The notes below the pieces were generated by a model that made no database searches, was not told where the DNA came from, and saw only the letters and a list, made by a program, of their open reading frames with translations. A DNA stretch of 64,000 nucleotides from Sphingobacteriales bacterium (GTDB lineage Bacteria > Bacteroidota > Bacteroidia > Chitinophagales > Chitinophagaceae). Positions 1 through 64,000 of this stretch are shown piece after piece. Each line of letters begins with the position of its first letter. Positions within the stretch are counted from its first letter, which is position 1. The stretch covers positions 17,193 through 81,192 of the forward strand of contig JAIXWS010000013.1 of the NCBI GenBank assembly GCA_027491165.1, written 5' to 3'. Made by a program: the position numbers and the translations under genes.

Positions 1-240
1 CATTTCAACATCAGCCATCCCGTTAGACTTGGCATAAGTGTTGATTTCTTCGCTGAGTAAATGATAGGTAAAGAAACCATATCGGCAGGCTACAAAAATT
101 GTTTGACCGTCTGATGCTAGCGATACCCCACGATTGTAGGGCATATGCGAGCGCCACTGACCAATAGGTTCGCCCTGTGCAAAACCATTAAGGACTAGTG
201 CAAAACTTATAAATGCGGTGAGTATTATACGAATGTTCAT
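1..240 (-). CDS. PorZ-like T9SS beta-propeller protein (N-terminal part only)
   Basis: This open frame is not in the ORF track. It starts at the ATG ending at base 240 on the minus strand and runs off the left edge, so only 80 residues are visible. It opens with a signal peptide (MNIRIILTAFISFALVLNGFAQ) and continues with IGQWRSHMPYNRGVSLASDG and VACRYGFFTYH. This is the start of the two-component-regulator-type propeller family that includes PorZ, a surface component of the type IX secretion attachment complex. The assignment rests on the N-terminal blade pattern and on the T9SS cargo elsewhere in the window. It could also be a paralogous propeller protein. The rest of the gene lies outside the window. 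Confidence 0.65.
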   Translation of the reverse strand, partial: MNIRIILTAFISFALVLNGFAQGEPIGQWRSHMPYNRGVSLASDGQTIFVACRYGFFTYHLLSEEINTYAKSNGMADVEM

Positions 241-300
241 GTTTGAATGATTTAGGATGGCCTTGCGTGCATAATATTAAGAACGTGGCAATAGAAAAGC

Positions 301-867
301 TTATTGTATACTGAGCAGATATTCTATTGTTTTCGGATAAAAAGCGTGTTCAAGTTTTGCGACTTTTTGGGCTATGTTTTCTACCGTTTCATTGGCGGTA
401 AGGGCACAACGTACTTGGACAATTTGTGCCCCTTCATCGTAATGTTCATTAACAAAGTGAATCGTTATTCCTGTTTCCTTTTCATTATTGGCTTTCACCG
501 CTTGGTGTACCTTGTTGCCATACATTCCTTTTCCCCCATATTTAGGCAAAAGGGCTGGGTGTATATTGATTGTTTTGTCAGGAAAGGCTTGCAATAAGGA
601 AAGGGGCATTTTCAACAAGAAACCAGCTAATACAATTAGGCTGGGCTCATAGTCCATTATTTGTGTGATCATCAAAGGCTCTTCTATAGTCGTTTTGTTC
701 ACTATTAAAAAGGGAATATTATGTAGGCGGGCAATGTCCAGCACTCCCGCTTCTGCGTTATTACAAACCACAAGATTTACTTTGGCTTGTTTCGTTTGGT
801 TAAAATAATCAATTATTGCTTGTGCATTGCTGCCTTTGCCCGAGGCAAATAATACTAATGATTTCAT
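301..867 (-). CDS. purN: Phosphoribosylglycinamide formyltransferase
   Basis: Cytosolic enzyme of purine biosynthesis that transfers the formyl group from 10-formyltetrahydrofolate to GAR. The 188-residue protein has the usual PurN length. It begins with the nucleotide-fold segment LVLFASGKGSNAQAII, and the formyltransferase signature is present as NIHPALLPKYGGKGMYG followed by HFVNEHYDEGAQI. Together these supply the Asn, His and Asp of the active site. The gene stands alone, pointing left toward the PorZ-like gene. A near-promoter, TACTTTTA, lies upstream but lacks the last G of the Bacteroidota -7 box. Identification is secure. Confidence 0.95.
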   Translation of the reverse strand: MKSLVLFASGKGSNAQAIIDYFNQTKQAKVNLVVCNNAEAGVLDIARLHNIPFLIVNKTTIEEPLMITQIMDYEPSLIVLAGFLLKMPLSLLQAFPDKTINIHPALLPKYGGKGMYGNKVHQAVKANNEKETGITIHFVNEHYDEGAQIVQVRCALTANETVENIAQKVAKLEHAFYPKTIEYLLSIQ

Positions 868-1071
868 TGCTGCTTTCTATAGCTGTAAAAGTACGATTAA
901 TGTTGGCTTTTTTGGAAAAGGAAAAAACAGTAAAATCGCCTAGAAATTTTAGGTCTTTATTCTGTTTTGCTTACCATATTTGCCAGCTTAATGCAGTAGT
1001 TTTGTTTGCCGAATCAAAAAAGCAAGTTGTTTTTTTGTAGTTTTTGCTAAGACTTTTTTTATTTTCAATCC

Positions 1072-1932
1072 ATGATAGAATTACGCCCACAGCGGTTTCA
1101 GGTTTTGCCCTTAATCGTCAAAAATTTAATCATCATCAATGCCATTTTTTTATTACTAGATACCGCCTTAGAAAGGTACGGCATCAACTTGTCGCAATAT
1201 CTTGGCTTACATTATTGGAGCTCTCAATTTTTTGGTCCTTGGCAGCTCATCACCCACTTGTTTATGCATGGTAATTTTGGGCATTTATTTTTCAACATGT
1301 TTGCGCTTTGGATGTTTGGTAGCATTATTGAAAATATATGGGGGCCCAAACGTTTTTTGATTTTTTACTTTGTATGCGGCTTGGGTGCCGCACTTTGTCA
1401 CCTAGCGGTTTTGGGTTTCGAGTTTGGTGCTATTGAAAAAGCATTTGCGATGTACCAGCAAAACCCAAGTGTTGATCAGTTTGCGCAATTTATTGGTCAG
1501 CATGTAGGGAATCCATCTGCTCTTGGATTTACGGATTTGTTGCGTGAGTGGGAAGGAGACCCGGCTAATCCCATTTTGCGTAACCAAGCATCTTTATTTA
1601 TTGAACAATATTTACATGGGGGCTTCGATCCCAATAGCCGTTCTGTTTTTGCAGGTATTATGGACCAAGCCACTGTAGGCGCATCTGGAGCCGTGTTTGG
1701 TGTGTTATTTGCTTATGGTTTTCTGTTCCCTAATACCGAATTGTATATCTACTTTTTATTTCCGATTAAGGCAAAATATTTTGTGGCCCTTTATGCTGCT
1801 ATCGAATTGTTTTCGGGTTTTAATAATTCTGCCGGCGATAATGTGGCTCATTTTGCACACCTTGGCGGTATGCTCTTTGCCTTTATATTGCTTAAGTATT
1901 GGCAGTCTAATAATCGCCAGCCTCTGTATTAA
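1072..1932 (+). CDS. Rhomboid family intramembrane serine protease (catalytically complete)
   Basis: Integral membrane protease of 286 residues with about six membrane segments. The catalytic serine sits in GASG (Ser205) and the partner histidine in AHFAHLGG (His263). The oxyanion motif HxxxN is present as HLFFN (residues 71-75). An unusually long loop of roughly 80 residues, about 115-200, separates an early membrane segment from the catalytic serine helix. Substrates cannot be predicted. The next gene, 21 bp downstream on the same strand, is a rhomboid that has lost the catalytic residues, so the two are probably co-transcribed. The ATG at 1072 is preferred; a second ORF at 1044 is a shadow in another frame. 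Confidence 0.9.
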   Translation: MIELRPQRFQVLPLIVKNLIIINAIFLLLDTALERYGINLSQYLGLHYWSSQFFGPWQLITHLFMHGNFGHLFFNMFALWMFGSIIENIWGPKRFLIFYFVCGLGAALCHLAVLGFEFGAIEKAFAMYQQNPSVDQFAQFIGQHVGNPSALGFTDLLREWEGDPANPILRNQASLFIEQYLHGGFDPNSRSVFAGIMDQATVGASGAVFGVLFAYGFLFPNTELYIYFLFPIKAKYFVALYAAIELFSGFNNSAGDNVAHFAHLGGMLFAFILLKYWQSNNRQPLY

Positions 1933-1953
1933 CCACTATTTTATTCTACGTAA

Positions 1954-2802
1954 ATGTCCGCTCGATCTTCCATTCAAAGGTTTCACATTCCCTCTTACAA
2001 CCGCAATGCAGTTGTGCAGTTAATTGCCCTTTCGGGCTTAGGTTTTATTATTATTCATCTTATTTGGATTACGCTAATTGTGTATGCAGTGCCCGAGCAG
2101 CGCTCATTTGCACTGACTTTCGAATATATTGGCCTAGGCAGTTTAGATAGGCTCAAAAGTCGTTGGTGGACGATGTTTGCCTATGGCTGGTGCCATCGCG
2201 GATTTTGGGAGTGGCTCAGCAGTATGATGTGGCTTTATGCATTTGGTAATGTGGTGCAAAATTTGGTAGGGTATAAGCAAATTATCCCCTTGTTTGTCTA
2301 TGGTGTTGTCGCGGGCGGATTGGCTTTTGCTGGTGTACAACTCCTTCCGGCAGCACTTATGCCTGATAATGCAATGGTCATGGGTGCGCAAGGGGGTATC
2401 ATGGCTTTGATGGCAGCAGCCTTGACGCTATCGCCCAAATACAGAATTTATTTGAGCGATTATTTCAGTATTCCACTATTGTTGCTGGCAGGTATTTTTA
2501 TTTTGCTCATGATCATCAACTCGAATTTTGAAATAGCAACGATCAGCTTATTGGCTGCTGGTGCAGCAGTAGGCTTCGTTTATATTAAACTGTTGCAAAA
2601 TGGCTTTCAGCCAGGCGCTTGGGCCTATCGATTGTATAATAAAATGGATACAGTGCTTAGTCCGCCGATTACAACAAAAGCAAGAGGCGTCAAACCCTTG
2701 AGCGAGCAAGCTATTGATAATATCCTAGACAAAATAAATGAAAAGGGTTACCATTCGCTTAGTCAATCAGAAAAAGATCAGCTTCGCGAAACGAGCCGCT
2801 AA
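1954..2802 (+). CDS. Inactive rhomboid-fold membrane protein with C-terminal DUF6576-like tail
   Basis: The 282-residue protein has the rhomboid membrane topology but not the active site. The GxSG motif reads GAQG (Gln146 in place of Ser). The membrane segment that should hold the catalytic His reads ISLLAAGAAVGFVY with no histidine, and the HxxxN motif has become EWLSS. The C-terminal cytosolic tail (LSEQAIDNILDKINEKGYHS) resembles the small DUF6576 domain seen on Bacteroidota rhomboids. Membrane proteins of this type in other organisms bind rhomboid substrates without cutting them. A regulatory or chaperone role for its active neighbour is an inference. The family call is confident, the role is not. 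Confidence 0.85.
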   Translation: MSARSSIQRFHIPSYNRNAVVQLIALSGLGFIIIHLIWITLIVYAVPEQRSFALTFEYIGLGSLDRLKSRWWTMFAYGWCHRGFWEWLSSMMWLYAFGNVVQNLVGYKQIIPLFVYGVVAGGLAFAGVQLLPAALMPDNAMVMGAQGGIMALMAAALTLSPKYRIYLSDYFSIPLLLLAGIFILLMIINSNFEIATISLLAAGAAVGFVYIKLLQNGFQPGAWAYRLYNKMDTVLSPPITTKARGVKPLSEQAIDNILDKINEKGYHSLSQSEKDQLRETSR

Positions 2803-2917
2803 ATTTTATCCAAGACATTTTTGTCAGCGTCAATTTGACTAAATGACATTAATTTTATTTTGGCGTTTAAATTGCACCTATATCAAGAATACTTTTTAAC
2901 TCTTAAAAAAATAAAAC

Positions 2918-3616
2918 ATGAACAATAATGAATTCCGCAAATATGCTATCAAGCATCATGGCATCAGTAGCCTTACTGTAGATAGTTATACCGCTGCTGT
3001 AAACAGGAAAATGCCCAGCAATCTTACGCCCTATATTTTAGAAGAAAGACAATTACATGGCACAACCATTGACGTGTTCTCGCGTTTGATGATGGATCGC
3101 ATTATTTTTTTGGGCGAAGGAATTAATGATTATGTTGCCAATGTGGTAACCGCCCAAATGCTTTTTTTAGAAAGTGCAGATCGCAATCGTGACATTCAAA
3201 TGTACCTCAATAGTCCAGGTGGCAGCGTTTATGCTGGCTTGGGTATTTATGATACCATGCAAATTATCAATCCGGATGTGTCTACTATTTGTACGGGTAT
3301 CGCAGCATCAATGGGTGCTGTGTTGATGTGTGCGGGTGCAAAAGGAAAACGCACGGCACTAAAGCATAGCAGGGTAATGATTCATCAGCCATTGGGTGGT
3401 GCTGAGGGTCAAGCAAGTGATATTGAAATTACCGCTCGTGAGATTGGTAAATTGAAAAAAGAACTGTACGAAATCATTGCGGAGCATAGTGGGCAGAAAT
3501 TCTCTAAAGTTGAAAAAGATAGCGACCGCGATTATTGGATGACCGCCAAAGAAGCAAAGGATTACGGCATGATTGACGAGGTGCTCGAACGCAATCCACG
3601 TAAGAAATTAGCTTAA
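2918..3616 (+). CDS. clpP: ATP-dependent Clp protease proteolytic subunit
   Basis: Cytosolic serine peptidase subunit that forms the ClpP tetradecamer and works with a Clp ATPase such as ClpX. The 232-residue protein shows the full triad: Ser131 in IAASMGAVL, His156 in VMIHQPLGG and the Asp of DRDYWM near residue 205. The handle region GGSVYAGLGIYDTMQII is intact. The N terminus is about 40 residues longer than in E. coli before LEERQLHG, so a propeptide or lineage-specific extension is likely. No ClpX gene follows; a strong terminator lies 21 bp after the stop, so the gene appears monocistronic. Confidence 0.95.
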   Translation: MNNNEFRKYAIKHHGISSLTVDSYTAAVNRKMPSNLTPYILEERQLHGTTIDVFSRLMMDRIIFLGEGINDYVANVVTAQMLFLESADRNRDIQMYLNSPGGSVYAGLGIYDTMQIINPDVSTICTGIAASMGAVLMCAGAKGKRTALKHSRVMIHQPLGGAEGQASDIEITAREIGKLKKELYEIIAEHSGQKFSKVEKDSDRDYWMTAKEAKDYGMIDEVLERNPRKKLA

Positions 3617-3637
3617 TAAAAGTTTTATCTACAAGGC

Positions 3638-3678
3638 AAACAACTAAGGCATTCTTATCTAGAATGCCTTAGTTGTTT
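3638..3678 (+). terminator. Rho-independent terminator after clpP
   Basis: A perfect inverted repeat, AAACAACTAAGGCATTCT / AGAATGCCTTAGTTGTTT, forms an 18-bp stem with a TATCT loop 21 bp downstream of the clpP stop. The T-run is only TTT inside the stem, so termination rests mainly on the long stem. Confidence 0.8.
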
Positions 3679-3970
3679 ACTAACTCTTGCTAAGCCTATA
3701 GGGTTTATTTTACACCCTATTTCTGTAGCGCATCGTTAATCGGTTTCGTCTGACTCCTTTTACAGCCTTGATTTCATGTAAACAAACGTCTTATTGGGGT
3801 ATAGGTGCATGGTTTGTTGCTGCGTGCATTGCTTGTGTAGCAATAGACCCATCTTATAAAACTGTATTTTAATTGTTTATAAATGATGCTTTGTGTGAAA
3901 AGCATAAAAATATCAAATATTTAAGCCTGTTTTCTCATTCGGTTCTATTCAATATTGTTTTCGGATTTAT
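3679..3970. other. Gene-free spacer between clpP and lutB
   Basis: No credible reading frame is present. The ORF-track start at 3873 for the lutB frame is a TTG whose 46-residue extension does not look like the family N terminus. A second small inverted repeat, ATAGGGT-TTATTTTAC-ACCCTAT (3698-3720), lies here and may be a weak back-up terminator. I see no other structure. Confidence 0.5.
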
Positions 3971-4004
3971 TTTGAAAACATTTATGGCAGAGCGAGTATA
4001 TTTG
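3971..4004 (+). promoter_or_regulatory. Bacteroidota-type promoter of lutB
   Basis: TTTG at 3971-3974 and TATATTTG at 3997-4004, separated by 22 bp, match the -33/-7 consensus of the Bacteroidota primary sigma factor. Only six bases separate the -7 box from the ATG at 4011, so transcription should begin at or next to the start codon. This argues against the longer ORF-track start. Confidence 0.6.
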
Positions 4005-4010
4005 CTATCA

Positions 4011-5396
4011 ATGAATCAGCAGCAATCCATTTTCTTAGCCAAGAGTGAGGTTAAAACCCACGACCTTGAACACAAGCGCAAAATTTCGTGGAATATCCAG
4101 AAATATAATGCTTCAGTGCTTAAGGGTAAAGAGCAATTTGCAGAGCTTGAGTTGGCGCGCAAAAAAGCAAAAAATATTAAATGGAAAGCCATTGAAGAAT
4201 TAGATAGACATTTAGAAGTCTTTGAAAAAAATTTCACAGCCAAAGGTGGAAAATTACTTTGGGCCAACGATGCAGAAGAAGCACAGCAGCACATCATTAA
4301 AATTTGCACAGAAAAAAACACCACGCAGATTGTAAAATCTAAGTCGATGGTAACGGAGGAAATACACCTCAACGAATTTTTGGAAGCGCATGGGATTGAA
4401 TCTGTAGAAACAGATCTCGGTGAATATATTCAGCAGCTAGATGGCGAAGCGCCCTATCATATTGTAACGCCGGCTATGCACAAAAGTAAAGAGGATGTTG
4501 CTAAGCTCTTTCATGAAAAATTAGGCACACCCTCTAATCTTAGCCCTACACAATTAACCCTTGTTGCGCGCGAAAAATTGCGCAGCAAATACCAAACAGC
4601 ACAGATAGGTATAACAGGAGCAAATTTTTGGATTGCAGATGCTGGCGCCATTTCTGTTACAGAAAACGAAGGAAATGCTCGTTTGACAACAGCTTTGCCT
4701 AAAGTGCATATTGCTATTGTTGGTATTGAAAAAGTGCTGCCAAGTATCAAAGATTTGAATTTGTTTTTGCCTTTATTGGCCACTTTTGGTACAGGACAAA
4801 AAGTGACTTCATACAATACCTTGTTCAGTGGGCCCAAGCAAAAAAATGAGCAAGATGGTCCCGATGAGATGTATGTCATTATGTTGGATAATGGGCGAAC
4901 AAATTTATTAGCAGATATTAGTGTGCGTGAAAGCATGTATTGCATTCGCTGTGGATCCTGCCTCAATGCCTGCCCCATTTATAAAAATATCGGAGGCCAT
5001 GCCTATGGCGCAACGTATAGTGGGCCAATTGGCGCCGTTATTACCCCTCATATGAAAGGCATGGAGGAGTATAAGCACTTGAGCTACGCCTCAAGTCTCT
5101 GTGGCAATTGTACAGAAGTGTGCCCCCTTAAAATCAACATACACTCTATGTTATTAGCCAATAGGCAAGCATCTGTAAACGCTGGTTTGAATGGATTTCA
5201 GGAAAATATGGGTTGGGCCTTGTGGCAAAAAGGAATGATGAATCGTAAGCTTATAGGACTAGCAGGACAGGGAATAAAAAATAAAGTATTTCATTCTGTT
5301 TTTAGCAAAAGCTGGGCTAATAGGCGTGAAGAGATACAGTTTCCAAAACAAACCTTTCAACAGTTGTTTGCCGAGCGTAATAAAAAAGAATCCTAG
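4011..5396 (+). CDS. lutB: LutB/LldF-like iron-sulfur protein of L-lactate oxidation
   Basis: Cytosolic iron-sulfur subunit of the LutABC L-lactate-oxidising complex. The 461-residue protein has an N-terminal LUD domain (about residues 60-290). Two 4Fe-4S motifs follow: CIRCGSCLNACPIYKNIGG and CGNCTEVCPLKINI. I chose the ATG at 4011 because it sits directly after a good promoter, and because the track start at 3873 is a TTG adding 46 unlike residues; an ATG at 3984 is also possible. LutA and LutC are not next to it, which is unusual. Three genes of envelope or modification type follow closely. Family certain; partners must be encoded elsewhere. Confidence 0.9.
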   Translation: MNQQQSIFLAKSEVKTHDLEHKRKISWNIQKYNASVLKGKEQFAELELARKKAKNIKWKAIEELDRHLEVFEKNFTAKGGKLLWANDAEEAQQHIIKICTEKNTTQIVKSKSMVTEEIHLNEFLEAHGIESVETDLGEYIQQLDGEAPYHIVTPAMHKSKEDVAKLFHEKLGTPSNLSPTQLTLVAREKLRSKYQTAQIGITGANFWIADAGAISVTENEGNARLTTALPKVHIAIVGIEKVLPSIKDLNLFLPLLATFGTGQKVTSYNTLFSGPKQKNEQDGPDEMYVIMLDNGRTNLLADISVRESMYCIRCGSCLNACPIYKNIGGHAYGATYSGPIGAVITPHMKGMEEYKHLSYASSLCGNCTEVCPLKINIHSMLLANRQASVNAGLNGFQENMGWALWQKGMMNRKLIGLAGQGIKNKVFHSVFSKSWANRREEIQFPKQTFQQLFAERNKKES

Positions 5397-5400
5397 TTTT

Positions 5401-6312
5401 TTGACCCCTAAAACAGCATACCAATCGATTGCTCATTTATTGCCATTGTTTCATCAACCATGGTGGTTAGATGCTGTATGCAAAGGTGGTTGGGATGTAG
5501 CTATCCTAAAAGAACAAGAAAAAGTACTCGCTGCTTGGCCCTATCAAGTTGAGCAAAAATGGGGCTTTAGTTTGCTGCGCAACCCCCCATTTACGCCATA
5601 TTTGGGCCCTATATCCCTAAGCGAAAAGCCACTTAGTGAAGACTGGGTAGAAGATTTATATCGGCAATTACCCAAAGTGCATTTTGCGCAATGGACCTGC
5701 CTGCCTGAGTTTACACAAAAGTCTTTGGTTCGGTTCAAAAATAGCAAACAGCAGCAAAGGGTAACTTATTGCATTGAACTGAAGTTGTCAGAGGAAGAGC
5801 TATGGCAAAACATGCATCCGAAAAGAAGGAATGCTATTCGGAAGGCCCAGTCTGATTTGGTTGTTCAGTCTAAGATGATGGATGTGGATGATTTTGTAGA
5901 CTGGCAAAAATTGGCCTTTGACGAAAAGAAAAGTAGGTACCCTTTTACTGCGGCCTTTCTCAAACCTGTAATCGATAAGGCTTCAGAGCAAAAAGCCTCA
6001 CTTAATTACAGTGTTAGCGATAAAAGCGGAAATGAATTAGGTCAAATTTGGTTGGCTTTTGATGCTTCAAAAGTGTATTATTTACTCAGTGCTACACCAG
6101 CCCAAACGCATCGCGGCGCGATTGCATTGTTGCTATGGACTGCTATACTAGAGTCTAAAAAAATGGGCTTGGAGACTTTTGATTTTGAAGGGAGTATGGA
6201 TGATGGGATCGCTCATTTTTTTCATCGCTTTGGAGGCATAAAGAAAAGCTATCCAAATTATAGCATTGCCCATTCCTTCCTTTGGCAATGGAAACAAAAA
6301 CTATTCGGCTAA
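5401..6312 (+). CDS. FemAB/GNAT-like acyltransferase
   Basis: Protein of about 300 residues with the double-GNAT architecture of FemAB-like or BioF2-like acyltransferases. Visible landmarks are FHQPWWLDAVC near the start, the basic segment MHPKRRNAIRKAQ, and FDFEGSMDDGIAHFFHRFGG near the end, which matches the family's acceptor-site region. Such enzymes add amino-acyl or acyl groups to cell-wall or surface polymers. The track start (GTG at 5326) overlaps lutB by 71 bp. I prefer the TTG at 5401, right after the lutB stop, with TTG 5368 as another option. Its stop lies 3 bp before the next gene, so it belongs to an operon with the deacetylase. The substrate is unknown. Confidence 0.7.
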   Translation: MTPKTAYQSIAHLLPLFHQPWWLDAVCKGGWDVAILKEQEKVLAAWPYQVEQKWGFSLLRNPPFTPYLGPISLSEKPLSEDWVEDLYRQLPKVHFAQWTCLPEFTQKSLVRFKNSKQQQRVTYCIELKLSEEELWQNMHPKRRNAIRKAQSDLVVQSKMMDVDDFVDWQKLAFDEKKSRYPFTAAFLKPVIDKASEQKASLNYSVSDKSGNELGQIWLAFDASKVYYLLSATPAQTHRGAIALLLWTAILESKKMGLETFDFEGSMDDGIAHFFHRFGGIKKSYPNYSIAHSFLWQWKQKLFG

Positions 6313-6315
6313 ACT

Positions 6316-7605
6316 ATGCATATTGTCATCATCGTATCAGAAATATCTAGCCGCTTGACTTATGTCTGCGATTGGATTTTTGTGCAACAGTTAGGAGTTG
6401 ACTATAAGTTTTGTACGAATAAGACAGAGGAACAAGAGGCCTTATTGACCATAGACTACACCAATAAAGTCAGTAATTTTTCGGTGCCTAATATTGGATT
6501 GTTGTTTGCAAATAGCATTGAACAACAAAGCATACATACGGGCCTTTGGAATGAATTGCCCACGCTCTTTGCTGCACAGGACGCCGACCATGTACTGCCC
6601 TTTGACCTTTTTTCAGCAGTGTTTTATTTAATTAGTCGCTACGAAGAGTATGTTCCTTTTGTTCCTGATAGGCATCATCGCTATCCGGCTACAGAAAGTA
6701 TTTTATTTAAGGCCGGTTTATTAGAAAGGCCAATTATTGATGAATGGCTTTTTGCCCTCTCAAAGCTATTAAGGGATAAAGGCCTTTCGATACATCAAAA
6801 ATCCTTCGAATTTTTACCAACCTATGATATTGATATTGCCTGGAGTTTTAAACATAAAGGATTAAAACGCACGATGGGCGGCTATCTGAGGGATATAGCA
6901 AAAAATAATTTTGAGTCTTTAAAAGAACGTACTGCAGTCTTGCAGGCTAAGAAAAAGGATCCCTATTTTAGTTTTGATGTGACAGATAGGCTGCATCGAG
7001 ATAACGAGCTAGAGCCCTTGTATTTCATTTTGGCCGCAGCCCAAAACACTGCTTGGGACAAGCATATATTGCCATCCAATAAACATATGAGTGCTTTGAT
7101 CCAAAGCCTTGCACAACAATACAAGATTGGAATACATCCGTCTTATCATGCCAACGCACAACCGCATTTATTCAGGGAAGAACAAAAAACATTATCGACA
7201 ATATCGGGCCAGCAGATGGATATTTCCCGACAACATTATATCAAGGTAGAATGGCCCAAAACCTACAGAGCCCTTCTTGAGATGGATATTCGGCAAGACT
7301 ATTCTATGGGATATAGCACACATTTGGGTTTTCGGGCCGGAACAAGCAGATCTTTTTTTTGGTACGATTTGTTGGCAGAAGCACCAACTCAATTGCACAT
7401 TTTCCCTTTCTGCTTTATGGATACAACGGCTCATTACGAGATGGGCTTGTCGGTCGAGGAGGCATTTGAAAAGCTGCATTATTTTAAAAATAGCTTACAA
7501 AAAATCAATGGACTCATGCTTACGGTATTCCATAATTTTTCTTTAGGTACCGATAAGGAATGGATAGGGTGGAATGAAGCTTATGCCGATTTTATAAAGA
7601 AATAA
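6316..7605 (+). CDS. Polysaccharide deacetylase family protein
   Basis: Protein of 429 residues with a Bacteroidota-specific N-terminal domain (DUF7033-like, about 1-160) followed by a NodB-type carbohydrate esterase domain. The metal/catalytic motif 1 appears as LPTYDIDIAW near residue 170, motif 2 as IGIHPSYHAN, and a motif-3-like FRAGTSRSFFWYD lies further on. The family removes N- or O-acetyl groups from surface polysaccharide. No signal peptide is visible, so it may act on a cytosolic precursor. It sits 3 bp after a FemAB-like gene and 3 bp before a methyltransferase gene, suggesting one modification pathway. The specific polymer is not apparent. Confidence 0.8.
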   Translation: MHIVIIVSEISSRLTYVCDWIFVQQLGVDYKFCTNKTEEQEALLTIDYTNKVSNFSVPNIGLLFANSIEQQSIHTGLWNELPTLFAAQDADHVLPFDLFSAVFYLISRYEEYVPFVPDRHHRYPATESILFKAGLLERPIIDEWLFALSKLLRDKGLSIHQKSFEFLPTYDIDIAWSFKHKGLKRTMGGYLRDIAKNNFESLKERTAVLQAKKKDPYFSFDVTDRLHRDNELEPLYFILAAAQNTAWDKHILPSNKHMSALIQSLAQQYKIGIHPSYHANAQPHLFREEQKTLSTISGQQMDISRQHYIKVEWPKTYRALLEMDIRQDYSMGYSTHLGFRAGTSRSFFWYDLLAEAPTQLHIFPFCFMDTTAHYEMGLSVEEAFEKLHYFKNSLQKINGLMLTVFHNFSLGTDKEWIGWNEAYADFIKK

Positions 7606-7608
7606 TGA

Positions 7609-8301
7609 ATGATGGATATTTTAGGTAGAGCGATTTCCGAATACTTTTATGGGGGCAAAGAATACAAATTGTGGGTTCACGATAATCATGGCCCCAAAGT
7701 GGAAATGATTGTCCCAATTTATTTTCGTAGCCCAGAGGCCATGCCCGATTTAGAGCTCATGGCTATTGATATGTGTAAAGGCAAGACTTTAGATATTGGC
7801 GCTGGTGCAGGTAGTCATGCGCTGTTGTTGCAAGAAAAGGGTATAGACGTTACGGCCATTGATATTTCGGAAGGGGCCGTTGAGGTCATGAAAGAGCGTG
7901 GAGTGAAAAAAGCCTTTGTTCAAGATGTTTTTGAAATGAAGCAGGAGAAGTTTGATACCCTTTTATTGTTGATGAATGGCATCGGCTTGGTGCAAACAAT
8001 TGAAGGGTTGAATCGATTTTTACAAGAGGCCAAAACAATGTTGAAAAAGGGCGGGCAATTACTGTTTGATTCTTCTGATGTGGCTTATTTATACGAAGAG
8101 GGGCTACCCCAATTGCCTCATTACTATGGCGAGGTCAAATGTTGCTACGAATATCGTCGTCAAAAGTCGGAATGGTTTTCTTGGTTGTATATTGATGAAC
8201 GAACACTTCGTGAAGTTGCTTTGGACAATGGTTTTGATACTAAGCTTTTGTTTGTTGATGAGTCAGGACAATATCTAGCAAAGCTTACTTTGTCGAAATA
8301 G
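7609..8301 (+). CDS. Class I SAM-dependent methyltransferase
   Basis: Soluble 230-residue protein with the Rossmann motif I LDIGAGAGSHALLL (about residue 61), the acidic end of strand 2 in VTAIDIS, and the post-motif segment LLLLMNGIGLVQ. It looks like a small-molecule or lipid/sugar methyltransferase rather than an rRNA enzyme, but the substrate is not predictable. The start is ambiguous: ATGs at 7605, 7609 and 7612 lie around the upstream stop, showing tight coupling with the deacetylase gene. The last 17 bp overlap the 3' end of aroE on the other strand. Confidence 0.85.
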   Translation: MMDILGRAISEYFYGGKEYKLWVHDNHGPKVEMIVPIYFRSPEAMPDLELMAIDMCKGKTLDIGAGAGSHALLLQEKGIDVTAIDISEGAVEVMKERGVKKAFVQDVFEMKQEKFDTLLLLMNGIGLVQTIEGLNRFLQEAKTMLKKGGQLLFDSSDVAYLYEEGLPQLPHYYGEVKCCYEYRRQKSEWFSWLYIDERTLREVALDNGFDTKLLFVDESGQYLAKLTLSK

Positions 8302-9043
8302 TATCTTTAATCGCTTCTTGGTCATTCCAAATTGCCCAACTTTTCTCTGCTTGTAAATGGAGCATTTCTAATCCGTTTTTTACCAAGGCATTTCGTGCTT
8401 TTCCTTTTTGTAAAAACATCGTTTCTTCTGGGTTATAAATAAGGTCAAAAAGCAAATGCTCCTTTGTTAGAAATGAGTAGGGAATATTAGGGCATTCATT
8501 TGTGTTGGGGTGCATACCCAGCGGTGTAGTATTGACAATTAGTAGATGTTCTTGAATTGTTTTGGCCTCTATGCCTTCATAAGACAGATTGGCCTTGCCG
8601 CTGGCAGAAACCAATTGATAGGCAATGCCAAGTTCCGACAGTGCATAGCAAACCGCTTTTGAAGAACCCCCTGTTCCTAATACAAGCGCTTTGTTTATAT
8701 CTTTTCTTAGTAAGGGTTTTAGGCTTTCGGCAAATCCAATGTAATCTGTATTGAATCCATACAATTCACCATTGACTATTTTAATGCAATTGACCGCACC
8801 TATGTTTTTGGCGGATGTGCTTATTTTCTTTAAAAAAGGAATGACACTGCTTTTGTAAGGAATGGTTACGTTGAGGCCCTTTAGGTTTTCCGTTTCTTTG
8901 ATTAGTTTTTCGAGTGCTGATATAGAAGCAATAGGAAAGCTATTGTAGCGAGCATTCAATTGTTCTTGAGTAATTTTTTCATGGAAATAGCCTGGCGAAA
9001 AACTATGGCTGAGCGGATATCCAATGAGTCCATATTCCTGCAT
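8285..9043 (-). CDS. aroE: Shikimate dehydrogenase (NADP+)
   Basis: Reduces 3-dehydroshikimate to shikimate in the chorismate pathway. The 252-residue protein carries the substrate-binding start YGLIGYPLSHSFSP, the catalytic lysine segment LNVTIPYKS, NTDYIGF, the glycine-rich nucleotide loop LGTGGSSKAV, and the closing block GLEMLHLQAEKSW. All are in family order and the length is slightly short, as is usual for Bacteroidota AroE. The gene lies downstream of the ComA-like gene on the same strand, but a terminator-like hairpin separates them. Its 3' end overlaps the convergent methyltransferase gene by 17 bp. Confidence 0.95.
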   Translation of the reverse strand: MQEYGLIGYPLSHSFSPGYFHEKITQEQLNARYNSFPIASISALEKLIKETENLKGLNVTIPYKSSVIPFLKKISTSAKNIGAVNCIKIVNGELYGFNTDYIGFAESLKPLLRKDINKALVLGTGGSSKAVCYALSELGIAYQLVSASGKANLSYEGIEAKTIQEHLLIVNTTPLGMHPNTNECPNIPYSFLTKEHLLFDLIYNPEETMFLQKGKARNALVKNGLEMLHLQAEKSWAIWNDQEAIKDTISTK

Positions 9044-9054
9044 AAGTATTCATT

Positions 9055-9093
9055 GAAAAAGCGATTGCATTTTTAAGAAATGACAATCGCTTT
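9055..9093 (-). terminator. Terminator between comA-like gene and aroE
   Basis: AAAGCGATTGCATTT / AAATG-A-CAATCGCTTT pairs over 15 bp with a single bulged A and a TTAAG loop. Read on the minus strand it ends in TTTTT, fitting a Rho-independent terminator 27 bp after the ComA-like gene. Confidence 0.75.
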
Positions 9094-9119
9094 GTTAATA
9101 TTAAATGATCAATCCATCA

Positions 9120-9881
9120 TTATTTGTCAAGGTAAAAATGAAAAGTGTCTCCACGCAATCCAATGCGTGTTGCTTCTACAGGCAATACATCATTGGGTGC
9201 AATATTGCCTAAGTTTACATTTGCCCCCAGCAATTCCATAAAATAAACTTGCTGTGCCTTTTGTGGTGCTTCCCAAATTATTTTTTGAGCAGGAATTTGG
9301 GTTAATATCTCTTGAACCAATCCTTCGCGCACTTCTCCACTACCCCTATAGATGCCTACATTGCCTGCTTCACGCGCTTCAGCAATCACATATTTAGACC
9401 CCGCACTCAATTCTGAACGCATGAGTTCAATCCATTTGTAAGGGGGTATAATATGAGTAGCATCTTTAGAGCCAACTTCTGAAAACACAGTTACTTCTTT
9501 GGCCAGTCTTTCGATATAATGACATTTGGTGCTTTGATCAATGCTCATGGAGCCATCCGAAACCTCTACATGTTGCAATCCGTATTCTTTAACAATATTG
9601 AGGTAATCTTCGAATTGGCCTCTAATGGCAAATGCTTCAAAAAGGGTGCCCCCAAAATAAACAGGAATATCCTGCTCTTGATAGACTTCAATCTTTGCTT
9701 TTAAATTTGGTGTTACGGCAGCAGTCCCAAATCCTAATTTTACAATGTCAATATACGGTCGGGCAATGGAGATGAAATTTTTTACTTCTTCTATGGACAG
9801 TCCTTTGTCCATGATCATTGTCAATCCGTTGTTGCGAGGTATGCTCGTGCGTTCCGGAATATTCTTGAGTGGAAAATTCAT
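9120..9881 (-). CDS. Phosphosulfolactate synthase family (ComA-like)
   Basis: TIM-barrel enzyme family that adds sulfite to phosphoenolpyruvate to give phosphosulfolactate. The 253-residue protein matches ComA from end to end: MIMDKGLSIEEV, YIDIVKLGFGTA, VYFGGTLFEAFA, EVSDGSMSI, FSEVGSKD, and VIAEAREAGNVGIYRG. In methanogens the reaction starts coenzyme M synthesis; Bacillus uses a homologue for sulfolactate. In Bacteroidota the product might feed sulfolactate or sulfonolipid chemistry, which is an inference. No ComB or ComC phosphatase/dehydrogenase lies next to it. A TACCTTTG box upstream suggests its own promoter. Confidence 0.85.
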   Translation of the reverse strand: MNFPLKNIPERTSIPRNNGLTMIMDKGLSIEEVKNFISIARPYIDIVKLGFGTAAVTPNLKAKIEVYQEQDIPVYFGGTLFEAFAIRGQFEDYLNIVKEYGLQHVEVSDGSMSIDQSTKCHYIERLAKEVTVFSEVGSKDATHIIPPYKWIELMRSELSAGSKYVIAEAREAGNVGIYRGSGEVREGLVQEILTQIPAQKIIWEAPQKAQQVYFMELLGANVNLGNIAPNDVLPVEATRIGLRGDTFHFYLDK

Positions 9882-9907
9882 AAATGCAAAACTTGAAATG
9901 TTGAGCC

Positions 9908-9915
9908 CAAAGGTA
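9908..9915 (-). promoter_or_regulatory. -7 promoter box of the ComA-like gene
   Basis: CAAAGGTA on the plus strand reads TACCTTTG on the minus strand, a perfect TAnnTTTG box about 26 bp upstream of the ATG. The nearest TTG upstream is only 16 bp away, so the -33 element is weak. Confidence 0.4.
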
Positions 9916-10014
9916 AGCCCAATTGACTTATCAATGGGTATTGTTTAGCTATACTTTTTTTGGCAATAAATTATAGGTGCTTTTGCTACCTTAGCAATTA
10001 ATTTGTTTTTAACT

Positions 10015-10308
10015 ATGAAACGTAATGTGCCTATTTTAGGCTTTATTCTTGGGGCAATAGTCCCTTTACTTGGCTTTGCTGTAGTGTACTTGATTTTTAG
10101 AAATCCCAATCAATCGCTAGAAAGCTTTTTTTCGGTGTATTGGGCTAATAATAAAATGTTTGCCAAATTGATGACTTTAAGCATTTTGGCCAACCTTATT
10201 CCATTTGTCTATTGTAATTTCAAACGTTACGATTATGTGTCACGTGGCATTTTTGTTGCTACAATGCTGTATGTAGTGTTTATTGTCTTGCTCATGTTTG
10301 TATGGTAA
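10015..10308 (+). CDS. Small conserved membrane protein upstream of lpxB
   Basis: The ATG at 10015 gives a 97-residue protein (MKRNVPILGFILGAIVPLLG...); the track start at 10003 is a TTG four codons earlier. Three hydrophobic membrane segments are visible, at about residues 6-28, 48-67 and 76-97, with a short polar stretch between the first two. No motif or enzymatic residue stands out. Similar small membrane proteins are often found just before lpxB in Bacteroidota, which suggests an envelope role. I do not recognise a named family. A TACCTTAG sequence at 9987 resembles a -7 box with one mismatch. Confidence 0.7.
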   Translation: MKRNVPILGFILGAIVPLLGFAVVYLIFRNPNQSLESFFSVYWANNKMFAKLMTLSILANLIPFVYCNFKRYDYVSRGIFVATMLYVVFIVLLMFVW

Positions 10309-10328
10309 TGCTTTAATACATCCTATCC

Positions 10329-11429
10329 TTGAAATATTATATTATAGCAGGCGAGGCCAGTGGCGATTTGCACGGGAGCAATTTAATTAAGGCTCTTCGC
10401 AATCTAGATGCACATGCCCATGTTCGATGCTGGGGTGGAGATAAGATGCAAGCGGCTGGCGCAACATTGGTTAAGCACTATAAAGACTTAGCCTTTATGG
10501 GATTTGTAGAAGTGATCAAACACTTGGGTACCATTTTGGGTAATTTGTCCTTTTGTAAAAAAGATATTTTGGATTACCGTCCTGATGTTTTGGTCTTGAT
10601 TGATTACCCGGGCTTTAATTTACGTATCGCCAAATGGGCAAAACAGCAAGGTATCAAAGTGGTTTATTACATATCCCCACAAGTATGGGCTTGGAAAGAA
10701 AGTCGCGTTCATACGATAAAGTCCTCAGTAGATAAAATGCTGGTTATTCTTCCATTCGAAGTAGATTTTTATAAAAAATGGAAGTTGGATGTTCTGTATA
10801 CAGGGCATCCGCTAATTGAGGTTGTGCAGCAAGAAATAGAGCGTAATCCAATTGTGCCTATCGCTCAAAAGCCAATCATAGCCCTACTGCCCGGTAGTAG
10901 AGAGCAAGAAATCAAAGTGAAGCTTCCGATAATGTTGTCGGTAGTTGATGCTTTCCCAGAATACCAATTTGTTGTGGCACAGGCCCCTTCATTGCCCGAC
11001 GATTTATTATTACACATTATTGGTGATAAGCCCGTTTTATTGGCAAAAGACCAAACGTATAATCTGCTCAAACAAGCCAAAGCAGGCTTGATTACAAGTG
11101 GTACCGCTACCTTAGAAACGGCTTTGTTTGGCTTGCCTCAAGTGGTTTGCTATAAGGGCAATGCCGCTTCTTTTTGGTTGGCCAAAAAACTAGTAAAGGT
11201 CAAATACATTTCATTGGTCAATTTGATTATGGATAAGCCAATTGTTACAGAGCTGATCCAAGACGATTTAAACAAAGAAAACCTCATTGCCGAGCTGCAT
11301 AAAATGTTGACTGAAGGCCCAGTATTAGATTCGATGAAAAAAGAATACAAAGAACTGTGGCACAAGCTGGGCTCAAAACCTGCATCTGCACTAGCTGCAA
11401 GCGAAATATTGCTAATAGCTCAAAATTAA
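10329..11429 (+). CDS. lpxB: Lipid-A-disaccharide synthase
   Basis: Inner-membrane-associated GT-B glycosyltransferase that condenses UDP-diacylglucosamine with lipid X in lipid A synthesis. The 366-residue protein begins KYYIIAGEASGDLHGSNL and contains LIDYPGFNLRIAKWAK, YYISPQVWAWKESR, LPGSREQEI and TSGTATLETALFG, all LpxB signatures. The start codon is TTG at 10329; no ATG fits because the family motif begins at residue 2. It follows the small membrane gene by 20 bp and precedes the Old Yellow Enzyme gene by 12 bp, so these are likely one transcript. Confidence 0.95.
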   Translation: MKYYIIAGEASGDLHGSNLIKALRNLDAHAHVRCWGGDKMQAAGATLVKHYKDLAFMGFVEVIKHLGTILGNLSFCKKDILDYRPDVLVLIDYPGFNLRIAKWAKQQGIKVVYYISPQVWAWKESRVHTIKSSVDKMLVILPFEVDFYKKWKLDVLYTGHPLIEVVQQEIERNPIVPIAQKPIIALLPGSREQEIKVKLPIMLSVVDAFPEYQFVVAQAPSLPDDLLLHIIGDKPVLLAKDQTYNLLKQAKAGLITSGTATLETALFGLPQVVCYKGNAASFWLAKKLVKVKYISLVNLIMDKPIVTELIQDDLNKENLIAELHKMLTEGPVLDSMKKEYKELWHKLGSKPASALAASEILLIAQN

Positions 11430-11441
11430 ATAGGATCTCTG

Positions 11442-12506
11442 ATGAGCAAATTGTTTTCCCCCTTTACCTTAAAAAGTATCACGTTTAAAAACAGGATTGT
11501 GGTATCACCCATGTGCATGTATTCCTGCATTGATGGTTTTGCTACTAATTTTCATTTGGTGCATTTGGGCACACGTGCGATGGGTGGCGCGGCTCTTATC
11601 ATTCAAGAAGCCACCGCCGTATTGCCGGAAGGGCGCATTAGTTATGCCGATATGGGCATCTGGAAAGATGAGCATATTGAAAAGTTAAGAGAGATGAATC
11701 AATTTATTCATCAACAAGGTTCGGTAGCAGGGATACAATTAGCTCATGCTGGACGCAAAGCCAGTGCAGAAACTGCTTGGAACGGCGGTCGTCAAATACA
11801 GGAGGGCGAAAATTCTTGGTTGCCTGTTGCGCCCTCGCCAATTCCTTTTCATGAAAAAGATAGAACCCCGAAAGAATTATCCTGCGAGGAGATAAAATTA
11901 ATCGTTCAAGCATTTAAAGATGCTGCAAAACGCTCTCTGCAAGCGGGTTTCAAAGTGTTGGAAATACATGCGGCACATGGATATTTAATCCATGAATTTT
12001 ATTCGCCTCTCAGCAATTTCAGAACGGATGAGTATGGGGGTAGTTTTGATAATCGCATTCGTTTTTTGTTAGACATTATTGACGCGGTGCAAACAGAATG
12101 GCCTAATGATCTTCCTTTATTGGTACGCATTTCTGCAACAGATTGGGTAGAGGGCGGATGGACTATTGAAGATTCTGTAAGCTTATCTATGATATTAAAA
12201 GAAAGAGGTGTCGATTTAATTGACGTGTCTAGTGCAGCTAATATTCCTAAAGCGCCCATTCCTGTTGCGCCTAATTACCAAGTGCCGCTTGCGGCCCAAA
12301 TCAAGCAAGAAGCCAATATGCCAACAGCTGCTGTGGGTTTGATTACCGGGGCACAGCAAGCCGAAGATATTCTACAAAACAATGAAGCAGATCTAATATT
12401 CATGGGCAGAGAATTATTGCGGAATCCTTACTTTCCTTTGCAAGCTGCCAAACAGCTGGGAGCGGATATCGCCTGGCCAAAACAATATGATCGCTCGAAA
12501 ATTTAA
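11442..12506 (+). CDS. Old Yellow Enzyme family NADPH:flavin oxidoreductase (YqjM-type)
   Basis: FMN-dependent TIM-barrel ene-reductase that reduces activated C=C bonds with NAD(P)H. The 354-residue protein has the YqjM/NamA subclass features: a cysteine in [10 protein letters not shown] near the flavin, [10 protein letters not shown], and [25 protein letters not shown] with the His-Ala-His ligand-binding set. The C-terminal phosphate-binding parts AVGLITG and [13 protein letters not shown] are also present. Its physiological substrate is unknown; the family is often a detoxifier of electrophiles. It is likely co-transcribed with lpxB and the following DUF922 gene. Confidence 0.92.
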
Positions 12507-12521
12507 TAATCATCTATCGAT

Positions 12522-13058
12522 ATGAAAGCGTTGCGTTTTTTTTGGGTTTTTGTTTTCGCCTCCTGTTCGTTCGGGTCCTATGCTCAAAAGGTTCAGGCCA
12601 CAGTTACCATGAACAGCAGTTCAGACAAGGTCGGTCAAATCGTTTATCGCAAAGGACAATTATTGCGCATCAAGGATTTTGAAGGGAGCGAAGAAAAAGA
12701 AATGAGGGCAATTGCGATGACCTATTCAGGAGTAAGCCTAAACTACTCTGCTGCAATAAAGGCCGATCAAATTTTTATAAACATCAATCTTTGTCCCACA
12801 TTTGATAAAGAAAAATCTTGGTTTCTAGAGGAGCATAAAAACCAAAGAACTCTTGATCACGAACAGCTGCATTTTGACATCACTGTGATCAATGCCTGTG
12901 CCTTATACAAGGCTTTAAAGGCTTTTTCTTTTAGTTCAAAATTTGAAAAGGAAATAGTTGAATTACAAGCAAAGTATCGGACCCAAAATGAAGCCTTACA
13001 AGACCTTTACGATTCCGAGACCAACAATGGCATCCATAAAGAAAAGCAAGCAGAGTAG
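12522..13058 (+). CDS. Secreted DUF922-type putative zinc protease
   Basis: Protein of 178 residues with a signal peptide (MKALRFFWVFVFASCSFGSYAQ). A zinc-protease-like HExxH appears as LDHEQLHFDITVINA near residue 115, as in DUF922 proteins. It should act in the periplasm or outside the cell. The stop TAG at 13056 is odd: the same frame continues YEKIKKQLADCNDCYE before TAA at 13107. That resembles a natural C-terminal helix, so TAG may have replaced a TGG tryptophan codon. The catalytic motif is upstream and intact, so the protein may still work. Confidence 0.75.
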   Translation: MKALRFFWVFVFASCSFGSYAQKVQATVTMNSSSDKVGQIVYRKGQLLRIKDFEGSEEKEMRAIAMTYSGVSLNYSAAIKADQIFININLCPTFDKEKSWFLEEHKNQRTLDHEQLHFDITVINACALYKALKAFSFSSKFEKEIVELQAKYRTQNEALQDLYDSETNNGIHKEKQAE

Positions 13059-13257
13059 TATGAAAAGATAAAAAAGCAGTTGGCAGACTGTAATGATTGT
13101 TACGAATAAGGTACAATTTGCTTTTCAAATCTCTATGCCAAAGGCTACTTCAAATCATAATCCTTGACCATTTGCTGGTCTCATTTGGTATATAATGCTA
13201 TTCAAGCCGCAGCGCAATTGAAGGTAAGTACGTCTTGTATGATTGTCCTGAGGCGCT

Positions 13258-13291
13258 AAAAAAGAATCCCTGCAAAGGGATTGCAGGGATT
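13258..13291 (-). terminator. Rho-independent terminator of hisS
   Basis: AATCCCTGCAA and TTGCAGGGATT form a perfect 11-bp stem around a 5-base loop. On the minus strand the stem is followed by CTTTTTT. It lies about 29 bp past the hisS stop. Confidence 0.85.
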
Positions 13292-13319
13292 TGAAGTGGA
13301 TTTTGATTTTACACTGCGC

Positions 13320-14699
13320 TTAGGATAGTGTTTTGATTAAAACTTCAATGCTGATTTTTGTTTGTGTACCTGCGGCAAAATTTTTGATGCGCACATTTCC
13401 TTGCTCGCGCTCTTCATTTTCAATAATGATGGCAAAGGGAATGCTGCGATTGAAAATGTATTTCATTTGTTTGTCAAACTTAAGCGGCTCGGGGTAAATT
13501 TCTGCAGCGATATTTTGGCTGCGCAATTGCTTTAAAATATTTAAAGCATATAGTTCATTTTCGCCGCCAGTATTGACAATCATCGCTTTTGTGCCTACTC
13601 CTATTTCTGCTGGAAATAAGTGTAATTCTTCCATTACATCATATATCCTGTCAATGCCAAAAGAGACACCTACACCCGAAAGGTCTTTTAAGCCAAATAA
13701 ACCCGTAAGGTCGTCATAGCGGCCACCACCACCAATGCTGCCCATTTTGATGCGTGGATCATTGCAATTCACTTCGACAATAATGCCCGTGTAATAGCTC
13801 AGTCCGCGTGCTAGGGTGAAATCAATTTTCAATGTTGAGTTGTTCCACTCAAGCTTAGCTAATGTGCTGTGGTAGGCAATCGTATCGCGCAATTCTTTGA
13901 TGCCCAATATCCCTTCGCTAATTTCTGTAGCAATAAATTCCTGTTCCAGCCTATCAAGTTCTGTACAATTTATCAAGCGGATAATGTCCTGAATCTGTTT
14001 GTCAGTCAATCCTCTTTCGCTTAATTCTTTCACAACACCTTCTTCGCCCACTTTGTCTAGCTTGTCAATGGCTGTGGTAATGTCTACCAGCTTTTCTTCG
14101 GCACCACAATATTGGGCTATGCCCGTCAACACCTTGCGACTATTGATTCTTACAACAACCTCTGGTACTGCTAATTGAAAAAATGCTTCGCGGTAGATGT
14201 ATAATAATTCGGCTTCGTTGATAAGCGAATTGCTACCTACAATGTCGACATCGCATTGCCAAAACTCGCGATAGCGTCCTTTTTGTGGGCGGTCGGCACG
14301 CCACACGGGTTGCATCTGATAGCGTCGGAAAGGGAATTGCAATTCGCTTTGGTGCATCACTACATAGCGAGCAAAAGGTATGGTGAGGTCGTAGCGAAGC
14401 GCACGCTCAGTGAGGTTGACATCGTTTTTGCCTTGCAATACATTTTCTAGTGCACTACGTGTTTTGTCGTGTTTGTTCGGGTCGTTCAGTCCATTATTCA
14501 GCACCTTGAAAACCAAGCGATCGCCTTCCTCTCCATATTTACCCATAAGGGTTGTGAGGTTTTCCATACTCGGGGTTTCGATGGGCTGAAAGCCACATTG
14601 CTCAAATATATTGCGCAATGTAGCGAGTAAGAATAGGCGTTTGCGCACCACTTCTGGTGTGAGGTCGCGTGTGCCTTGAGGTACAGATGGTTTAGACAT
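13320..14699 (-). CDS. hisS: Histidine-tRNA ligase
   Basis: Class II aminoacyl-tRNA synthetase that charges tRNA-His. The 459-residue protein shows QGTRDLTPEVVRKR, motif 2 in RYQMQPVWRADRPQKGRYREF, the histidine-specific ARGLSYYTG segment, motif 3 within GGGGRYDDL, and a C-terminal anticodon-binding domain from about residue 365. A TATTTTTG promoter box ends 7 bp before the ATG. A low-molecular-weight phosphatase gene lies 33 bp upstream on the same strand. A clean terminator follows. Identification secure. Confidence 0.96.
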   Translation of the reverse strand: MSKPSVPQGTRDLTPEVVRKRLFLLATLRNIFEQCGFQPIETPSMENLTTLMGKYGEEGDRLVFKVLNNGLNDPNKHDKTRSALENVLQGKNDVNLTERALRYDLTIPFARYVVMHQSELQFPFRRYQMQPVWRADRPQKGRYREFWQCDVDIVGSNSLINEAELLYIYREAFFQLAVPEVVVRINSRKVLTGIAQYCGAEEKLVDITTAIDKLDKVGEEGVVKELSERGLTDKQIQDIIRLINCTELDRLEQEFIATEISEGILGIKELRDTIAYHSTLAKLEWNNSTLKIDFTLARGLSYYTGIIVEVNCNDPRIKMGSIGGGGRYDDLTGLFGLKDLSGVGVSFGIDRIYDVMEELHLFPAEIGVGTKAMIVNTGGENELYALNILKQLRSQNIAAEIYPEPLKFDKQMKYIFNRSIPFAIIIENEEREQGNVRIKNFAAGTQTKISIEVLIKTLS

Positions 14700-14706
14700 A
14701 TGGAGG

Positions 14707-14714
14707 CAAAAATA
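14707..14714 (-). promoter_or_regulatory. -7 promoter box directly before hisS
   Basis: Minus-strand TATTTTTG fits TAnnTTTG and ends 7 bases before the hisS ATG, so a transcript from here would be leaderless or nearly so. No TTG is seen at the expected -33 distance. Confidence 0.4.
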
Positions 14715-14732
14715 GTGCTTAATCTTTGATGA

Positions 14733-15188
14733 TTAATGATACTTGTCAATGATTTTGTGGCAGGTTTTTTCGATAAGTTCATACACGGGTAAATAGCCGC
14801 TTTCATCCCCATACCATGGATCGGGTACTGATTCTGTACTGCCTTCATGGAGCTCACTGAGGAAGAGTTTTACTTTGTGCATGGGTGCATTGGTGCCGCC
14901 TATTTTTTCGATAGCTTGATATACATCTGCGGCCAGAGCATAAATGAGGTCGTACTCTTCAAGATGCCTTGCTAGCAATAATGTGGCTCTTTGCTGGCTG
15001 ATGTCGATGCCCTTTTGTATGCATATTTTTTGGGAGAAAGGATGGGGCGCTTCGCCAATATGGTAGCCGTTGGTACCTGCCGAATCGATTATCCAATCTA
15101 AACTATTCTCTTTTGCCATTTTGCGTAAAACACCCTCTGCAATGGGTGATCGGCAAATATTGCCCAGGCATACCATTAATATTTTCAT
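14733..15188 (-). CDS. Low-molecular-weight protein-tyrosine phosphatase
   Basis: Cytosolic phosphatase of 151 residues. The catalytic P-loop is at the N terminus, VCLGNICRSP (CX5R(S)), and the general-acid aspartate loop is VPDPWYGDE near residue 118. These are the two defining elements of the family. Relatives dephosphorylate tyrosine kinases involved in polysaccharide export, or arginine-phosphorylated proteins; which applies here cannot be told. It precedes hisS by 33 bp on the same strand. Confidence 0.93.
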   Translation of the reverse strand: MKILMVCLGNICRSPIAEGVLRKMAKENSLDWIIDSAGTNGYHIGEAPHPFSQKICIQKGIDISQQRATLLLARHLEEYDLIYALAADVYQAIEKIGGTNAPMHKVKLFLSELHEGSTESVPDPWYGDESGYLPVYELIEKTCHKIIDKYH

Positions 15189-15364
15189 TGTTTAGAATAT
15201 TTTTCCGAGTGTAAAGTACTTGTTGCTTTTAATTATCCGATGCCTAAGTTATAGAAGCGCTTATCTAGATGAAGGGCTGTTGTGTTCAGTCCATTTTGAG
15301 GCGGAGTAAAAGCCTGTAGCGCGAGCCCGCTGCATGCAACATGTTTTTTATTGGTGGGCCTAGG

Positions 15365-15401
15365 CCACAAAAAAGCACCACAAAACCTTGTGGTGCTTTT
15401 T
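15365..15401 (-). terminator. Terminator downstream of the redoxin gene
   Basis: AAAAAGCACCACAA / TTGTGGTGCTTTTT forms a perfect 14-bp stem with an AACC loop. The minus strand ends in TTTTTT. It lies 13 bp after the stop of the 15414-16022 gene and symmetrical A/T tails could let it work in both directions. Confidence 0.88.
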
Positions 15402-15413
15402 GCCTGAATTATT

Positions 15414-16022
15414 TTATTTTTTCCATTTGATGGTGCATCCCACAGCCTTTGTTTCAGTAAGGCTTACCGGGTTTCCTTCTTGGATATTTTTAAGGGCTTG
15501 CTCTACATATTTTTGTTCCGCCAATTGGTAGTTTTCCCAATTGTTGTCTATTGCACCAATATACTCTACACTGTTTTTGCCCTCTGTATTGCGCAACAAA
15601 TATACCTGTGGCGTGCGTGCTGCACCAAATTGTTTCGCTACGGCCTGGGTCTCGTCATAAAGATAAACAAAGGGAAAGCCTTTTTGTTTAGCTCGTTCTT
15701 GCATTTTTTTGTACGAATCTTCGGGCGAGACTTTGGGGTCATTGGAGTTGATGGCCACTACGGGATATCCTTGTAAGGAATAATTGAGGTGTAATTGAAT
15801 AATACGATCTTCGTATGCCCTAGAATAAGGGCAATGGTTACAGGTAAAAACGACAATGTACCCTTTGGCTTTTGGGATGGATGCCAAGGAGACCATTTGC
15901 CCATCAATATTTTTTAGCTCAAAATCTTTGACTTCCGAACCTATCTTATAGCCTTCTTGTGCTATAGAGCTGCATGCAATACTGCATAGGGCGATGATGC
16001 ATCCAATTAGTTTTTTCATCAT
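15414..16022 (-). CDS. Secreted thioredoxin-fold redoxin (CNHC active site)
   Basis: Protein of 202 residues with a signal peptide (MMKKLIGCIIALCSIACSSIAQ) and an AhpC/TSA-redoxin fold. The active site reads VFTCNHCPYSRAYEDR, a C-x-H-C dithiol as in DsbA-like oxidants rather than the CGPC of reductants. The conserved cis-proline region is present as ARTPQVYLL. It should act on periplasmic thiols. Its start shares one base with the stop of the upstream TlpA-like gene, so the two are translationally coupled. Partner proteins are unknown. Confidence 0.85.
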   Translation of the reverse strand: MMKKLIGCIIALCSIACSSIAQEGYKIGSEVKDFELKNIDGQMVSLASIPKAKGYIVVFTCNHCPYSRAYEDRIIQLHLNYSLQGYPVVAINSNDPKVSPEDSYKKMQERAKQKGFPFVYLYDETQAVAKQFGAARTPQVYLLRNTEGKNSVEYIGAIDNNWENYQLAEQKYVEQALKNIQEGNPVSLTETKAVGCTIKWKK

Positions 16023-16501
16023 TATCTGTGGTTGATTATATAAGACGCGAGGTCATTTTTAGTGGAAAAATAAGTTTCTTTAAAGCTGAGTTTCCTGCCT
16101 TTTTGGTACAAGAAGGTGGCCGGTATACTGCCCTGCCAAGAGGGTTCTAGCTGGTTAATCCAAATGTTGGGATCGCCGGCATCTAACAAATGAGTTTCCA
16201 TGCTGATTTTCTTTTTGGCCAAGAAGGTATTTACCAGAGCAAGATTATTGATGGCATCTAGGCTCATCAGAATAAACTTAATGGGCTTTCCTTGCAGCTC
16301 TTTGGCTAGCGTTTTGAAGTGTGGTAATTCTTTGACACAGGGGCCACACCATGTTGCCCAAAAATTGACTACATAAACCGTGTCATTATCCTGCACAACC
16401 CGCTCCTGAAATTGCTCGAGCGAAAAGATATCCGCTACAGCATTTTTTTGAGCCGTGGAGCTAAGGCTTATAAACAAAAGCATAAGGAATATGTAACGCA
16501 T
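16022..16501 (-). CDS. TlpA-like thiol-disulfide oxidoreductase
   Basis: Secreted 159-residue thioredoxin-like protein with a signal peptide (MRYIFLMLLFISLSSTAQ) and active site FWATWCGPCVKELPHF. The cis-proline segment is SIPATFLYQKG. TlpA and ResA proteins keep periplasmic cysteines reduced, for example in cytochrome c assembly. No cytochrome genes are nearby. It is the first gene of a two-gene operon with the CNHC redoxin. Confidence 0.88.
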   Translation of the reverse strand: MRYIFLMLLFISLSSTAQKNAVADIFSLEQFQERVVQDNDTVYVVNFWATWCGPCVKELPHFKTLAKELQGKPIKFILMSLDAINNLALVNTFLAKKKISMETHLLDAGDPNIWINQLEPSWQGSIPATFLYQKGRKLSFKETYFSTKNDLASYIINHR

Positions 16502-16530
16502 AAAGAAGTACTCATTAAGTTCTGACAGTT

Positions 16531-16538
16531 CAAATATA
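16531..16538 (-). promoter_or_regulatory. -7 box of the TlpA/redoxin operon
   Basis: Minus-strand TATATTTG matches TAnnTTTG about 29 bp upstream of the ATG. A TTG lies 15 bp further up, which is shorter than the usual spacing. Confidence 0.4.
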
Positions 16539-16628
16539 GCCTACAAACGAAAGCAATTCCTTTTCTAGGGTTTTTTATAAAAAAGAAAGCACTTGGCCTA
16601 AGGTATGGTCGCATTAAACATTATCCAT

Positions 16629-16636
16629 TACTTTTG
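16629..16636 (+). promoter_or_regulatory. -7 box just before the 16645 gene
   Basis: TACTTTTG fits the -7 consensus and ends 8 bases before the ATG at 16645. No TTG sits at the usual -33 distance. Confidence 0.4.
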
Positions 16637-16644
16637 CTAGAGCT

Positions 16645-16977
16645 ATGGAAGACTTTGAACAACGTTGGATTAATGTTGAATTTTTTATTAGGGAGCGTTT
16701 TGGCAAAAAACCAGACGTAGAGGCTATTTTATACCTTATCGGCATCAACGAGTTGGGCGCATTCCCCGAAGGGAAAAATTTTACAAAAGAACAGAAGCAA
16801 GACTTAATGCACATAGCAGTATGTAAATTGCTGAGTCAAGTAGGCATTTATGTCTTAGATAAGTTTGACGATGAGGGCTGGCCACATTATATCGCCACAG
16901 GAGTAGAAGCGCCAACGACGCTGAAAGAGCAAGAGCAATTATTGCAAGAATGTATCATCCGTTATTTCGAAGCATAA
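16645..16977 (+). CDS. Conserved hypothetical cytosolic protein
   Basis: Protein of 110 residues, soluble and acidic, with no signal peptide or membrane segment. Landmarks are ERFGKKPDVEAILYLIGINELG near residue 16 and a C-terminal helical stretch. The pattern suggests a small alpha-helical domain. I believe similar proteins occur widely in Bacteroidota but cannot name a family. It is followed after 10 bp by the flippase gene on the same strand, so they are probably co-transcribed from the TACTTTTG box just upstream. Confidence 0.75.
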   Translation: MEDFEQRWINVEFFIRERFGKKPDVEAILYLIGINELGAFPEGKNFTKEQKQDLMHIAVCKLLSQVGIYVLDKFDDEGWPHYIATGVEAPTTLKEQEQLLQECIIRYFEA

Positions 16978-16987
16978 GCAATATTCA

Positions 16988-18484
16988 ATGGGGGTAGTAT
17001 TCAGACAATCGGTAAAAACCACCGCAATCACCTTTGCCGGTGCCGCCTTGGGTGCCATAATTGTATTGGTTGCCTCCAATATGATGCCCAAACAAGAGTT
17101 GGGTTTTTCGCGCAACCTTACCAGCCAAACGGTTGTGGCCAGTTTTTTTATGCTCATGGGCGTAAGCAGCACCTTGTTCTTATACTTTCATCGATTCGAT
17201 GCTGAGGCCGAAAAGGAGCGTAGAGCGGTATTCCTCTCCTTGTGTTTTTTGTTGCCATTGGTGGTTTTCGTTCTGTCGATGATTCCCTATTTTTTGTTTC
17301 AAGATTATTTGCTCAACAAGTTTTTTCAAGAAGTGGACAGGCCTTTTATGAAGCGCTATATGATGTGCTTTCCCTTGTATACCTTGTTTTATCTCTATAC
17401 TTCTTTGCTGGAAAATTACATGCTCACCCAGCTCAAGTCGGCAGCTACTAGTTTTGTGCGTGAAGTGTTGTTGAAGGGGCTCAATCTTGCATTGATTCTT
17501 TTATATGGTTTTGGGCAGATTAATTACGATGTGTTTATTTACAGCTTTGTGTTTTCCAATTTATTGGCTGTAGTGATATTGCTTTTGTTGGCCAGCAAAA
17601 ATGACTCTTTCGCATTCTCTACTCAGTGGCACTTATTTAGCAAGGCCGAGTATAAAGAGATATTTAGTTTCTCGGGCTATCATGCTTTAATGAGTGTCAC
17701 ATTTTCCTTGTTTGGTTTTTTGGATGCCATATTATTGGCCTCCCTTAATCCCGATGGGCTCAATGCTGTGCCCGCATATACCAATGCAGTGTTTATTTCT
17801 GGTGTGATGTCTATACCTTACCGTGCGATGAGCGGCATAGCCAGTGCCGATATCAGCAAATCTTTTGCACAAGGCGAGCATGAAAAAGTACGTGATGCCT
17901 ATAGCCGTTCGGCCATCAACATTTTTATGGCCACCATTTTTATGTGTGTATTGATTGTATGCAATTTGCACAATGCAGTCAGCATTATGGGCGAGGGTTA
18001 TGCTAATGTGTTTACCCTTACCTTAATTATGATGATCGGCAAATTGATGGATAGTGGTACTGGACTTAATGATGTTGCCTTGAATATGTCACCCTATTTT
18101 AAACTCAATTTTTATTTTTCGATCGGATTGGTTTTGTTTATGCTCGTCGCTTTCAGGATATTTATACCCCTGTACGGAGTGTATGGCGCAGCTTGGGTGT
18201 TTAGTATTGCACTGCTTATTTATAATGTGCTCAAAACCTTTTTTGTTTGGAAAAAACTCGGCTTACAGCCTTTTTCAAAGGGCACCCTGCGCGCTATTTT
18301 TATGGGTGTAGCCATTACCGCTTTGGTTTTCTTTTTGCCTAAAATTTCCAGTCCTTATATTGATACCCTATTGCGCAGCGGAGTCATTGTTGCGCTCTTT
18401 GTGGGCTTTGTTTATTGGCTGCGCCCCAGTAAAGACATTAGTCATTACATCAACGAAACCCTAAAAAAGAAAAAGTTGTTTTAG
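16988..18484 (+). CDS. Polysaccharide flippase, Wzx/MATE-like
   Basis: Integral membrane protein of 498 residues with about 14 hydrophobic segments spread over the full length, the layout of the MVF/MATE superfamily of lipid-linked oligosaccharide exporters. The N-terminal FAGAALGAIIVLVASNMMPKQELG matches the first helix pair of Bacteroidota polysaccharide biosynthesis proteins. It probably moves a lipid-linked sugar across the inner membrane. No glycosyltransferase cluster adjoins it, so the sugar is unknown. The stop codon lies inside the hairpin that ends the transcript. Confidence 0.85.
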   Translation: MGVVFRQSVKTTAITFAGAALGAIIVLVASNMMPKQELGFSRNLTSQTVVASFFMLMGVSSTLFLYFHRFDAEAEKERRAVFLSLCFLLPLVVFVLSMIPYFLFQDYLLNKFFQEVDRPFMKRYMMCFPLYTLFYLYTSLLENYMLTQLKSAATSFVREVLLKGLNLALILLYGFGQINYDVFIYSFVFSNLLAVVILLLLASKNDSFAFSTQWHLFSKAEYKEIFSFSGYHALMSVTFSLFGFLDAILLASLNPDGLNAVPAYTNAVFISGVMSIPYRAMSGIASADISKSFAQGEHEKVRDAYSRSAINIFMATIFMCVLIVCNLHNAVSIMGEGYANVFTLTLIMMIGKLMDSGTGLNDVALNMSPYFKLNFYFSIGLVLFMLVAFRIFIPLYGVYGAAWVFSIALLIYNVLKTFFVWKKLGLQPFSKGTLRAIFMGVAITALVFFLPKISSPYIDTLLRSGVIVALFVGFVYWLRPSKDISHYINETLKKKKLF

Positions 18485-18504
18485 CCTTAGCCAAAACAAC
18501 TTTT
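18471..18504 (+). terminator. Terminator overlapping the flippase stop codon
   Basis: AAAAGTTGTTTT and AAAACAACTTTT pair over 12 bp around a 10-base loop. The flippase TAG (18482-18484) lies at the 5' arm/loop border, so the last codons form the stem. The tail is TTTTAAT, and a convergent gene begins 26 bp further on. Confidence 0.7.
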
Positions 18505-18529
18505 AATAAAAGGATTCCTTAGCTATTTC

Positions 18530-18964
18530 CTAGCGCAATCTGTCCACCGATTTCAAGAGGGCTTCGTCTTTGCGAATACCGCTAATGGCTAATAACAAAA
18601 AAACGATGGCCAGTGCTGGAATAATTGGCCCAGGCAAAGCAAAATTATCGTTGGTAGCTGGCGGAACAGCATTTTTGAGCTTCTGAATGTTCATCAGCAT
18701 CACTGCGATAAAACCGGCAGATGCTAAGATGCTTATCCAAGCCATAGCTTTTTGTTGTTGGCGATTTTTAAACATAAAAATGGCGATCAAAGGTAGCAAG
18801 GTCATTGTAGCTGCTAAAATCAACAGCATATATTCACTACGTGCAGCCAATAAAGAGCTGCCCATGGCTCCCTCAACCGTGTAAGCGTACAAGGGGAAAA
18901 TAAATAAGGCACCACTAAAAAAAGAGGCCAGAAAAAACCATATAGATTGAATGCGTTGTATCAT
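18530..18964 (-). CDS. DUF4293 family membrane protein
   Basis: Protein of 144 residues with four predicted membrane segments. It starts MIQRIQSIWFFLAS and ends RKDEALLKSVDRLR, both hallmarks of DUF4293, a family largely restricted to Bacteroidota. The function is unknown. It lies 26 bp downstream of serS on the same strand and may be read from the serS transcript. Confidence 0.88.
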   Translation of the reverse strand: MIQRIQSIWFFLASFFSGALFIFPLYAYTVEGAMGSSLLAARSEYMLLILAATMTLLPLIAIFMFKNRQQQKAMAWISILASAGFIAVMLMNIQKLKNAVPPATNDNFALPGPIIPALAIVFLLLAISGIRKDEALLKSVDRLR

Positions 18965-18990
18965 GTCTATTTTGTTGTAAAGTTCAAAGA

Positions 18991-20262
18991 TTAATGGATG
19001 ATGTTACTGCCAAAATAAGGGCGCAATACCTCGGGCACTACAATACCTTCGGGTGTTTGGAAATTCTCCAACAAGCAAGCCATAATGCGCGGCAAAGCCA
19101 ATGAACTGCCATTGAGCGAATGCAACAATTGGGTTTTGCCTTCGGCATTTTTAAAACGCACTTTACAGCGGTTGGTTTGGAAACTCTCGAAATTGCTCAC
19201 AGAGCTCACTTCTAGCCAACGCTCTTGCGCAGCGCTATACACTTCAAAGTCGTAAGTAAGCGCAGAGGTAAAGCTCATGTCGCCACCACAAAGCCGCAGA
19301 ATGCGGTATTCGAGCCCTAAATTTTGTAATAATTTTTCTACATGCAGCACCATATCTTCTAGTGCATCGTAGCTTTTTTCGGGATGGGTAAATTGGACAA
19401 TTTCTACTTTGTCAAATTGGTGTAAACGGTTAAGCCCACGTACGTCTTTGCCATAAGAGCCTGCTTCGCGACGAAAACAAGGTGTGTAAGCGGTCATCTT
19501 TATGGGTAGATCATTTTCGGCCGTAATCGTATCACGGTATAAATTAGTAACCGGCACTTCGGCAGTCGGAATCAAATAAAAATTATCGGCAGTGGCATGA
19601 TACATTTGGCCTTCTTTGTCGGGCAATTGTCCTGTGCCATAAGCACTCGCTTCGTTGACCATAAAAGGAGGATACACCTCGCCATAACCTGCGCCAGTAT
19701 TGTAATCTAAGAAATAGGAAATAAGTGAACGTTGCAACTTGGCCCCTTTGCCCATATACACTGGGAAACCGCTACCCGTGATTTTGTTGCCCAATTCAAA
19801 ATCAATGAGATTGTATTTTGTAGTCAAATCCCAATGGGGTAATTTTTGGGCTTCAAGGCTAGGGCGTACACCACTTTGGCGCACTACTTCATTTTCTTCG
19901 GGCGTTTTGCCAAAAGGCACTGAGCTATGCGGCAGGTTGGGTAGGCGAATGAGTAAATCCAGTTGTTCGGCTTCCATAGCAGCAAGTTGCTGTGCTATTT
20001 CTTTGGCGGCTTCTTTTTTGCTGGCTACTTCATTTTTTTGGAGCTCCGCTTCTTCTTTTTTGCCTTGTCCCATCAACAGGCCAATGCTTTTGGAGGCTGC
20101 ATTTATTTCAGACGCTATACGGTCGTTTTCTACTTGCACAAGGCGGCGTTTTTCGTCGAGTGCAATGATGGCATCAACGATATCGAGCTCTTTAAAATTT
20201 TTCTTTTGAAGACCCGCAATGATCAAGTCTTTCTGTTGTCTGAAAAGTTGTAGCGTAAGCAT
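18991..20262 (-). CDS. serS: Serine-tRNA ligase
   Basis: Class II synthetase charging tRNA-Ser and tRNA-Sec. The ATG at 20262 (MLTLQLFRQQKD) gives 423 residues, the normal SerS length. The track start at 20328 adds 22 unlike residues. The N-terminal antiparallel coiled-coil arm is visible at about residues 30-110, followed by motif 2 around FRREAGSYGKDVRGLNRLHQF and motif 3 in NGSSLALPRIMACLLEN. A textbook promoter lies just upstream, within the 3' end of the DUF1684 gene. Identification secure. Confidence 0.96.
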   Translation of the reverse strand: MLTLQLFRQQKDLIIAGLQKKNFKELDIVDAIIALDEKRRLVQVENDRIASEINAASKSIGLLMGQGKKEEAELQKNEVASKKEAAKEIAQQLAAMEAEQLDLLIRLPNLPHSSVPFGKTPEENEVVRQSGVRPSLEAQKLPHWDLTTKYNLIDFELGNKITGSGFPVYMGKGAKLQRSLISYFLDYNTGAGYGEVYPPFMVNEASAYGTGQLPDKEGQMYHATADNFYLIPTAEVPVTNLYRDTITAENDLPIKMTAYTPCFRREAGSYGKDVRGLNRLHQFDKVEIVQFTHPEKSYDALEDMVLHVEKLLQNLGLEYRILRLCGGDMSFTSALTYDFEVYSAAQERWLEVSSVSNFESFQTNRCKVRFKNAEGKTQLLHSLNGSSLALPRIMACLLENFQTPEGIVVPEVLRPYFGSNIIH

Positions 20263-20284
20263 TGTTTGTATTTTGTAAGGGCTG

Positions 20285-20317
20285 CAAAGATAGTTATTCA
20301 TCCACTTTGCCTGCAAA
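20285..20317 (-). promoter_or_regulatory. serS promoter
   Basis: On the minus strand TTTG (20314-20317), 21 bp, then TATCTTTG (20285-20292) fit the Bacteroidota consensus exactly. The start codon is 22 bp downstream. The -33 element lies inside the end of the upstream gene. Confidence 0.7.
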
Positions 20318-20902
20318 TAATTGTTCACCTGCCTCTATTCTTGTATTCAGGCGGTTTTCGCTAGGCGGAATGGGGCAAGAATAACCTTCTTTGTAGGCAC
20401 AGTAAGGATTATAGCATTTATTGAAGTCGAGCAAGATTTTATTGTTTCGGATGTCGATAACACTCAGGTCAATATATCGCCCACCCCCAAAAGTGCTTTT
20501 GTAATTAGTAAGGTCGTTAAAGGGCAAGAACAAGTGGTCTTTCATCTCTTCCTTTGCTATTAGTTTTAGGCTTTGGTAAATGTTCAAGTTGTATATTTTG
20601 CTTTTGATCTTAAAAGTGGCGATGGCATATTGTCGGTATTGTTGTTTTTTGCCACTGTGGGTGAGCATATCAAAGACAGGGGCATTGGGTGTCAAGCTAA
20701 GCTCTGCCCATACGGCATAATTGCTATTAATGGGATAAAAACGAATAAAGCCCGTGTCTTTTGCTTTGAGTGGACTGCGTTCTTCCCGGATAAAATCTTC
20801 TTTGTATTTTTTGCGAAAGGCTGCCATTTTCTCTTCATATCGCTGGCCAAAGCTCATTTGGGCTAACAATAAAAACAGGAGGGTAAAAATCGGTTTATGC
20901 AT
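20294..20902 (-). CDS. DUF1684 family secreted protein
   Basis: The ATG at 20902 gives 202 residues with a signal peptide (MHKPIFTLLFLLLAQMSFGQ); the track start adds 11 residues from an upstream codon. The C-terminal signature KCYNPYCAYKEGYSCPIPPSEN with several cysteines, and the closing IEAGEQLF, identify DUF1684. The family is widespread and its biochemical role is not established. No partner gene is adjacent; serS follows with its own promoter. Confidence 0.85.
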   Translation of the reverse strand: MHKPIFTLLFLLLAQMSFGQRYEEKMAAFRKKYKEDFIREERSPLKAKDTGFIRFYPINSNYAVWAELSLTPNAPVFDMLTHSGKKQQYRQYAIATFKIKSKIYNLNIYQSLKLIAKEEMKDHLFLPFNDLTNYKSTFGGGRYIDLSVIDIRNNKILLDFNKCYNPYCAYKEGYSCPIPPSENRLNTRIEAGEQLFAGKVDE

Positions 20903-20996
20903 ATACTGGAGGACGAGAAGTGGAGTAAAAAACAAATTAGGATAATCAAAAATACCATCATTATCATAAAATATATCCTCGCAAAGGCCGGTATCT

Positions 20997-21004
20997 TATC
21001 TTTG
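20997..21004 (+). promoter_or_regulatory. -7 box of mnmA
   Basis: TATCTTTG fits TAnnTTTG and lies 33 bp upstream of the mnmA ATG. A matching -33 TTG is not seen. Confidence 0.4.
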
Positions 21005-21037
21005 TTTCTTTTTTATCAATAAATACGAGGGTATACC

Positions 21038-22132
21038 ATGAGTAAAATGGGCAAAGTATTAGTAGCTATGAGTGGCGGTATCGATAGTACCGTTACCGCA
21101 CTAATGCTGCACCATCAAGGATATGAGGTGGTGGGGATTACGATGAAAACTTGGGATTATGCTGTTTCGGGTGGTGGCAAAAAGGAAACGGGTTGTTGTA
21201 ACCTCGATTCGTTTAATGATGCCCGACAGGCAGCCGTAGAGCATGGTTTTCCGCATTATGTTTTTGATATCCGCGAAGAATTTGGCTCGCATGTTATTAG
21301 CAATTTTGTAGACGAATATATGGCTGGCCGCACGCCAAACCCTTGCGTACTCTGCAATACCCATATCAAATGGTCGGCCCTGCTCAAAAAAGCGGATGCC
21401 TTGGGTTGCGATTTTATTGCCACAGGTCATTATGTAAAGGTGCGGCAAGAAAATGAGCGTTATGTCCTCAGCAAAGCCAAAGATTTAACCAAAGACCAAA
21501 GCTATGTGCTTTGGGGCTTGGGTCAAGATTGTCTCAGTCGTAGTATTTATCCTTTGGGCGATTTACTCAAAACCGAAGTGCGCCAAATGGCCGCCGAAAT
21601 GGGTTATGTCGATTTATCTAAAAAAGCCGAGAGCTACGAAATATGTTTTGTACCCGATAATGATTATCGGGGTTTCTTAAAAAGACAAAATCCCAATCTT
21701 GAGCTCGAGGTAGAAGGTGGCGATTTTGTGCTCACTGATGGTAGCAAAGTAGGTAAACACAGAGGCTATCCTTTTTATACTATTGGGCAGCGTAAAGGTT
21801 TAGATATAGCTTTAGGTCGCCCCATATTTGTGACAAAAATCATCCCTGAAACCAATACTGTAGTGCTGGGAGATATTGAGGATTTGAAACAAGGGAGTAT
21901 GTTGGTGAGTGGCTTAAATATGGTAAAATATGCCAGCATACCCGATGGCATGCGTGCTACTACAAAAATCCGCTATAAAGACCCGGGCACCGAAAGTTCT
22001 TTGTATTGGGTAGAAGACAAGCTGAGCGTGCATTTCGATCATTCGGTGAACAGTATTGCTCCAGGCCAAAGTGCTGTTATCTATGAAGGAGACGATGTAG
22101 TAGCAGGCGGAATTATCCATTCGGGAATATAA
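21038..22132 (+). CDS. mnmA: tRNA-specific 2-thiouridylase
   Basis: ATP-dependent enzyme that thiolates uridine 34 in the wobble position of tRNA-Lys, -Glu and -Gln. The 364-residue protein has the PP-loop VAMSGGIDSTV, the first catalytic cysteine in NPCVLCN, the second in ESYEICFVPDNDYRGFL, and the IGQRKGLDIALG segment of the central domain. The fit covers the full length. It is a single gene with a start codon at 21038 (a second ATG follows at codon 4). Confidence 0.96.
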   Translation: MSKMGKVLVAMSGGIDSTVTALMLHHQGYEVVGITMKTWDYAVSGGGKKETGCCNLDSFNDARQAAVEHGFPHYVFDIREEFGSHVISNFVDEYMAGRTPNPCVLCNTHIKWSALLKKADALGCDFIATGHYVKVRQENERYVLSKAKDLTKDQSYVLWGLGQDCLSRSIYPLGDLLKTEVRQMAAEMGYVDLSKKAESYEICFVPDNDYRGFLKRQNPNLELEVEGGDFVLTDGSKVGKHRGYPFYTIGQRKGLDIALGRPIFVTKIIPETNTVVLGDIEDLKQGSMLVSGLNMVKYASIPDGMRATTKIRYKDPGTESSLYWVEDKLSVHFDHSVNSIAPGQSAVIYEGDDVVAGGIIHSGI

Positions 22133-22222
22133 TTTTGGCTTTTTGTTATGTTTCTTTAGAAAAAAGATTATTTTTAGCCTCGTTTTACGCGACTATTCTA
22201 ATAGCACCATATTTAATACAGT

Positions 22223-22975
22223 ATGAATAAACATAAAATTATCCTTGGATTGATGGCTCTAGTGTTTACTACGGCATTGTTGAACTCTTGCAAAAAAGAC
22301 CGTGTGGTAGTTGATGCTAAGAGCAGCGATTTATACCAAGCATTTTTACCTTTAGAAGTGGGTAAATACATCATTTATGATATTGATTCATCTATCTGGG
22401 ATGACACAAAATGTATCAAATACACCAACAAATACCAGCACGAATATTTGGTAGCCGATACTTTTCGTGATGCACAAAGACGCTTATCTTACGCGATCAA
22501 TGTGTTGAGCAGAAAAAGTCCGGCAGACAAATTTGTGGTAAACGATGTGGTTTATTATACCCCCGGTGCCGAGCAAATGGAATATGTTGAAAAAAATATT
22601 CGTTTTATGCGTTTGGTTAATCCTATCACAGAAGGCAAAAAATGGAAGGGAAATATTCTTGTACCTAGCGAAGACCAAGATTATAACTATTTGCAAAACT
22701 GGAATTACACCTACAGCAATGTGTTGAAACCCTACAACAACGGTGCGATTAACTTTGAAAAAACAATTACAGTAAAAGAAGTAGACACCATTTTGAATAA
22801 CCCTGAGACAATGCCAGACGCTTATGCTTCATTGTTGCAGTCAAAATCAGTTTATGCTTTCCGTGTAGGCCTTGTTTACCGCGAATACACCTACTGGATT
22901 TATGACCCAATACCGGGCAGCAAAAACTGCCGTAAAGGGGTGGGTGTAACGATGCGTGCCGTAGAGTACAACTAA
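22223..22975 (+). CDS. Hypothetical lipoprotein
   Basis: Protein of 250 residues with a lipoprotein signal (MNKHKIILGLMALVFTTALLNSCKK), the cysteine followed by KK as is frequent for Bacteroidota outer-membrane lipoproteins. The mature part is rich in Tyr, Asn and charged residues and contains YQAFLPLEVGKYIIYDIDSS. I recognise no catalytic motif. Lipoproteins of this shape are common next to secreted proteins but no function can be assigned. It is followed 87 bp later by a subtilase with its own promoter. Confidence 0.7.
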   Translation: MNKHKIILGLMALVFTTALLNSCKKDRVVVDAKSSDLYQAFLPLEVGKYIIYDIDSSIWDDTKCIKYTNKYQHEYLVADTFRDAQRRLSYAINVLSRKSPADKFVVNDVVYYTPGAEQMEYVEKNIRFMRLVNPITEGKKWKGNILVPSEDQDYNYLQNWNYTYSNVLKPYNNGAINFEKTITVKEVDTILNNPETMPDAYASLLQSKSVYAFRVGLVYREYTYWIYDPIPGSKNCRKGVGVTMRAVEYN

Positions 22976-23005
22976 AAAATAGACTAGATTTTTTTATTCG
23001 GGGTG

Positions 23006-23034
23006 TTGATTGTTGTTTGTTTCATTTAATTTTG
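23006..23034 (+). promoter_or_regulatory. Promoter of the subtilase gene
   Basis: TTG at 23006-23008, 18 bp, and TAATTTTG at 23027-23034 fit the Bacteroidota promoter. The ATG is 28 bp downstream of the -7 box. Confidence 0.5.
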
Positions 23035-23062
23035 AAAGAGCAACCTTCAAAACCCCGAAGCT

Positions 23063-24742
23063 ATGTTTAGGCTATTCCTGTTTTCCTTTCTGATCCTTTT
23101 TGGTTTTTGTGCAATAGCGCAAAAGCAATATGCCTTTCGCATTTCCTTTGCACATAAAAACGAAACTACTTTTAGCATTTCTAGTCCGGCCAGTTTTTTG
23201 AGCAGCAGAGCAATTGCAAGAAGAACAACACAGTCCATAGCCATTGACTCTGCCGATTTGCCTGTTGTACAATTGTATATTGATAGTGTACTAAAACTAA
23301 GCAATGGCATTTTTCATAGTCGCTCGCGCTGGCAAAATAATTGTGTGCTATTGGTAGAAGATACATCCAAAATTGCCGCTTTGCGCAGTTTATCCTTTGT
23401 CAAAAGCACTAAATACATTGCTGTCTTTTTAACGCCGCTCCACTTTTTTACGTCAACAAACACGAAGAAAGAAGAGGGAAACAAATCAGAGGATGGAAAT
23501 AATTGGCGTACTACCGGCTCTATTGCTTACTATGGTGATGCCTACGACCAAATAAAATTAGCTAACGGCGATTATTTGCACGACATTGGATTTAGGGGGA
23601 AAACGAAATTGATAGCGGTAATAGATGAAGGCTTTAATCTTGTCAACACCTTGCCAGGCTTTGATAGTCTACGTATTACTGGGCGTATTGCTGATACCTA
23701 TAATTTTAACCTCAACAAGCCCGACGTTTATAATTATTCTTCTCATGGTACTCAAGTACTCAGCACTATGGCAGGAATAATTACTGGCAATTATGTGGGC
23801 ACGGCACCTGATGCTTCCTATGCATTGTATGTAAGCGAAAATGGCGGTTCAGAACAGCCTTATGAAATGGATAATTTGGTAGCAGCCATGGAGCGTGCCG
23901 ATAGTATTGGCGCCGATATCATCACCATTTCGCTAGGCTATAATAGCTTTGATATTGGAGGTCTTAATGCAAGCTTATCACTCACAGATATTGATGGCAA
24001 AAGTACCATTGCAGCAATGGGTGCCAATACTGCTTCGGCGAAAGGCATATTGGTTGTGGCCTCTGCAGGTAATGATGGTGGCACGGCTTGGAATAAAATT
24101 TTAACGCCTGGAGATGCGGATAGTGTCCTTACTTGTGGTTCTGTTGATATCAATAAAACACTTGCCCCAACTAGCGGCAAAGGCCCTAATGCTGCAGGAC
24201 GTATGAAACCCGATGTGTGCATGTTGGGTGCGCCAGGAGTTGTGTTTAATAATTCAGGAACCACCTCTTCTGTAGGCGGCACCTCAATTGCTACGCCCGA
24301 ATTGGCTGGCTTAGCAGCTTGCCTTTGGGAGACAAACCCTAAAGCCACTCCCTACCAATTGCGCAAGGCTATAAGAGAAAGTGGGCATATCGCCAGTAGC
24401 CCTAATAACCAAATGGGTTATGGTGTTCCTGATTTTGGTAAAGCAAGGCTTTCATTAGGTCCAGAAATTCTGTGTAATTGTGCTGCGCAGGCCATACATG
24501 TTTTCCCAAGCCCATTTACAGAAAAAATTACCGTAAATGTAAATGGCACGAGCAGTAAAGGCATTCTACAGTGGTGTATTTATAATCTACAAGGGCAAAA
24601 GATAATGGAGGATAGGCAATCGTTTTCAGACAGTTCTTTTTCTTTCCAAATTGTACCATCAAGCAATTTGCCAAAAGGGCTCTATTTGCTGCGGCTCAAC
24701 AATCAAGGCTATAATAAGACCCTGAAAATCATTAAGGAATAA
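23063..24742 (+). CDS. S8 family serine peptidase with T9SS type A sorting domain
   Basis: Secreted subtilisin-like protease of 559 residues. A signal peptide (MFRLFLFSFLILFGFCAIAQ) is followed by an inhibitor-like propeptide and the S8 domain with Asp in IAVIDEGFN, His in SSHGTQVLSTMAG, oxyanion Asn in ASAGNDGG and Ser in GGTSIATPELAG. The last 80 residues (VFPSPFTEKITVNV ... GLYLLRLNNQGYNKTLKIIKE) match the T9SS type A C-terminal domain that directs outer-membrane export. A processed extracellular protease is expected. Substrates are unknown. Confidence 0.9.
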   Translation: MFRLFLFSFLILFGFCAIAQKQYAFRISFAHKNETTFSISSPASFLSSRAIARRTTQSIAIDSADLPVVQLYIDSVLKLSNGIFHSRSRWQNNCVLLVEDTSKIAALRSLSFVKSTKYIAVFLTPLHFFTSTNTKKEEGNKSEDGNNWRTTGSIAYYGDAYDQIKLANGDYLHDIGFRGKTKLIAVIDEGFNLVNTLPGFDSLRITGRIADTYNFNLNKPDVYNYSSHGTQVLSTMAGIITGNYVGTAPDASYALYVSENGGSEQPYEMDNLVAAMERADSIGADIITISLGYNSFDIGGLNASLSLTDIDGKSTIAAMGANTASAKGILVVASAGNDGGTAWNKILTPGDADSVLTCGSVDINKTLAPTSGKGPNAAGRMKPDVCMLGAPGVVFNNSGTTSSVGGTSIATPELAGLAACLWETNPKATPYQLRKAIRESGHIASSPNNQMGYGVPDFGKARLSLGPEILCNCAAQAIHVFPSPFTEKITVNVNGTSSKGILQWCIYNLQGQKIMEDRQSFSDSSFSFQIVPSSNLPKGLYLLRLNNQGYNKTLKIIKE

Positions 24743-24765
24743 TAGAGGCTTTGTTGCTGTCAACA

Positions 24766-25065
24766 TTAGATCCACCAAGCAAGCATCCCTAATGCAAATA
24801 GAAAGGATGCAAATAAAACGATACTCAAAACAATGGGGTATTGACCTCTATAGCGGCGCAACACCACTTTGGCGATAAAGAATTGTAAGGCACAAAAGAT
24901 AGCTACATACATAAACAGTGCGGGTAGGTTTTCACCTTTGAATAGCCCGTCAAAACTATAATTTCCTTCGTCGATATAGCCCAAATAAAGGGTTAATATG
25001 ATGGAGACGAAAAGAAAGGAAGTCAGCATCCGTACATTTTTGGGATAAGCTTGTTGAGTAGCCAT
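24766..25065 (-). CDS. Small membrane protein at the end of the symporter operon
   Basis: The ATG at 25065 (MATQQAYPKNVRML) gives 99 residues; the longer track start at 25170 lies inside the symporter gene. Three membrane segments are evident (about residues 13-31, 46-68, 75-98), separated by short polar loops. No family is recognised. It begins 11 bp after the symporter stop, so it should be co-transcribed with it. A helper role in transport is possible but not shown by sequence. Confidence 0.65.
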   Translation of the reverse strand: MATQQAYPKNVRMLTSFLFVSIILTLYLGYIDEGNYSFDGLFKGENLPALFMYVAIFCALQFFIAKVVLRRYRGQYPIVLSIVLFASFLFALGMLAWWI

Positions 25066-25076
25066 TTGAAAGAGTT

Positions 25077-26783
25077 TTAAGGATTTCTTGTAGTAAGGTT
25101 TTTTGATAATGAAAATTGTATTCCCGCTGCCAATATCATCAATAACAAACAACCCAAAACATTGAGCCATAGAAAGGCCATTACATTAAAATACCAAGCA
25201 GCGATTACAAAAGCTTCAGTGATGAGTGCCGCAAAAAATACAGCGGTGCCTTTTACTTGTTTCATCCAAAAAGCGACTAAGAAAATACCCAAAATAGTAC
25301 CATAAAAAAAAGAGCCTAAAATATTCACTACCTCAATAAGGTTATCTCCTAATCGGCTAGCAAAAAAAGCGACTACCATACAAAACACACCCCACAATAC
25401 GGTCACCCAACGCGATGCCGCTAAATAATAAGATTCACTTTCTTCGCCCTGATGAAATCTTTTGTAGAAGTCAACAATAGTAGTGGAGGCCAAAGAATTC
25501 AAACCGCTAGCAGTAGAGCCCATTGCCGCTAAGAAAATTATGGCAATCAATAAACCAACAAGCCCAACAGGCAAGTATTCCATCACAAAAGAAAGAAACA
25601 CGTAATCGGTATCATTGGTCTTTTCACTACCCGAATTTTTGCGCACCAATGCCAATGTTTTTTTACGAATAGTATCGGCTTCTGCTTGGCTAATTTTTAA
25701 GTCAGCACCAATGCTTTTTTCTTTGGCTGTATCATTTTCATGCAAGGCCCTAACGTATTCATTGATTTGTAAACGCTTCTCTTCTTGCATGAGCGAGTAG
25801 ACTTTTTGTAGCGAATCGTATTGGCTATTATAAGTGCTTTGGCGAATGCTTTCTACTTCTACTTTATTAAAGAAAACAGGAGGCGTATGAAACTGATAAA
25901 AAGCAAAAACTAAGATGCCTATGAGCAGAATAAGAAACTGCATCGGAATTTTAATCAGGCCATTCATCACCAGTCCAATGCGTCTCTGGGCAATGGATTT
26001 GCCCGTTAGGTATCGCCCAACTTGCGATTGATCTGTGCCAAAATAAGAAAGCTGTAAAAAGAAACCACCAATAATGCCCGACCATAAATTGTAGCGGTTG
26101 TTCCAGTCAAACTTGGTGTCAATGGCATTCATTTTGCCCATCTTGCCGGCAATGTGGAGCGCATCCAAAAAGCCTACTTCTTTGGGTAATAAATGCACCA
26201 CCATATAGCCTGCAAAAAACAGCCCTGCAAAAATGATGGTCATTTGCAGCATCTGTGTGTAGGATACTGCCTTGGTGCCGCCATAGACAGTGTACAGAAT
26301 TACAGCTGCTCCCATAAATAAGGTTGTGTAAGTAATACTCACTCCTAGTATGGTAGATAAAATTATGGCTGGTGCATAAATGGTAATACCAGTCGACAAG
26401 CCTCTTTGCAATAAAAACAAAAAGGCGGTAAGACTGCGGGTCTTATTGTCAAAACGCTTTTCCAAATATTCATATGCGGTATAGACATTAAGTTTTGAAA
26501 ACACAGGGATAAAGGCAACGCATATCACCACCATCGCCAAAGGCAAGCCAAAGTAAAATTGTACAAAACGCAGGCCATCGCTATAGGCTTGACCGGGTGC
26601 TGACAAAAAAGTAATCGCACTCGCTTGTGTTGCCATCACCGAAAATCCTACCTGATACCAAGGCAATTGTCGGTCGGCTAATAAGTAGCCTTCTATGTTT
26701 TTGGTGCCACGACTTTTCCATACCCCATAAAGGATAATGGAGAGCAAAGTGAAGACTAAAACAGACCAATCAATAGGACTCAT
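25077..26783 (-). CDS. Sodium:solute symporter (SSS family)
   Basis: Integral membrane transporter of 568 residues with about 13-14 membrane segments and the SSS landmarks QASAITFLSAPGQAYSDGL near residue 52 and AAMGSTASGLNSLAST near residue 423. A charged soluble insertion of about 100 residues (roughly 300-395, rich in Lys and Glu) interrupts the membrane core, as seen in some Bacteroidota SSS proteins. The substrate is unknown, but the upstream PIG-L deacetylase suggests a deacetylated amino sugar or similar compound. Its ATG overlaps the stop of a 38-residue membrane peptide by the ATGA arrangement. Confidence 0.9.
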   Translation of the reverse strand: MSPIDWSVLVFTLLSIILYGVWKSRGTKNIEGYLLADRQLPWYQVGFSVMATQASAITFLSAPGQAYSDGLRFVQFYFGLPLAMVVICVAFIPVFSKLNVYTAYEYLEKRFDNKTRSLTAFLFLLQRGLSTGITIYAPAIILSTILGVSITYTTLFMGAAVILYTVYGGTKAVSYTQMLQMTIIFAGLFFAGYMVVHLLPKEVGFLDALHIAGKMGKMNAIDTKFDWNNRYNLWSGIIGGFFLQLSYFGTDQSQVGRYLTGKSIAQRRIGLVMNGLIKIPMQFLILLIGILVFAFYQFHTPPVFFNKVEVESIRQSTYNSQYDSLQKVYSLMQEEKRLQINEYVRALHENDTAKEKSIGADLKISQAEADTIRKKTLALVRKNSGSEKTNDTDYVFLSFVMEYLPVGLVGLLIAIIFLAAMGSTASGLNSLASTTIVDFYKRFHQGEESESYYLAASRWVTVLWGVFCMVVAFFASRLGDNLIEVVNILGSFFYGTILGIFLVAFWMKQVKGTAVFFAALITEAFVIAAWYFNVMAFLWLNVLGCLLLMILAAGIQFSLSKNLTTRNP

Positions 26784-26896
26784 AGAAAATACTGGGTAAT
26801 GAAATACAGAAAAAAGATCACCAATACCAACACCACAACAAGCATCAAATACACCTTTGTCCAGGTTTTCAAAAATGGCGGCTTTTCGTTGTGCAT
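26780..26896 (-). CDS. 38-residue single-span membrane peptide between PIG-L and symporter genes
   Basis: Too short for the ORF track. The frame reads MHNEKPPFLKTWTKVYLM followed by one strongly hydrophobic segment (LVVVLVLVIFFLYFI) and ends TQYFL. It begins one base after the PIG-L stop region and its TGA overlaps the symporter ATG (ATGA), so translation is coupled on both sides. Small single-span partners of SSS or other secondary transporters are known, and the position fits such a subunit. This is the best-supported unlisted gene in the window, although its function is inferred from position. Confidence 0.75.
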   Translation of the reverse strand: MHNEKPPFLKTWTKVYLMLVVVLVLVIFFLYFITQYFL

Positions 26897-26897
26897 G

Positions 26898-29405
26898 CTA
26901 TTTCTTTTTAGTGTCGTTTGGAGGCAAACTAATCAGGTTGGCAAATAAACGATAGGCTCCTGAAACGCCCGCTGGCAGCTGACGGAAGAAGGCTAGTCCG
27001 GTATATACAAAATTCCCTTTGCCATAAGTTGCAAGGAGCAAACTGCCTTCGTTTGCTTTTTCATTGGGGTCTTTCATCGACAATAGGCGTTCATAATTTT
27101 TTGAAGAATCGCTTGCAAAATAAATGCCTCTTTCTTGTACCCAATTGTCAAAATCAGCCTTCGTTATTTTATTCGGAAAATTAAAGGCTGGGTGATGCTC
27201 TTGGGTAAAGGTAACCGCTGCATTTTCGTCAGTCACCCTTTCGCGTGTGATGGTAAAAGGATAAGGGCCGATATTCTGAGGTACAGAGCTGATGCGGTTA
27301 TTGGTATTGTATTGTACAATAAGATTGCCCCCATTTTTTACATAAGCCATTAATTTTTTGTAGTACAATTGTAGCTTTTCATTGGTGTTGTATGCACGGA
27401 CTCCTGTAACAATAGCATCAAATTGAGAGAGCTCCGCAGTTGCTAAAATCTCATCAGGGAGCATCGTGATTTTGTAGCCAATTTGTTGCAAGCAAGTAGC
27501 TACATCATCGCCTGCACCGGGTATGTATCCGATATTGTTGCCCTCTTTTTGCACATCGATTTTTATCAATTTTACTTGGGCTTCTGACAAGGTGAATTGT
27601 GCAGGAATGTGGTCATAATCGATACGCTTGATGCTCTTGTTGTAGACTTTCCCATCAATGACCAATGAGGCTGAAATGCTTCCTGCTAAAGCATTTTCTT
27701 CAGGGTGTACATAGGCATCAATAATCGCCTCATCATTTTTAGCCGCTAACTCGAAGCTGTTATTTTCTGTTTCTAAGTTCCATCCCTTATTTGTTTCCAA
27801 AAGTAATTTGCCTTTCACATTTGCAGTATTTGCTTTGATTACAAAACGAATTTTCTTTTCGTTTTGATTTCTAAAAACATAAACAGCTTCACTGGTGTTT
27901 ACCGTTGCGGGAGGTAAAATTTCCAAAGGTCTGTAACGCTCACCTTTTACAGGGTCGGTAGATTTAAACACAATAGGACTTGTATGTTGGAATTTGATTC
28001 CGCCAATCGATAAATCAATCGTGACATTAAGTGGCGCTTTGTTTTCGCCCTGCCCAATGAGTTGCTGATTATCGACAATAAAGGAGCCCGAAGTATGCGC
28101 CTTGGTCAACCAATAGGGAGTAGAGAATTTAGCTTCAGCACTTAGCTTTTCTTTTCTTTTAAAGGTGTACAGTTGATTTGTTTTCAACTCGAAAGTAGCA
28201 TTGCTATCACTCGAAATATATTGAAGCTTATTGATTGTAACCTGTGCTTTATTGCGCACAATGATTTGTGTTGTTAGGTCCATTTGCTTGCCCGGAATGG
28301 CCGTATAATCTCCTGCGCTGGCTTCAATCCACAATCCCGCACAAGCGAACATGAGTTCTTTTAATTCGGTAAGTTTTTGATTTTTCCAATAGTCTGTTTC
28401 TGTGTTTTTAAAATGGGATTGCTCTAATTGTTGGTACAGATTTGCTAGGGCAGGAATCGATTTTTCAGGTGATTGAGCCTTGTATTGTGCGATGCATTGA
28501 TCCAAAAGGGTGTTGAATTTTGCCTTTGTAGCAAAGCGATTCCAACTAGTATGGATGCCTTCAAACAAATCTTTTCTTGCTGTATCACCTGCGAGTTGCT
28601 TAAAATATTCAAAAGCTTCTCCGCGTGTTTTGGCCGAACCAAAGCCTTGGCTTTTGTGATTAGAGCGGCTTTCGGCCGCTATTTCGCCGTAAGATTTTCC
28701 TAATAAAGGATTGTAGCCACCCACATCTATTTTCAATTGATTTTCGGCAGTTGTATTGAGGCCGCCAAAATTAAAGGTGTTCCAAAAAATGCGTTTCGCT
28801 TGCCATAATTGTGTTTCTTTTAATTGTTCTGGAAAGCGAGTGGAATCGGCAGCGGCTTTAAATGCTTCGAGTGCTAGTATTGCAGAGGCGGTATGATGCC
28901 CGTGTCCACCTTCGCCTGTTGTAGGAAAACGACATATAATCACATCGGGTTTGAAATTTCTAATCACCCAAACCATATCTGCTAGCACTGATTCTTTATT
29001 CCAAAACCGAAAGGTTTCTTCTGGATTTTTGGAAAAACCAAAGTCGTAGGCACGGGTAAAAAATTGCTCAGCACCATCTATTCTTCTTGCTGCCAATAAT
29101 TCTTGTGTGCGTATCAATCCCAGCATTTCGCCTTGTTCTTTGCCAATTAAATTTTGCCCGCCATCGCCTCGTGTGAGGGATAAATATCCGGTTCGCAATT
29201 TTCTTTCATTGGCCAAATAGCCCAACAGACGAGTGTTTTCATCGTCCGGATGCGCTGCAATATAGAGCACTGAGCCCACCGTATTTAGTTTTTGGAGCTT
29301 TTGAACAATTTCGGACGAAGTATATTCTTTATTTGCTTGCCCATATGATGGGAAATGGACTGCAAGGATTATAGAAAAAGCTACTATGGCTTTTTGGAGC
29401 TGCAT
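26898..29405 (-). CDS. Secreted PIG-L family deacetylase, large form
   Basis: Protein of 835 residues with a signal peptide (MQLQKAIVAFSIILAVHFPSYGQ). The PIG-L/LmbE zinc site is present as AAHPDDENTR near residue 51 and GEGGHGHHTAS near residue 170. After about residue 300 there is a beta-rich middle region and a C-terminal GATase-like domain (IVTGVRAYNTNEKLQLYYKKL). PIG-L enzymes remove N-acetyl groups from sugars. It heads an operon with the 38-residue peptide, an SSS symporter and a small membrane protein. A role in freeing amino sugars for uptake is an inference. Confidence 0.88.
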   Translation of the reverse strand: MQLQKAIVAFSIILAVHFPSYGQANKEYTSSEIVQKLQKLNTVGSVLYIAAHPDDENTRLLGYLANERKLRTGYLSLTRGDGGQNLIGKEQGEMLGLIRTQELLAARRIDGAEQFFTRAYDFGFSKNPEETFRFWNKESVLADMVWVIRNFKPDVIICRFPTTGEGGHGHHTASAILALEAFKAAADSTRFPEQLKETQLWQAKRIFWNTFNFGGLNTTAENQLKIDVGGYNPLLGKSYGEIAAESRSNHKSQGFGSAKTRGEAFEYFKQLAGDTARKDLFEGIHTSWNRFATKAKFNTLLDQCIAQYKAQSPEKSIPALANLYQQLEQSHFKNTETDYWKNQKLTELKELMFACAGLWIEASAGDYTAIPGKQMDLTTQIIVRNKAQVTINKLQYISSDSNATFELKTNQLYTFKRKEKLSAEAKFSTPYWLTKAHTSGSFIVDNQQLIGQGENKAPLNVTIDLSIGGIKFQHTSPIVFKSTDPVKGERYRPLEILPPATVNTSEAVYVFRNQNEKKIRFVIKANTANVKGKLLLETNKGWNLETENNSFELAAKNDEAIIDAYVHPEENALAGSISASLVIDGKVYNKSIKRIDYDHIPAQFTLSEAQVKLIKIDVQKEGNNIGYIPGAGDDVATCLQQIGYKITMLPDEILATAELSQFDAIVTGVRAYNTNEKLQLYYKKLMAYVKNGGNLIVQYNTNNRISSVPQNIGPYPFTITRERVTDENAAVTFTQEHHPAFNFPNKITKADFDNWVQERGIYFASDSSKNYERLLSMKDPNEKANEGSLLLATYGKGNFVYTGLAFFRQLPAGVSGAYRLFANLISLPPNDTKKK

Positions 29406-29494
29406 AACTGAAAGGATTATTTTATTTTGTTTGCAAGATACAAAAGGCCTTTAGCTAAAAACCTTTAGCTGCCATTAAAACTTCTTACTGGATA

Positions 29495-29531
29495 CAAAAA
29501 AATGGCCTAGGGTTTTAATCGGAGGCCATTT
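29495..29531 (-). terminator. Terminator after the serC-DUF1015 operon
   Basis: AAATGGCCT and AGGCCATTT form a 9-bp stem around a 14-base loop; on the minus strand it ends in a run of T. It lies about 31 bp past the DUF1015 stop. Confidence 0.75.
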
Positions 29532-29561
29532 CTATTTATTATTTACATAGTGCATTGTTGG

Positions 29562-30806
29562 TTAAATGGTATACACCACTAAGCCATCACGGGTTTTGGG
29601 CTCAAACCAAGTGCTTTTGGGAGGCATTACTTGACCGCTATCAGCAATGTCAAACAGTTGCTGGATGCTTACGGGGTAGCAAGAAAATGCTACAGCCATT
29701 TCTCCGCTATTGACGCGTGTTTCCAGCTCTTTAAGCCCGCGGATACCCCCAACAAAATCTACACCCTTATCGGTGCGAGGATCGTGGATAGCGAGTATTT
29801 TTGAAAGTACTTTGTTTTGAAGAATGGTCACATCTAGAATGCCAATGGGGTCTTGGGTATAAGCTGTAGGTTTTGCTGATAGGCGATACCATTGCCCTTC
29901 GAGATACATGCCAAATTCATGCGGTACAGATGGTCTATAGGGTTCTGCTTCACCTGTTTTTTCAACCGTAAAATCTTCATGTAGTGCTGCTAGGAATGCA
30001 GCACTAGTCAAGCCATTCAGGTCTTTAGCCACACGATTGTAATCTAAAATGGCCAGTTCGCTTTCTGGGAAGATGCAGGTGATGAAATAATTAAAGGCTT
30101 CTTCTCCAGTGATGGCGATATCGCTGCCGTTCATTTCTTCATATACTTTTGCTGCAGAGGCGGCACGATGATGACCATCTGCAATATAAGTAGCAGGCAC
30201 CTCTTCGTTAAATAAGCGTGTGATACGCGCTACCTTGGCATAATCATCCATTACCCAAACTTTGTGTCCAACGCCATCTTCTGCTACAAAATTATACGTG
30301 GCCTCATGGTCTTTTTTCCATTGGGCAATAATTTGTTGTACATCTGCATGATCGCGATACGCCAAGAAAACAATTCCTGTTTGGGCTCGTGTAGTTTTGA
30401 TATGGTTAATACGGTCAAGTTCTTTTTCAGGGCGTGTAAATTCATGCTTTTTTATCACGCCTTTATTGTAGTCGTCTATCGATGAGCCGCACAATAATCC
30501 TGTTTGCGATCGGCCATTCATCACTAATTCATAAATGTAGTAGCATGGCTCTTTGTCTTGGATCAAAATGCCATCAGCAATCATTTGATCTAAATTTTCT
30601 TTGGCTTTTTGATATACTTCTGCGCTATGTACGTCAATACCAGCGGGCATATCTACTTCCGAGCGCGTAACGTGGTAAAAGTTTAAAGGATTCTTTGCTA
30701 TTGCTCGAGCTTCTTCAACGTTTACTACATCATAAGGTAATGTAGCTACTTGAGCTGCTATTGCTTGTTGCGGTCTTAATCCTTTGAAAGGGATAATCTT
30801 TGCCAT
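29562..30806 (-). CDS. DUF1015 family protein, linked to serine biosynthesis
   Basis: Cytosolic protein of 414 residues with the DUF1015 opening IIPFKGLRPQQA..VATLPYDVVN, the DGHHRAASAA motif near residue 207, and KEHEFTRPEKELDR-like residues near 140. The DGHHR motif resembles the nucleotide-binding core of ParB/SerK-type phosphotransfer folds, but I do not claim a reaction. It lies 3 bp after serC on the same strand, and DUF1015 genes commonly accompany serine-pathway genes in this phylum. A role in phosphoserine or serine handling is an inference. Confidence 0.85.
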   Translation of the reverse strand: MAKIIPFKGLRPQQAIAAQVATLPYDVVNVEEARAIAKNPLNFYHVTRSEVDMPAGIDVHSAEVYQKAKENLDQMIADGILIQDKEPCYYIYELVMNGRSQTGLLCGSSIDDYNKGVIKKHEFTRPEKELDRINHIKTTRAQTGIVFLAYRDHADVQQIIAQWKKDHEATYNFVAEDGVGHKVWVMDDYAKVARITRLFNEEVPATYIADGHHRAASAAKVYEEMNGSDIAITGEEAFNYFITCIFPESELAILDYNRVAKDLNGLTSAAFLAALHEDFTVEKTGEAEPYRPSVPHEFGMYLEGQWYRLSAKPTAYTQDPIGILDVTILQNKVLSKILAIHDPRTDKGVDFVGGIRGLKELETRVNSGEMAVAFSCYPVSIQQLFDIADSGQVMPPKSTWFEPKTRDGLVVYTI

Positions 30807-30809
30807 GAT

Positions 30810-31907
30810 TTAGGTATGTTTTAGTTTTTCTTGTTCAAATTGTTGCAGTAAGGATACAAGTTTTTCTACTTGTTGCACAGTAATGGCATTGTATAATGAT
30901 ACACGCAAGCCGCCTACACTTCTATGTCCTCCAATTCCTTCGATCCCATTTTCTTTGCAAAAAGAAATGAGTTCTTTTTCTGTTTGGCTGTTAGATGTGC
31001 GAAAAACAACATTCATTTTACTCCGACTGTTTTCCTCTACAATGCCTTCTAGTAAAGTGTTTCGATCGATTTCTTTATACAGTAATGTTGCTTTAGCGTT
31101 GTTGTCTTTTTCTATGGTATCAATGCCCTTTGCTTTGATCCAGCGCAATACAAGTAAAGAAACATAGATGCCAAATACAGGAGGGGTATTGAGCACAGAA
31201 TGCTGCATTGCTTGTTGTTGATAATCTAATATGGGTGGTAGTTTTCGGACTATTTTGCCTAATAAGTTTTTCTTGATTACGACCAAAGTAACACCAGCGG
31301 CACCAAGATTTTTTTGTGCTACAGCATAAAATAAATCGAATCGGCTATAGTCTCTGTGTTGCGCAAAAATATCGCTACTCATGTCGGCAAAAAGGGGTAC
31401 TGGCGAATTGGGTATGTTTGAAAATTGACTGCCGTAAATGGTATTGTTGGTCGTGTAATGAAGATAGCTAAGGTTGTTGGGTATGGGTGCTTCTATTTCT
31501 GGAAGCATGGTATAGTTTAGTGCGCGAGAAGAGGCGATAGTATGTACATTGCCGTATTGTTTTGCATGCTCCTGTGCATCATGAGCCCAAAATCCACTAT
31601 CGATGTATCCTGCGCTAGCAGTGCTATCCAAAAAGTTCATGGGTATCATGGCAAACTGCAATCGCCCACCACCTTGCAACCAAAGCACATCATAAGTATC
31701 GGGATTAAGTTGACACAATTCTAATACAAGTGCCTTGCTTTCGCTTAGTAATTCCTCAAATAATTGACCACCTCGGTGTGGTATTTCTAAAATAGATAAT
31801 CCTGAATCTTTATAGTTGATCACCGCTTCAGCTGCCTCTGTTAATACCACTTGTGGTAATGCGGCGGGCCCTGCTCCAAAATTGATGATGGGTGAATGTG
31901 TGTTCAT
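30810..31907 (-). CDS. serC: Phosphoserine aminotransferase
   Basis: PLP enzyme that converts 3-phosphohydroxypyruvate and glutamate to O-phosphoserine. The 365-residue protein begins INFGAGPAALPQVVL, has WLQGGGRLQFAMIPMN for phosphate binding, the cofactor lysine in YAVAQKNLGAAGVT, and the C-terminal GIGGHRSVGGLRVSLYNA. Start at the ATG 31907 abuts the DUF502 stop. The usual SerA partner is not in the window. Identification secure. Confidence 0.94.
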   Translation of the reverse strand: MNTHSPIINFGAGPAALPQVVLTEAAEAVINYKDSGLSILEIPHRGGQLFEELLSESKALVLELCQLNPDTYDVLWLQGGGRLQFAMIPMNFLDSTASAGYIDSGFWAHDAQEHAKQYGNVHTIASSRALNYTMLPEIEAPIPNNLSYLHYTTNNTIYGSQFSNIPNSPVPLFADMSSDIFAQHRDYSRFDLFYAVAQKNLGAAGVTLVVIKKNLLGKIVRKLPPILDYQQQAMQHSVLNTPPVFGIYVSLLVLRWIKAKGIDTIEKDNNAKATLLYKEIDRNTLLEGIVEENSRSKMNVVFRTSNSQTEKELISFCKENGIEGIGGHRSVGGLRVSLYNAITVQQVEKLVSLLQQFEQEKLKHT

Positions 31908-32501
31908 TTATTTTTTTTCTTCTTGGCTAAAGGTTACGCCACCGCTTACTGCAAATTTCATGGCTTCTGCAGCATCCATTTGCGTCACTGCTTTCGTTTC
32001 TTTTTTATCGATTATAATTACCCAGCCTGAAATAGCATAAGCATGGGGCATATACACGGCAACCTTATCTTCAAGCCCCAGATTATCCATTTTTTTTTGG
32101 GTAAGAAAACCAATTCGCCAAATCTCTGGTTCCTGCTGTACCCTTACCCATACAGGTTTATTAAACTTTCGTTTGTCGCCCACAAAAGAGCCCATTATTT
32201 CTTTAACCGAAGAATAAATATGCTTGATACCTGGTGTGTGTTCTAATAAATGATTGAACGCATCGATAGCTTTGGCAAAGAAAAATCGGGTGCCCAGGTA
32301 GCCTACTAAAGTAACCGTACTTATCACTACCAGAAAGCCAATACCTCGAGGCAATTTGAAGGGTAGTATGCCCTCAAATGGGATTAAATCGTCGACATTT
32401 ACAAACACTTGGTATATAACATATGCTGTAACGGCTACAGGTCCTAGTATAACCAAGCCTTGAAAAAAGGAACGAATTAAAAGTTTTGCGAAGTACCGCA
32501 T
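31908..32501 (-). CDS. DUF502 family membrane protein
   Basis: ATG at 32501 (MRYFAKLLIRSFFQG) gives 197 residues; the track start at 32510 is a TTG. Two membrane segments (about 10-32 and 55-75) are followed by a soluble domain with HTPGIKHIYSSVKEIMGSF, typical of DUF502, and a mixed alpha/beta tail. The family is widespread and uncharacterised. It heads the DUF502-serC-DUF1015 unit, with its stop directly touching the serC start. A TACCTTTG box lies 22 bp upstream. Confidence 0.85.
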   Translation of the reverse strand: MRYFAKLLIRSFFQGLVILGPVAVTAYVIYQVFVNVDDLIPFEGILPFKLPRGIGFLVVISTVTLVGYLGTRFFFAKAIDAFNHLLEHTPGIKHIYSSVKEIMGSFVGDKRKFNKPVWVRVQQEPEIWRIGFLTQKKMDNLGLEDKVAVYMPHAYAISGWVIIIDKKETKAVTQMDAAEAMKFAVSGGVTFSQEEKK

Positions 32502-32523
32502 TGATGTCAATTATATTTCTGAA

Positions 32524-32531
32524 CAAAGGTA
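32524..32531 (-). promoter_or_regulatory. -7 box of the DUF502-serC-DUF1015 operon
   Basis: Minus-strand TACCTTTG fits TAnnTTTG, 22 bp upstream of the DUF502 ATG, in the short gap after the TonB-receptor gene. The -33 element is not clear. Confidence 0.45.
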
Positions 32532-32535
32532 AGGG

Positions 32536-34557
32536 CTATAAGCTATATCGTAAGCCTAAAAATCCTCGAATTCCTTGCAAGGAGGCATAATTATAGCTAG
32601 GGTCGAAGGTATAGCCTTTGGGGTTGGATAGGGGGTCATTTATGTTTTTGTCAAATGGGTCGAAGGGGCGCATAATAGGATTTTGTGGAACGAAATTCAA
32701 TAGGTTTTTGACACCCATGTACATTTCTATTTGCCTATTTACCTTATACGTTAGCTGGATGTTAGCGATACAAAACCATGGCGAATGTTCTGGACGAAAA
32801 TCATGTGCTAGTATGGGCACGCGCATTGGGCCAGTCCATTTGGCCGTAACATCAATGATCCATTTTTTGTGCGGGGTATAACTAGCGATACAATTGCCCG
32901 ACCAAGTCGGGGCATGCAACTGTTGGATGTTGTGCAATTGGCCATTGCTATCTTGCTGACGCAATAAAACATTCATATAACTTAGCCCAAATGTGACTTT
33001 TACGGGGAAGGTAAAACTTTTGTCTACATTGATAGAAACCCCGCGAGAAATGGCATGACCATTGAGGTTTTTAAAAATAATTTTTTGGGGATCGCTGTCA
33101 AAATCTCCCACAATCTTATTGGTAAAATAAGAGTAAAATCCTGTTACATCAATACTCATGGGTCCACTTCCGCTCGCTAATCGTAAAAGGTAATTAAGAT
33201 TGCTATTGTAGGATTTTTCGGGTTTTAACGCTTCCGCAATCAAAACACTCCGTGCGCCCGACAGGGCGGCATGGTCTTCTGTAAACAAGTTGACGACCCT
33301 AAAACCAGTGCCGGCACTTGCCCTGAAAGTATGGGTATAGTTGGGCGTGTATTTTACAGCTAACCTTGGCGAATGCACTAGTCCATGGTTTTGATTATAA
33401 TCTAATCTGTAGCCCGAAAGCAATTTGGTTTGGGGGTTCAAGGTCCACTCGTCTTGGATGAACATTCCGGGCAGCATAATTTTACTCGGCGCATTTGTTT
33501 TGCCATCAGGCCTGGCTGTTGCGGGCGAGTTATCATCATAATGGGTGTAGCGAAGGGAAGACCCTAAGAGAAAACTGTGCGACCTGCCTAATTGTTTATC
33601 CCAATAGGCTTGCGCAAAGGCCACTTGTTGCTGCGCAATATAAGGTGTGGTGCCATAAACAGAATTTTGGTCGTGCCAATTGTAGGATAGCTGCGTGATT
33701 ATTTTTTCTTTGAATGGCAATTGGTATTGGCCGATGATTTCCCACCTTTTTGTTTCTGCTTCCTCGGCATAAATGCTATCTCCACCGCGGAATGCTTTTG
33801 TCCAATTAGTCTGCCCGCCCCAAAGGTCTTCATAAGCATAACGGATTCCAAGGCTTGCTATGCGGCCTTCTTTTCGCTGTATGTTCCATTTATTAAAAAG
33901 GGAGATGCGGCTTTGCAGAGCCAAATCGGTAAAGCCATCTTGGTTATGATCTGTAGGCTTTTGGAATCGGTAATGATTAAGCCCTATGAGGCTTTGGATT
34001 TTTTTACCTAAAGAAAATTTTCCTGAGATATCAGCATTGTATTCCTGCCATGATGTGGCCATTACATCGACATTAAATTTTGGAGCTAGCTGTGCATTTT
34101 TTGTGATGACATTGATGATACCGCCCATCGCCTCTGAGCCATACAATGACGAGGCAGGTCCTTTTACCACCTCTATCCGGTCTATCATACTGTTAGGCAT
34201 GCCACTAAGCCCATATACCGTGGATAAGCTGCTCACTATCGGCATGCCATCTATCAAGATCATTGTATAAGCGCCCTCCATACCATTGATGTGGATATCG
34301 CCCGTATTGCAAACATTGCAATTGATTTGTGATTGCACTCCATTCAGTAAACCAACCGATTCGAATAGGCTAGGTGTAGGATTTTTTTGAAAAAACTTAT
34401 AGCTGATCAATTCTACAGGGACAACCGTTTCGCTGCGGCGCATGGCTTTTAAGCTGCCGCTTACCACTACTTCTTCCATCATTTTAGAAGAGTCTGTTTG
34501 CGCCAAGAGATTTTGAGCAAACAACAATAAAAGCAATAAAGCAGGGTAGCGCAACAT
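32536..34557 (-). CDS. TonB-dependent outer-membrane receptor
   Basis: Protein of 673 residues: signal peptide (MLRYPALLLLLLFAQNLLAQ), short N terminus, plug domain with VVVSGSLKAMRR, INCNVCNTGDIHINGMEG, ILIDGMPIVS and IEVVKGPASSLYGSEAMGG, then a 22-strand-type beta barrel ending in FLGLRYSL. The two plug cysteines (NCNVC) are uncommon. It has no CarboxypepD_reg domain, unlike SusC proteins, so it is of the classical metal/siderophore/heme type. A DtxR/MntR-type regulator is encoded divergently with an operator inside the receptor promoter. This supports metal-responsive control and a metal-related substrate. Confidence 0.9.
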   Translation of the reverse strand: MLRYPALLLLLLFAQNLLAQTDSSKMMEEVVVSGSLKAMRRSETVVPVELISYKFFQKNPTPSLFESVGLLNGVQSQINCNVCNTGDIHINGMEGAYTMILIDGMPIVSSLSTVYGLSGMPNSMIDRIEVVKGPASSLYGSEAMGGIINVITKNAQLAPKFNVDVMATSWQEYNADISGKFSLGKKIQSLIGLNHYRFQKPTDHNQDGFTDLALQSRISLFNKWNIQRKEGRIASLGIRYAYEDLWGGQTNWTKAFRGGDSIYAEEAETKRWEIIGQYQLPFKEKIITQLSYNWHDQNSVYGTTPYIAQQQVAFAQAYWDKQLGRSHSFLLGSSLRYTHYDDNSPATARPDGKTNAPSKIMLPGMFIQDEWTLNPQTKLLSGYRLDYNQNHGLVHSPRLAVKYTPNYTHTFRASAGTGFRVVNLFTEDHAALSGARSVLIAEALKPEKSYNSNLNYLLRLASGSGPMSIDVTGFYSYFTNKIVGDFDSDPQKIIFKNLNGHAISRGVSINVDKSFTFPVKVTFGLSYMNVLLRQQDSNGQLHNIQQLHAPTWSGNCIASYTPHKKWIIDVTAKWTGPMRVPILAHDFRPEHSPWFCIANIQLTYKVNRQIEMYMGVKNLLNFVPQNPIMRPFDPFDKNINDPLSNPKGYTFDPSYNYASLQGIRGFLGLRYSL

Positions 34558-34568
34558 AGTTTGTGTTG

Positions 34569-34599
34569 CAAAAGTAAAATGTTAGAATAGACTAACAAA
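34569..34599 (-). promoter_or_regulatory. Promoter of the TonB-receptor gene
   Basis: Minus-strand TTTG (34596-34599), 19 bp, then TACTTTTG (34569-34576) match the Bacteroidota promoter exactly. The ATG is 11 bp beyond the -7 box, so the leader is very short. Confidence 0.75.
34580..34597. promoter_or_regulatory. Probable operator of the divergent DtxR/MntR-type regulator
   Basis: TGTTAG-AATAGA-CTAACA is a perfect inverted repeat with six-base arms and a six-base centre. It lies between the -33 and -7 boxes of the receptor promoter, exactly where a bound dimer would block RNA polymerase. The TTAG/CTAA half-sites resemble DtxR-family boxes. That the adjacent regulator binds it is an inference from position and symmetry. 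Confidence 0.65.
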
Positions 34600-34633
34600 A
34601 TTTAATTTATTATCCTTTCTCAGCTTGCTTTTA

Positions 34634-34641
34634 TACTTTTG
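34634..34641 (+). promoter_or_regulatory. -7 box of the DtxR/MntR-type regulator gene
   Basis: TACTTTTG fits the -7 consensus and ends five bases before the ATG at 34647. The -33 element is not clear. The transcript would be leaderless or nearly so. Confidence 0.45.
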
Positions 34642-34646
34642 AAGCT

Positions 34647-35300
34647 ATGGTTTCGCTTACCGAAGAAAATTATCTCAAAGCATTATTGAGTCTTGCCAAA
34701 GAAAAGGGCGAGGTGAATGTTACCGATTTGAGCAAACATTTGGGCATCAAAATGCCCACGGCCAATAGTATGATGAAGAAGTTGGCTGAAAAAAAACTAG
34801 TGGTTTACGAAAGCTATAAGCCATTGCGCCTTACCGAAAAAGGGAAAAAAACAGCGGGGCTGATTATCCGAAAACATCGGCTCACCGAAATGTTTTTGGT
34901 AGATAAAATGGGTTTTGGCTGGGAGCAAGTACATGAAATTGCAGAGCAAATAGAACATATTCACTCGCAAGATTTCTTTGAGAAAATGGATGAATTATTG
35001 GGCTATCCCAAATTCGACCCACACGGTTCGCCCATACCAGATAAAAATGGCAAAATGGAATGGATAAGCTATCAAACGCTTACTCATTGCAATGTTGGCG
35101 ATGTAGTGCACTTAGCTGCTGTGACAAATTCCTCGGCAGAATTTCTGAAATTCCTGAATGCACGCGAATTGAAATTGGGAGCCCGTCTGCGTATCTTAGC
35201 TATTGAGTCTTTTGATAAAAGCATGACCATTACTTATGATGGTCGAAGCGATGAAGTATTGAGCGCCTTAGTTTGCGAAAAGCTGCTTGTCACTCTATAA
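34647..35300 (+). CDS. Metal-dependent transcriptional regulator, DtxR/MntR family
   Basis: Cytosolic repressor of 217 residues. It has an N-terminal winged helix (EENYLKALLSL, DLSKHLGIKMPTANSMMKKL, ...PLRLTEKGKK), then the dimerisation/metal domain with RKHRLTEMFL and VHEIAEQIEHIHS that supply His/Glu ligands. A C-terminal FeoA/SH3-like domain from about residue 145 completes the long DtxR architecture. The first-helix ligand positions read Asn8 and Lys11 rather than Asp and Glu of B. subtilis MntR, so metal preference cannot be read off. It is divergent from the TonB receptor it probably represses. Confidence 0.92.
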   Translation: MVSLTEENYLKALLSLAKEKGEVNVTDLSKHLGIKMPTANSMMKKLAEKKLVVYESYKPLRLTEKGKKTAGLIIRKHRLTEMFLVDKMGFGWEQVHEIAEQIEHIHSQDFFEKMDELLGYPKFDPHGSPIPDKNGKMEWISYQTLTHCNVGDVVHLAAVTNSSAEFLKFLNARELKLGARLRILAIESFDKSMTITYDGRSDEVLSALVCEKLLVTL

Positions 35301-35308
35301 ACAAAGAA

Positions 35309-38296
35309 CTACTGAATCTCTTTGAGTTGCTTTGCATAAACTTCTGGTCTGTTTTTGTTAGCAGGAATTCCTAAGGCTTCGTAAATATAGTCTTGCGCTA
35401 CAGTGCGCACACTTAACTTGTTAATGGCATTGTTCTCAGCATTAGGGTGGATTCTATTGGATAAAAACACAAAAACAATCTCGTTTTCAGGATCGGCCCA
35501 TGCACAAGTTCCCGTAAAGCCTTGATGCCCGAAAGTGTATCCACTACAGCGCTCGCCACAAGGGCCCGCATCATCTCTGTGTTGGCTAGGCTTGTCAAAC
35601 CCCAAAGCTCTGCGACTAATGGGAGAATTATAGGCAATAAATTTTTCTACCGTTGCATTGGTAAAATATCGCTTGCCATTATAAATGCCATTTTTTTGCA
35701 ACATTAAAAAGATAGCAGCTACATCTTCTGCTGTGGCAAACAATCCTGCATGTCCCGCTATACCACCCATCATGGCCGCAGCGGGGTCGTGCACATAGCC
35801 TTGTATTAATTGGTGACGAAAAGCTAGGTCGTTTTCGGTTGGCGTAATTCTGTTGATGTTGTGTTTTTTTAAGGGGTTGTAACTAATGTTTTTCAATCCC
35901 ATTGGTTCATAAAATTGTTGCTCAACATAAGTATTGATCGGTTTTTTGCTCAATGCTTCTACTACTTTTTGTAAAAAAAGAAAATCTAAATCGCTGTATA
36001 CATATTTACCCACCGTTTCTAGCGGCTGGTCTAAAATGCGGCGCCAGATGGTATCTTCGTATGTGTTACGCATATACAGTTGCTTGGCTACTGCTTTATT
36101 CCATCCCTCTGACGGGCTACTTTGATAAAGGTCTTCTCGTAGGTTTTTGTTGGCGGAATCAAGCGTTTCTTTATAAAAAGGGATCCAGGCCTTTAAGCCC
36201 GCTTGGTGTAAAAGCAAATTTTTTATACTGATGTTTTGTTTATCGGTGCCGATAACCCAAGGCAAATAATCTTTGAGTTTTTTATTGAGGTCGAGCTTAC
36301 CCTCTTCATATAATTTCATGATGGCAATATTGGTGCTCAAAACCTTGGTAATACTTGCTACATCATATAGGGTATTGTTATCGACAAGTGTTTTTTTTTG
36401 ATAGTCGAAATAACCAAAAGATTCGTTGTAAATAATTTTGCCTTTATGCATCGCCAAAACTCTTGCGCCCGGAAATACCCGCTGCGCGACACAATGCTGC
36501 ATAAATGAATTCAATTTGTTCAAAGCATCTGGCGCTAACAGGGCGCCTTGATTCGCTTTGTTGAGTCTGTTTGGTTCATTAGGAACCAGGCTGCCTGTGG
36601 GCATGTCTTTACTTTGCATTGTTGGGCATACCGAAACCGGCAAGGATCCCTTGGGGATAACACTGCCCGAAAGCACTTCTGCTGCTACTCTTTGGCTTAT
36701 GCTATCATCCTCGTACATCACTAATGCCGATTTGGTTTCGCAAATATTTTTCATGATATAGGCATTGCCCATCAACACAATCATCACTTTCGGATGATTT
36801 TGAACTTGTCGTAGAAAGGATAATATACCCGCATCCAATCCGTAGTTTTTAGCAGGATACATGTTTGCTCTATGTATTGCCACAATGGTTAGGTCAAAAT
36901 TGTTCAAATCTTTACAGGCCTTATCAATGGAGGGGATTGATGAGCCTTCGGGCAACCAATTACTAACGATATTGGGAAATTTCTTGCTCAATTCACTGCT
37001 TAATGCACTGCTGTTCGTGTTAACACCTATATATTGTATTGATTGATTTTGCTGGGCTAATTTTTCAAGAATAGCATTTTCGTCGCGCAACAATGTGGCT
37101 GCAGCAGCGGCCACTTCATGTCTTAGGCTTTGCGTCAATTGATTTAATTCTTGGCTAAGATTGTTTGTATTGATTGGTGTAAATTGGTGTAATTTGTAAT
37201 CGTACTTTGCAGCAAGAATTTTCTTTACGCGTTCTTCTAAATCGCGTTCTTGAATTCGCCCATCTATCATTGCTGCTTTTATTTTGGCAATAGCTACTGG
37301 CACATTTTGTGAAAATAATAGCACATCATTTCCTGCTAAGAATGCTTTTAGGTCTACTTCTCCGGGCTGAAAATATTTGGCAACGCCATCCATATTTAAA
37401 GCATCGGTAAAGGTTAATCCATTAAAGCCAAGTTCTTTTTTTAAGAGATTGGTAACTGTATTGTAGGATAATGTTGTGGGTATGCGAAAACCTTTTTCTA
37501 AAGCGGGTACTTCTAAATGCGCAATCATCACGCTTTGTGCTCCATCCTTAATGAGTTTTTTAAAGGGATACAACTCTACATCGTGCAATTCTTCAAGACT
37601 TCTATTGATGATGGGTAAATCCTTGTGGGAGTCTGTTGCGGTATTGCCATGTCCGGGAAAATGTTTGAGACAAGCCATTACACCATTATCTTGAAGGCCT
37701 TTCATATATGCGCGTCCCAATTGGGTTACCAAGTATTTATTTTCACCAAAGGAGCGGCTATTGATTACAGGGTTATTGGCATTGTTGTTGATGTCTATGT
37801 CTGGAGCGAAATTTACCTGTACGCCCATTCTGCGACATTGGTATGCTACCGCTCTGCCCACCTGATACATTAATGCTGTATCACGCGTAGCGCCAATCAT
37901 CATTTGACGAGGAAGATTCATAACACTGTCTAGGCGCATGCCTAATCCCCATTCTGCATCCATAGACAAAAGTAAAGGTACTTGAGCCATGGCTTGGTAT
38001 TTGTTGGTCAGGTTTGCCTGGCGCACTGGTCCGCCTTGCATAAAAATGAGCCCTCCAATTTGATGGTTTTTTATCAAGGTTTCAATAGCCTCTTGGTTGG
38101 ATTTTGGGCCACCACTATAGGCTGCCACCATAAAAAGCTGACCAATTCTCTCGTCAGTATTTAATTTTGAATACACACTATCCACCCATTTTTGCTTGGG
38201 GGAGTTAGGAGCATTTCTTACAGAATTTTGTGCAATAGATATCTGAGCGCTGCAAACGAAAAGTGTAGTAATGATTGCAATAAGGCGTATTGTCAT
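35309..38296 (-). CDS. GH3 glycoside hydrolase fused to a beta-lactamase-fold serine hydrolase
   Basis: Secreted 995-residue two-domain protein with a signal peptide ending SIAQ. Residues about 35-375 form a NagZ-like GH3 domain with LLSMDAEWGLGMRL, KHFPGHGNTATDSHKDLP and the nucleophile Asp in LTFTDALNMDGV. A GH3 C-terminal-like region follows to about 580. Residues 600-995 are a class C beta-lactamase/PBP4*-type hydrolase with SxxK in ASITKVLS, a YSDLD (YxN-like) motif and the closing GHQGFTGTCAW. The pairing suggests muropeptide processing outside the cytoplasm. A TATTTTTG box ends four bases before the ATG. Confidence 0.9.
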   Translation of the reverse strand: MTIRLIAIITTLFVCSAQISIAQNSVRNAPNSPKQKWVDSVYSKLNTDERIGQLFMVAAYSGGPKSNQEAIETLIKNHQIGGLIFMQGGPVRQANLTNKYQAMAQVPLLLSMDAEWGLGMRLDSVMNLPRQMMIGATRDTALMYQVGRAVAYQCRRMGVQVNFAPDIDINNNANNPVINSRSFGENKYLVTQLGRAYMKGLQDNGVMACLKHFPGHGNTATDSHKDLPIINRSLEELHDVELYPFKKLIKDGAQSVMIAHLEVPALEKGFRIPTTLSYNTVTNLLKKELGFNGLTFTDALNMDGVAKYFQPGEVDLKAFLAGNDVLLFSQNVPVAIAKIKAAMIDGRIQERDLEERVKKILAAKYDYKLHQFTPINTNNLSQELNQLTQSLRHEVAAAAATLLRDENAILEKLAQQNQSIQYIGVNTNSSALSSELSKKFPNIVSNWLPEGSSIPSIDKACKDLNNFDLTIVAIHRANMYPAKNYGLDAGILSFLRQVQNHPKVMIVLMGNAYIMKNICETKSALVMYEDDSISQRVAAEVLSGSVIPKGSLPVSVCPTMQSKDMPTGSLVPNEPNRLNKANQGALLAPDALNKLNSFMQHCVAQRVFPGARVLAMHKGKIIYNESFGYFDYQKKTLVDNNTLYDVASITKVLSTNIAIMKLYEEGKLDLNKKLKDYLPWVIGTDKQNISIKNLLLHQAGLKAWIPFYKETLDSANKNLREDLYQSSPSEGWNKAVAKQLYMRNTYEDTIWRRILDQPLETVGKYVYSDLDFLFLQKVVEALSKKPINTYVEQQFYEPMGLKNISYNPLKKHNINRITPTENDLAFRHQLIQGYVHDPAAAMMGGIAGHAGLFATAEDVAAIFLMLQKNGIYNGKRYFTNATVEKFIAYNSPISRRALGFDKPSQHRDDAGPCGERCSGYTFGHQGFTGTCAWADPENEIVFVFLSNRIHPNAENNAINKLSVRTVAQDYIYEALGIPANKNRPEVYAKQLKEIQ

Positions 38297-38300
38297 AATT

Positions 38301-38308
38301 CAAAAATA
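38301..38308 (-). promoter_or_regulatory. -7 box directly before the GH3 fusion gene
   Basis: Minus-strand TATTTTTG fits TAnnTTTG and ends only four bases before the ATG. No -33 TTG is found. Confidence 0.4.
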
Positions 38309-38370
38309 GTATTTATTGATTTTCTTTAGGTAAATAATGGCTGTACATTTGAATAATAATTTTTATTGCG

Positions 38371-39258
38371 ATGTCTAAGAAGGTGGTAATAGCTGGTGGT
38401 ACAGGTTTTATAGGGAATTATCTATCCCAAAGGTTTAAAGAAGACGGATATGAAGTAGTTATAATTTCACGTCAAAAAAACCATGTTCATTGGCAAAATG
38501 CCATCGGCATTAAGGCTGCTTTAGAAGGGGCTGAAATGCTCATAAATCTGGCCGGCAAGCCTATAAATACCCGTTTTACGGAACAGAATAAAGCGGAGTT
38601 GATTAGTTCTCGTGTAGACACTACAGGGTTGTTGGGTAAGGCCTTGCAGCAATGTCTACAGCCACCAAGCATTTGGCTCAATGCCAGTGGTGCGCATATC
38701 TATGGTACAAGTGATCAGAAGGAGCACACCGAAAAAGACCAATTAGACCATACGTTTTTCCCGGCAATAATGGCACAAAAATGGGAGGATGCTCTGTATA
38801 AATATGAGCTGGCCAATACGCGCACAGTAGCTTTACGTATTTCGATTGTTTTGGGTAGAGGAGGAGGTGTATTGCAACCTTTTGTGCAGCTCACTAAGTG
38901 GTTTTTAGGTGGGCAACAAGGTAGTGGCCGACAAATATTTAGTTGGATTCACCTGGAGGATTTTTACCAGATTATTCGATTTGCCGCTGCTCATGAGCAT
39001 GTTGTAGGCGCGCTGAATATTTGCAGTCCTGAACCCGTAAATAATGCAGTATTGATGCGTAGCTTACGCAAAATACTCCATCGGCCATTTGGCTTTCCTG
39101 CTCCTGCTTTCGGCATAAAAATAGGCGCGGCAATTTTGGGTATTGAGCCTGATTTGATTTTAAAAAGCTTGTCTGTTTATCCTCAAAAATTAATAGATGC
39201 CGGCTATAAATTTAAATATCCGAAAATCGATTCCGCTCTAGAAGAAATCTTGTCTTAA
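38371..39258 (+). CDS. TIGR01777-type NAD(P)-dependent epimerase-like protein
   Basis: Rossmann-fold SDR39U1/YfcH-like protein of 295 residues. It opens VVIAGGTGFIGNYLSQRFKE and continues with NLAGKPINTRFTEQNK, LNASGAHIYG, LRISIVLGRGGGVLQP and FSWIHLEDF, as in the family; a short C-terminal DUF1731-like part (residues 245-290) completes it. The substrate is unknown even in well-studied bacteria. The gene stands alone between oppositely directed neighbours. Confidence 0.9.
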   Translation: MSKKVVIAGGTGFIGNYLSQRFKEDGYEVVIISRQKNHVHWQNAIGIKAALEGAEMLINLAGKPINTRFTEQNKAELISSRVDTTGLLGKALQQCLQPPSIWLNASGAHIYGTSDQKEHTEKDQLDHTFFPAIMAQKWEDALYKYELANTRTVALRISIVLGRGGGVLQPFVQLTKWFLGGQQGSGRQIFSWIHLEDFYQIIRFAAAHEHVVGALNICSPEPVNNAVLMRSLRKILHRPFGFPAPAFGIKIGAAILGIEPDLILKSLSVYPQKLIDAGYKFKYPKIDSALEEILS

Positions 39259-39321
39259 ATTTTTTTTTGGGCTTTTCCCTCTGCTTAATCTTTTGCCTAT
39301 ACAGCTTTTTTGATTGCGGTT

Positions 39322-40590
39322 TTAGCTTTTGACAAATTTGTCTACTTCTAAAAGGAAGGTATCTAGCTCTTTGGTGTTGTTGTAAATATGCGTAGATATT
39401 CTCAGACAATTAATATTGTTTTCTGCTACAAACCTTGTTACGATTTGCTTTTCGCTACATTGGCTTTGTAGTTTTTGGACCTCTTTGTTTTTTACTTTGA
39501 AAGCTATTTGTGCTGCTTTCGAGATGTCCTCTATTGGGGTGAGCATTTCGATATCAGGGCTTAATTTAATTAAGTTTTCTTGTAGGTAATGGGCTAAATA
39601 CTTAACGCGCTTTTCTATTCTCTCTCTACCAATTTGGTTTTGAAATTCGATAGCCTTGACGATCCCTTTGTATAAACTGGCATTTTGGGTTCCATAAAAA
39701 TATCGATGTCCATTTTCGCTGTATCCTTTAAATTCCTTTGGATGACTTAATAAATTCCATCCTGTATCTACGCCAGCTCCACCATAATATGCTTGGACGG
39801 TATTTCGTTTTTCCGCGCTTACATATAAAAATCCTGTTCCTTTTGGTCCCAGCATCCATTTGTGACAACAACCCGCATAAAAGTCACAGCCAATATCCTT
39901 AAGATCTACCTGTAGCATACCTGGTGGATGTGCGCCATCCAGAAATGTCGCGATGTTTTTTTGTTTGGCTAGGGTGCATATCTCTTTGACAGGCAGCACT
40001 TGTCCAATAGTGCAAGGGATATGCGGAACACTAATGAGTTTCGTTTTTTTAGTAATCGCTTTTTGAATGTTTTGAAGTGTTTCTTCTGCTGTTTTGGCTA
40101 AAGATATAACCACTAATTCCACACCACTTAATTTCCATCGGTTGAGCCATGGGGATGCATGACCCACATGTTCATTATTCGTAATGATTACTTGATCTCC
40201 TGCCTTTAAGGCTAATCCCCAGCATATAATATTGACGCCTTCTGTAACGTTATGCGTGAGGGATATTTCGCTTTCTTTTGTGTTTAGAAATTGTGCCAAA
40301 GCTTTTATGGCCGCTTCGTCTCCCCCTCCGTATTTTCCTTGTGTATCTACCTCAAGCATGTCTTGTTGCACCTCATTGATTACTGTAAAGGGAGAGACGC
40401 CTTGCGTGCCGTTATTAAGGTAAATTTTCTTTGCGCTCAAGGGAAATTGAGCCCGTACCAGTTTCCAGTATTCCTCATCATCATGATCCACTATGGGCAA
40501 TGCAGTTAAAGCATTTGCTTTGTATTGACCAAGGGCTAAGGCACCAGCAAATATGGCTGTTTTTTGTAAAAAGTTTCTGCGCGAGTTCAT
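39322..40590 (-). CDS. Tat-exported class V aminotransferase (cysteine desulfurase/IPN epimerase-like)
   Basis: The ATG at 40590 gives 422 residues; the track start at 40617 is a TTG upstream of it. The N terminus NSRRNFLQKTAIFAGALALG is a twin-arginine signal, so the folded, cofactor-loaded protein should be exported. The rest is fold-type I PLP enzyme: NGTQGVSPF, THNVTEGVNIICWGL, DGAHPPGML, and the cofactor lysine in GCCHKWMLGPKG. It is closest in pattern to isopenicillin N epimerase-like proteins. The reaction is unknown. An exported PLP enzyme of this class is uncommon. Confidence 0.88.
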   Translation of the reverse strand: MNSRRNFLQKTAIFAGALALGQYKANALTALPIVDHDDEEYWKLVRAQFPLSAKKIYLNNGTQGVSPFTVINEVQQDMLEVDTQGKYGGGDEAAIKALAQFLNTKESEISLTHNVTEGVNIICWGLALKAGDQVIITNNEHVGHASPWLNRWKLSGVELVVISLAKTAEETLQNIQKAITKKTKLISVPHIPCTIGQVLPVKEICTLAKQKNIATFLDGAHPPGMLQVDLKDIGCDFYAGCCHKWMLGPKGTGFLYVSAEKRNTVQAYYGGAGVDTGWNLLSHPKEFKGYSENGHRYFYGTQNASLYKGIVKAIEFQNQIGRERIEKRVKYLAHYLQENLIKLSPDIEMLTPIEDISKAAQIAFKVKNKEVQKLQSQCSEKQIVTRFVAENNINCLRISTHIYNNTKELDTFLLEVDKFVKS

Positions 40591-40657
40591 AATGTTTTCA
40601 AGATAATTTGAAAACAAGAAAATTCAAAATAGCGAGCTATAAACCTTTATTGAGGAT

Positions 40658-41146
40658 TTAGAACAATTCTATTTTATTGTTCATGAGGTGCCTTAAAAAT
40701 AACACTGCACAAGCATGAGCATCAGAGAGGGCGTCATGATGGTTGAGGGGTATTTGTTGTTCGGCACAGATTTTTGCAAGACCTTTTTTATAAATCTTAT
40801 AAGTGCAATGTGTTTGGTATTCGGGTTGAGGAATGAAATAATGAGCCAATGTTTTTTTGAGGCAATTATTATCGAAGCTAATATTGTGTGCTACTATGTT
40901 TTGGCTGTTAATGTAGGGTTCGATTAGATGCCATGCCTCTGCAAAGCTGGGAGAAAAGGCAGTGTCGGTGGGTCTTATGCCGTGTACTTTTATAAATGAG
41001 CTCCAGTAATAATTTCTTGGTGGCTGTATTAATTGGTTGATTTCTTTTACCACTTTTCCATCCTCAACTCGTATCAAGCCGATTTGGCAAATGCTGTTGG
41101 CATCTGCGTTGGCGGTCTCAAAATCTATGGCAGTAAAGCTGTACAT
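40658..41146 (-). CDS. DEDDh 3'-5' exonuclease (DnaQ-like)
   Basis: Compact 162-residue exonuclease domain with motif ExoI FTAIDFETAN, ExoII NIVAHNISFDNNCL and ExoIII HHDALSDAHACA, giving the full DEDDh set. It has no extra domain, unlike DNA polymerase III epsilon bound to a polymerase, so it is a free-standing exonuclease of the type found in DNA repair or RNA processing. It lies between unrelated genes on the same strand; the 67-bp gap upstream of the PLP-enzyme gene shows no terminator. Confidence 0.9.
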   Translation of the reverse strand: MYSFTAIDFETANADANSICQIGLIRVEDGKVVKEINQLIQPPRNYYWSSFIKVHGIRPTDTAFSPSFAEAWHLIEPYINSQNIVAHNISFDNNCLKKTLAHYFIPQPEYQTHCTYKIYKKGLAKICAEQQIPLNHHDALSDAHACAVLFLRHLMNNKIELF

Positions 41147-41176
41147 GTATAAGGTGTTGATTATTGTTGTTGTGAT

Positions 41177-41839
41177 CTAAGCTTTGAAATAACCACCAAA
41201 TAATGTGAAAAGGATCAGTGCCGCGCCAATAATCAATAATGCTGCTCCCGATATTTTTTGTAAATACATCACTTTGCGCAGGGTTAGTTTTTTGCGGATG
41301 CTATCTGCTAAAAAAACCTTTAAAAAGTCGATACCCAAAACGAATAGCAAGCAAGTGCCAAAGAAAACCAATCGATAGATGCCACCTTCTATTGAGTTCA
41401 TTTTTGTAGTGGCATTGGCTACAAGCGTTACAGAGGCAATCCAGTTAATAATTACTCCAGGATTGGCAGTGTTGATTAAGAAGCCACTGCTAAAGATTCT
41501 AAAATAATGTCCGTTACTAATGATGTTTTTTGTCGAAGAAGGTCTTACTGGCTTGTATTTGCGCAGCAAGCTCGTAAGGCCAACAATAAACAATATCGCC
41601 CCTCCAACAAGAGCGACTTGTTTTTCGTATTTGTAAATAAAGTTGAGCCATGGCGATGCTAAATTAGCGATACTGACATACATGATATCGGAGATAGATA
41701 CGCCCAAAACAAAAGCTAGTCCAGTTTTGTAGCTATGATTGAGGCTGTACTTGATTATAGCAAATAGAGTGGGCCCCACCGAAATAGCCATAAACAATCC
41801 AAGTAACAGTCCACCCAAAATAGCACTTATCAATGACAT
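41177..41839 (-). CDS. LysE/RhtB family amino-acid exporter
   Basis: Inner-membrane protein of 220 residues with six membrane segments. The opening GLLLGLFMAISVGPTLFAIIKYS matches the LysE/RhtB first helix, and FLINTANPGVIINWIASV the central conserved block. Members export amino acids such as lysine, threonine or homoserine. The particular substrate is unknown. It lies 30 bp upstream of the exonuclease gene on the same strand. Confidence 0.88.
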   Translation of the reverse strand: MSLISAILGGLLLGLFMAISVGPTLFAIIKYSLNHSYKTGLAFVLGVSISDIMYVSIANLASPWLNFIYKYEKQVALVGGAILFIVGLTSLLRKYKPVRPSSTKNIISNGHYFRIFSSGFLINTANPGVIINWIASVTLVANATTKMNSIEGGIYRLVFFGTCLLFVLGIDFLKVFLADSIRKKLTLRKVMYLQKISGAALLIIGAALILFTLFGGYFKA

Positions 41840-41882
41840 AACAATTGTGGTCTAAGAATTAAGAAAATACAAGCAGTAGTGG

Positions 41883-42539
41883 CTAAATAGCAACAGGCTT
41901 TAAGTCTTGGGCAATCACCAATCTGCCCGCAGTTTTTGCTTTTATTTCTTCGATACTGACATCTGGCGCGTGCTCTACACACTTAAACCCTTCAGGTGTG
42001 ATCTCAAAAACACCGAGGTCGGTAACTACTTTGGTCACGCATTTAATACCTGTTAGGGGCAGGCTGCATTGCGCTAATAATTTGCTTTCTCCTTTGGGGT
42101 TGGTATGTTGCATGGCCACAATGATATTTTTTGCGGCAGCTACCAGGTCCATAGCGCCACCCATGCCTTTCACCATTTTATTGGGTATTTTCCAGTTGGC
42201 AATATCACCATTGTCGGCCACTTCCATTGCGCCCAAAACAGTCAAATGCACTTTGCCCGCACGAATCATTCCAAAGCTCATGGCACTGTCAAAAATGGCA
42301 GAGCCAGGCAATGTGGTAATGGTTTGTTTGCCGGCATTAATAAGGTCTGCGTCTTCTTTTCCTTCTTCTGGAAAAGGGCCCATGCCTAACAATCCATTTT
42401 CGCTTTGCAACACTACGTTTATGCCTTCAGGAATGTAGTTGGCCACAAGTGTGGGAATGCCAATGCCAAGGTTTACGTAATATCCGTCCTTCAGTTCTTT
42501 CGAAATTCTTTGAGCTATTTGCTCTTTAGTTAAACCCAT
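41883..42539 (-). CDS. scoB: 3-oxoacid CoA-transferase subunit B
   Basis: The 218-residue catalytic subunit of SCOT-type CoA transferase, which moves CoA between succinyl-CoA and acetoacetate. The catalytic glutamate lies in LQSENGLLGMGPFP near residue 50; YVNLGIGIPTLVANYIP, MKGMGGAMDLVAAAKN-like text, and CSLPLTGIKCVTKVVTDLGVF are also family blocks. It follows subunit A by 71 bp, so the two form an operon. No thiolase or hydroxybutyrate dehydrogenase is adjacent. Confidence 0.94.
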   Translation of the reverse strand: MGLTKEQIAQRISKELKDGYYVNLGIGIPTLVANYIPEGINVVLQSENGLLGMGPFPEEGKEDADLINAGKQTITTLPGSAIFDSAMSFGMIRAGKVHLTVLGAMEVADNGDIANWKIPNKMVKGMGGAMDLVAAAKNIIVAMQHTNPKGESKLLAQCSLPLTGIKCVTKVVTDLGVFEITPEGFKCVEHAPDVSIEEIKAKTAGRLVIAQDLKPVAI

Positions 42540-42610
42540 TTATTTCAAATGTTGAATTGTAAATGTTGATTGTTTGATCCGGCAAGCCTATTGTCGAATT
42601 TGTTACTTAT

Positions 42611-43315
42611 CTAATTTGCTTTTCTTACCGTACGCTGCTCAATGCGCTTTTCATAATGACTACCTTGGAAAATACGATGTACATATATTCCGGGTGTATG
42701 AATCATATTGGGGTCAAGTTCTCCCGGCTGCACTAATTCCTCTACCTCGGCAATCGTGATTTTTCCGGCCATCGCCATGAGGGGATTGAAGTTGCGCGCT
42801 GTGTCTTTAAAGATGAGGTTACCCATAGTGTCTCCCTTCCAAGCTTTCACTATGGCAAATGATGCATCAAAGGCCTCTTCGATTAAATATTCTTTGCCAT
42901 TTCTGCTTAGGGTCTCTTTGCCTATGGCCACCTCTGTACCCACGCCTGCAAGCACGGGAACAAAAGGGATGCCGTATCCGGCAATTAAACATCTTGTGGC
43001 TAAGGTTCCTTGGGGTATGAGTTCTACCTCCAATTCACCACTCAATAATTGTCGCTCAAATTCTGCATTTTCGCCTACATAGGAGGCAATCATTTTTTTT
43101 ACTTGTTTTTTGTGCAACATTAATCCAATTCCAAAATCATCTACACCAGCATTGTTAGAAATACAGGTAAGATTAGTAGTTCCTTTTTTGACAAGGGCGG
43201 CAATACAGTTTTCAGGAAGGCCGCAGAGCCCAAAACCACCAAACATAATGGTTGCGCCATCTGGAATGTCCTTGATAGCCTCGTCCGCACTAGCGACTAC
43301 TTTATTTATACTCAT
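42611..43315 (-). CDS. scoA: 3-oxoacid CoA-transferase subunit A
   Basis: The 234-residue partner of scoB. The CoA-binding glycine-rich block is MFGGFGLCGLPENCIAAL near residue 25, followed by SNNAGVDDFGIGLML and the ...ELDPNMIHTPGIYVHRIFQ C-terminal block of subunit A. With scoB it allows ketone-body use or formation. Order A then B on the minus strand is the normal arrangement. Confidence 0.94.
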   Translation of the reverse strand: MSINKVVASADEAIKDIPDGATIMFGGFGLCGLPENCIAALVKKGTTNLTCISNNAGVDDFGIGLMLHKKQVKKMIASYVGENAEFERQLLSGELEVELIPQGTLATRCLIAGYGIPFVPVLAGVGTEVAIGKETLSRNGKEYLIEEAFDASFAIVKAWKGDTMGNLIFKDTARNFNPLMAMAGKITIAEVEELVQPGELDPNMIHTPGIYVHRIFQGSHYEKRIEQRTVRKAN

Positions 43316-43355
43316 TGTTTGCTGTTTATTGTTTTGGCAAAATTGTTATAGATAT

Positions 43356-44150
43356 TTATATCGCCACAGGGGCTTTTATATGTGGGTGTGATTGATAATT
43401 TTCAAGCACAAAATCCTCGAAGCTAAAATCGAAAAGGTCTTTTATTTCGGGGTTCATTTTTAATGTTGGCAAAGGATAGGGCTCGCGTGATAATTGTAGT
43501 TTTGCTTGCTCGACATGATTGCTGTAAATATGCACATCGCCAAAAGTATGAATGAACTCTCCCGCCTCTAATCCGCTTACCTGAGCCATCATCATGGTAA
43601 GTAAAGCATAGGAGGCAATATTGAAGGGTACTCCAAGAAAAGTGTCTGCGCTACGTTGATAAAGTTGACAACTTAATTTGCCATGAGCAACATAAAATTG
43701 AAATAAGGCATGGCAAGGACTTAGGGCCATTTTAGGCAGGTCGGCAACGTTCCAGGCATTCACAATCATTCTTCTGCTATCTGGATTTGTTTTGAGTTGA
43801 TGCAATACATCTTTTATTTGGTCAAAAGTTTGGCCATCGGCCCCGGTCCAGCTGCGCCACTGATGACCATATACTGGCCCAAGATCTCCGCTTTCGTTAG
43901 CCCATTCATCCCAAATACTCACACCATTTTCTTTGAGGTATGCAATATTGGTCTCCCCCTTTAAAAACCAGAGCAATTCGTGGATAATGGATTTGAGATG
44001 TAGTTTTTTAGTCGTCACCATTGGAAATCCTTTGGCTAGATCGAAGCGCATTTGGTAGCCGAAAACACTAATGGTGCCTGTACCTGTGCGGTCTTGTTTT
44101 TCTACACCATTATCGAGAATGTGTTGAAGGAGTTGATGGTATTGTTGCAT
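43356..44150 (-). CDS. thyA: Thymidylate synthase
   Basis: Methylates dUMP to dTMP with methylenetetrahydrofolate. The ATG at 44150 ([12 protein letters not shown]) gives 264 residues, the same as E. coli ThyA; the track start adds seven residues. Key blocks are [14 protein letters not shown], the catalytic cysteine in [30 protein letters not shown] and the closing [10 protein letters not shown]. It consumes folate that folA, 6 kb away in the window, regenerates. A TAATTTTG box ends eight bases before the ATG. Confidence 0.96.
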
Positions 44151-44158
44151 AACATTTG

Positions 44159-44166
44159 CAAAATTA
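44159..44166 (-). promoter_or_regulatory. -7 box directly before thyA
   Basis: Minus-strand TAATTTTG fits TAnnTTTG and ends eight bases before the thyA ATG. No -33 TTG is seen at the usual distance. Confidence 0.4.
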
Positions 44167-44229
44167 AACAAGTTTAGCGTATTGGCTACTATGTTGTAAA
44201 TTGCGTCAGATTTTAGACAAATTATTTAT

Positions 44230-44949
44230 ATGACCCATACGCTTTCAATTGTTATCCCGGCCTATAACGAAGCGGCTACTATTCACCATATACTCAACAA
44301 GGTGAAGGCTGTACAATTAATAGGCGGGCTGCAAAAAGAAGTAATTATTGTAAATGATTGTTCTAAAGACAACACTGACGAAGCGGTATTGGCGTATAAA
44401 AACGCCAATCCAGATTTGCCGATTAGCTATTACAAACATGAGATCAACAAAGGCAAAGGTGCTGCCCTGCATACAGGCATTCAACAGGCTCAGGGCGATT
44501 ATGTGGTTATCCAAGATGCCGACTTAGAGTATGACCCCAACGAATTCAATCTTTTACTGAGGCCCATATTAGATGGCTTTGCAGATGTCGTATATGGTTC
44601 TCGTTTTATGGGTGGAAACCCACACCGTATTTTGTTTTTTTGGCATTCAATTGGTAATAAAATGTTGACAATGATGAGCAACATGCTCACCAACCTCAAC
44701 CTTACCGATATGGAAACATGCTACAAGCTTTTTCGCAGAGAGGCTATTCAAAGTTTAGACCTTAAAGAAAAGAGGTTTGGTTTCGAACCAGAAGTTACCG
44801 CCAAAGTGAGTCGTATTCCTAAGGTGCGCATTTATGAAGTGGGCATTTCTTACTACGGCCGCACTTACGAAGAGGGGAAAAAAATTGGATGGAAGGATGG
44901 GTTTCGCGCCATTTGGTGCATCTTGAAATACAATATTTGGAGCAAATAA
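44230..44949 (+). CDS. Family 2 glycosyltransferase (dolichol/undecaprenyl-phosphate sugar synthase type)
   Basis: Protein of 239 residues with a GT-A domain: LSIVIPAYNEAATIHHIL, VIIVNDCSKDNTDE, GKGAALHTGIQQAQGD, VIQDADLEYDPNEF (DxD) and YGSRFMGG. The lack of C-terminal membrane segments matches soluble DPM1-like enzymes that load a polyprenyl phosphate with a sugar. The sugar cannot be determined. It is followed 13 bp later by a gamma-carbonic anhydrase gene, likely in the same transcript. Confidence 0.92.
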   Translation: MTHTLSIVIPAYNEAATIHHILNKVKAVQLIGGLQKEVIIVNDCSKDNTDEAVLAYKNANPDLPISYYKHEINKGKGAALHTGIQQAQGDYVVIQDADLEYDPNEFNLLLRPILDGFADVVYGSRFMGGNPHRILFFWHSIGNKMLTMMSNMLTNLNLTDMETCYKLFRREAIQSLDLKEKRFGFEPEVTAKVSRIPKVRIYEVGISYYGRTYEEGKKIGWKDGFRAIWCILKYNIWSK

Positions 44950-44962
44950 AATAGTTACAATA

Positions 44963-45478
44963 ATGCCAGTTATCCTACCCGTAAATGGGCTAATGCCCCA
45001 AATCCCCGAAGATTGTTTTGTGGCGCCTAATGCTACTATTGTTGGCGATGTCACCATGGGCAGTGATTGTAGTATTTGGTTTAATGCAGTGATTCGGGGC
45101 GATGTGAACAAAATACGAATGGGTAATAAAGTAAACATCCAAGATGGAGCCTGTATCCATTGCACCTTCGAAAAAACAGAAACCATTTTGGGTAACAGTG
45201 TTTCAGTTGGTCATAATGCCATCGTGCATGGTTGCGTTGTGGAAGACAATGTGCTTATTGGAATGGGGGCTATTGTAATGGATAATGCGCATATTGGTAC
45301 TGGAAGCATCATCGCCGCAGGGGCAGTAGTACTAGAAGGCACTATCGTGCCTCCAGGCAGTATTTTTGCGGGTGTACCTGCAAAAAAGGTAAAAGAAGTA
45401 AGCCCCGAACTCATGAAAGGTGAAGTGGAGCGCATTGCCAATAATTATTTACAATACAGCAGTTGGTTTAAGAAATGA
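44963..45478 (+). CDS. Gamma-class carbonic anhydrase family protein
   Basis: Left-handed beta-helix protein of 171 residues built of hexapeptide repeats (for example APNATIVGDVTMG, NVLIGMGAIV). Metal-ligand histidines are present in ACIHCT and in VGHNAIVHGC, so carbonic anhydrase activity is possible; many relatives are also active or structural in other roles. It is cytosolic and probably trimeric. The stop overlaps the ATG of the next thioredoxin-like gene (ATGA), showing translational coupling. Confidence 0.9.
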   Translation: MPVILPVNGLMPQIPEDCFVAPNATIVGDVTMGSDCSIWFNAVIRGDVNKIRMGNKVNIQDGACIHCTFEKTETILGNSVSVGHNAIVHGCVVEDNVLIGMGAIVMDNAHIGTGSIIAAGAVVLEGTIVPPGSIFAGVPAKKVKEVSPELMKGEVERIANNYLQYSSWFKK

Positions 45479-46008
45479 TGAATCGCATGTTCTCTTTTTT
45501 GAGCACCTTCTTTTTCTGTTTCGTTATTACAAGTACTCTATCCAATGCACAATCGAATAGCGGAAAAGAAACGCTTGCCCCCTTTCAAATAAACAACAAA
45601 CTACCCTCTTTTGACATTAGGCTTTTAGATAGCGTTAGCTTATTGAATAGCCATTCCATTGCTTCGGGCAAGCCAAGCATCTTTATTTTATTTAGTCCAG
45701 ATTGTGATCACTGTGCCGCTTTATCTAAAGAGATAAAAAACAGGGCAACCTTGTTCGACTCGGTTAATTTATGGATGCTTTCTCCTCCCATGCCCTTCGC
45801 CGAGGTAAAAAAGTTCTCCATAATCAGTGGCATTGCTCAATTGCCTAATGTTGTGGTCGGTATAGACATGAATTTCTTTTTCGGAAGTTTTTTCAGAGTC
45901 ACAACTGTTCCTTTTGTGGTGATATATGATCAGGATAAAAAATGGAGAAAAGTAATAAAAGACTTAAATAAGTTGGATGATTTAGTAACAGAAATCAAGA
46001 AATTATAG
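45475..46008 (+). CDS. Secreted thioredoxin-fold protein (CDHC active site)
   Basis: Protein of 177 residues with a signal peptide (MMNRMFSFLSTFFFCFVITSTLSNAQ). The thioredoxin fold carries FSPDCDHCAALSKEI as the redox pair and VTTVPFVVIYD as the cis-proline loop. The CxHC pair matches two other secreted thioredoxin-like proteins in this window. It is coupled to the upstream carbonic anhydrase by an ATGA overlap and ends at a strong two-way terminator. The substrate is unknown. Confidence 0.8.
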   Translation: MMNRMFSFLSTFFFCFVITSTLSNAQSNSGKETLAPFQINNKLPSFDIRLLDSVSLLNSHSIASGKPSIFILFSPDCDHCAALSKEIKNRATLFDSVNLWMLSPPMPFAEVKKFSIISGIAQLPNVVVGIDMNFFFGSFFRVTTVPFVVIYDQDKKWRKVIKDLNKLDDLVTEIKKL

Positions 46009-46013
46009 CACAT

Positions 46014-46052
46014 AAAAAAGCCTGAGTTCTATTCTGAATTCAGGCTTTTTTT
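46014..46052. terminator. Two-way terminator between convergent genes
   Basis: AAAAAAGCCTGAGTTC and GAATTCAGGCTTTTTT pair over 16 positions with one G-T pair and a TATTCT loop. Both strands end in T runs, so it can serve the CDHC thioredoxin gene and the Nfu gene. Confidence 0.88.
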
Positions 46053-46071
46053 AAAAGGTATATAAATTACT

Positions 46072-46662
46072 TTATTCTGCTTCAGCTACCACCTCGGTAA
46101 CCTCAGGAATCATTCTTTTCATCATTCCTTCTATTCCAGATTTCAAGGTAATCATTGATGATGGGCATCCAGAGCAAGACCCTTGTAGCATCAATGAAAC
46201 AACGCCATTGTTGTAACCGCGGAAGCTAATCGCACCGCCATCCATTTCAACGGCTGGTTTAACGTAATTTTCGAGTAGTTCTTTTATGCGCACTACAATA
46301 TCAGTGTCGTCTGCATGGATCGTATTGTCATTTTTTGCAGCAACAATCTCATGCTCATTAATTACTATTTTGTCACTCTCTAAAAATTCTTTTAGAAACT
46401 CACGAATAGTAGGTATTACTTCTTCCCATTGGGTTTCGGCAGTTTTTGTAAGGGTAACAAAATTGCTTGCTATAAAGACACTGCGTATAAAGGGGAATGC
46501 AAATAGTTCTTTTGCTAATGGAGAAGGACCTGCACTAGACTCGTCTTGAAAATCTATGCTTTTGCTTGCATACAATAATTTGTTTGCTACAAATTTCATA
46601 GTTTCTGGGTTTGGGGTCATTTCTGTATAAATGCTCACCACGGTATTTCCTGTTTTCAACAT
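46072..46662 (-). CDS. NifU/Nfu family iron-sulfur cluster carrier
   Basis: The ATG at 46662 gives 196 residues; the track start at 46665 is a GTG one codon earlier. The N-terminal Nfu_N domain (YTEMTPNPETMKFVAN) is followed by the C-terminal NifU domain with the cluster-binding CSGCPSS. This is the eukaryote-like Nfu1 domain order, used to hand 4Fe-4S clusters to client enzymes such as LutB. A TACTTTTG box lies 21 bp upstream. Confidence 0.92.
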   Translation of the reverse strand: MLKTGNTVVSIYTEMTPNPETMKFVANKLLYASKSIDFQDESSAGPSPLAKELFAFPFIRSVFIASNFVTLTKTAETQWEEVIPTIREFLKEFLESDKIVINEHEIVAAKNDNTIHADDTDIVVRIKELLENYVKPAVEMDGGAISFRGYNNGVVSLMLQGSCSGCPSSMITLKSGIEGMMKRMIPEVTEVVAEAE

Positions 46663-46683
46663 CACCTGTAATTTTTATGAGTA

Positions 46684-46691
46684 CAAAAGTA
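46684..46691 (-). promoter_or_regulatory. -7 box of the Nfu gene
   Basis: Minus-strand TACTTTTG fits the consensus and lies 21 bp before the ATG. The nearest upstream TTG is 25 bp away, longer than usual. Confidence 0.4.
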
Positions 46692-46851
46692 AAAAAATTA
46701 TATGGTCTATCGACATCAATAATTAAAATAGTGAAATAGGTTTGGCGATACGCCCATAAAGTATCCAATATCAAAAGTCAGAATGGCCATTAGGATTTCA
46801 ATGGCATGGCCTACTTTTTCGGCTTTTGTGTCCTTAATTGGGTTGTATGCA

Positions 46852-47982
46852 TCAATCCTCGAATGGACGATTATGATTGCTTTGTAGCTTTTGTATCCAA
46901 TTTTCAATAGTTTCTTTGTGTCTTTCAAAGGCATTGCCATAGGCAATATTGCGATAGGCAAAAAGCGAGGCATTAAGCAATGAGGTTTGGATATCAAATT
47001 TGTGCTGTTTGGCCATCATGAATATTTTTTTTTGGTGCATTAATGATCCCAGATATTCTTGCTCTGTTTGGCCCGGGGTTGGGATTAGTATGGCTTTTTT
47101 CCCCATGGCCAATAAATCCATTAGTGTGGAATAGCCGCTACGACAAATCACATATTCGGCCGCATCTATGGCTGTTACGAGATCCTTTTCGCTAAGTCTT
47201 TTGTGGTAGCTAATATGGTCTGGAATTAATGCAGGTTTTGTAGCAGCTTCCGAACCTTCAACATAGATAATGTGTTGGTCTGATTTTAGGGCTTTTTTCC
47301 ATAAAATACTAGAAAGTATACTTCTCTGAGGCTCTACACCAGACAAGAGAATGAGCACTATCTCTTTTCCCTCTGTTTCTTTTTGTGTGCCTGCTCCTGA
47401 ACATTGTGATAACAGTCCAATATATTCTGTTTTTATAGCTGGCAAAATGCTTGGGTGGGCTAAAGTTCCGCTCAGTCCATTGTCTTCGGCTACATCAACA
47501 ATCCAACAGCTATCAAATTTTTCAATAAAGCGATAATGCAGTTTAAGGAGTATTTTATCTAAATGAACACTCAAGCCCGATCGGATTTGTAATTGATGGG
47601 TCATCAATACGCAAGGTATTTGCTTAGTGTACAAGCCATATCTATTATCTGAGATAACGGCATCAATTTTGTGGCTTTTGATAACGCCTTGTAGCCATTG
47701 ATGTTCTCTTGTGATGCATTTGTTGAAGCGAGGGATTTGAGCAATTATTTTTGGGATTAAGCCCATTTTGCTTCGGGCATATTCTACGTTATAACCCTCT
47801 AGGTTGATACATTCTATATTTTTAAAAACCGATTGGATATAGTTTTGTTGCAGCGCATTCCCTGCAAATACAGCTTGGTGCCCCAGAAAATGTATGTGGT
47901 GGATAATGGGCACACATCGCGTAACGTGACCAAGGCCCCAATCTAATGGTGCAAGCAAAATCCTCACTTGTTTTTTGTTCAC
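46852..47982 (-). CDS. MurG-like GT-B glycosyltransferase
   Basis: Protein of 376 residues of the GT28/MurG fold. The N-terminal LLAPLDWGLGHVTRC holds the acceptor-binding glycine loop; the C-terminal half has ICRSGYSTLMDLLAMGKKAILIPTPGQTEQEY, the nucleotide-sugar site. It differs from true MurG, so the acceptor is unknown. The start is GTG; 47982 is used, and a second GTG five codons on (MRILLAPLDW) is equally possible. Its promoter TTTG-18-TACATTTG overlaps the small divergent lipoprotein gene. Confidence 0.88.
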   Translation of the reverse strand: MNKKQVRILLAPLDWGLGHVTRCVPIIHHIHFLGHQAVFAGNALQQNYIQSVFKNIECINLEGYNVEYARSKMGLIPKIIAQIPRFNKCITREHQWLQGVIKSHKIDAVISDNRYGLYTKQIPCVLMTHQLQIRSGLSVHLDKILLKLHYRFIEKFDSCWIVDVAEDNGLSGTLAHPSILPAIKTEYIGLLSQCSGAGTQKETEGKEIVLILLSGVEPQRSILSSILWKKALKSDQHIIYVEGSEAATKPALIPDHISYHKRLSEKDLVTAIDAAEYVICRSGYSTLMDLLAMGKKAILIPTPGQTEQEYLGSLMHQKKIFMMAKQHKFDIQTSLLNASLFAYRNIAYGNAFERHKETIENWIQKLQSNHNRPFED

Positions 47983-48000
47983 GCTATTTCGCTATTTTTA

Positions 48001-48030
48001 CAAATGTAGAACATTATGAAGCAGAGCAAA
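48001..48030 (-). promoter_or_regulatory. Promoter of the MurG-like glycosyltransferase gene
   Basis: Minus-strand TTTG (48027-48030), 18 bp and TACATTTG (48001-48008) match the Bacteroidota promoter, 18 bp upstream of the GTG. It overlaps the start of the divergent 48-residue gene. Confidence 0.55.
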
Positions 48031-48162
48031 ATTTTTAGTGTCGTCATTCTATTGGGTATTTTTATGGGCTTGTGCAGCACAATCATGGCGTGCAAATCTA
48101 CCAAGCGAAAGGGTTGTGGCTGTGGAGCAGACCTTAATAGAATGTATCGCCCACGTCGATAA
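48016..48162 (+). CDS. 48-residue cysteine-rich lipoprotein
   Basis: Too short for the ORF track. The frame reads MKQSKIFSVVILLGIFMGLCSTIMACKST then KRKGCGCGADLNRMYRPRR and stops at TAA 48160-48162. The start looks like a lipoprotein or single-span signal, with a cysteine after MA (…STIMAC) as lipobox, and the tail has a GCGCG cysteine cluster with Arg/Lys. Similar tiny Bacteroidota proteins with GCGC-x-DLN tails exist as far as I can recall. No function is known. It lies divergent from the MurG-like gene and convergent with the WbuB-like gene. Confidence 0.6.
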   Translation: MKQSKIFSVVILLGIFMGLCSTIMACKSTKRKGCGCGADLNRMYRPRR

Positions 48163-48172
48163 TTTACTTTGC

Positions 48173-49369
48173 CTATATCTTGTTCAAGAATTCGATAAAG
48201 CTTTTGTCTTGGCGTTCTTTATTGTATTCGTTGTTATGGCATGCAAGGCAATTGTTGCGCAGTTGCCTGTAGCTTTCTTCTGATAGCAAGGTGAATTTTC
48301 TAATGTTGTTTTTCAGCCCATCGAAGTCTTGAATATGGCTAATAAAGCCTGTTTGGGTTTCGCTAATTATTTGGGCCGCTTCCCCATCTCCGCAAAAAAT
48401 AATCGGTAGCCCATTAGCAAAAGCATTAAAGATTTTGGAGGGTACAGCTCCCTTTATAGAGCTGCTTAGGGGCACCAACATGGCATGATATTGAGTCAGG
48501 CTATTGGGTATTTCTTCTGCCGGAATAGATCCATGATAAAACACCCCATTGTCTGGATTTTGTGAAATAAAGGATATAATTTTTTCGAGTTCAAAGCCTT
48601 GGCCATAAAGGTGTAGTTCCGTGTCCAGCTCAGCAAAATTTATCGCGTTTATTATGTCAAAAACGCCCTGTGCAATGCCCAATAATCCTGCATATACTAA
48701 TTTTCTTTTTCCTGCTGGGCGGCTTTGATCGGCTTGTTGAATGGATGGTTGTAGATTTCGATAAACAAATAGAGGCTGTGTATGGCCAAGGTTTTTTATG
48801 TGTGCTGCAATAGTCAAAGACTGTACCGAAAAGGCATCCGCTCTTGCATACATCGCTTGTTCTTTTTGCTGCAAATATTTTAAGAATAGACCATCTTGGA
48901 TAAAGCCTAAATCTTTGGCCGATTGAGGCCAAAGGTCACTCACATTCAATATTATTTTAGCGCCTATTCGCTTTGCCATTTTTGTGCCAATAAAACCACT
49001 AACAAATGGGGGGCTGCTGACAATTACTATGTTGGGATTGGCTTTCCTCATTAGCCCGTAGGCCACAAATAAAAGTGAGCAGGTATAGCTGAGCAGGCTT
49101 ATAAGTCGTTTTGTTTTACTAGATGAATGGGTGGGGATGAGCCAGGTGCGCCACACATTTATCCCTTCTACCTGTTCGGCGACTGTAAATTTTCCTTTGT
49201 ATTGGTTCAATATTTTTCCGCTAGGATAATTCGGCATTCCGGCAATTACACTTACGCAATAACCTTGCTGCGTCAGCATTTTGGCCAAATGATACATACG
49301 ACTAGGTGCAGCTCCTATTTCGGGTGGAAACGAAGAACACAAGAGGGTAATGTTTTTTTGCTCTTTCAT
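48173..49369 (-). CDS. WbuB-like family 4 glycosyltransferase
   Basis: Protein of 398 residues with a GT-B fold. The N-terminal SSFPPEIGAAPSRMYHLAKML and MPNYPSGK are WbuB family features (L-fucosamine or similar transfer in O-antigen), and the C-terminal part has KIFNAFANGLPIIFCGDGEAAQII with the nucleotide-sugar site. It probably adds a sugar in surface polysaccharide synthesis. The cytosolic enzyme is not joined to other polysaccharide genes on the same strand, so the pathway is unclear. Confidence 0.88.
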   Translation of the reverse strand: MKEQKNITLLCSSFPPEIGAAPSRMYHLAKMLTQQGYCVSVIAGMPNYPSGKILNQYKGKFTVAEQVEGINVWRTWLIPTHSSSKTKRLISLLSYTCSLLFVAYGLMRKANPNIVIVSSPPFVSGFIGTKMAKRIGAKIILNVSDLWPQSAKDLGFIQDGLFLKYLQQKEQAMYARADAFSVQSLTIAAHIKNLGHTQPLFVYRNLQPSIQQADQSRPAGKRKLVYAGLLGIAQGVFDIINAINFAELDTELHLYGQGFELEKIISFISQNPDNGVFYHGSIPAEEIPNSLTQYHAMLVPLSSSIKGAVPSKIFNAFANGLPIIFCGDGEAAQIISETQTGFISHIQDFDGLKNNIRKFTLLSEESYRQLRNNCLACHNNEYNKERQDKSFIEFLNKI

Positions 49370-49729
49370 GTATAAGTCTATTCCAACAGCTTATTCAACA
49401 AACTTGCCAGTGGCCTAATATCTTTTTAATAAAGTGCTAATGTAGAATTCTTTTATTAAACCCTTTTTCTTACGCTGTTTAAAAATTTACCTCCCATCAT
49501 GTTTGTTTCTACACCCAAAACAGATGCTCTGTTTTGGGCAAATAGGGATAACATATTGCCCGATAAAAGCAGCAAAAGAGCAATGGCTCAAGTTTTTTTA
49601 AAATGCCAAAGGCCTATTGTGCGCCAATAGCTAGGGTGCATTAAAGCTACAGAAATTTTATCTGCTATATTGCCTGCCCACAATCCATTATCTTCGCAAA
49701 CAGACAAGGCTCTCCTTAATTCGATATCA
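49370..49729. other. Gene-poor spacer before folA
   Basis: No convincing gene is seen. A 43-codon frame (49499-49630, MFVSTPKTDALFWANRDN...) is open but has no recognised family. Inside it is a perfect 10-bp hairpin, CCCAAAACAG-ATGCT-CTGTTTTGGG (49514-49538), without a T run. A near-complementary pair GGGCAAATA/TATTGCCC follows. It might be a regulatory hairpin or an accidental one. Confidence 0.4.
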
Positions 49730-50230
49730 ATGATTAAAACCATCGTAGTTGCTGCATCCGAGAATAATGTAATAGGCATAGACAATAATTTGCCATGGCA
49801 TTTGCCTGATGATCTAAAGTTTTTTAAAAAAACAACTTTAGGAAAGCCTGTACTTATGGGGCGCAAAACATTTGAGTCCTTGGGAAGGCCTTTGCCCAAT
49901 CGCCTCAATATTGTTTTGTCGCGCAGTAAGCAAGCATTGCCCGAGGGTGTTTTGCAATTTTCCGATTATAATGAAGCAATCCTCTACCTCGAAGGTAAGC
50001 ACACAGAAGAAGTGTGCATTATCGGTGGGGGTGTCGTTTTTGCCAATACCCTAGATTTGGTCGATCAACTCTTCATCACACGCGTACACACTAGCTTAGA
50101 AAATGGAGAAGTCTTTTTTCCTGTAATTAATCCGGAATTGTGGACAAGTGTCTGGGAAGAGTTTCACGAGAAAGATGAAGCACATCAGTATTCTTTTACT
50201 TTTCAGCAATTTAAAAAAGTCAATTCATAA
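49730..50230 (+). CDS. folA: Dihydrofolate reductase
   Basis: Reduces dihydrofolate with NADPH, regenerating the cofactor used by thymidylate synthase. The ATG at 49730 (MIKTIVVAASENNVIGI) gives 166 residues, the usual length; the track start is 20 codons upstream and in an unlikely context. Landmarks are NNLPWHLPDDLKFFK (with Asp for the substrate), LMGRKTFESLGRPLPNR and CIIGGGVVF. It is followed 2 bp later by a methyltransferase-like gene. Confidence 0.95.
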   Translation: MIKTIVVAASENNVIGIDNNLPWHLPDDLKFFKKTTLGKPVLMGRKTFESLGRPLPNRLNIVLSRSKQALPEGVLQFSDYNEAILYLEGKHTEEVCIIGGGVVFANTLDLVDQLFITRVHTSLENGEVFFPVINPELWTSVWEEFHEKDEAHQYSFTFQQFKKVNS

Positions 50231-50232
50231 CT

Positions 50233-50727
50233 TTGGTTTTGTATCTTTTTTTGCAAAAAATCAAATACCGATTGAGGGCTAAAAATCTTCATGGAGTTCA
50301 CTCCCCTTTCGTTTATCAGTTTAATGAACAGGTTTTAAATGGACATTATTGTGCGCAAAAATCAAGTCATTACCTTTTTTCTGTACAATTGGGCTTGAAT
50401 CAAAAACAATCGAATATCCTGCATAAAATCATTGATTTTTATGGCATTCAATCCATTCATTTTCTAGATCAAAAAGTGGAAATGGCTTCGGGAAAGGACG
50501 CTAACCGTTTATTGATTTTTACAGACTCAAGGCTCATTCCGATATACAACAATACAGATGATATTATCGTAGTTGTTAGCCCATATGCTACTCAAGAAGC
50601 AAGTGTAGGATGGCAGCAGCTGATCAAAACACCCCATGTTCCACTATCTATTGATCTTTTTGAATTAGGCATTTTGTTTTTTCGTAAAGAGTTTTTGGTG
50701 AAGCAACATTTTGTGCTCAGGTCTTAA
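50233..50727 (+). CDS. Shortened member of a Bacteroidota methyltransferase-like family
   Basis: Protein of 164 residues. The start RLRAKNLHGVHSPFVYQFNEQVL and the end DLFELGILFFRKEFLVKQHFVLR look like the two ends of a Bacteroidota SAM-methyltransferase-like family usually longer by my recollection. The expected glycine-rich Rossmann motif between them is missing; what remains (FYGIQSIHFLDQKVEMASG...) has no SAM loop. The start is a TTG at 50233. It follows folA by 2 bp. It may be non-catalytic, or a decayed family member. Confidence 0.6.
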   Translation: MVLYLFLQKIKYRLRAKNLHGVHSPFVYQFNEQVLNGHYCAQKSSHYLFSVQLGLNQKQSNILHKIIDFYGIQSIHFLDQKVEMASGKDANRLLIFTDSRLIPIYNNTDDIIVVVSPYATQEASVGWQQLIKTPHVPLSIDLFELGILFFRKEFLVKQHFVLRS

Positions 50728-50774
50728 AATATCAAGAACCAATTAAAGAATAGGTGTATTTATTTTCCTTGCCT

Positions 50775-50782
50775 TATCTTTG
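50775..50782 (+). promoter_or_regulatory. -7 box of the CNNM/CorC gene
   Basis: TATCTTTG matches TAnnTTTG and lies 76 bp upstream of the ATG at 50859, leaving a long leader. No -33 TTG is clear. Confidence 0.35.
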
Positions 50783-50858
50783 TCCTACAAAAATGTAGTC
50801 AATTTCTTTTTTACATTAAATAATAGAGGATGTTTGACGCAAAAAAATTTGTTGCAAT

Positions 50859-52160
50859 ATGATTGCAGACCTGATACTCACACTATTTTTAGTAGTTTTA
50901 AATGGCTTTTTTGTAGCCGCAGAATTTGCCATTGTGAAGGTTCGTTCTTCGCAATTAGAAGTCGCCAAAGCAAGTAAATCTCTTACCGATACTGCTCGTA
51001 ATATAGTAGGCAATCTCGATGCTTACCTGGCTGCTACCCAATTGGGTATAACCCTTGCTAGCCTTGGTTTGGGTTGGGTAGGTGAGGGTGTAATGACCCA
51101 TATTATTGTTCATTTTTTTGAAGCCATAAACCTTGCGATTAGTGAAGAAACGGCACATAAGGCAGCTGTGCCAGTTGCTTTTTTTATCATTACCGTTTTA
51201 CATATTGTTTTTGGTGAGCTTGCCCCTAAATCCATAGCGATTCGCTATCCTACAGGTACCACATTTGCTGTTGCTTGGCCTTTGCGCGTATTTTATTTTA
51301 TTTTCCGCCCCATTATATGGTTGATGAATGGCTTTGCCAATTTGTTGTTGCGGATGGTGGGTATCAAACCCTTGCATGGTAATGAAATTCACTCTGAAGA
51401 AGAGTTGAAAATGATTATCACTGAAAGCCACGAAGGGGGCGCCATTGAAGAAACAGAGCGGGAACTTATACAGAATGTATTTGATTTTGATGATAGAAGG
51501 GTTTGGGATATTTTGACTGCGAAAAAGAATATCACAGTTGTTCCAGCCGATTTTACGATTGGTCAAGCCATGTCTTTTGCTATAAAAGAAGGCTATTCCC
51601 GCTATCCTGTTTGTGGTACAGAGTTAGATGACATCAAGGGTATTGTATACACCAAAGACTTGATGCGAAGCATTATGGAGTCTGATGCTAATGAGCAAAA
51701 ATCTATACTGCCGCTATGCCGAAAAGCCTACTTTATTTCGGCAAGTAAAAAAATTAAAGATTTACTCAAGGAATTTCAAAAGAAGCACATACACATGGCT
51801 ATTGTTACCGATGAAGTAGGTGATGTAACCGGCATTGTTTCGATGGAAGATATTTTGGAAGAATTGGTGGGAGAAATACAAGATGAATATGACAATGAAA
51901 AACCTGTTGTAGAGCAGAAGGGTAACGGTCATTATTTAGTAGATGCGCATCATTCTTTAATTGATATCAATAAGCTTTTGCCCAATAAATTTGAAGAAAA
52001 CGAAAACTACGAAACGCTTGCGGGACTTATTGCTTACCACCATCCCGACGAGATTAAAATGAATGACAAGTTTCAACTCGAGGATTACGAAATTACTATT
52101 TTAAATACCTACAATAACTCCGCTGAAAAGGTAGAGTTGAGATTGATAGAAGTTGGGTAA
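50859..52160 (+). CDS. CNNM/CorC-HlyC family membrane protein
   Basis: Protein of 433 residues: N-terminal DUF21 membrane domain with FLVVLNGFFVAAEFAIVKVRSSQLE and ATQLGITLASLGLGWVGE, a pair of CBS domains from about residue 210, and a C-terminal CorC_HlyC domain. Such proteins are linked to Mg2+/Co2+ transport or, in the GldE branch, to gliding. The sequence alone does not decide which. The MlaE gene follows 11 bp later, so the two are likely co-transcribed. Confidence 0.9.
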   Translation: MIADLILTLFLVVLNGFFVAAEFAIVKVRSSQLEVAKASKSLTDTARNIVGNLDAYLAATQLGITLASLGLGWVGEGVMTHIIVHFFEAINLAISEETAHKAAVPVAFFIITVLHIVFGELAPKSIAIRYPTGTTFAVAWPLRVFYFIFRPIIWLMNGFANLLLRMVGIKPLHGNEIHSEEELKMIITESHEGGAIEETERELIQNVFDFDDRRVWDILTAKKNITVVPADFTIGQAMSFAIKEGYSRYPVCGTELDDIKGIVYTKDLMRSIMESDANEQKSILPLCRKAYFISASKKIKDLLKEFQKKHIHMAIVTDEVGDVTGIVSMEDILEELVGEIQDEYDNEKPVVEQKGNGHYLVDAHHSLIDINKLLPNKFEENENYETLAGLIAYHHPDEIKMNDKFQLEDYEITILNTYNNSAEKVELRLIEVG

Positions 52161-52171
52161 TTCATTGTACT

Positions 52172-52921
52172 ATGATTTTAGGACGTTTTTTTGAACATAC
52201 AGGGCGCATCTATTTGATGTTGAAAGGTGGTGTCAGTCGCCCAGAAAACGCTCAAGTTTATTGGAAGGAGTTTATGACCCAGTGTAATGACATTGGTATT
52301 CGTTCGCTGCCAATTGTATTGGTTATTTCAGTTTTTTTGGGAATGGTGCTTACCCTTCAAGTTGCCTATCAATTGATCAGTCCCTGGGTGCCCAAATATA
52401 TTATTGCACAGCTTACCCGTGATACGGCCATATTAGAATTGTCTCCAACCCTTATTTGTATTGTATTGGCTGGTGTAGTGGGGAGTAAAATAGCTTCTGA
52501 GCTAGGCAATATGCGCGTCAGTGAGCAAATTGACGCACTTGAAATAATGGGTATCAATACCAAAACGTATCTTGTTATTCCTAAAATTTTGGCCTCTCTT
52601 ATTATGGTGCCCTGCCTTGTTATCTTGTCCATTGCCATTTGTATTTTTGGAGGATATTTTGCAGGTGTTACCAGCAATATTTTGAGCGAGGCCCAATTTA
52701 TGCAGGGGCTTACACAGGGCTTTTTGCCCTATAATCTTGTTGTAGCCATGTCTAAGTCAGTGGCTTTTGCATTTATTATTGCCACTATTCCTGCCTATTA
52801 TGGGTATTATGTAAAAGGTGGCGCTTTAGAAATAGGTAAAGCGTCTACGACGGCCGTGGTGGTGAGTTGTATTCTTATCTTATTGGCTGATTATGCAGTG
52901 TCTGCTTTACTGCTCAATTAA
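52172..52921 (+). CDS. mlaE: MlaE-type ABC transporter permease
   Basis: Inner-membrane permease of 249 residues and about six membrane segments of the MlaE family, which moves phospholipids between membranes. Landmarks are DTAILELSPTLICIVLAGVVGSKIASELGNMRVSEQIDALEIMGI, the family's most conserved stretch. The usual partner ATPase MlaF is not next to it; the following gene is convergent, so an ATPase must be supplied from elsewhere. Its stop is 8 bp from the convergent thioredoxin gene. Confidence 0.92.
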   Translation: MILGRFFEHTGRIYLMLKGGVSRPENAQVYWKEFMTQCNDIGIRSLPIVLVISVFLGMVLTLQVAYQLISPWVPKYIIAQLTRDTAILELSPTLICIVLAGVVGSKIASELGNMRVSEQIDALEIMGINTKTYLVIPKILASLIMVPCLVILSIAICIFGGYFAGVTSNILSEAQFMQGLTQGFLPYNLVVAMSKSVAFAFIIATIPAYYGYYVKGGALEIGKASTTAVVVSCILILLADYAVSALLLN

Positions 52922-52929
52922 TGGGCCAA

Positions 52930-53526
52930 TTAGTCGATGTACTTTTTGAGCGAATCAATTGGTGTAAATCCTTCAAAAGTTTTTAATAGGCGCATGCTTT
53001 TAGCCTCGTAAATGTTTATTTGGGGCAACGTTTTGTAAGTAAATATTTTGTCAATCAGATGAGCGCTGTCAATGGCTACGGTAATGGTCGACGGGTACTG
53101 GCTGCATTTTAGGGTAGATTCAAAATAGCCTAGGTTGGGTGTTTGAACCGAGGCGGCAACCAATAATATTTTGCTTTTTTTAAAGAGGAAAATATTGCTC
53201 ATAAAAGCCCTCGTTTCTTCTTCACAATGCTCGCAGGTAGGGTTAAACATCATTAATACAAGATTACCGCCAGACTGGCATAATTCTTCTGTAATGTTCT
53301 TGTTTTCATAATTGATGACCGAGAATTGGGGAAGGGGGGCCTTCAATTGTTTGTAGTCCATTGCTACAGCGTCCTTATCAGGTGCGGGTCTCAAAAATGC
53401 TGTACCCGGAATGGTCAAGTTGCTAAGCACAGGATAGCTTTCCTTTACTCCTTTTTTCTTTTTTTGACCAAAGCTTACTAAAGCTAATCCGAACAAGCAA
53501 GCAATTAATAGAACATTGTATTTCAT
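52930..53526 (-). CDS. Secreted thioredoxin-fold protein (CEHC active site)
   Basis: Protein of 198 residues with a signal peptide (MKYNVLLIACLFGLALVSFGQ) followed by a lysine-rich patch. The thioredoxin domain has MMFNPTCEHCEEETRAF and the cis-proline segment KTLPQINIYE. It resembles other secreted Bacteroidota thioredoxin-like proteins whose substrate is unknown. It forms with the CNHC and CDHC proteins a set of CxHC secreted thiol proteins. Confidence 0.82.
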   Translation of the reverse strand: MKYNVLLIACLFGLALVSFGQKKKKGVKESYPVLSNLTIPGTAFLRPAPDKDAVAMDYKQLKAPLPQFSVINYENKNITEELCQSGGNLVLMMFNPTCEHCEEETRAFMSNIFLFKKSKILLVAASVQTPNLGYFESTLKCSQYPSTITVAIDSAHLIDKIFTYKTLPQINIYEAKSMRLLKTFEGFTPIDSLKKYID

Positions 53527-53824
53527 GGTTATTTGAGTTGCCTTGTTTTTTTAAGAATACAACACAACACGAATGTAAAACATCCCCTGCATTATTGTGT
53601 TTATAAAGCTTTAAAAAAGACAAATCACGCAGCATCGGCCAAGTGAATACTCCTACCCAAATGATGAAAAAAACGGAATAGGGCAACGGTTGTTTCCTAT
53701 CAAAAAATGTCTTGATGCACGAATGTTTAGCCGAAAAAGTAGCTCATACACAAGAGCCAGGCGATAATGCTTTAAGTACTTGTTTCAAACAATGCTAGCC
53801 AGAGCAGTATCGTGACAAAAACGA

Positions 53825-54331
53825 TTAGGGGGGCAATGGCCCCGAGAAATGGCCGCAATAGGGCCGGAAGTCGCAAGGTTTGTGGTAATTAATATGTACT
53901 TCTGGGTTGTTGCTCCCCTTTGTTTTGAGTACAAAATCGGGGTTTGCATACCGCTTACGTAAGCACGCAATATCCCATGTTAGCTCTGCTGTGTTTTTAG
54001 GCGCTTTAAAAACGTTTGCTTTCCATTCCTCTACAAAATAATATGTTATTCCTGGTTTTAGTGATAACTCAAAACGACCATTGGCATCCGTTTTGATTTT
54101 TTTCACGAGTGTGTTTGTGTATTTATTGGTAGTGCCTATTTTAACATAAATAATCTTACCCGATTCTGGTTTTTCTGTTGCTAATGCTGCTTCCATTTCG
54201 GGAGTAGGAGCTGCACCATTACAATAATCTTCGGTATGCGTAATGTAGCCTCTGATAATTACAGATTTTTGGGCAGTTACCCAAAAGGATTGTGCAAAAA
54301 ATAAGCAAAAAAAGAGGGTTGTTCTAAGCAT
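53825..54331 (-). CDS. Secreted protein with carboxypeptidase-regulatory-like fold
   Basis: ATG at 54331 (MLRTTLFFCLFFAQSFWVTAQ) gives 168 residues with a signal peptide; the track start at 54442 is in the upstream gene's tail. The mature part has IRGYITHTEDYC and DANGRFELSLKPGITYYFVEEW, a Cna-B or carboxypeptidase-regulatory-like beta-sandwich. It has four or so cysteines. It follows the large T9SS surface protein by about 50 bp on the same strand and may be its companion. No catalytic function is evident. Confidence 0.65.
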   Translation of the reverse strand: MLRTTLFFCLFFAQSFWVTAQKSVIIRGYITHTEDYCNGAAPTPEMEAALATEKPESGKIIYVKIGTTNKYTNTLVKKIKTDANGRFELSLKPGITYYFVEEWKANVFKAPKNTAELTWDIACLRKRYANPDFVLKTKGSNNPEVHINYHKPCDFRPYCGHFSGPLPP

Positions 54332-54380
54332 GACGAGGAGATACTTGTTCTGGGTTCGTTTATTAAAGATGGACAGCAAA

Positions 54381-57300
54381 TTATTCAAGTAAGGTAATAT
54401 TGCCTCTTTTACTTTCTGTTTCTCCATTAATATAAGTCGCATTCAACACATAGGCATAGGATTCCATCGGTTGAGGGATGCCATTAAAGGTGCCATCCCA
54501 GCCGCTTTCCATAGTATTGGTTTGAAAAACCAATTGCCCCCACCGATTGTATATGGCGAAATCCATGTATTGAACTGCTGCTCCTTTTACGAAAAGCACA
54601 TCATTAACGCCATCTTTATTGGGCGTAAAGGCTGTGGGAACATCTATCCTTGGGACAACTAGCGCACTAACATCCTTGCAGATGGTGTCATTACAATTTT
54701 CAAAACCTTCGGCCACAAGGCATGTTTTAAAGGTGCCTGTTTTTTTATACAAATGAGAAGGGTCTTTTACGCGACTTTGCGCGCCGTCGCCGAAAATCCA
54801 TAGGTAAGCAAGGGCGTTTTTGGATAAGTTTGTAAAATGCGTAGAGTCATTTTCTACAGGTATCTTGGGTGTATAATCAAAGTTTGCTGTAGCACCCGGT
54901 TTTACGGTTATTTTTTTACGGAAAGTGTCTGTTGTATTACATGCACCTGGGTTAAACACAATCATGGTAATGATGTAGGTACCCGTATCAAATGTATGGG
55001 TAGGTGTAAGTAAGGTAGAGGTGGTACCATCGCCAAAATCCCAAAATACAGAGCTTGCATTTGTAGAGGAATTGGTAAACAGTAGGCCTCCGGCCTTTAC
55101 GCAAACAACATCGGGCAAGCTGGTTTTTGCTTTTAAGAATTTATTCTCTATGAGAATTGTTTTGCGCACCGTGTCTGGGTTGTTACAAGCTAGTGGGTCG
55201 CTCATGATGAGTGTAATGGTATAGGTGCCTGTAGCAGTGTAATCATGAACGGGAGGAGTGGTGCCCACATATTTAGTAGAACCATCTCCAAAATCCCATA
55301 CAAAAGAAGCCGTGCCGCTTTTGCCGTAGCTTGAGGTATTGGTGAACCGTACTTTATAAGGGGCCTTGCAGCTGTCCAAAATAAGGCTTATAAAATCGGC
55401 GTCAATACTATTGCTGTCAACAATTATTTCTACATACGATGTGTCGTATTCAACACAAGCGTCGGGGTTGTAGGCTATCATCCGCACTTTGTAGGTGCCT
55501 GGTTTATAAAAAGTGTGTGTTGGTTCTTTAGTAGTGCTGGTGGGGGTGCCATCTACAAAATCCCAAGTAAATGTTTTGGCGTTTGTAGAGCTGTTTTTAA
55601 AATTAACAGTAAGAGGAGAACATCCTTTGGACTCGGGGAAAGCTGTTGCTTTGGCCACGACAGCACCTAAATCAAAGGATATTTTTAAAGCTGCAAGATT
55701 ACAGTTGGATGAAGCATTTGTTGGGCTTAAAGAGCCTGGAGTGGTAGGAAATGGAGGGCTTGCTGGTCCGCCGCAACCGCCACACATCGCTTGGTAAACA
55801 ATTCCATTTTTATCAAATCGGCTAGTGCCTCCATCAACGTGCTCGCCATAGCCCGCAACAGCAGATGTTCTTCCAAAATAAGAACCATACAAAAGGGATG
55901 TTGCGTTTTTATTCAATACAATAAAGTAAAAGTCGAAACCATCCGTACTTGTTTGAATCGCTGTTGCTGCCGTAATGGGCAATCCCGTAGTGGTGCCAAT
56001 GCCCGGCACTCCTGACGAGTTTAGGGGTCCTCCCCAGCCAGAGATATATACGTTTTGACAAGTATCTACCAGGAATGCTACCGGGGAAATATTTGTTTCG
56101 GATGAAGACCCAGAGCCATAAACCGTTGAGTAAATGGGCGCGTTGAGGTTATTGTCCATTTTCATTACAAACTGGCTTGAGAATGGGTTGCTGTACACGC
56201 CAGCAGATACGGGAAAGCCGCCCCCAAGGGTTTGTCCCATCATATAGAGGTCGTCATTGGCATCCATGGCCACACCATAAATTTGATCATAACCAGATGC
56301 TCCAATAAAAGTACCTCTTTGTAATGTATAGGCAGGACCATTAGAAATTTTTACAACAAAACCATCTGCGCTGCCACCGATATAGCTCGGTCTATAGGTC
56401 CCAGTTGTAACAGGGAAGTTGCCGCTTTGTGTGCCACCGGCCATAAAAATGGAGTTTTCGGCCTTGTTTAAGCTTAGTACATAGCCTGCATCATTGCTTG
56501 TGCCCCCTAAGTATGTTCCCATAAAAAGTGTGCTGAGGTCGCGACTGAGTTTTATAAGCACAGCATCTTGCGCGCCCGATTTTACCGCTTGAATGGCTGC
56601 TGCCGTTGGGAAATTAGTAGAGGTGCTGGCTGCTGCCACATATACATTGCCTGCATTATCTACTATCACTTCGCTACGGGCGTCATCACCATAATTGTGT
56701 TTCAGTCCCGCAGTTCCGCCATAAATATTATAATCGGGAGAGATGTTTACAGCATCGTCGCCGCTACCTCCAATATAGGTAGAACCAATAAGCCCTGTGC
56801 CCAAAGGGTTTAAAGTAGTAATGACCATGTCTGCTCCGCCATTATATATTCTGTCGAATGCAGTTGTCGAAGTGGGATAATTTGAAGAGTAAGTGCGTCC
56901 AACGATAACGAGGTTGTTTGATTTGTCGACAACCATACTGTGTGGCTGATCATTATCATTTCCGCCAATATAGGTCGCATAAATTTTAGTCGTACCATCA
57001 CTACTGATTTTCATGATGCCCATATCGGTAGAATAACCACTTCCGGATGTTGTTGTGCCACCACCGAAAACCGATTGAAATGCGCCAAGCGTTACTGGGT
57101 AGGAGCCAATTGTCGTAGTGGTAGAATTGCTCACGAAACCGCCAGTATACATGTTGCCTGCGGCGTCGTAGGTTGCTGTGAATCCCCAATGGTCCATGGT
57201 AGAACCACTGAAGGTGCAAAAAACGACCGTTGGATCAATAATTAAGGTTGCGCTTTGGTCATAGCCCTCTGGAAACTCAAATCCTACCACATTTTTATGT

Positions 57301-57950
57301 AAGGTGTAGGTGCAGGGGACTGTTTGTTTTTGATCGTTTATATATTGATACACGACTGGTTTAAGTTCCTTTACCTCACCAATAGAGGTGTAAATTACCA
57401 GGCTCCCGTTCCGTGCAATACTCAGTTTGTCTACACCTTCAAATTTGAGTTTTATTTGATTGGGGTCTGCATTTGGAGCAACGATAAAGTCGTATTTCAG
57501 ATTGCTTTCTTCGGAAGACAAGTGAAGGTCTATTCCTTTGTACAATTCCTTATAGTCGAGTGCGAGTGCGGGATGTATATTGGCTTTCCAACGAGAAGAG
57601 TCTTTGCCTATAAAGTAATTATAATAATGCTTTTGAATTTTGCTTTCTGTTATTTCGGCTTGTTGGCAACCCATAAATTCCATTTTATAAGCATGGCCTT
57701 TGATAGTGGGTGGTGTTTGAATTTGCCCGTGTTTGTAGGCGTCGATTTTATCCCAAGCACCTTGCTCGGTAAGTGAGTATGTAATAGCGTTGGTATGAAT
57801 AAACAAATCACCCTTGCCAGAATTGCATTTATAATTAAACTGGTTGTCCCATTGCCCATTATTTTTTACGAATTCTAAACGGGCATTTTGCCCCATTGCT
57901 CTAAAGCAACTAAGCAAAAGCATAAGGTATAAAAAGGTTTGTTTTTTCAT
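54381..57950 (-). CDS. Very large SBBP/PKD surface protein with T9SS type B domain
   Basis: Secreted 1189-residue protein (ATG at 57950; track start eight codons upstream). After the signal peptide (MKKQTFLYLMLLLSCFRAMGQ) a DUF7948-like start (LEFVKNNGQWDNQFNYK) leads to a run of SBBP propeller-type repeats (for example YIGGNDNDQPHSMVVDKSNNL, YIGGSGDDAVN). About four PKD domains follow (FVWDFGDGSTKY, VFWDFGDGTTSTL, YLWIFGDGAQSR). The end FTPNKDGVNDVLFVKG ... IYNRWGQLVFQT is the gliding-motility-associated (type B) T9SS domain. It is probably an adhesin or matrix protein. Confidence 0.93.
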   Translation of the reverse strand: MKKQTFLYLMLLLSCFRAMGQNARLEFVKNNGQWDNQFNYKCNSGKGDLFIHTNAITYSLTEQGAWDKIDAYKHGQIQTPPTIKGHAYKMEFMGCQQAEITESKIQKHYYNYFIGKDSSRWKANIHPALALDYKELYKGIDLHLSSEESNLKYDFIVAPNADPNQIKLKFEGVDKLSIARNGSLVIYTSIGEVKELKPVVYQYINDQKQTVPCTYTLHKNVVGFEFPEGYDQSATLIIDPTVVFCTFSGSTMDHWGFTATYDAAGNMYTGGFVSNSTTTTIGSYPVTLGAFQSVFGGGTTTSGSGYSTDMGIMKISSDGTTKIYATYIGGNDNDQPHSMVVDKSNNLVIVGRTYSSNYPTSTTAFDRIYNGGADMVITTLNPLGTGLIGSTYIGGSGDDAVNISPDYNIYGGTAGLKHNYGDDARSEVIVDNAGNVYVAAASTSTNFPTAAAIQAVKSGAQDAVLIKLSRDLSTLFMGTYLGGTSNDAGYVLSLNKAENSIFMAGGTQSGNFPVTTGTYRPSYIGGSADGFVVKISNGPAYTLQRGTFIGASGYDQIYGVAMDANDDLYMMGQTLGGGFPVSAGVYSNPFSSQFVMKMDNNLNAPIYSTVYGSGSSSETNISPVAFLVDTCQNVYISGWGGPLNSSGVPGIGTTTGLPITAATAIQTSTDGFDFYFIVLNKNATSLLYGSYFGRTSAVAGYGEHVDGGTSRFDKNGIVYQAMCGGCGGPASPPFPTTPGSLSPTNASSNCNLAALKISFDLGAVVAKATAFPESKGCSPLTVNFKNSSTNAKTFTWDFVDGTPTSTTKEPTHTFYKPGTYKVRMIAYNPDACVEYDTSYVEIIVDSNSIDADFISLILDSCKAPYKVRFTNTSSYGKSGTASFVWDFGDGSTKYVGTTPPVHDYTATGTYTITLIMSDPLACNNPDTVRKTILIENKFLKAKTSLPDVVCVKAGGLLFTNSSTNASSVFWDFGDGTTSTLLTPTHTFDTGTYIITMIVFNPGACNTTDTFRKKITVKPGATANFDYTPKIPVENDSTHFTNLSKNALAYLWIFGDGAQSRVKDPSHLYKKTGTFKTCLVAEGFENCNDTICKDVSALVVPRIDVPTAFTPNKDGVNDVLFVKGAAVQYMDFAIYNRWGQLVFQTNTMESGWDGTFNGIPQPMESYAYVLNATYINGETESKRGNITLLE

Positions 57951-57996
57951 TAGGGTGTTTTTTGATAAAATCACATGAGTAAATTTAGGTAATATT

Positions 57997-58004
57997 CAAA
58001 TGTA
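57997..58004 (-). promoter_or_regulatory. -7 box of the SBBP/PKD gene
   Basis: Minus-strand TACATTTG fits TAnnTTTG, 46 bp upstream of the ATG. A TTG lies 26 bp further up, slightly beyond the usual spacing. Confidence 0.4.
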
Positions 58005-58033
58005 AAGCCTCTTTTTTCTCTTTAAAAAAACAA

Positions 58034-58070
58034 GAAAAAAAAAGCACAACAAGTTACTTGTTGTGCTTTT
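58034..58070 (-). terminator. Terminator of the 58090 lipoprotein gene
   Basis: AAAAGCACAACAAG / CTTGTTGTGCTTTT is a perfect 14-bp stem with a TTA loop; the minus strand continues with a long T run. It lies 19 bp past the lipoprotein gene. Confidence 0.88.
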
Positions 58071-58089
58071 AAATATATTTCTTTAGCCC

Positions 58090-58410
58090 TTAGTTCGGTC
58101 TTCTTTTGATTTCATCAATAATAATTAATTGATAGTATGAATAGGGTTTTGAAGAACCACAAGTATCCAATACTTCTGAAACGTGATATTTAACTTTTAC
58201 AAGCATGCCATTATGTTGATAGGCTGATAATAGTTGGTATGGCTTTTCCTCCCTCCCATCATCAAAACGAAGAATAAAGCCACAACCTTCCGAGGTAATA
58301 TCTCCACTATCCACAACTTCGGCATTTTGAAATCCTTCGTCCGGTTTATTGCAAGCTAAAAGAGATATAGTGAGTATAATGGCAATCAGGTGAAAATACT
58401 TTTTACGCAT
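58090..58410 (-). CDS. Small lipoprotein
   Basis: Protein of 106 residues with a lipoprotein signal (MRKKYFHLIAIILTISLLACNK; lipobox LLAC). The mature part contains SEGCGFILRFDDGREEKPYQL and ends with VLDTCGSSKPYSYYQLIIIDEI, including two conserved-looking cysteines. It looks like a small single-domain outer-membrane lipoprotein. No function can be named. It ends at a strong terminator and lies after the response regulator gene on the same strand. Confidence 0.75.
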   Translation of the reverse strand: MRKKYFHLIAIILTISLLACNKPDEGFQNAEVVDSGDITSEGCGFILRFDDGREEKPYQLLSAYQHNGMLVKVKYHVSEVLDTCGSSKPYSYYQLIIIDEIKRRPN

Positions 58411-58479
58411 TTTATGCTTATTTAATGTTAAATAGTGCGGTAAGGTAGAAAAAAATATTGAAGGAAAAAAGCCTTCTAC

Positions 58480-59202
58480 TTATTTTTTTTCTTTTGAAGT
58501 GAATTTGTATCCGACGCCTCTAATGGAATGAAAGAAAACAGGGCTTTTGCTGTCTTGTTCAAAGTGTTTTCTGAAGCCTAAAATAAAGTTATCAATGGTG
58601 CGGGTGGTAGGATAGACATTGTATCCCCATACAACTTGTAAAATATGCTCGCGCGAAACGGTTTCGCCATCTCGTTCAATCAATAATTTTAAGAGGGCAG
58701 ATTCTTTTTTGCTCAATTCTTGTTTTTGTCCATTCTTATCGAGGCATTCATGGGCGGCAAAATCAATTTTCCCCCCACTAAACTCATAAACATCAGCCAA
58801 ATGTTGCGTGTTTTGCAAGCGTTTGTTTTTAGAAACAAGTTTTTCTACTCGTAGCAGCAGTTCTTCCAAATTAAATGGTTTCGTCAAATAATCGTCTCCC
58901 CCTTTTCTAAGGCCTTCTATTCTGTCCGCTACACTATCTTTTGCTGAAAGAAAAAGAATGGGCATATTTATGTTTTGCATTCGTATCGTTTCGCATACGG
59001 TGATGCCGTCCATTTCGGGCAGCATGATATCTAATATAATTAAATCAAAGTACTCGGCCTTTACCATTTTTACGGCTTGTACACCCGTTTGGGCAATACT
59101 TACAGCGTAGCCCTCAAGCTCTAGGTTAAACTGAAGCAGCTCACAGATATTTTCTTCGTCCTCTACAATCAAGAGGTTTGGTTTTTGCCTAGTATCGCTC
59201 AT
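58480..59202 (-). CDS. OmpR-family response regulator
   Basis: Transcription factor of 240 residues: receiver domain with LLIVEDEENICELLQ, phospho-acceptor Asp in LIILDIMLPEMDG, switch Ser/Lys in LSAKDS and LTKPF, then a winged-helix domain (LSKKESALLKLLIERDGETVSREHILQVVWG, TRTIDNFILGFRKHFE, IRGVGYKF). It binds DNA when phosphorylated. A histidine kinase gene is not next to it, so its partner is elsewhere in the genome. A TAGCTTTG box lies 40 bp upstream. Confidence 0.95.
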   Translation of the reverse strand: MSDTRQKPNLLIVEDEENICELLQFNLELEGYAVSIAQTGVQAVKMVKAEYFDLIILDIMLPEMDGITVCETIRMQNINMPILFLSAKDSVADRIEGLRKGGDDYLTKPFNLEELLLRVEKLVSKNKRLQNTQHLADVYEFSGGKIDFAAHECLDKNGQKQELSKKESALLKLLIERDGETVSREHILQVVWGYNVYPTTRTIDNFILGFRKHFEQDSKSPVFFHSIRGVGYKFTSKEKK

Positions 59203-59242
59203 GTCTTTTTTAATTATGCTTCGACGGCTGCTGTTTTTATTG

Positions 59243-59250
59243 CAAAGCTA
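59243..59250 (-). promoter_or_regulatory. -7 box of the response regulator gene
   Basis: Minus-strand TAGCTTTG fits TAnnTTTG, 40 bp upstream of the ATG. A TTG 24 bp further up could be the -33 element. Confidence 0.4.
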
Positions 59251-59291
59251 ATGAACCCTATAAAATAATATTTGCAATTTTGGTAAAAATA

Positions 59292-59324
59292 TTTGCAAAT
59301 ATGGATGAATAATCTTTACCTTTG
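59292..59324 (+). promoter_or_regulatory. tRNA-Leu promoter
   Basis: TTTG (59292-59295), 21 bp and TACCTTTG (59317-59324) match the Bacteroidota consensus at every fixed base. The mature tRNA starts 24 bp after the -7 box, leaving a short 5' leader for RNase P. Confidence 0.75.
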
Positions 59325-59348
59325 CTGCCCTTCCAGTATTTGGAATAG

Positions 59349-59430
59349 GCGGGTGTGGTGAAATTGGTAGACACGCTAGACTTAGGATCTAGTGCTGCGA
59401 GGCTTGGGGGTTCGAGTCCCTCCACCCGCA
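59349..59430 (+). tRNA. tRNA-Leu (anticodon UAG)
   Basis: The cloverleaf folds by eye: acceptor stem GCGGGTG/CACCCGC with discriminator A, D arm GTGGTGAAATTGGTAGACAC, anticodon stem CTAGA/TCTAG with loop CTTAGGA (anticodon TAG, reading CUA and related codons), a long variable arm (class II), and a T arm GGGGG-TTCGAGT-CCCTC. CCA is not encoded. A terminator follows directly. Confidence 0.95.
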
Positions 59431-59435
59431 CACTC

Positions 59436-59469
59436 AAAAACACATTAGTTTCGGCTAATGTGTTTTTTT
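59436..59469 (+). terminator. Terminator after tRNA-Leu
   Basis: AAAAACACATTAG / CTAATGTGTTTTT form a 13-bp stem with a TTTCGG loop and run into a T tract five bases past the tRNA. Confidence 0.88.
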
Positions 59470-59490
59470 ATGCCTCTAATTTAGGCTATA

Positions 59491-59524
59491 AAAAAACGCC
59501 TTCAAATTTTTGAAGGCGTTTTTT
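59491..59524 (-). terminator. Terminator of the T9SS type A protein gene
   Basis: AAAAAACGCCTTCAA pairs with TTGAAGGCGTTTTTT around a short T-rich loop; the minus strand ends in TTTTTT. It lies 21 bp past the gene and is symmetrical enough to work both ways. Confidence 0.88.
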
Positions 59525-59545
59525 GTGCTATTCTGTATTTAAAAA

Positions 59546-60904
59546 TTAGTGAGCAACAGAGAAACGATTCGTAACTTGTTGTCCATCAGCTTTTAAAGTG
59601 TACAAATAAACACCAGAAGCTAGGTTGCTCGTGTTAAATGTAGCTGTAGCAGTTTGACCAGCATTTGCTTCAATATTTTGAGTAGCAATTACTTGACCCA
59701 CCATATTGGTGATGCTAACCGTAACAGTTGATTTTTCATTTACAGAGAAAGGAATATTCAATTCAGCATTTGCTGGGTTAGGGAAAGCTTTTACATCAGC
59801 AAATAAAGATGATTCTTTAATGCTGTTTGGTTTCTTAACCACATCGCAAGAAGCACAAGACAAGGTTACGGTGCTCAATAAGTATTGGGCGTACCATGCT
59901 GCTGGGTTATTAACCGCGCCAATTACCAAGGTAGGAGCATAGAAATTAGTGTCTGTAGAGAACATAATAGAAGATCCACTGCGGTCGCCGTCATACCAAG
60001 CATATTTCATCGGGGTAGAAGCTGTTGAGGTTCCATTATAGGCAAAACCTGCACGGAAATTGTGTCTTTCTGTAACGGTATCAACATTTCTATTCCAAGG
60101 AGCACCTGATCTAAAAGTATAGGTTACAATCAATGCGTTACCTGCAGGTACAGTGAAGGTAGCAGGTACTTTGTAGGCGAAATTAGAGAAAGTAGTAACC
60201 GAGGTTGCTGTACGCATAGAGGCAGTCAATGGCTGTTTCCAAGAGTAGAATGAAGTACCAGCAAAAGGGAAAGATTTGGCAATCTTACGAACGCTATCAA
60301 CATTATATGGAGATATCCATCTTAAAGTGTCTTTTGTAGCGGGTAAATAAGGTGCTGCCCAAGCAGATGTTGCTTTACGCCAATAATAAAAAGCAGAAGG
60401 TGCTTGGTAGGCTAAAGAAATTTCTAAAGTATCTACTGTAGATGCTAATCCTTTTGAACCGATGAGGTAAAATCCTGCTAAACTCACTGAGTCAACGGTA
60501 TAGCTATTGGTAGCGGTGATAGCTGCTTGGCCCAAAAAGTTAGGGTTTGTCCATTCGTTCCACAAGTTGTCGAAAGGAACAATTACTTGACAAACAGATG
60601 TAAAGTTAATAGATCCAAGACCAGAAGAATAGTTTACGCGGATGCTAGAATCTTGCCAAATAGGAAGAGAAGAACCCAACATAGGCGAAGAGATAGACTC
60701 TACATATCCTTGGTGGTCATAATTTCTTGGAGTTGGCGCTGTTGTCTTGTATGTAGAAGAACCAGAAGCAGATACTTTTTCGGTTGTGCCTTCCATAAAT
60801 GCTCTGTTAGAAGCAGCGTTAGTAACCCTGTCTTGTAGCTGAGCTGTTGCACTCATTGCACCAATAGCACAAGTTGCAAACAATAAAAATAATTTTCTCA
60901 TCAT
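59546..60904 (-). CDS. Secreted protein with T9SS type A sorting domain
   Basis: The start is the ATG pair at 60904/60901 (MMRKLFLLFATCAIGAMSATAQ, signal peptide), giving 452 residues; the 55-residue track extension overlaps the divergent proline dehydrogenase gene and is unlikely. The body is beta-rich and of unknown function, with SCASCDVVKKP shortly before the sorting domain. The last 80 residues (AFPNPANAELNIPF ... GVYLYTLKADGQQVTNRFSVAH) are a T9SS type A C-terminal domain. It should be cell-surface or extracellular. Confidence 0.88.
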   Translation of the reverse strand: MMRKLFLLFATCAIGAMSATAQLQDRVTNAASNRAFMEGTTEKVSASGSSTYKTTAPTPRNYDHQGYVESISSPMLGSSLPIWQDSSIRVNYSSGLGSINFTSVCQVIVPFDNLWNEWTNPNFLGQAAITATNSYTVDSVSLAGFYLIGSKGLASTVDTLEISLAYQAPSAFYYWRKATSAWAAPYLPATKDTLRWISPYNVDSVRKIAKSFPFAGTSFYSWKQPLTASMRTATSVTTFSNFAYKVPATFTVPAGNALIVTYTFRSGAPWNRNVDTVTERHNFRAGFAYNGTSTASTPMKYAWYDGDRSGSSIMFSTDTNFYAPTLVIGAVNNPAAWYAQYLLSTVTLSCASCDVVKKPNSIKESSLFADVKAFPNPANAELNIPFSVNEKSTVTVSITNMVGQVIATQNIEANAGQTATATFNTSNLASGVYLYTLKADGQQVTNRFSVAH

Positions 60905-61027
60905 TTTGAATTTTAAAAGTTTGACGTAAAGATAACGCGATTTTCTTTTTAGCCAAAATATTTTTTGCTTATAAACCTTGTGCATTTTCACAAAAAGATT
61001 ATACCCAACACTGTGAACTTGCTCTGT

Positions 61028-61035
61028 TATATTTG
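61028..61035 (+). promoter_or_regulatory. -7 box of the proline dehydrogenase gene
   Basis: TATATTTG fits TAnnTTTG, 32 bp upstream of the ATG at 61068. The -33 element is not clear. Confidence 0.4.
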
Positions 61036-61067
61036 CAGCAATTTTTAAGCAATATAGATACCCATAC

Positions 61068-62237
61068 ATGCTCCCCGAATTTGATAATACAGAAGTCGCG
61101 TTTAGTTATCGAAGCAATGCCGCATTGAAGCAAGCTCGGTTTTTATTTGCCTCTATGGGCTCACCGACACTTACCAAAATAGGTATAGGCTTTACTAAGA
61201 TGGCTATGGCCATTAAATTGCCAATTAATGGTATCATTAAAAGTACAATCTTCAAGCAGTTTTGTGGTGGAGAAACTATGGAAGAAGCTGCTGAAACAGC
61301 CACTATGCTGGGCAAATACCATATTGGTGTTATCCTCGATTATGGTGTAGAAGGCAAGGAAGGTGAGTCGGAATTTGACAAAGCAGTGCCTGAATTTCTG
61401 AAGGCAATTGACTTTGCCTCATCACAACAAAACATTCCTTTTATCAGCATCAAGGTGACTGGCTTTTCGCGTTTTTCATTGCTAGAAAAATTACATGCCA
61501 AAGCCGAACTCAATGCTAGTGAGTTAGAAGAATGGCAAAGAGTAGAAAACAGAATTGATACCATTTGTGCCCGTGCGGCCGAAAAAAATATTAAGGTATT
61601 GGTGGACGCAGAGGAGAGTTGGATTCAAGACCCCATCGATGAGCTTACCGATAAAATGATGGAAAAATACAATACCCAAAAAGCCTTTGTGTACAATACC
61701 TTCCAACTTTATTTGCATAGCCGCCTAGCTTTTTTAAAAAGGTCTTTTACGCGAGCACAAGAAAGAAAATATCTATTGGGCGCCAAATTGGTGCGTGGTG
61801 CCTACATGGAGAAAGAACGTGCCCGTGCAGCCGAAAAAAATTATCCTTCGCCTGTACAACCCGATAAACAGCATAGCGATAATGATTATAACGAGGCAGT
61901 GGACTTTTGCATCGAGAATTTAGAGAATTTGGAATTATTTATTGGCACCCACAACGAAAAAAGCTGTATGCTGGCTGCACAAAAAATGGTAGCAAAAAAC
62001 CTCAATTTCAAGCACCCCCACATTTATTTTTCGCAGCTGTTTGGCATGAGCGATAATATCTCGTTCAACCTTGCACAGCAAGGATTTCACGTAGCCAAAT
62101 ACCTGCCTTATGGCCCTGTAGCCGATGTGATGCCTTACCTGATGCGTCGGGCACAAGAGAACACCTCGGTGGCTGGACAAACAGGTCGCGAGCTGGGACT
62201 TATCAATACAGAATTGAAACGAAGGAAATTGTTGTAG
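61068..62237 (+). CDS. Proline dehydrogenase
   Basis: FAD enzyme of 389 residues that oxidises proline to pyrroline-5-carboxylate, the first step in proline catabolism. Landmarks are LDYGVEGKEGE, FISIKVTGFSRFSLLEKL, LVDAEESWIQD, LVRGAYMEKER and LPYGPVADVMPYLMRRAQENTSV, which is the family's C-terminal signature. It is the single-function form, not fused to the P5C dehydrogenase, which is not present nearby. It is divergent from the T9SS protein gene. Confidence 0.94.
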   Translation: MLPEFDNTEVAFSYRSNAALKQARFLFASMGSPTLTKIGIGFTKMAMAIKLPINGIIKSTIFKQFCGGETMEEAAETATMLGKYHIGVILDYGVEGKEGESEFDKAVPEFLKAIDFASSQQNIPFISIKVTGFSRFSLLEKLHAKAELNASELEEWQRVENRIDTICARAAEKNIKVLVDAEESWIQDPIDELTDKMMEKYNTQKAFVYNTFQLYLHSRLAFLKRSFTRAQERKYLLGAKLVRGAYMEKERARAAEKNYPSPVQPDKQHSDNDYNEAVDFCIENLENLELFIGTHNEKSCMLAAQKMVAKNLNFKHPHIYFSQLFGMSDNISFNLAQQGFHVAKYLPYGPVADVMPYLMRRAQENTSVAGQTGRELGLINTELKRRKLL

Positions 62238-62319
62238 AAAGTCAATTGCTATGTCCTACCCCTACCCCTCCAAAGTAGGGGAATCAGCGTGTAGGATTTG
62301 ATGATAAATTTGGAGGCCT

Positions 62320-63081
62320 TTAAATATCCCGATATTCTTTGCCTGTCATAGCTATAAAAACATCTTCTAGGCTGGCGGCTTTCACCTCTTTTTTGCGTTC
62401 AAATCCTGTGGCCAATAATTTGTCAATAAGGCCATTCGGCGTATCAATAGAGATGATTTTACCACTATCTACTATCGCTACTCTTTCGCAAAGTTCCTCC
62501 GCTTCGTCCATATAATGTGTAGTAAGCACCACCGTTGTACCACGGTCGCGTACTTGGCGGATTAAGTCCCAAAGATTGCGGCGCGCCTGTGGGTCAAGAC
62601 CTGTAGTAGGCTCGTCTAGGAAGATAATTTTGGGTTCATTGATGAGGGTGGTGGCAATAGAAAAACGTTGCTTCTGTCCGCCGGAAAGTTCCTTGTATTT
62701 GCTCTTGCTCTTTTCGCGCAGGTTCACCATATCCAGCAAGGCCATGGGGTCAACATCTTTGTTGTACAGTCCACCAAACAATTCAATGATTTGTACTAAG
62801 CTAAGCATCGGATAATAGCCCGCAGCCTGCAATTGTACGCCAATAATCTCCTTAATTTTATTGGCCTGTTTGTCTAGGTCTAGGCCATCAACAATTACCG
62901 ATCCCGAAGTTTTTTCACGCAAGGTTTCGATAATTTCTAGTGTTGTGGTTTTGCCCGCACCATTTGGTCCCAAGAGGCCAAATATTTCCCCTTTATACAC
63001 CTCAAAAGACAGTCCATTTACGGCAAAAAAATCTCCGTATTTCTTTACTAAATTTTTGACACTGATAATAGGCTCGTTCAT
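62320..63081 (-). CDS. ABC transporter ATP-binding protein (ABC-2 exporter type)
   Basis: The ATG at 63081 (MNEPIISVKNLVKKYGDFFAVNG) gives 253 residues. Walker A is LLGPNGAGKTTTLEII, the signature LSGGQKQRFSIATTL, Walker B IIFLDEPTTGLDPQARRN, and the H-loop VVLTTHYMDEAEELC. The family drives ABC-2 permeases for lipid, drug or polysaccharide export. No permease is adjacent on this side; it would be expected downstream of base 62320 but a plus-strand gene ends there. It may pair with a distant permease. Confidence 0.92.
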   Translation of the reverse strand: MNEPIISVKNLVKKYGDFFAVNGLSFEVYKGEIFGLLGPNGAGKTTTLEIIETLREKTSGSVIVDGLDLDKQANKIKEIIGVQLQAAGYYPMLSLVQIIELFGGLYNKDVDPMALLDMVNLREKSKSKYKELSGGQKQRFSIATTLINEPKIIFLDEPTTGLDPQARRNLWDLIRQVRDRGTTVVLTTHYMDEAEELCERVAIVDSGKIISIDTPNGLIDKLLATGFERKKEVKAASLEDVFIAMTGKEYRDI

Positions 63082-63098
63082 ACATTTTATTTGCGTAG

Positions 63099-63106
63099 CA
63101 AAAGTA
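63099..63106 (-). promoter_or_regulatory. -7 box of the ABC ATPase gene
   Basis: Minus-strand TACTTTTG fits TAnnTTTG, 17 bp upstream of the ATG. The -33 element is not clear. Confidence 0.4.
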
Positions 63107-63138
63107 ACGGAGAAATATACAGTATTCACTAAAAAGCA

Positions 63139-64000
63139 TTATTTCTGTATCACAAAGCAAGAACGAAAAAGCTTGCCTTGAAAATCGAACGGGGTAGTAG
63201 CTGCAGAAATGTCTTTGACAATCGATGCGGGGATAGCATCGCGGTCGAGCGAAAAGCCTCGGTAATTGTTAGAGAAATAGATTTTACCCTCTTCGGTGCA
63301 GGCTTTCAATAGCTTGCGCAGCAATACTACATGATCACGCTGCACGTCAAAAGTGTCGTCCATTCGTTTGCTGTTCGAGAAGGTAGGTGGATCGCAAATA
63401 ATGATGTCAAAAGTTTCTTTGGGCAAATCGTTGATCACCTGCATCACATCGCCTTGAATAAATTCGTGCTTGTCGGAATTATAAAGCTTATTGAATTGTA
63501 AATTTCGTTTTGCCCAGTTGATATAGGTCTTTGATAAGTCTACAGAGGTAATGCTGCGTGCGCCGCCCTGCGCGGCATACAAACTGAAAGAACCGGTATA
63601 ACAAAACAGGTTCAATACCCGCTTTCCACGAGCTTCGTCGCGCAGCATCCCGCGTGTAATACGGTGGTCGAGAAACAAGCCCGTATCGAGGTAGTCGGTA
63701 AGGTTGATGATAAAATTGAGTCCGCCTTCGGGTACAATTCGCTCTTGTTTGGCCGTATCAAATTTTTGGTATTGGCCTTCTTTGCCTTCTTTGCGTTGGC
63801 GTACTTTCATAAACACCAGCTCAGGCTCTATTTCGGTAACCAATGCGATTGTTTCTTTGCAAGCGGCTAGCCAGATATCGTGTTCGGCCTCTTCCATCCC
63901 ATGGCGGCGTTTATACTCAGCAGCATGAATGGCGCCGTTATAATTTTCAATTACGAAGGGGAACTCGGGCATGTCGTGGTCGTAAAAACGAAAACAAGCA
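63139..64000 (-). CDS. RlmK-like class I rRNA methyltransferase (cut by the right edge)
   Basis: The track starts this frame at the ATG of base 63972, but the frame stays open to the edge as ACFRFYDHDMPEF, which matches the RlmK-type ...CYR-YDADLPEY- block. So the real start is outside the window. The visible part has LFLDHRITRG, the SAM loop LNLFCYTGSFSLYAA, GGARSITSVDLSKTYINWAKRNL, and the catalytic DPPTFSNSKRMDDTFDVQRDH. The pattern matches the RlmK half of E. coli RlmKL, an m7G2069 methyltransferase of 23S rRNA. Here it appears stand-alone; the fused RlmL half is not visible. Confidence 0.9.
   Translation of the reverse strand, partial: ACFRFYDHDMPEFPFVIENYNGAIHAAEYKRRHGMEEAEHDIWLAACKETIALVTEIEPELVFMKVRQRKEGKEGQYQKFDTAKQERIVPEGGLNFIINLTDYLDTGLFLDHRITRGMLRDEARGKRVLNLFCYTGSFSLYAAQGGARSITSVDLSKTYINWAKRNLQFNKLYNSDKHEFIQGDVMQVINDLPKETFDIIICDPPTFSNSKRMDDTFDVQRDHVVLLRKLLKACTEEGKIYFSNNYRGFSLDRDAIPASIVKDISAATTPFDFQGKLFRSCFVIQK

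Follow-up and report, generated by a model that had tools for sequence, protein, structure and literature searches.

The receptor-regulator locus

The window analyzed here is a stretch of 64,000 nucleotides from a Sphingobacteriales bacterium, in which a gene for a TonB-dependent receptor and a gene for a DtxR/MntR-type metalloregulator are divergently oriented, with start codons at 34557 (minus strand) and 34647 (plus strand), respectively (Table 1). The intergenic region shared by both genes contains a perfect inverted repeat, which lies about 50 bp from the regulator start and within the receptor promoter. This promoter is of the TTTG/TANNTTTG type, the primary promoter type of Bacteroidetes (PMC6847099); the spacer between its two elements measures 19 bp (34577-34595), and the outer CA of the repeat overlaps the TTTG. 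A preliminary description of this DNA had placed the repeat in a 19-bp receptor promoter spacer and the regulator on the other strand some 50 bp away, and both the positions and the geometry were confirmed exactly. In its half-sites and their spacing, the repeat matches the core of the DtxR consensus TTAGGTTAGCCTAACCTAA (PMC7762939) and by sequence is a DtxR-type operator.

Table 1. Genes, promoter elements and motifs at the receptor-regulator locus (positions refer to the window).
Feature	Position	Strand	Remarks
TonB-dependent receptor, 673 aa, plug and beta-barrel; putatively regulated gene	32536..34557	-	Pfam PF07715 and PF00593 over cut-off
CNVC motif (Cys80, Cys83) in receptor plug	34309..34320	-	C[NSA][VI]C in 80/80 orthologs
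Receptor promoter, -7 element TACTTTTG	34569..34576	-	Begins 5 bp downstream of the TTAG-N6-CTAA core
Putative operator, perfect inverted repeat TGTTAG-AATAGA-CTAACA (TGTTAGAATAGACTAACA)	34580..34597	.	Site kept in orthologous promoters
Operator core TTAG-N6-CTAA	34582-34595		Wholly within the 19-bp spacer
Receptor promoter, -33 element TTTG (plus-strand CAAA)	34596..34599	-	Bacteroidetes consensus TTTG/TANNTTTG (PMC6847099)
Regulator promoter, probable -7 element TACTTTTG	34634..34641	+	Ends 5 bp before ATG; similar TATAC[AT]TTTG just before ATG in congeners
DtxR/MntR-type metalloregulator, 217 aa: HTH, metal-binding/dimerization domain, FeoA-like SH3 domain	34647..35300	+	Pfam PF01325, PF02742 and PF04023 over cut-off

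The comparisons below draw on a sample of 60 related genomes, in which receptor orthologs were taken at about 50% identity or more, and on a scan of named genomes. The latter comprises 80 Bacteroidota orthologs (from Chryseobacterium, Flavobacterium, Empedobacter, Myroides, Pedobacter, Dysgonomonas, Chitinophaga, Adhaeribacter and others), many of which are close relatives, chiefly from Chryseobacterium, and thus do not represent 80 independent events, while clearly covering several orders.

The predicted fold of the receptor is nearest to Cir, PfeA and BtuB (Foldseek TM-score of 0.73/0.78 to E. coli Cir), and the solved structures closest to it are those of siderophore and B12 receptors. Sequence and predicted fold thus place it in the Cir/PfeA/BtuB type, an assignment that would not in itself reveal the cargo. 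The AlphaFold model falls below a pLDDT of 50 at residues 76-97, a segment that covers the CxxC motif of the plug. Just downstream of the receptor, 47 of the 80 named loci carry a small CxxC gene, nearly always with WCxxC, and all seven products tested match thioredoxin-like families. The window locus has no such thioredoxin-like gene; here the receptor is followed, 25 bp beyond its stop codon, by a DUF502 gene (31908-32510) that may belong to the same transcript. Closer proteobacterial receptors were sought on plasmids, with distant matches as the only outcome, at identities below 30% among the matches listed.

The adjacent protein belongs to the DtxR/MntR superfamily, as the preliminary description had held; it is full-length, with an N-terminal HTH (PF01325, 47.2 bits against a cut-off of 26) and a metal-binding/dimerization domain (PF02742, 103.5 bits against 27). 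None of the NCBIfam MntR/DtxR equivalog models reaches its curated cut-off with this protein; the best, NF047407, gives 143 bits where 350 are required. It is the sole DtxR homolog found in its genome, and a divergent DtxR-family gene adjoins the receptor in 18/80 named loci, three of them checked with Pfam. The metal ligands H77, E81, H96, E100, E103 and H104 are invariant among 48 regulators. Asn8 and Lys11, which had been pointed out as deviating first-helix residues, are indeed present, and Asn8 stands where an Asp or Met ligand is usual. Asn8 is nevertheless not peculiar to this regulator, since 42 of 43 related regulators having a residue at this position share it, including those of mntH operons. 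Bacillus subtilis MntR, chosen for the original comparison, is not the best reference, as Lys11 also occurs in DR2539 of Deinococcus radiodurans and at the aligned position of ScaR and SloR. Beside the regulator lies a 995-aa open reading frame (35309-38296), also found in several congeners, which by eye seems to combine a glycoside hydrolase family 3 domain with a beta-lactamase-like one.

The regulator promoter and possible autoregulation

In Bacteroidetes, transcription starts 4-5 nt after the -7 box (PMC6847099); given the 5 bp that separate the regulator -7 box from the ATG, the regulator mRNA is probably leaderless. The repeat might act as a bidirectional operator through which the regulator also controls its own gene, a role that would add to control of the receptor and not replace it. 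This would agree with the repeat being the sole one of its kind between the two genes, with a TTAG-N6-CTAA located 34 bp before the regulator ATG in one congener (G003) and with the presence of the site before mntR-mntH operons in other lineages. On the other hand, 36 bp separate the end of the repeat from the regulator -7 box downstream, and no perfect site was found in the 144-200 bp searched before the regulator in the congeners G002, G004 and G005. Because of this distance, and because three of the four congeners lack a perfect site while G003 has one, autoregulation may weakly be proposed for some places but would not be a conserved feature, and for the repeat studied here we consider it rather unlikely.

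Congener G004 is informative about the target: its gene order is the same, but receptor and perfect repeat are both absent, while the mntH site is retained. This agrees with a repeat that has the receptor, and not the regulator, as its target. In this genome, the DUF502 gene directly adjoins the regulator.

Candidate regulon and probable metal signal

Pattern searches of the 2.12-Mb genome located GTTAG-N6-CTAWC at three places: inside one coding sequence, before the receptor and before mntH, which encodes an Nramp importer. The check proposed at the outset, a search for the repeat before metal-transport genes, thus led to mntH as the only other intergenic occurrence. The mntH site, GTTAGACTAATCTATC, has one imperfect half (CTAT) and recurs in 5/5 congeneric genomes that have the same mntH, this one included, each time exactly 12 bp before TAnnTTTG. 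The receptor and mntH therefore form a candidate two-target regulon, as judged from the distribution of sites. A large regulon was rejected, given that among the further TTAG-N6-CTAA matches retrieved (about half of 31 in the genome) nearly all fall inside genes; the one other intergenic match among them, TTAGCCTTTGCTAA after an EF-Tu gene, sits within a longer palindrome.

Among the relatives, 23/30 mntH loci carry a perfect site (25/30 if CTAT is counted), often in front of an mntR-mntH operon, while the count for feoB loci is 0/30. An iron regulon was discarded on the latter ground. Since the site accompanies mntH and not feoB, manganese is the best-supported metal, and the preliminary description, which had left the metal open, can be narrowed to Mn(II) as the most likely signal, perhaps together with Fe(II). 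A dual response is still conceivable in view of Lys11, which the regulator has in common with DR2539, a protein responding to both metals (PMC3327659). The earlier suggestion that the receptor takes up a metal complex would be narrowed to a manganese complex, which we infer to be its cargo with somewhat more confidence than doubt.

A regulator that senses mainly Fe(II) in the manner of DtxR/IdeR, with a receptor that imports an iron-siderophore complex, would account for the DtxR consensus half-site, for the DtxR-type ancillary ligands and SH3 domain of the regulator, for the behavior of DR2539 and for a receptor fold nearest to catecholate siderophore receptors. It is difficult to reconcile with the mntH and feoB counts, with a candidate regulon consisting of mntH and the receptor only and with the primary ligand Glu100, which is MntR-like, where DtxR has Cys102. 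We therefore regard this explanation as improbable and retain Mn(II) as the principal candidate signal.

The same operator also stands between a DtxR gene and an operon in three relatives (L087, position 6860; L088, 5908; L089, 5777). The products of this operon resemble a di-heme c-type protein, a Rieske-like protein and a porin, and it is a possible further target in other lineages.

Conservation of the site and proposed mode of repression

Absence of the repeat upstream of orthologous receptors in related genomes had been named as a refuting outcome, and the repeat is in fact present there. A perfect TTAG-N6-CTAA precedes 17/17 intact orthologous receptors of the relatives, a count that leaves aside a partial receptor (L066) and a split second copy in G006 (L073), both without a perfect site. 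Across the phylum, 69 of the 80 named orthologs carry a perfect site no more than 300 bp from the called start codon, and 77 do so when the limit is set at about 900 bp; in some loci of the wider set, the site stands before a short upstream gene. Eleven scrambled versions of the half-sites, used as control, were found at 0-2 of the 80 orthologs. The receptor occurs without a perfect site in two Runella loci (L213, L229), and in L200 the only perfect site precedes the DtxR gene and not the receptor.

The surroundings of the site are also partly preserved: among 73 distinct orthologous promoters, 12 match the window in having an exact TAnnTTTG -7 box at a gap of exactly 5 bp, and 39 have TTG immediately 5' of the site. 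Here and in these promoters, the site lies between both promoter elements, the position that would be expected for repression by occlusion. Two Chitinophaga loci (L161, L163) have two perfect operators 23 bp apart upstream of the receptor, which suggests that binding there may be tandem or cooperative. In L212, L225 and L228, the operator precedes a short membrane-protein-like open reading frame upstream of the receptor, an arrangement suggesting that the operon is longer in some genomes.

Perfect 6-N6-6 inverted repeats number 39 in the window, where random sequence of equal base composition would give about 16, so that a single repeat lies within chance by this measure; one perfect match to the repeat pattern occurs in the window, and near matches are not in excess. 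The significance of the repeat comes from its conservation at orthologous receptor promoters. That it is a chance or unrelated palindrome and the receptor is controlled some other way has next to no probability, for although base composition alone could not reject a chance origin and such repeats are common in the window, the same promoter keeps the site phylum-wide and the scrambled controls reach at most 2/80.

We consider it very likely that the repeat serves as operator for the MntR-like repressor of the DtxR family encoded next to it, which would control the receptor and share this type of site with mntH. Comparative evidence thus supports the DtxR/MntR-type operator proposed earlier over the receptor promoter. 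Of the suggestion that the metal-bound regulator represses the receptor and possibly itself, the first part gains support from the sites at 17/17 and 77/80 receptors and from the mntH site, while self-repression is weakly backed. Binding and repression, like the metal and the cargo, are deduced here from sequence comparison.

When cytosolic Mn(II), and possibly also Fe(II), is sufficient, a metal-loaded regulator dimer would bind TTAG-N6-CTAA between the -33 and -7 elements and keep RNA polymerase off the receptor promoter. Under metal scarcity, the repressor would leave the operator and the receptor would be made. The same regulator would control mntH elsewhere in the genome via the same kind of site; in consequence of this shared site, manganese uptake across the outer membrane (TonB receptor) and the inner membrane (MntH) would be switched together.

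Comparison with known regulators and uptake systems

The proposed switch resembles DtxR/IdeR of Actinobacteria in its TTAG/CTAA half-sites six bases apart, in the presumed occlusion of the promoter and in the ancillary metal ligands. It differs in having, at the primary-site positions, Asn8 and Glu100 where they have Met10 and Cys102, and in counting mntH, instead of iron genes, among its candidate targets. With DR2539, the Mn/Fe-dependent mntH repressor of D. radiodurans (PMC3327659), the regulator shares the DtxR family, the SH3 domain, Lys11 and, as the site suggests, control of mntH through an inverted repeat; Asn8 and the inclusion of a TonB receptor in the candidate target set distinguish it.

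Manganese uptake across the outer membrane is poorly understood, and what our literature search brought up was limited to MnoT of Burkholderia and one Stenotrophomonas candidate. MnoT, as cited in PMC13217887, is a TonB-dependent manganese transporter of Burkholderia thailandensis that, unlike the system described here, works with TseM, a secreted Mn-binding protein of the type VI secretion system. The TBDR-pTFP module of Stenotrophomonas maltophilia is controlled by MntR and has CQNC in the receptor plug and an MntR box between both promoter elements (PMC13217887); the main text of that study does not mention Bacteroidota. Common to both systems are a plug CxxC, a (here putative) regulator box between the promoter elements and mntH in the (here candidate) regulon; a thioredoxin-fold gene adjoins the receptor in 47/80 Bacteroidota loci, although not in the window. 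The details diverge: the plug motif is CNVC (also CSVC or CAVC) here and CQNC there, the thioredoxin motif is mostly WCxxC in contrast to CAPC, and TTAG-N6-CTAA stands in place of a 25-bp MntR box. We treat the close parallel between the Bacteroidota receptor and TBDR-pTFP as a working likeness by features, and not as a shown membership.

The conservation of receptor and putative switch across Bacteroidota suggests a widespread, so far undescribed manganese uptake system; a search of the open-access literature in one library found no such system in this phylum. We speculate, with considerable reserve, that MntR-controlled manganese uptake throughout Bacteroidota could combine, at the outer membrane, a TonB receptor whose plug CxxC is redox-active with a dedicated periplasmic thioredoxin-like protein, import being gated by thiol state. 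A defined regulator, operator and receptor family in 80 named genomes, including those of the tractable Flavobacterium, Chryseobacterium and Pedobacter, makes these proposals directly testable. They also offer a hypothetical substrate for a large family of receptors, the closest named relatives of which are siderophore receptors. A distant second TonB receptor (32% identity; G000:C37, locus L125, 2241-4854) is located about 5 kb from mntH; it lacks the operator and is preceded by a 124-aa protein that resembles a heavy-metal-associated domain protein.
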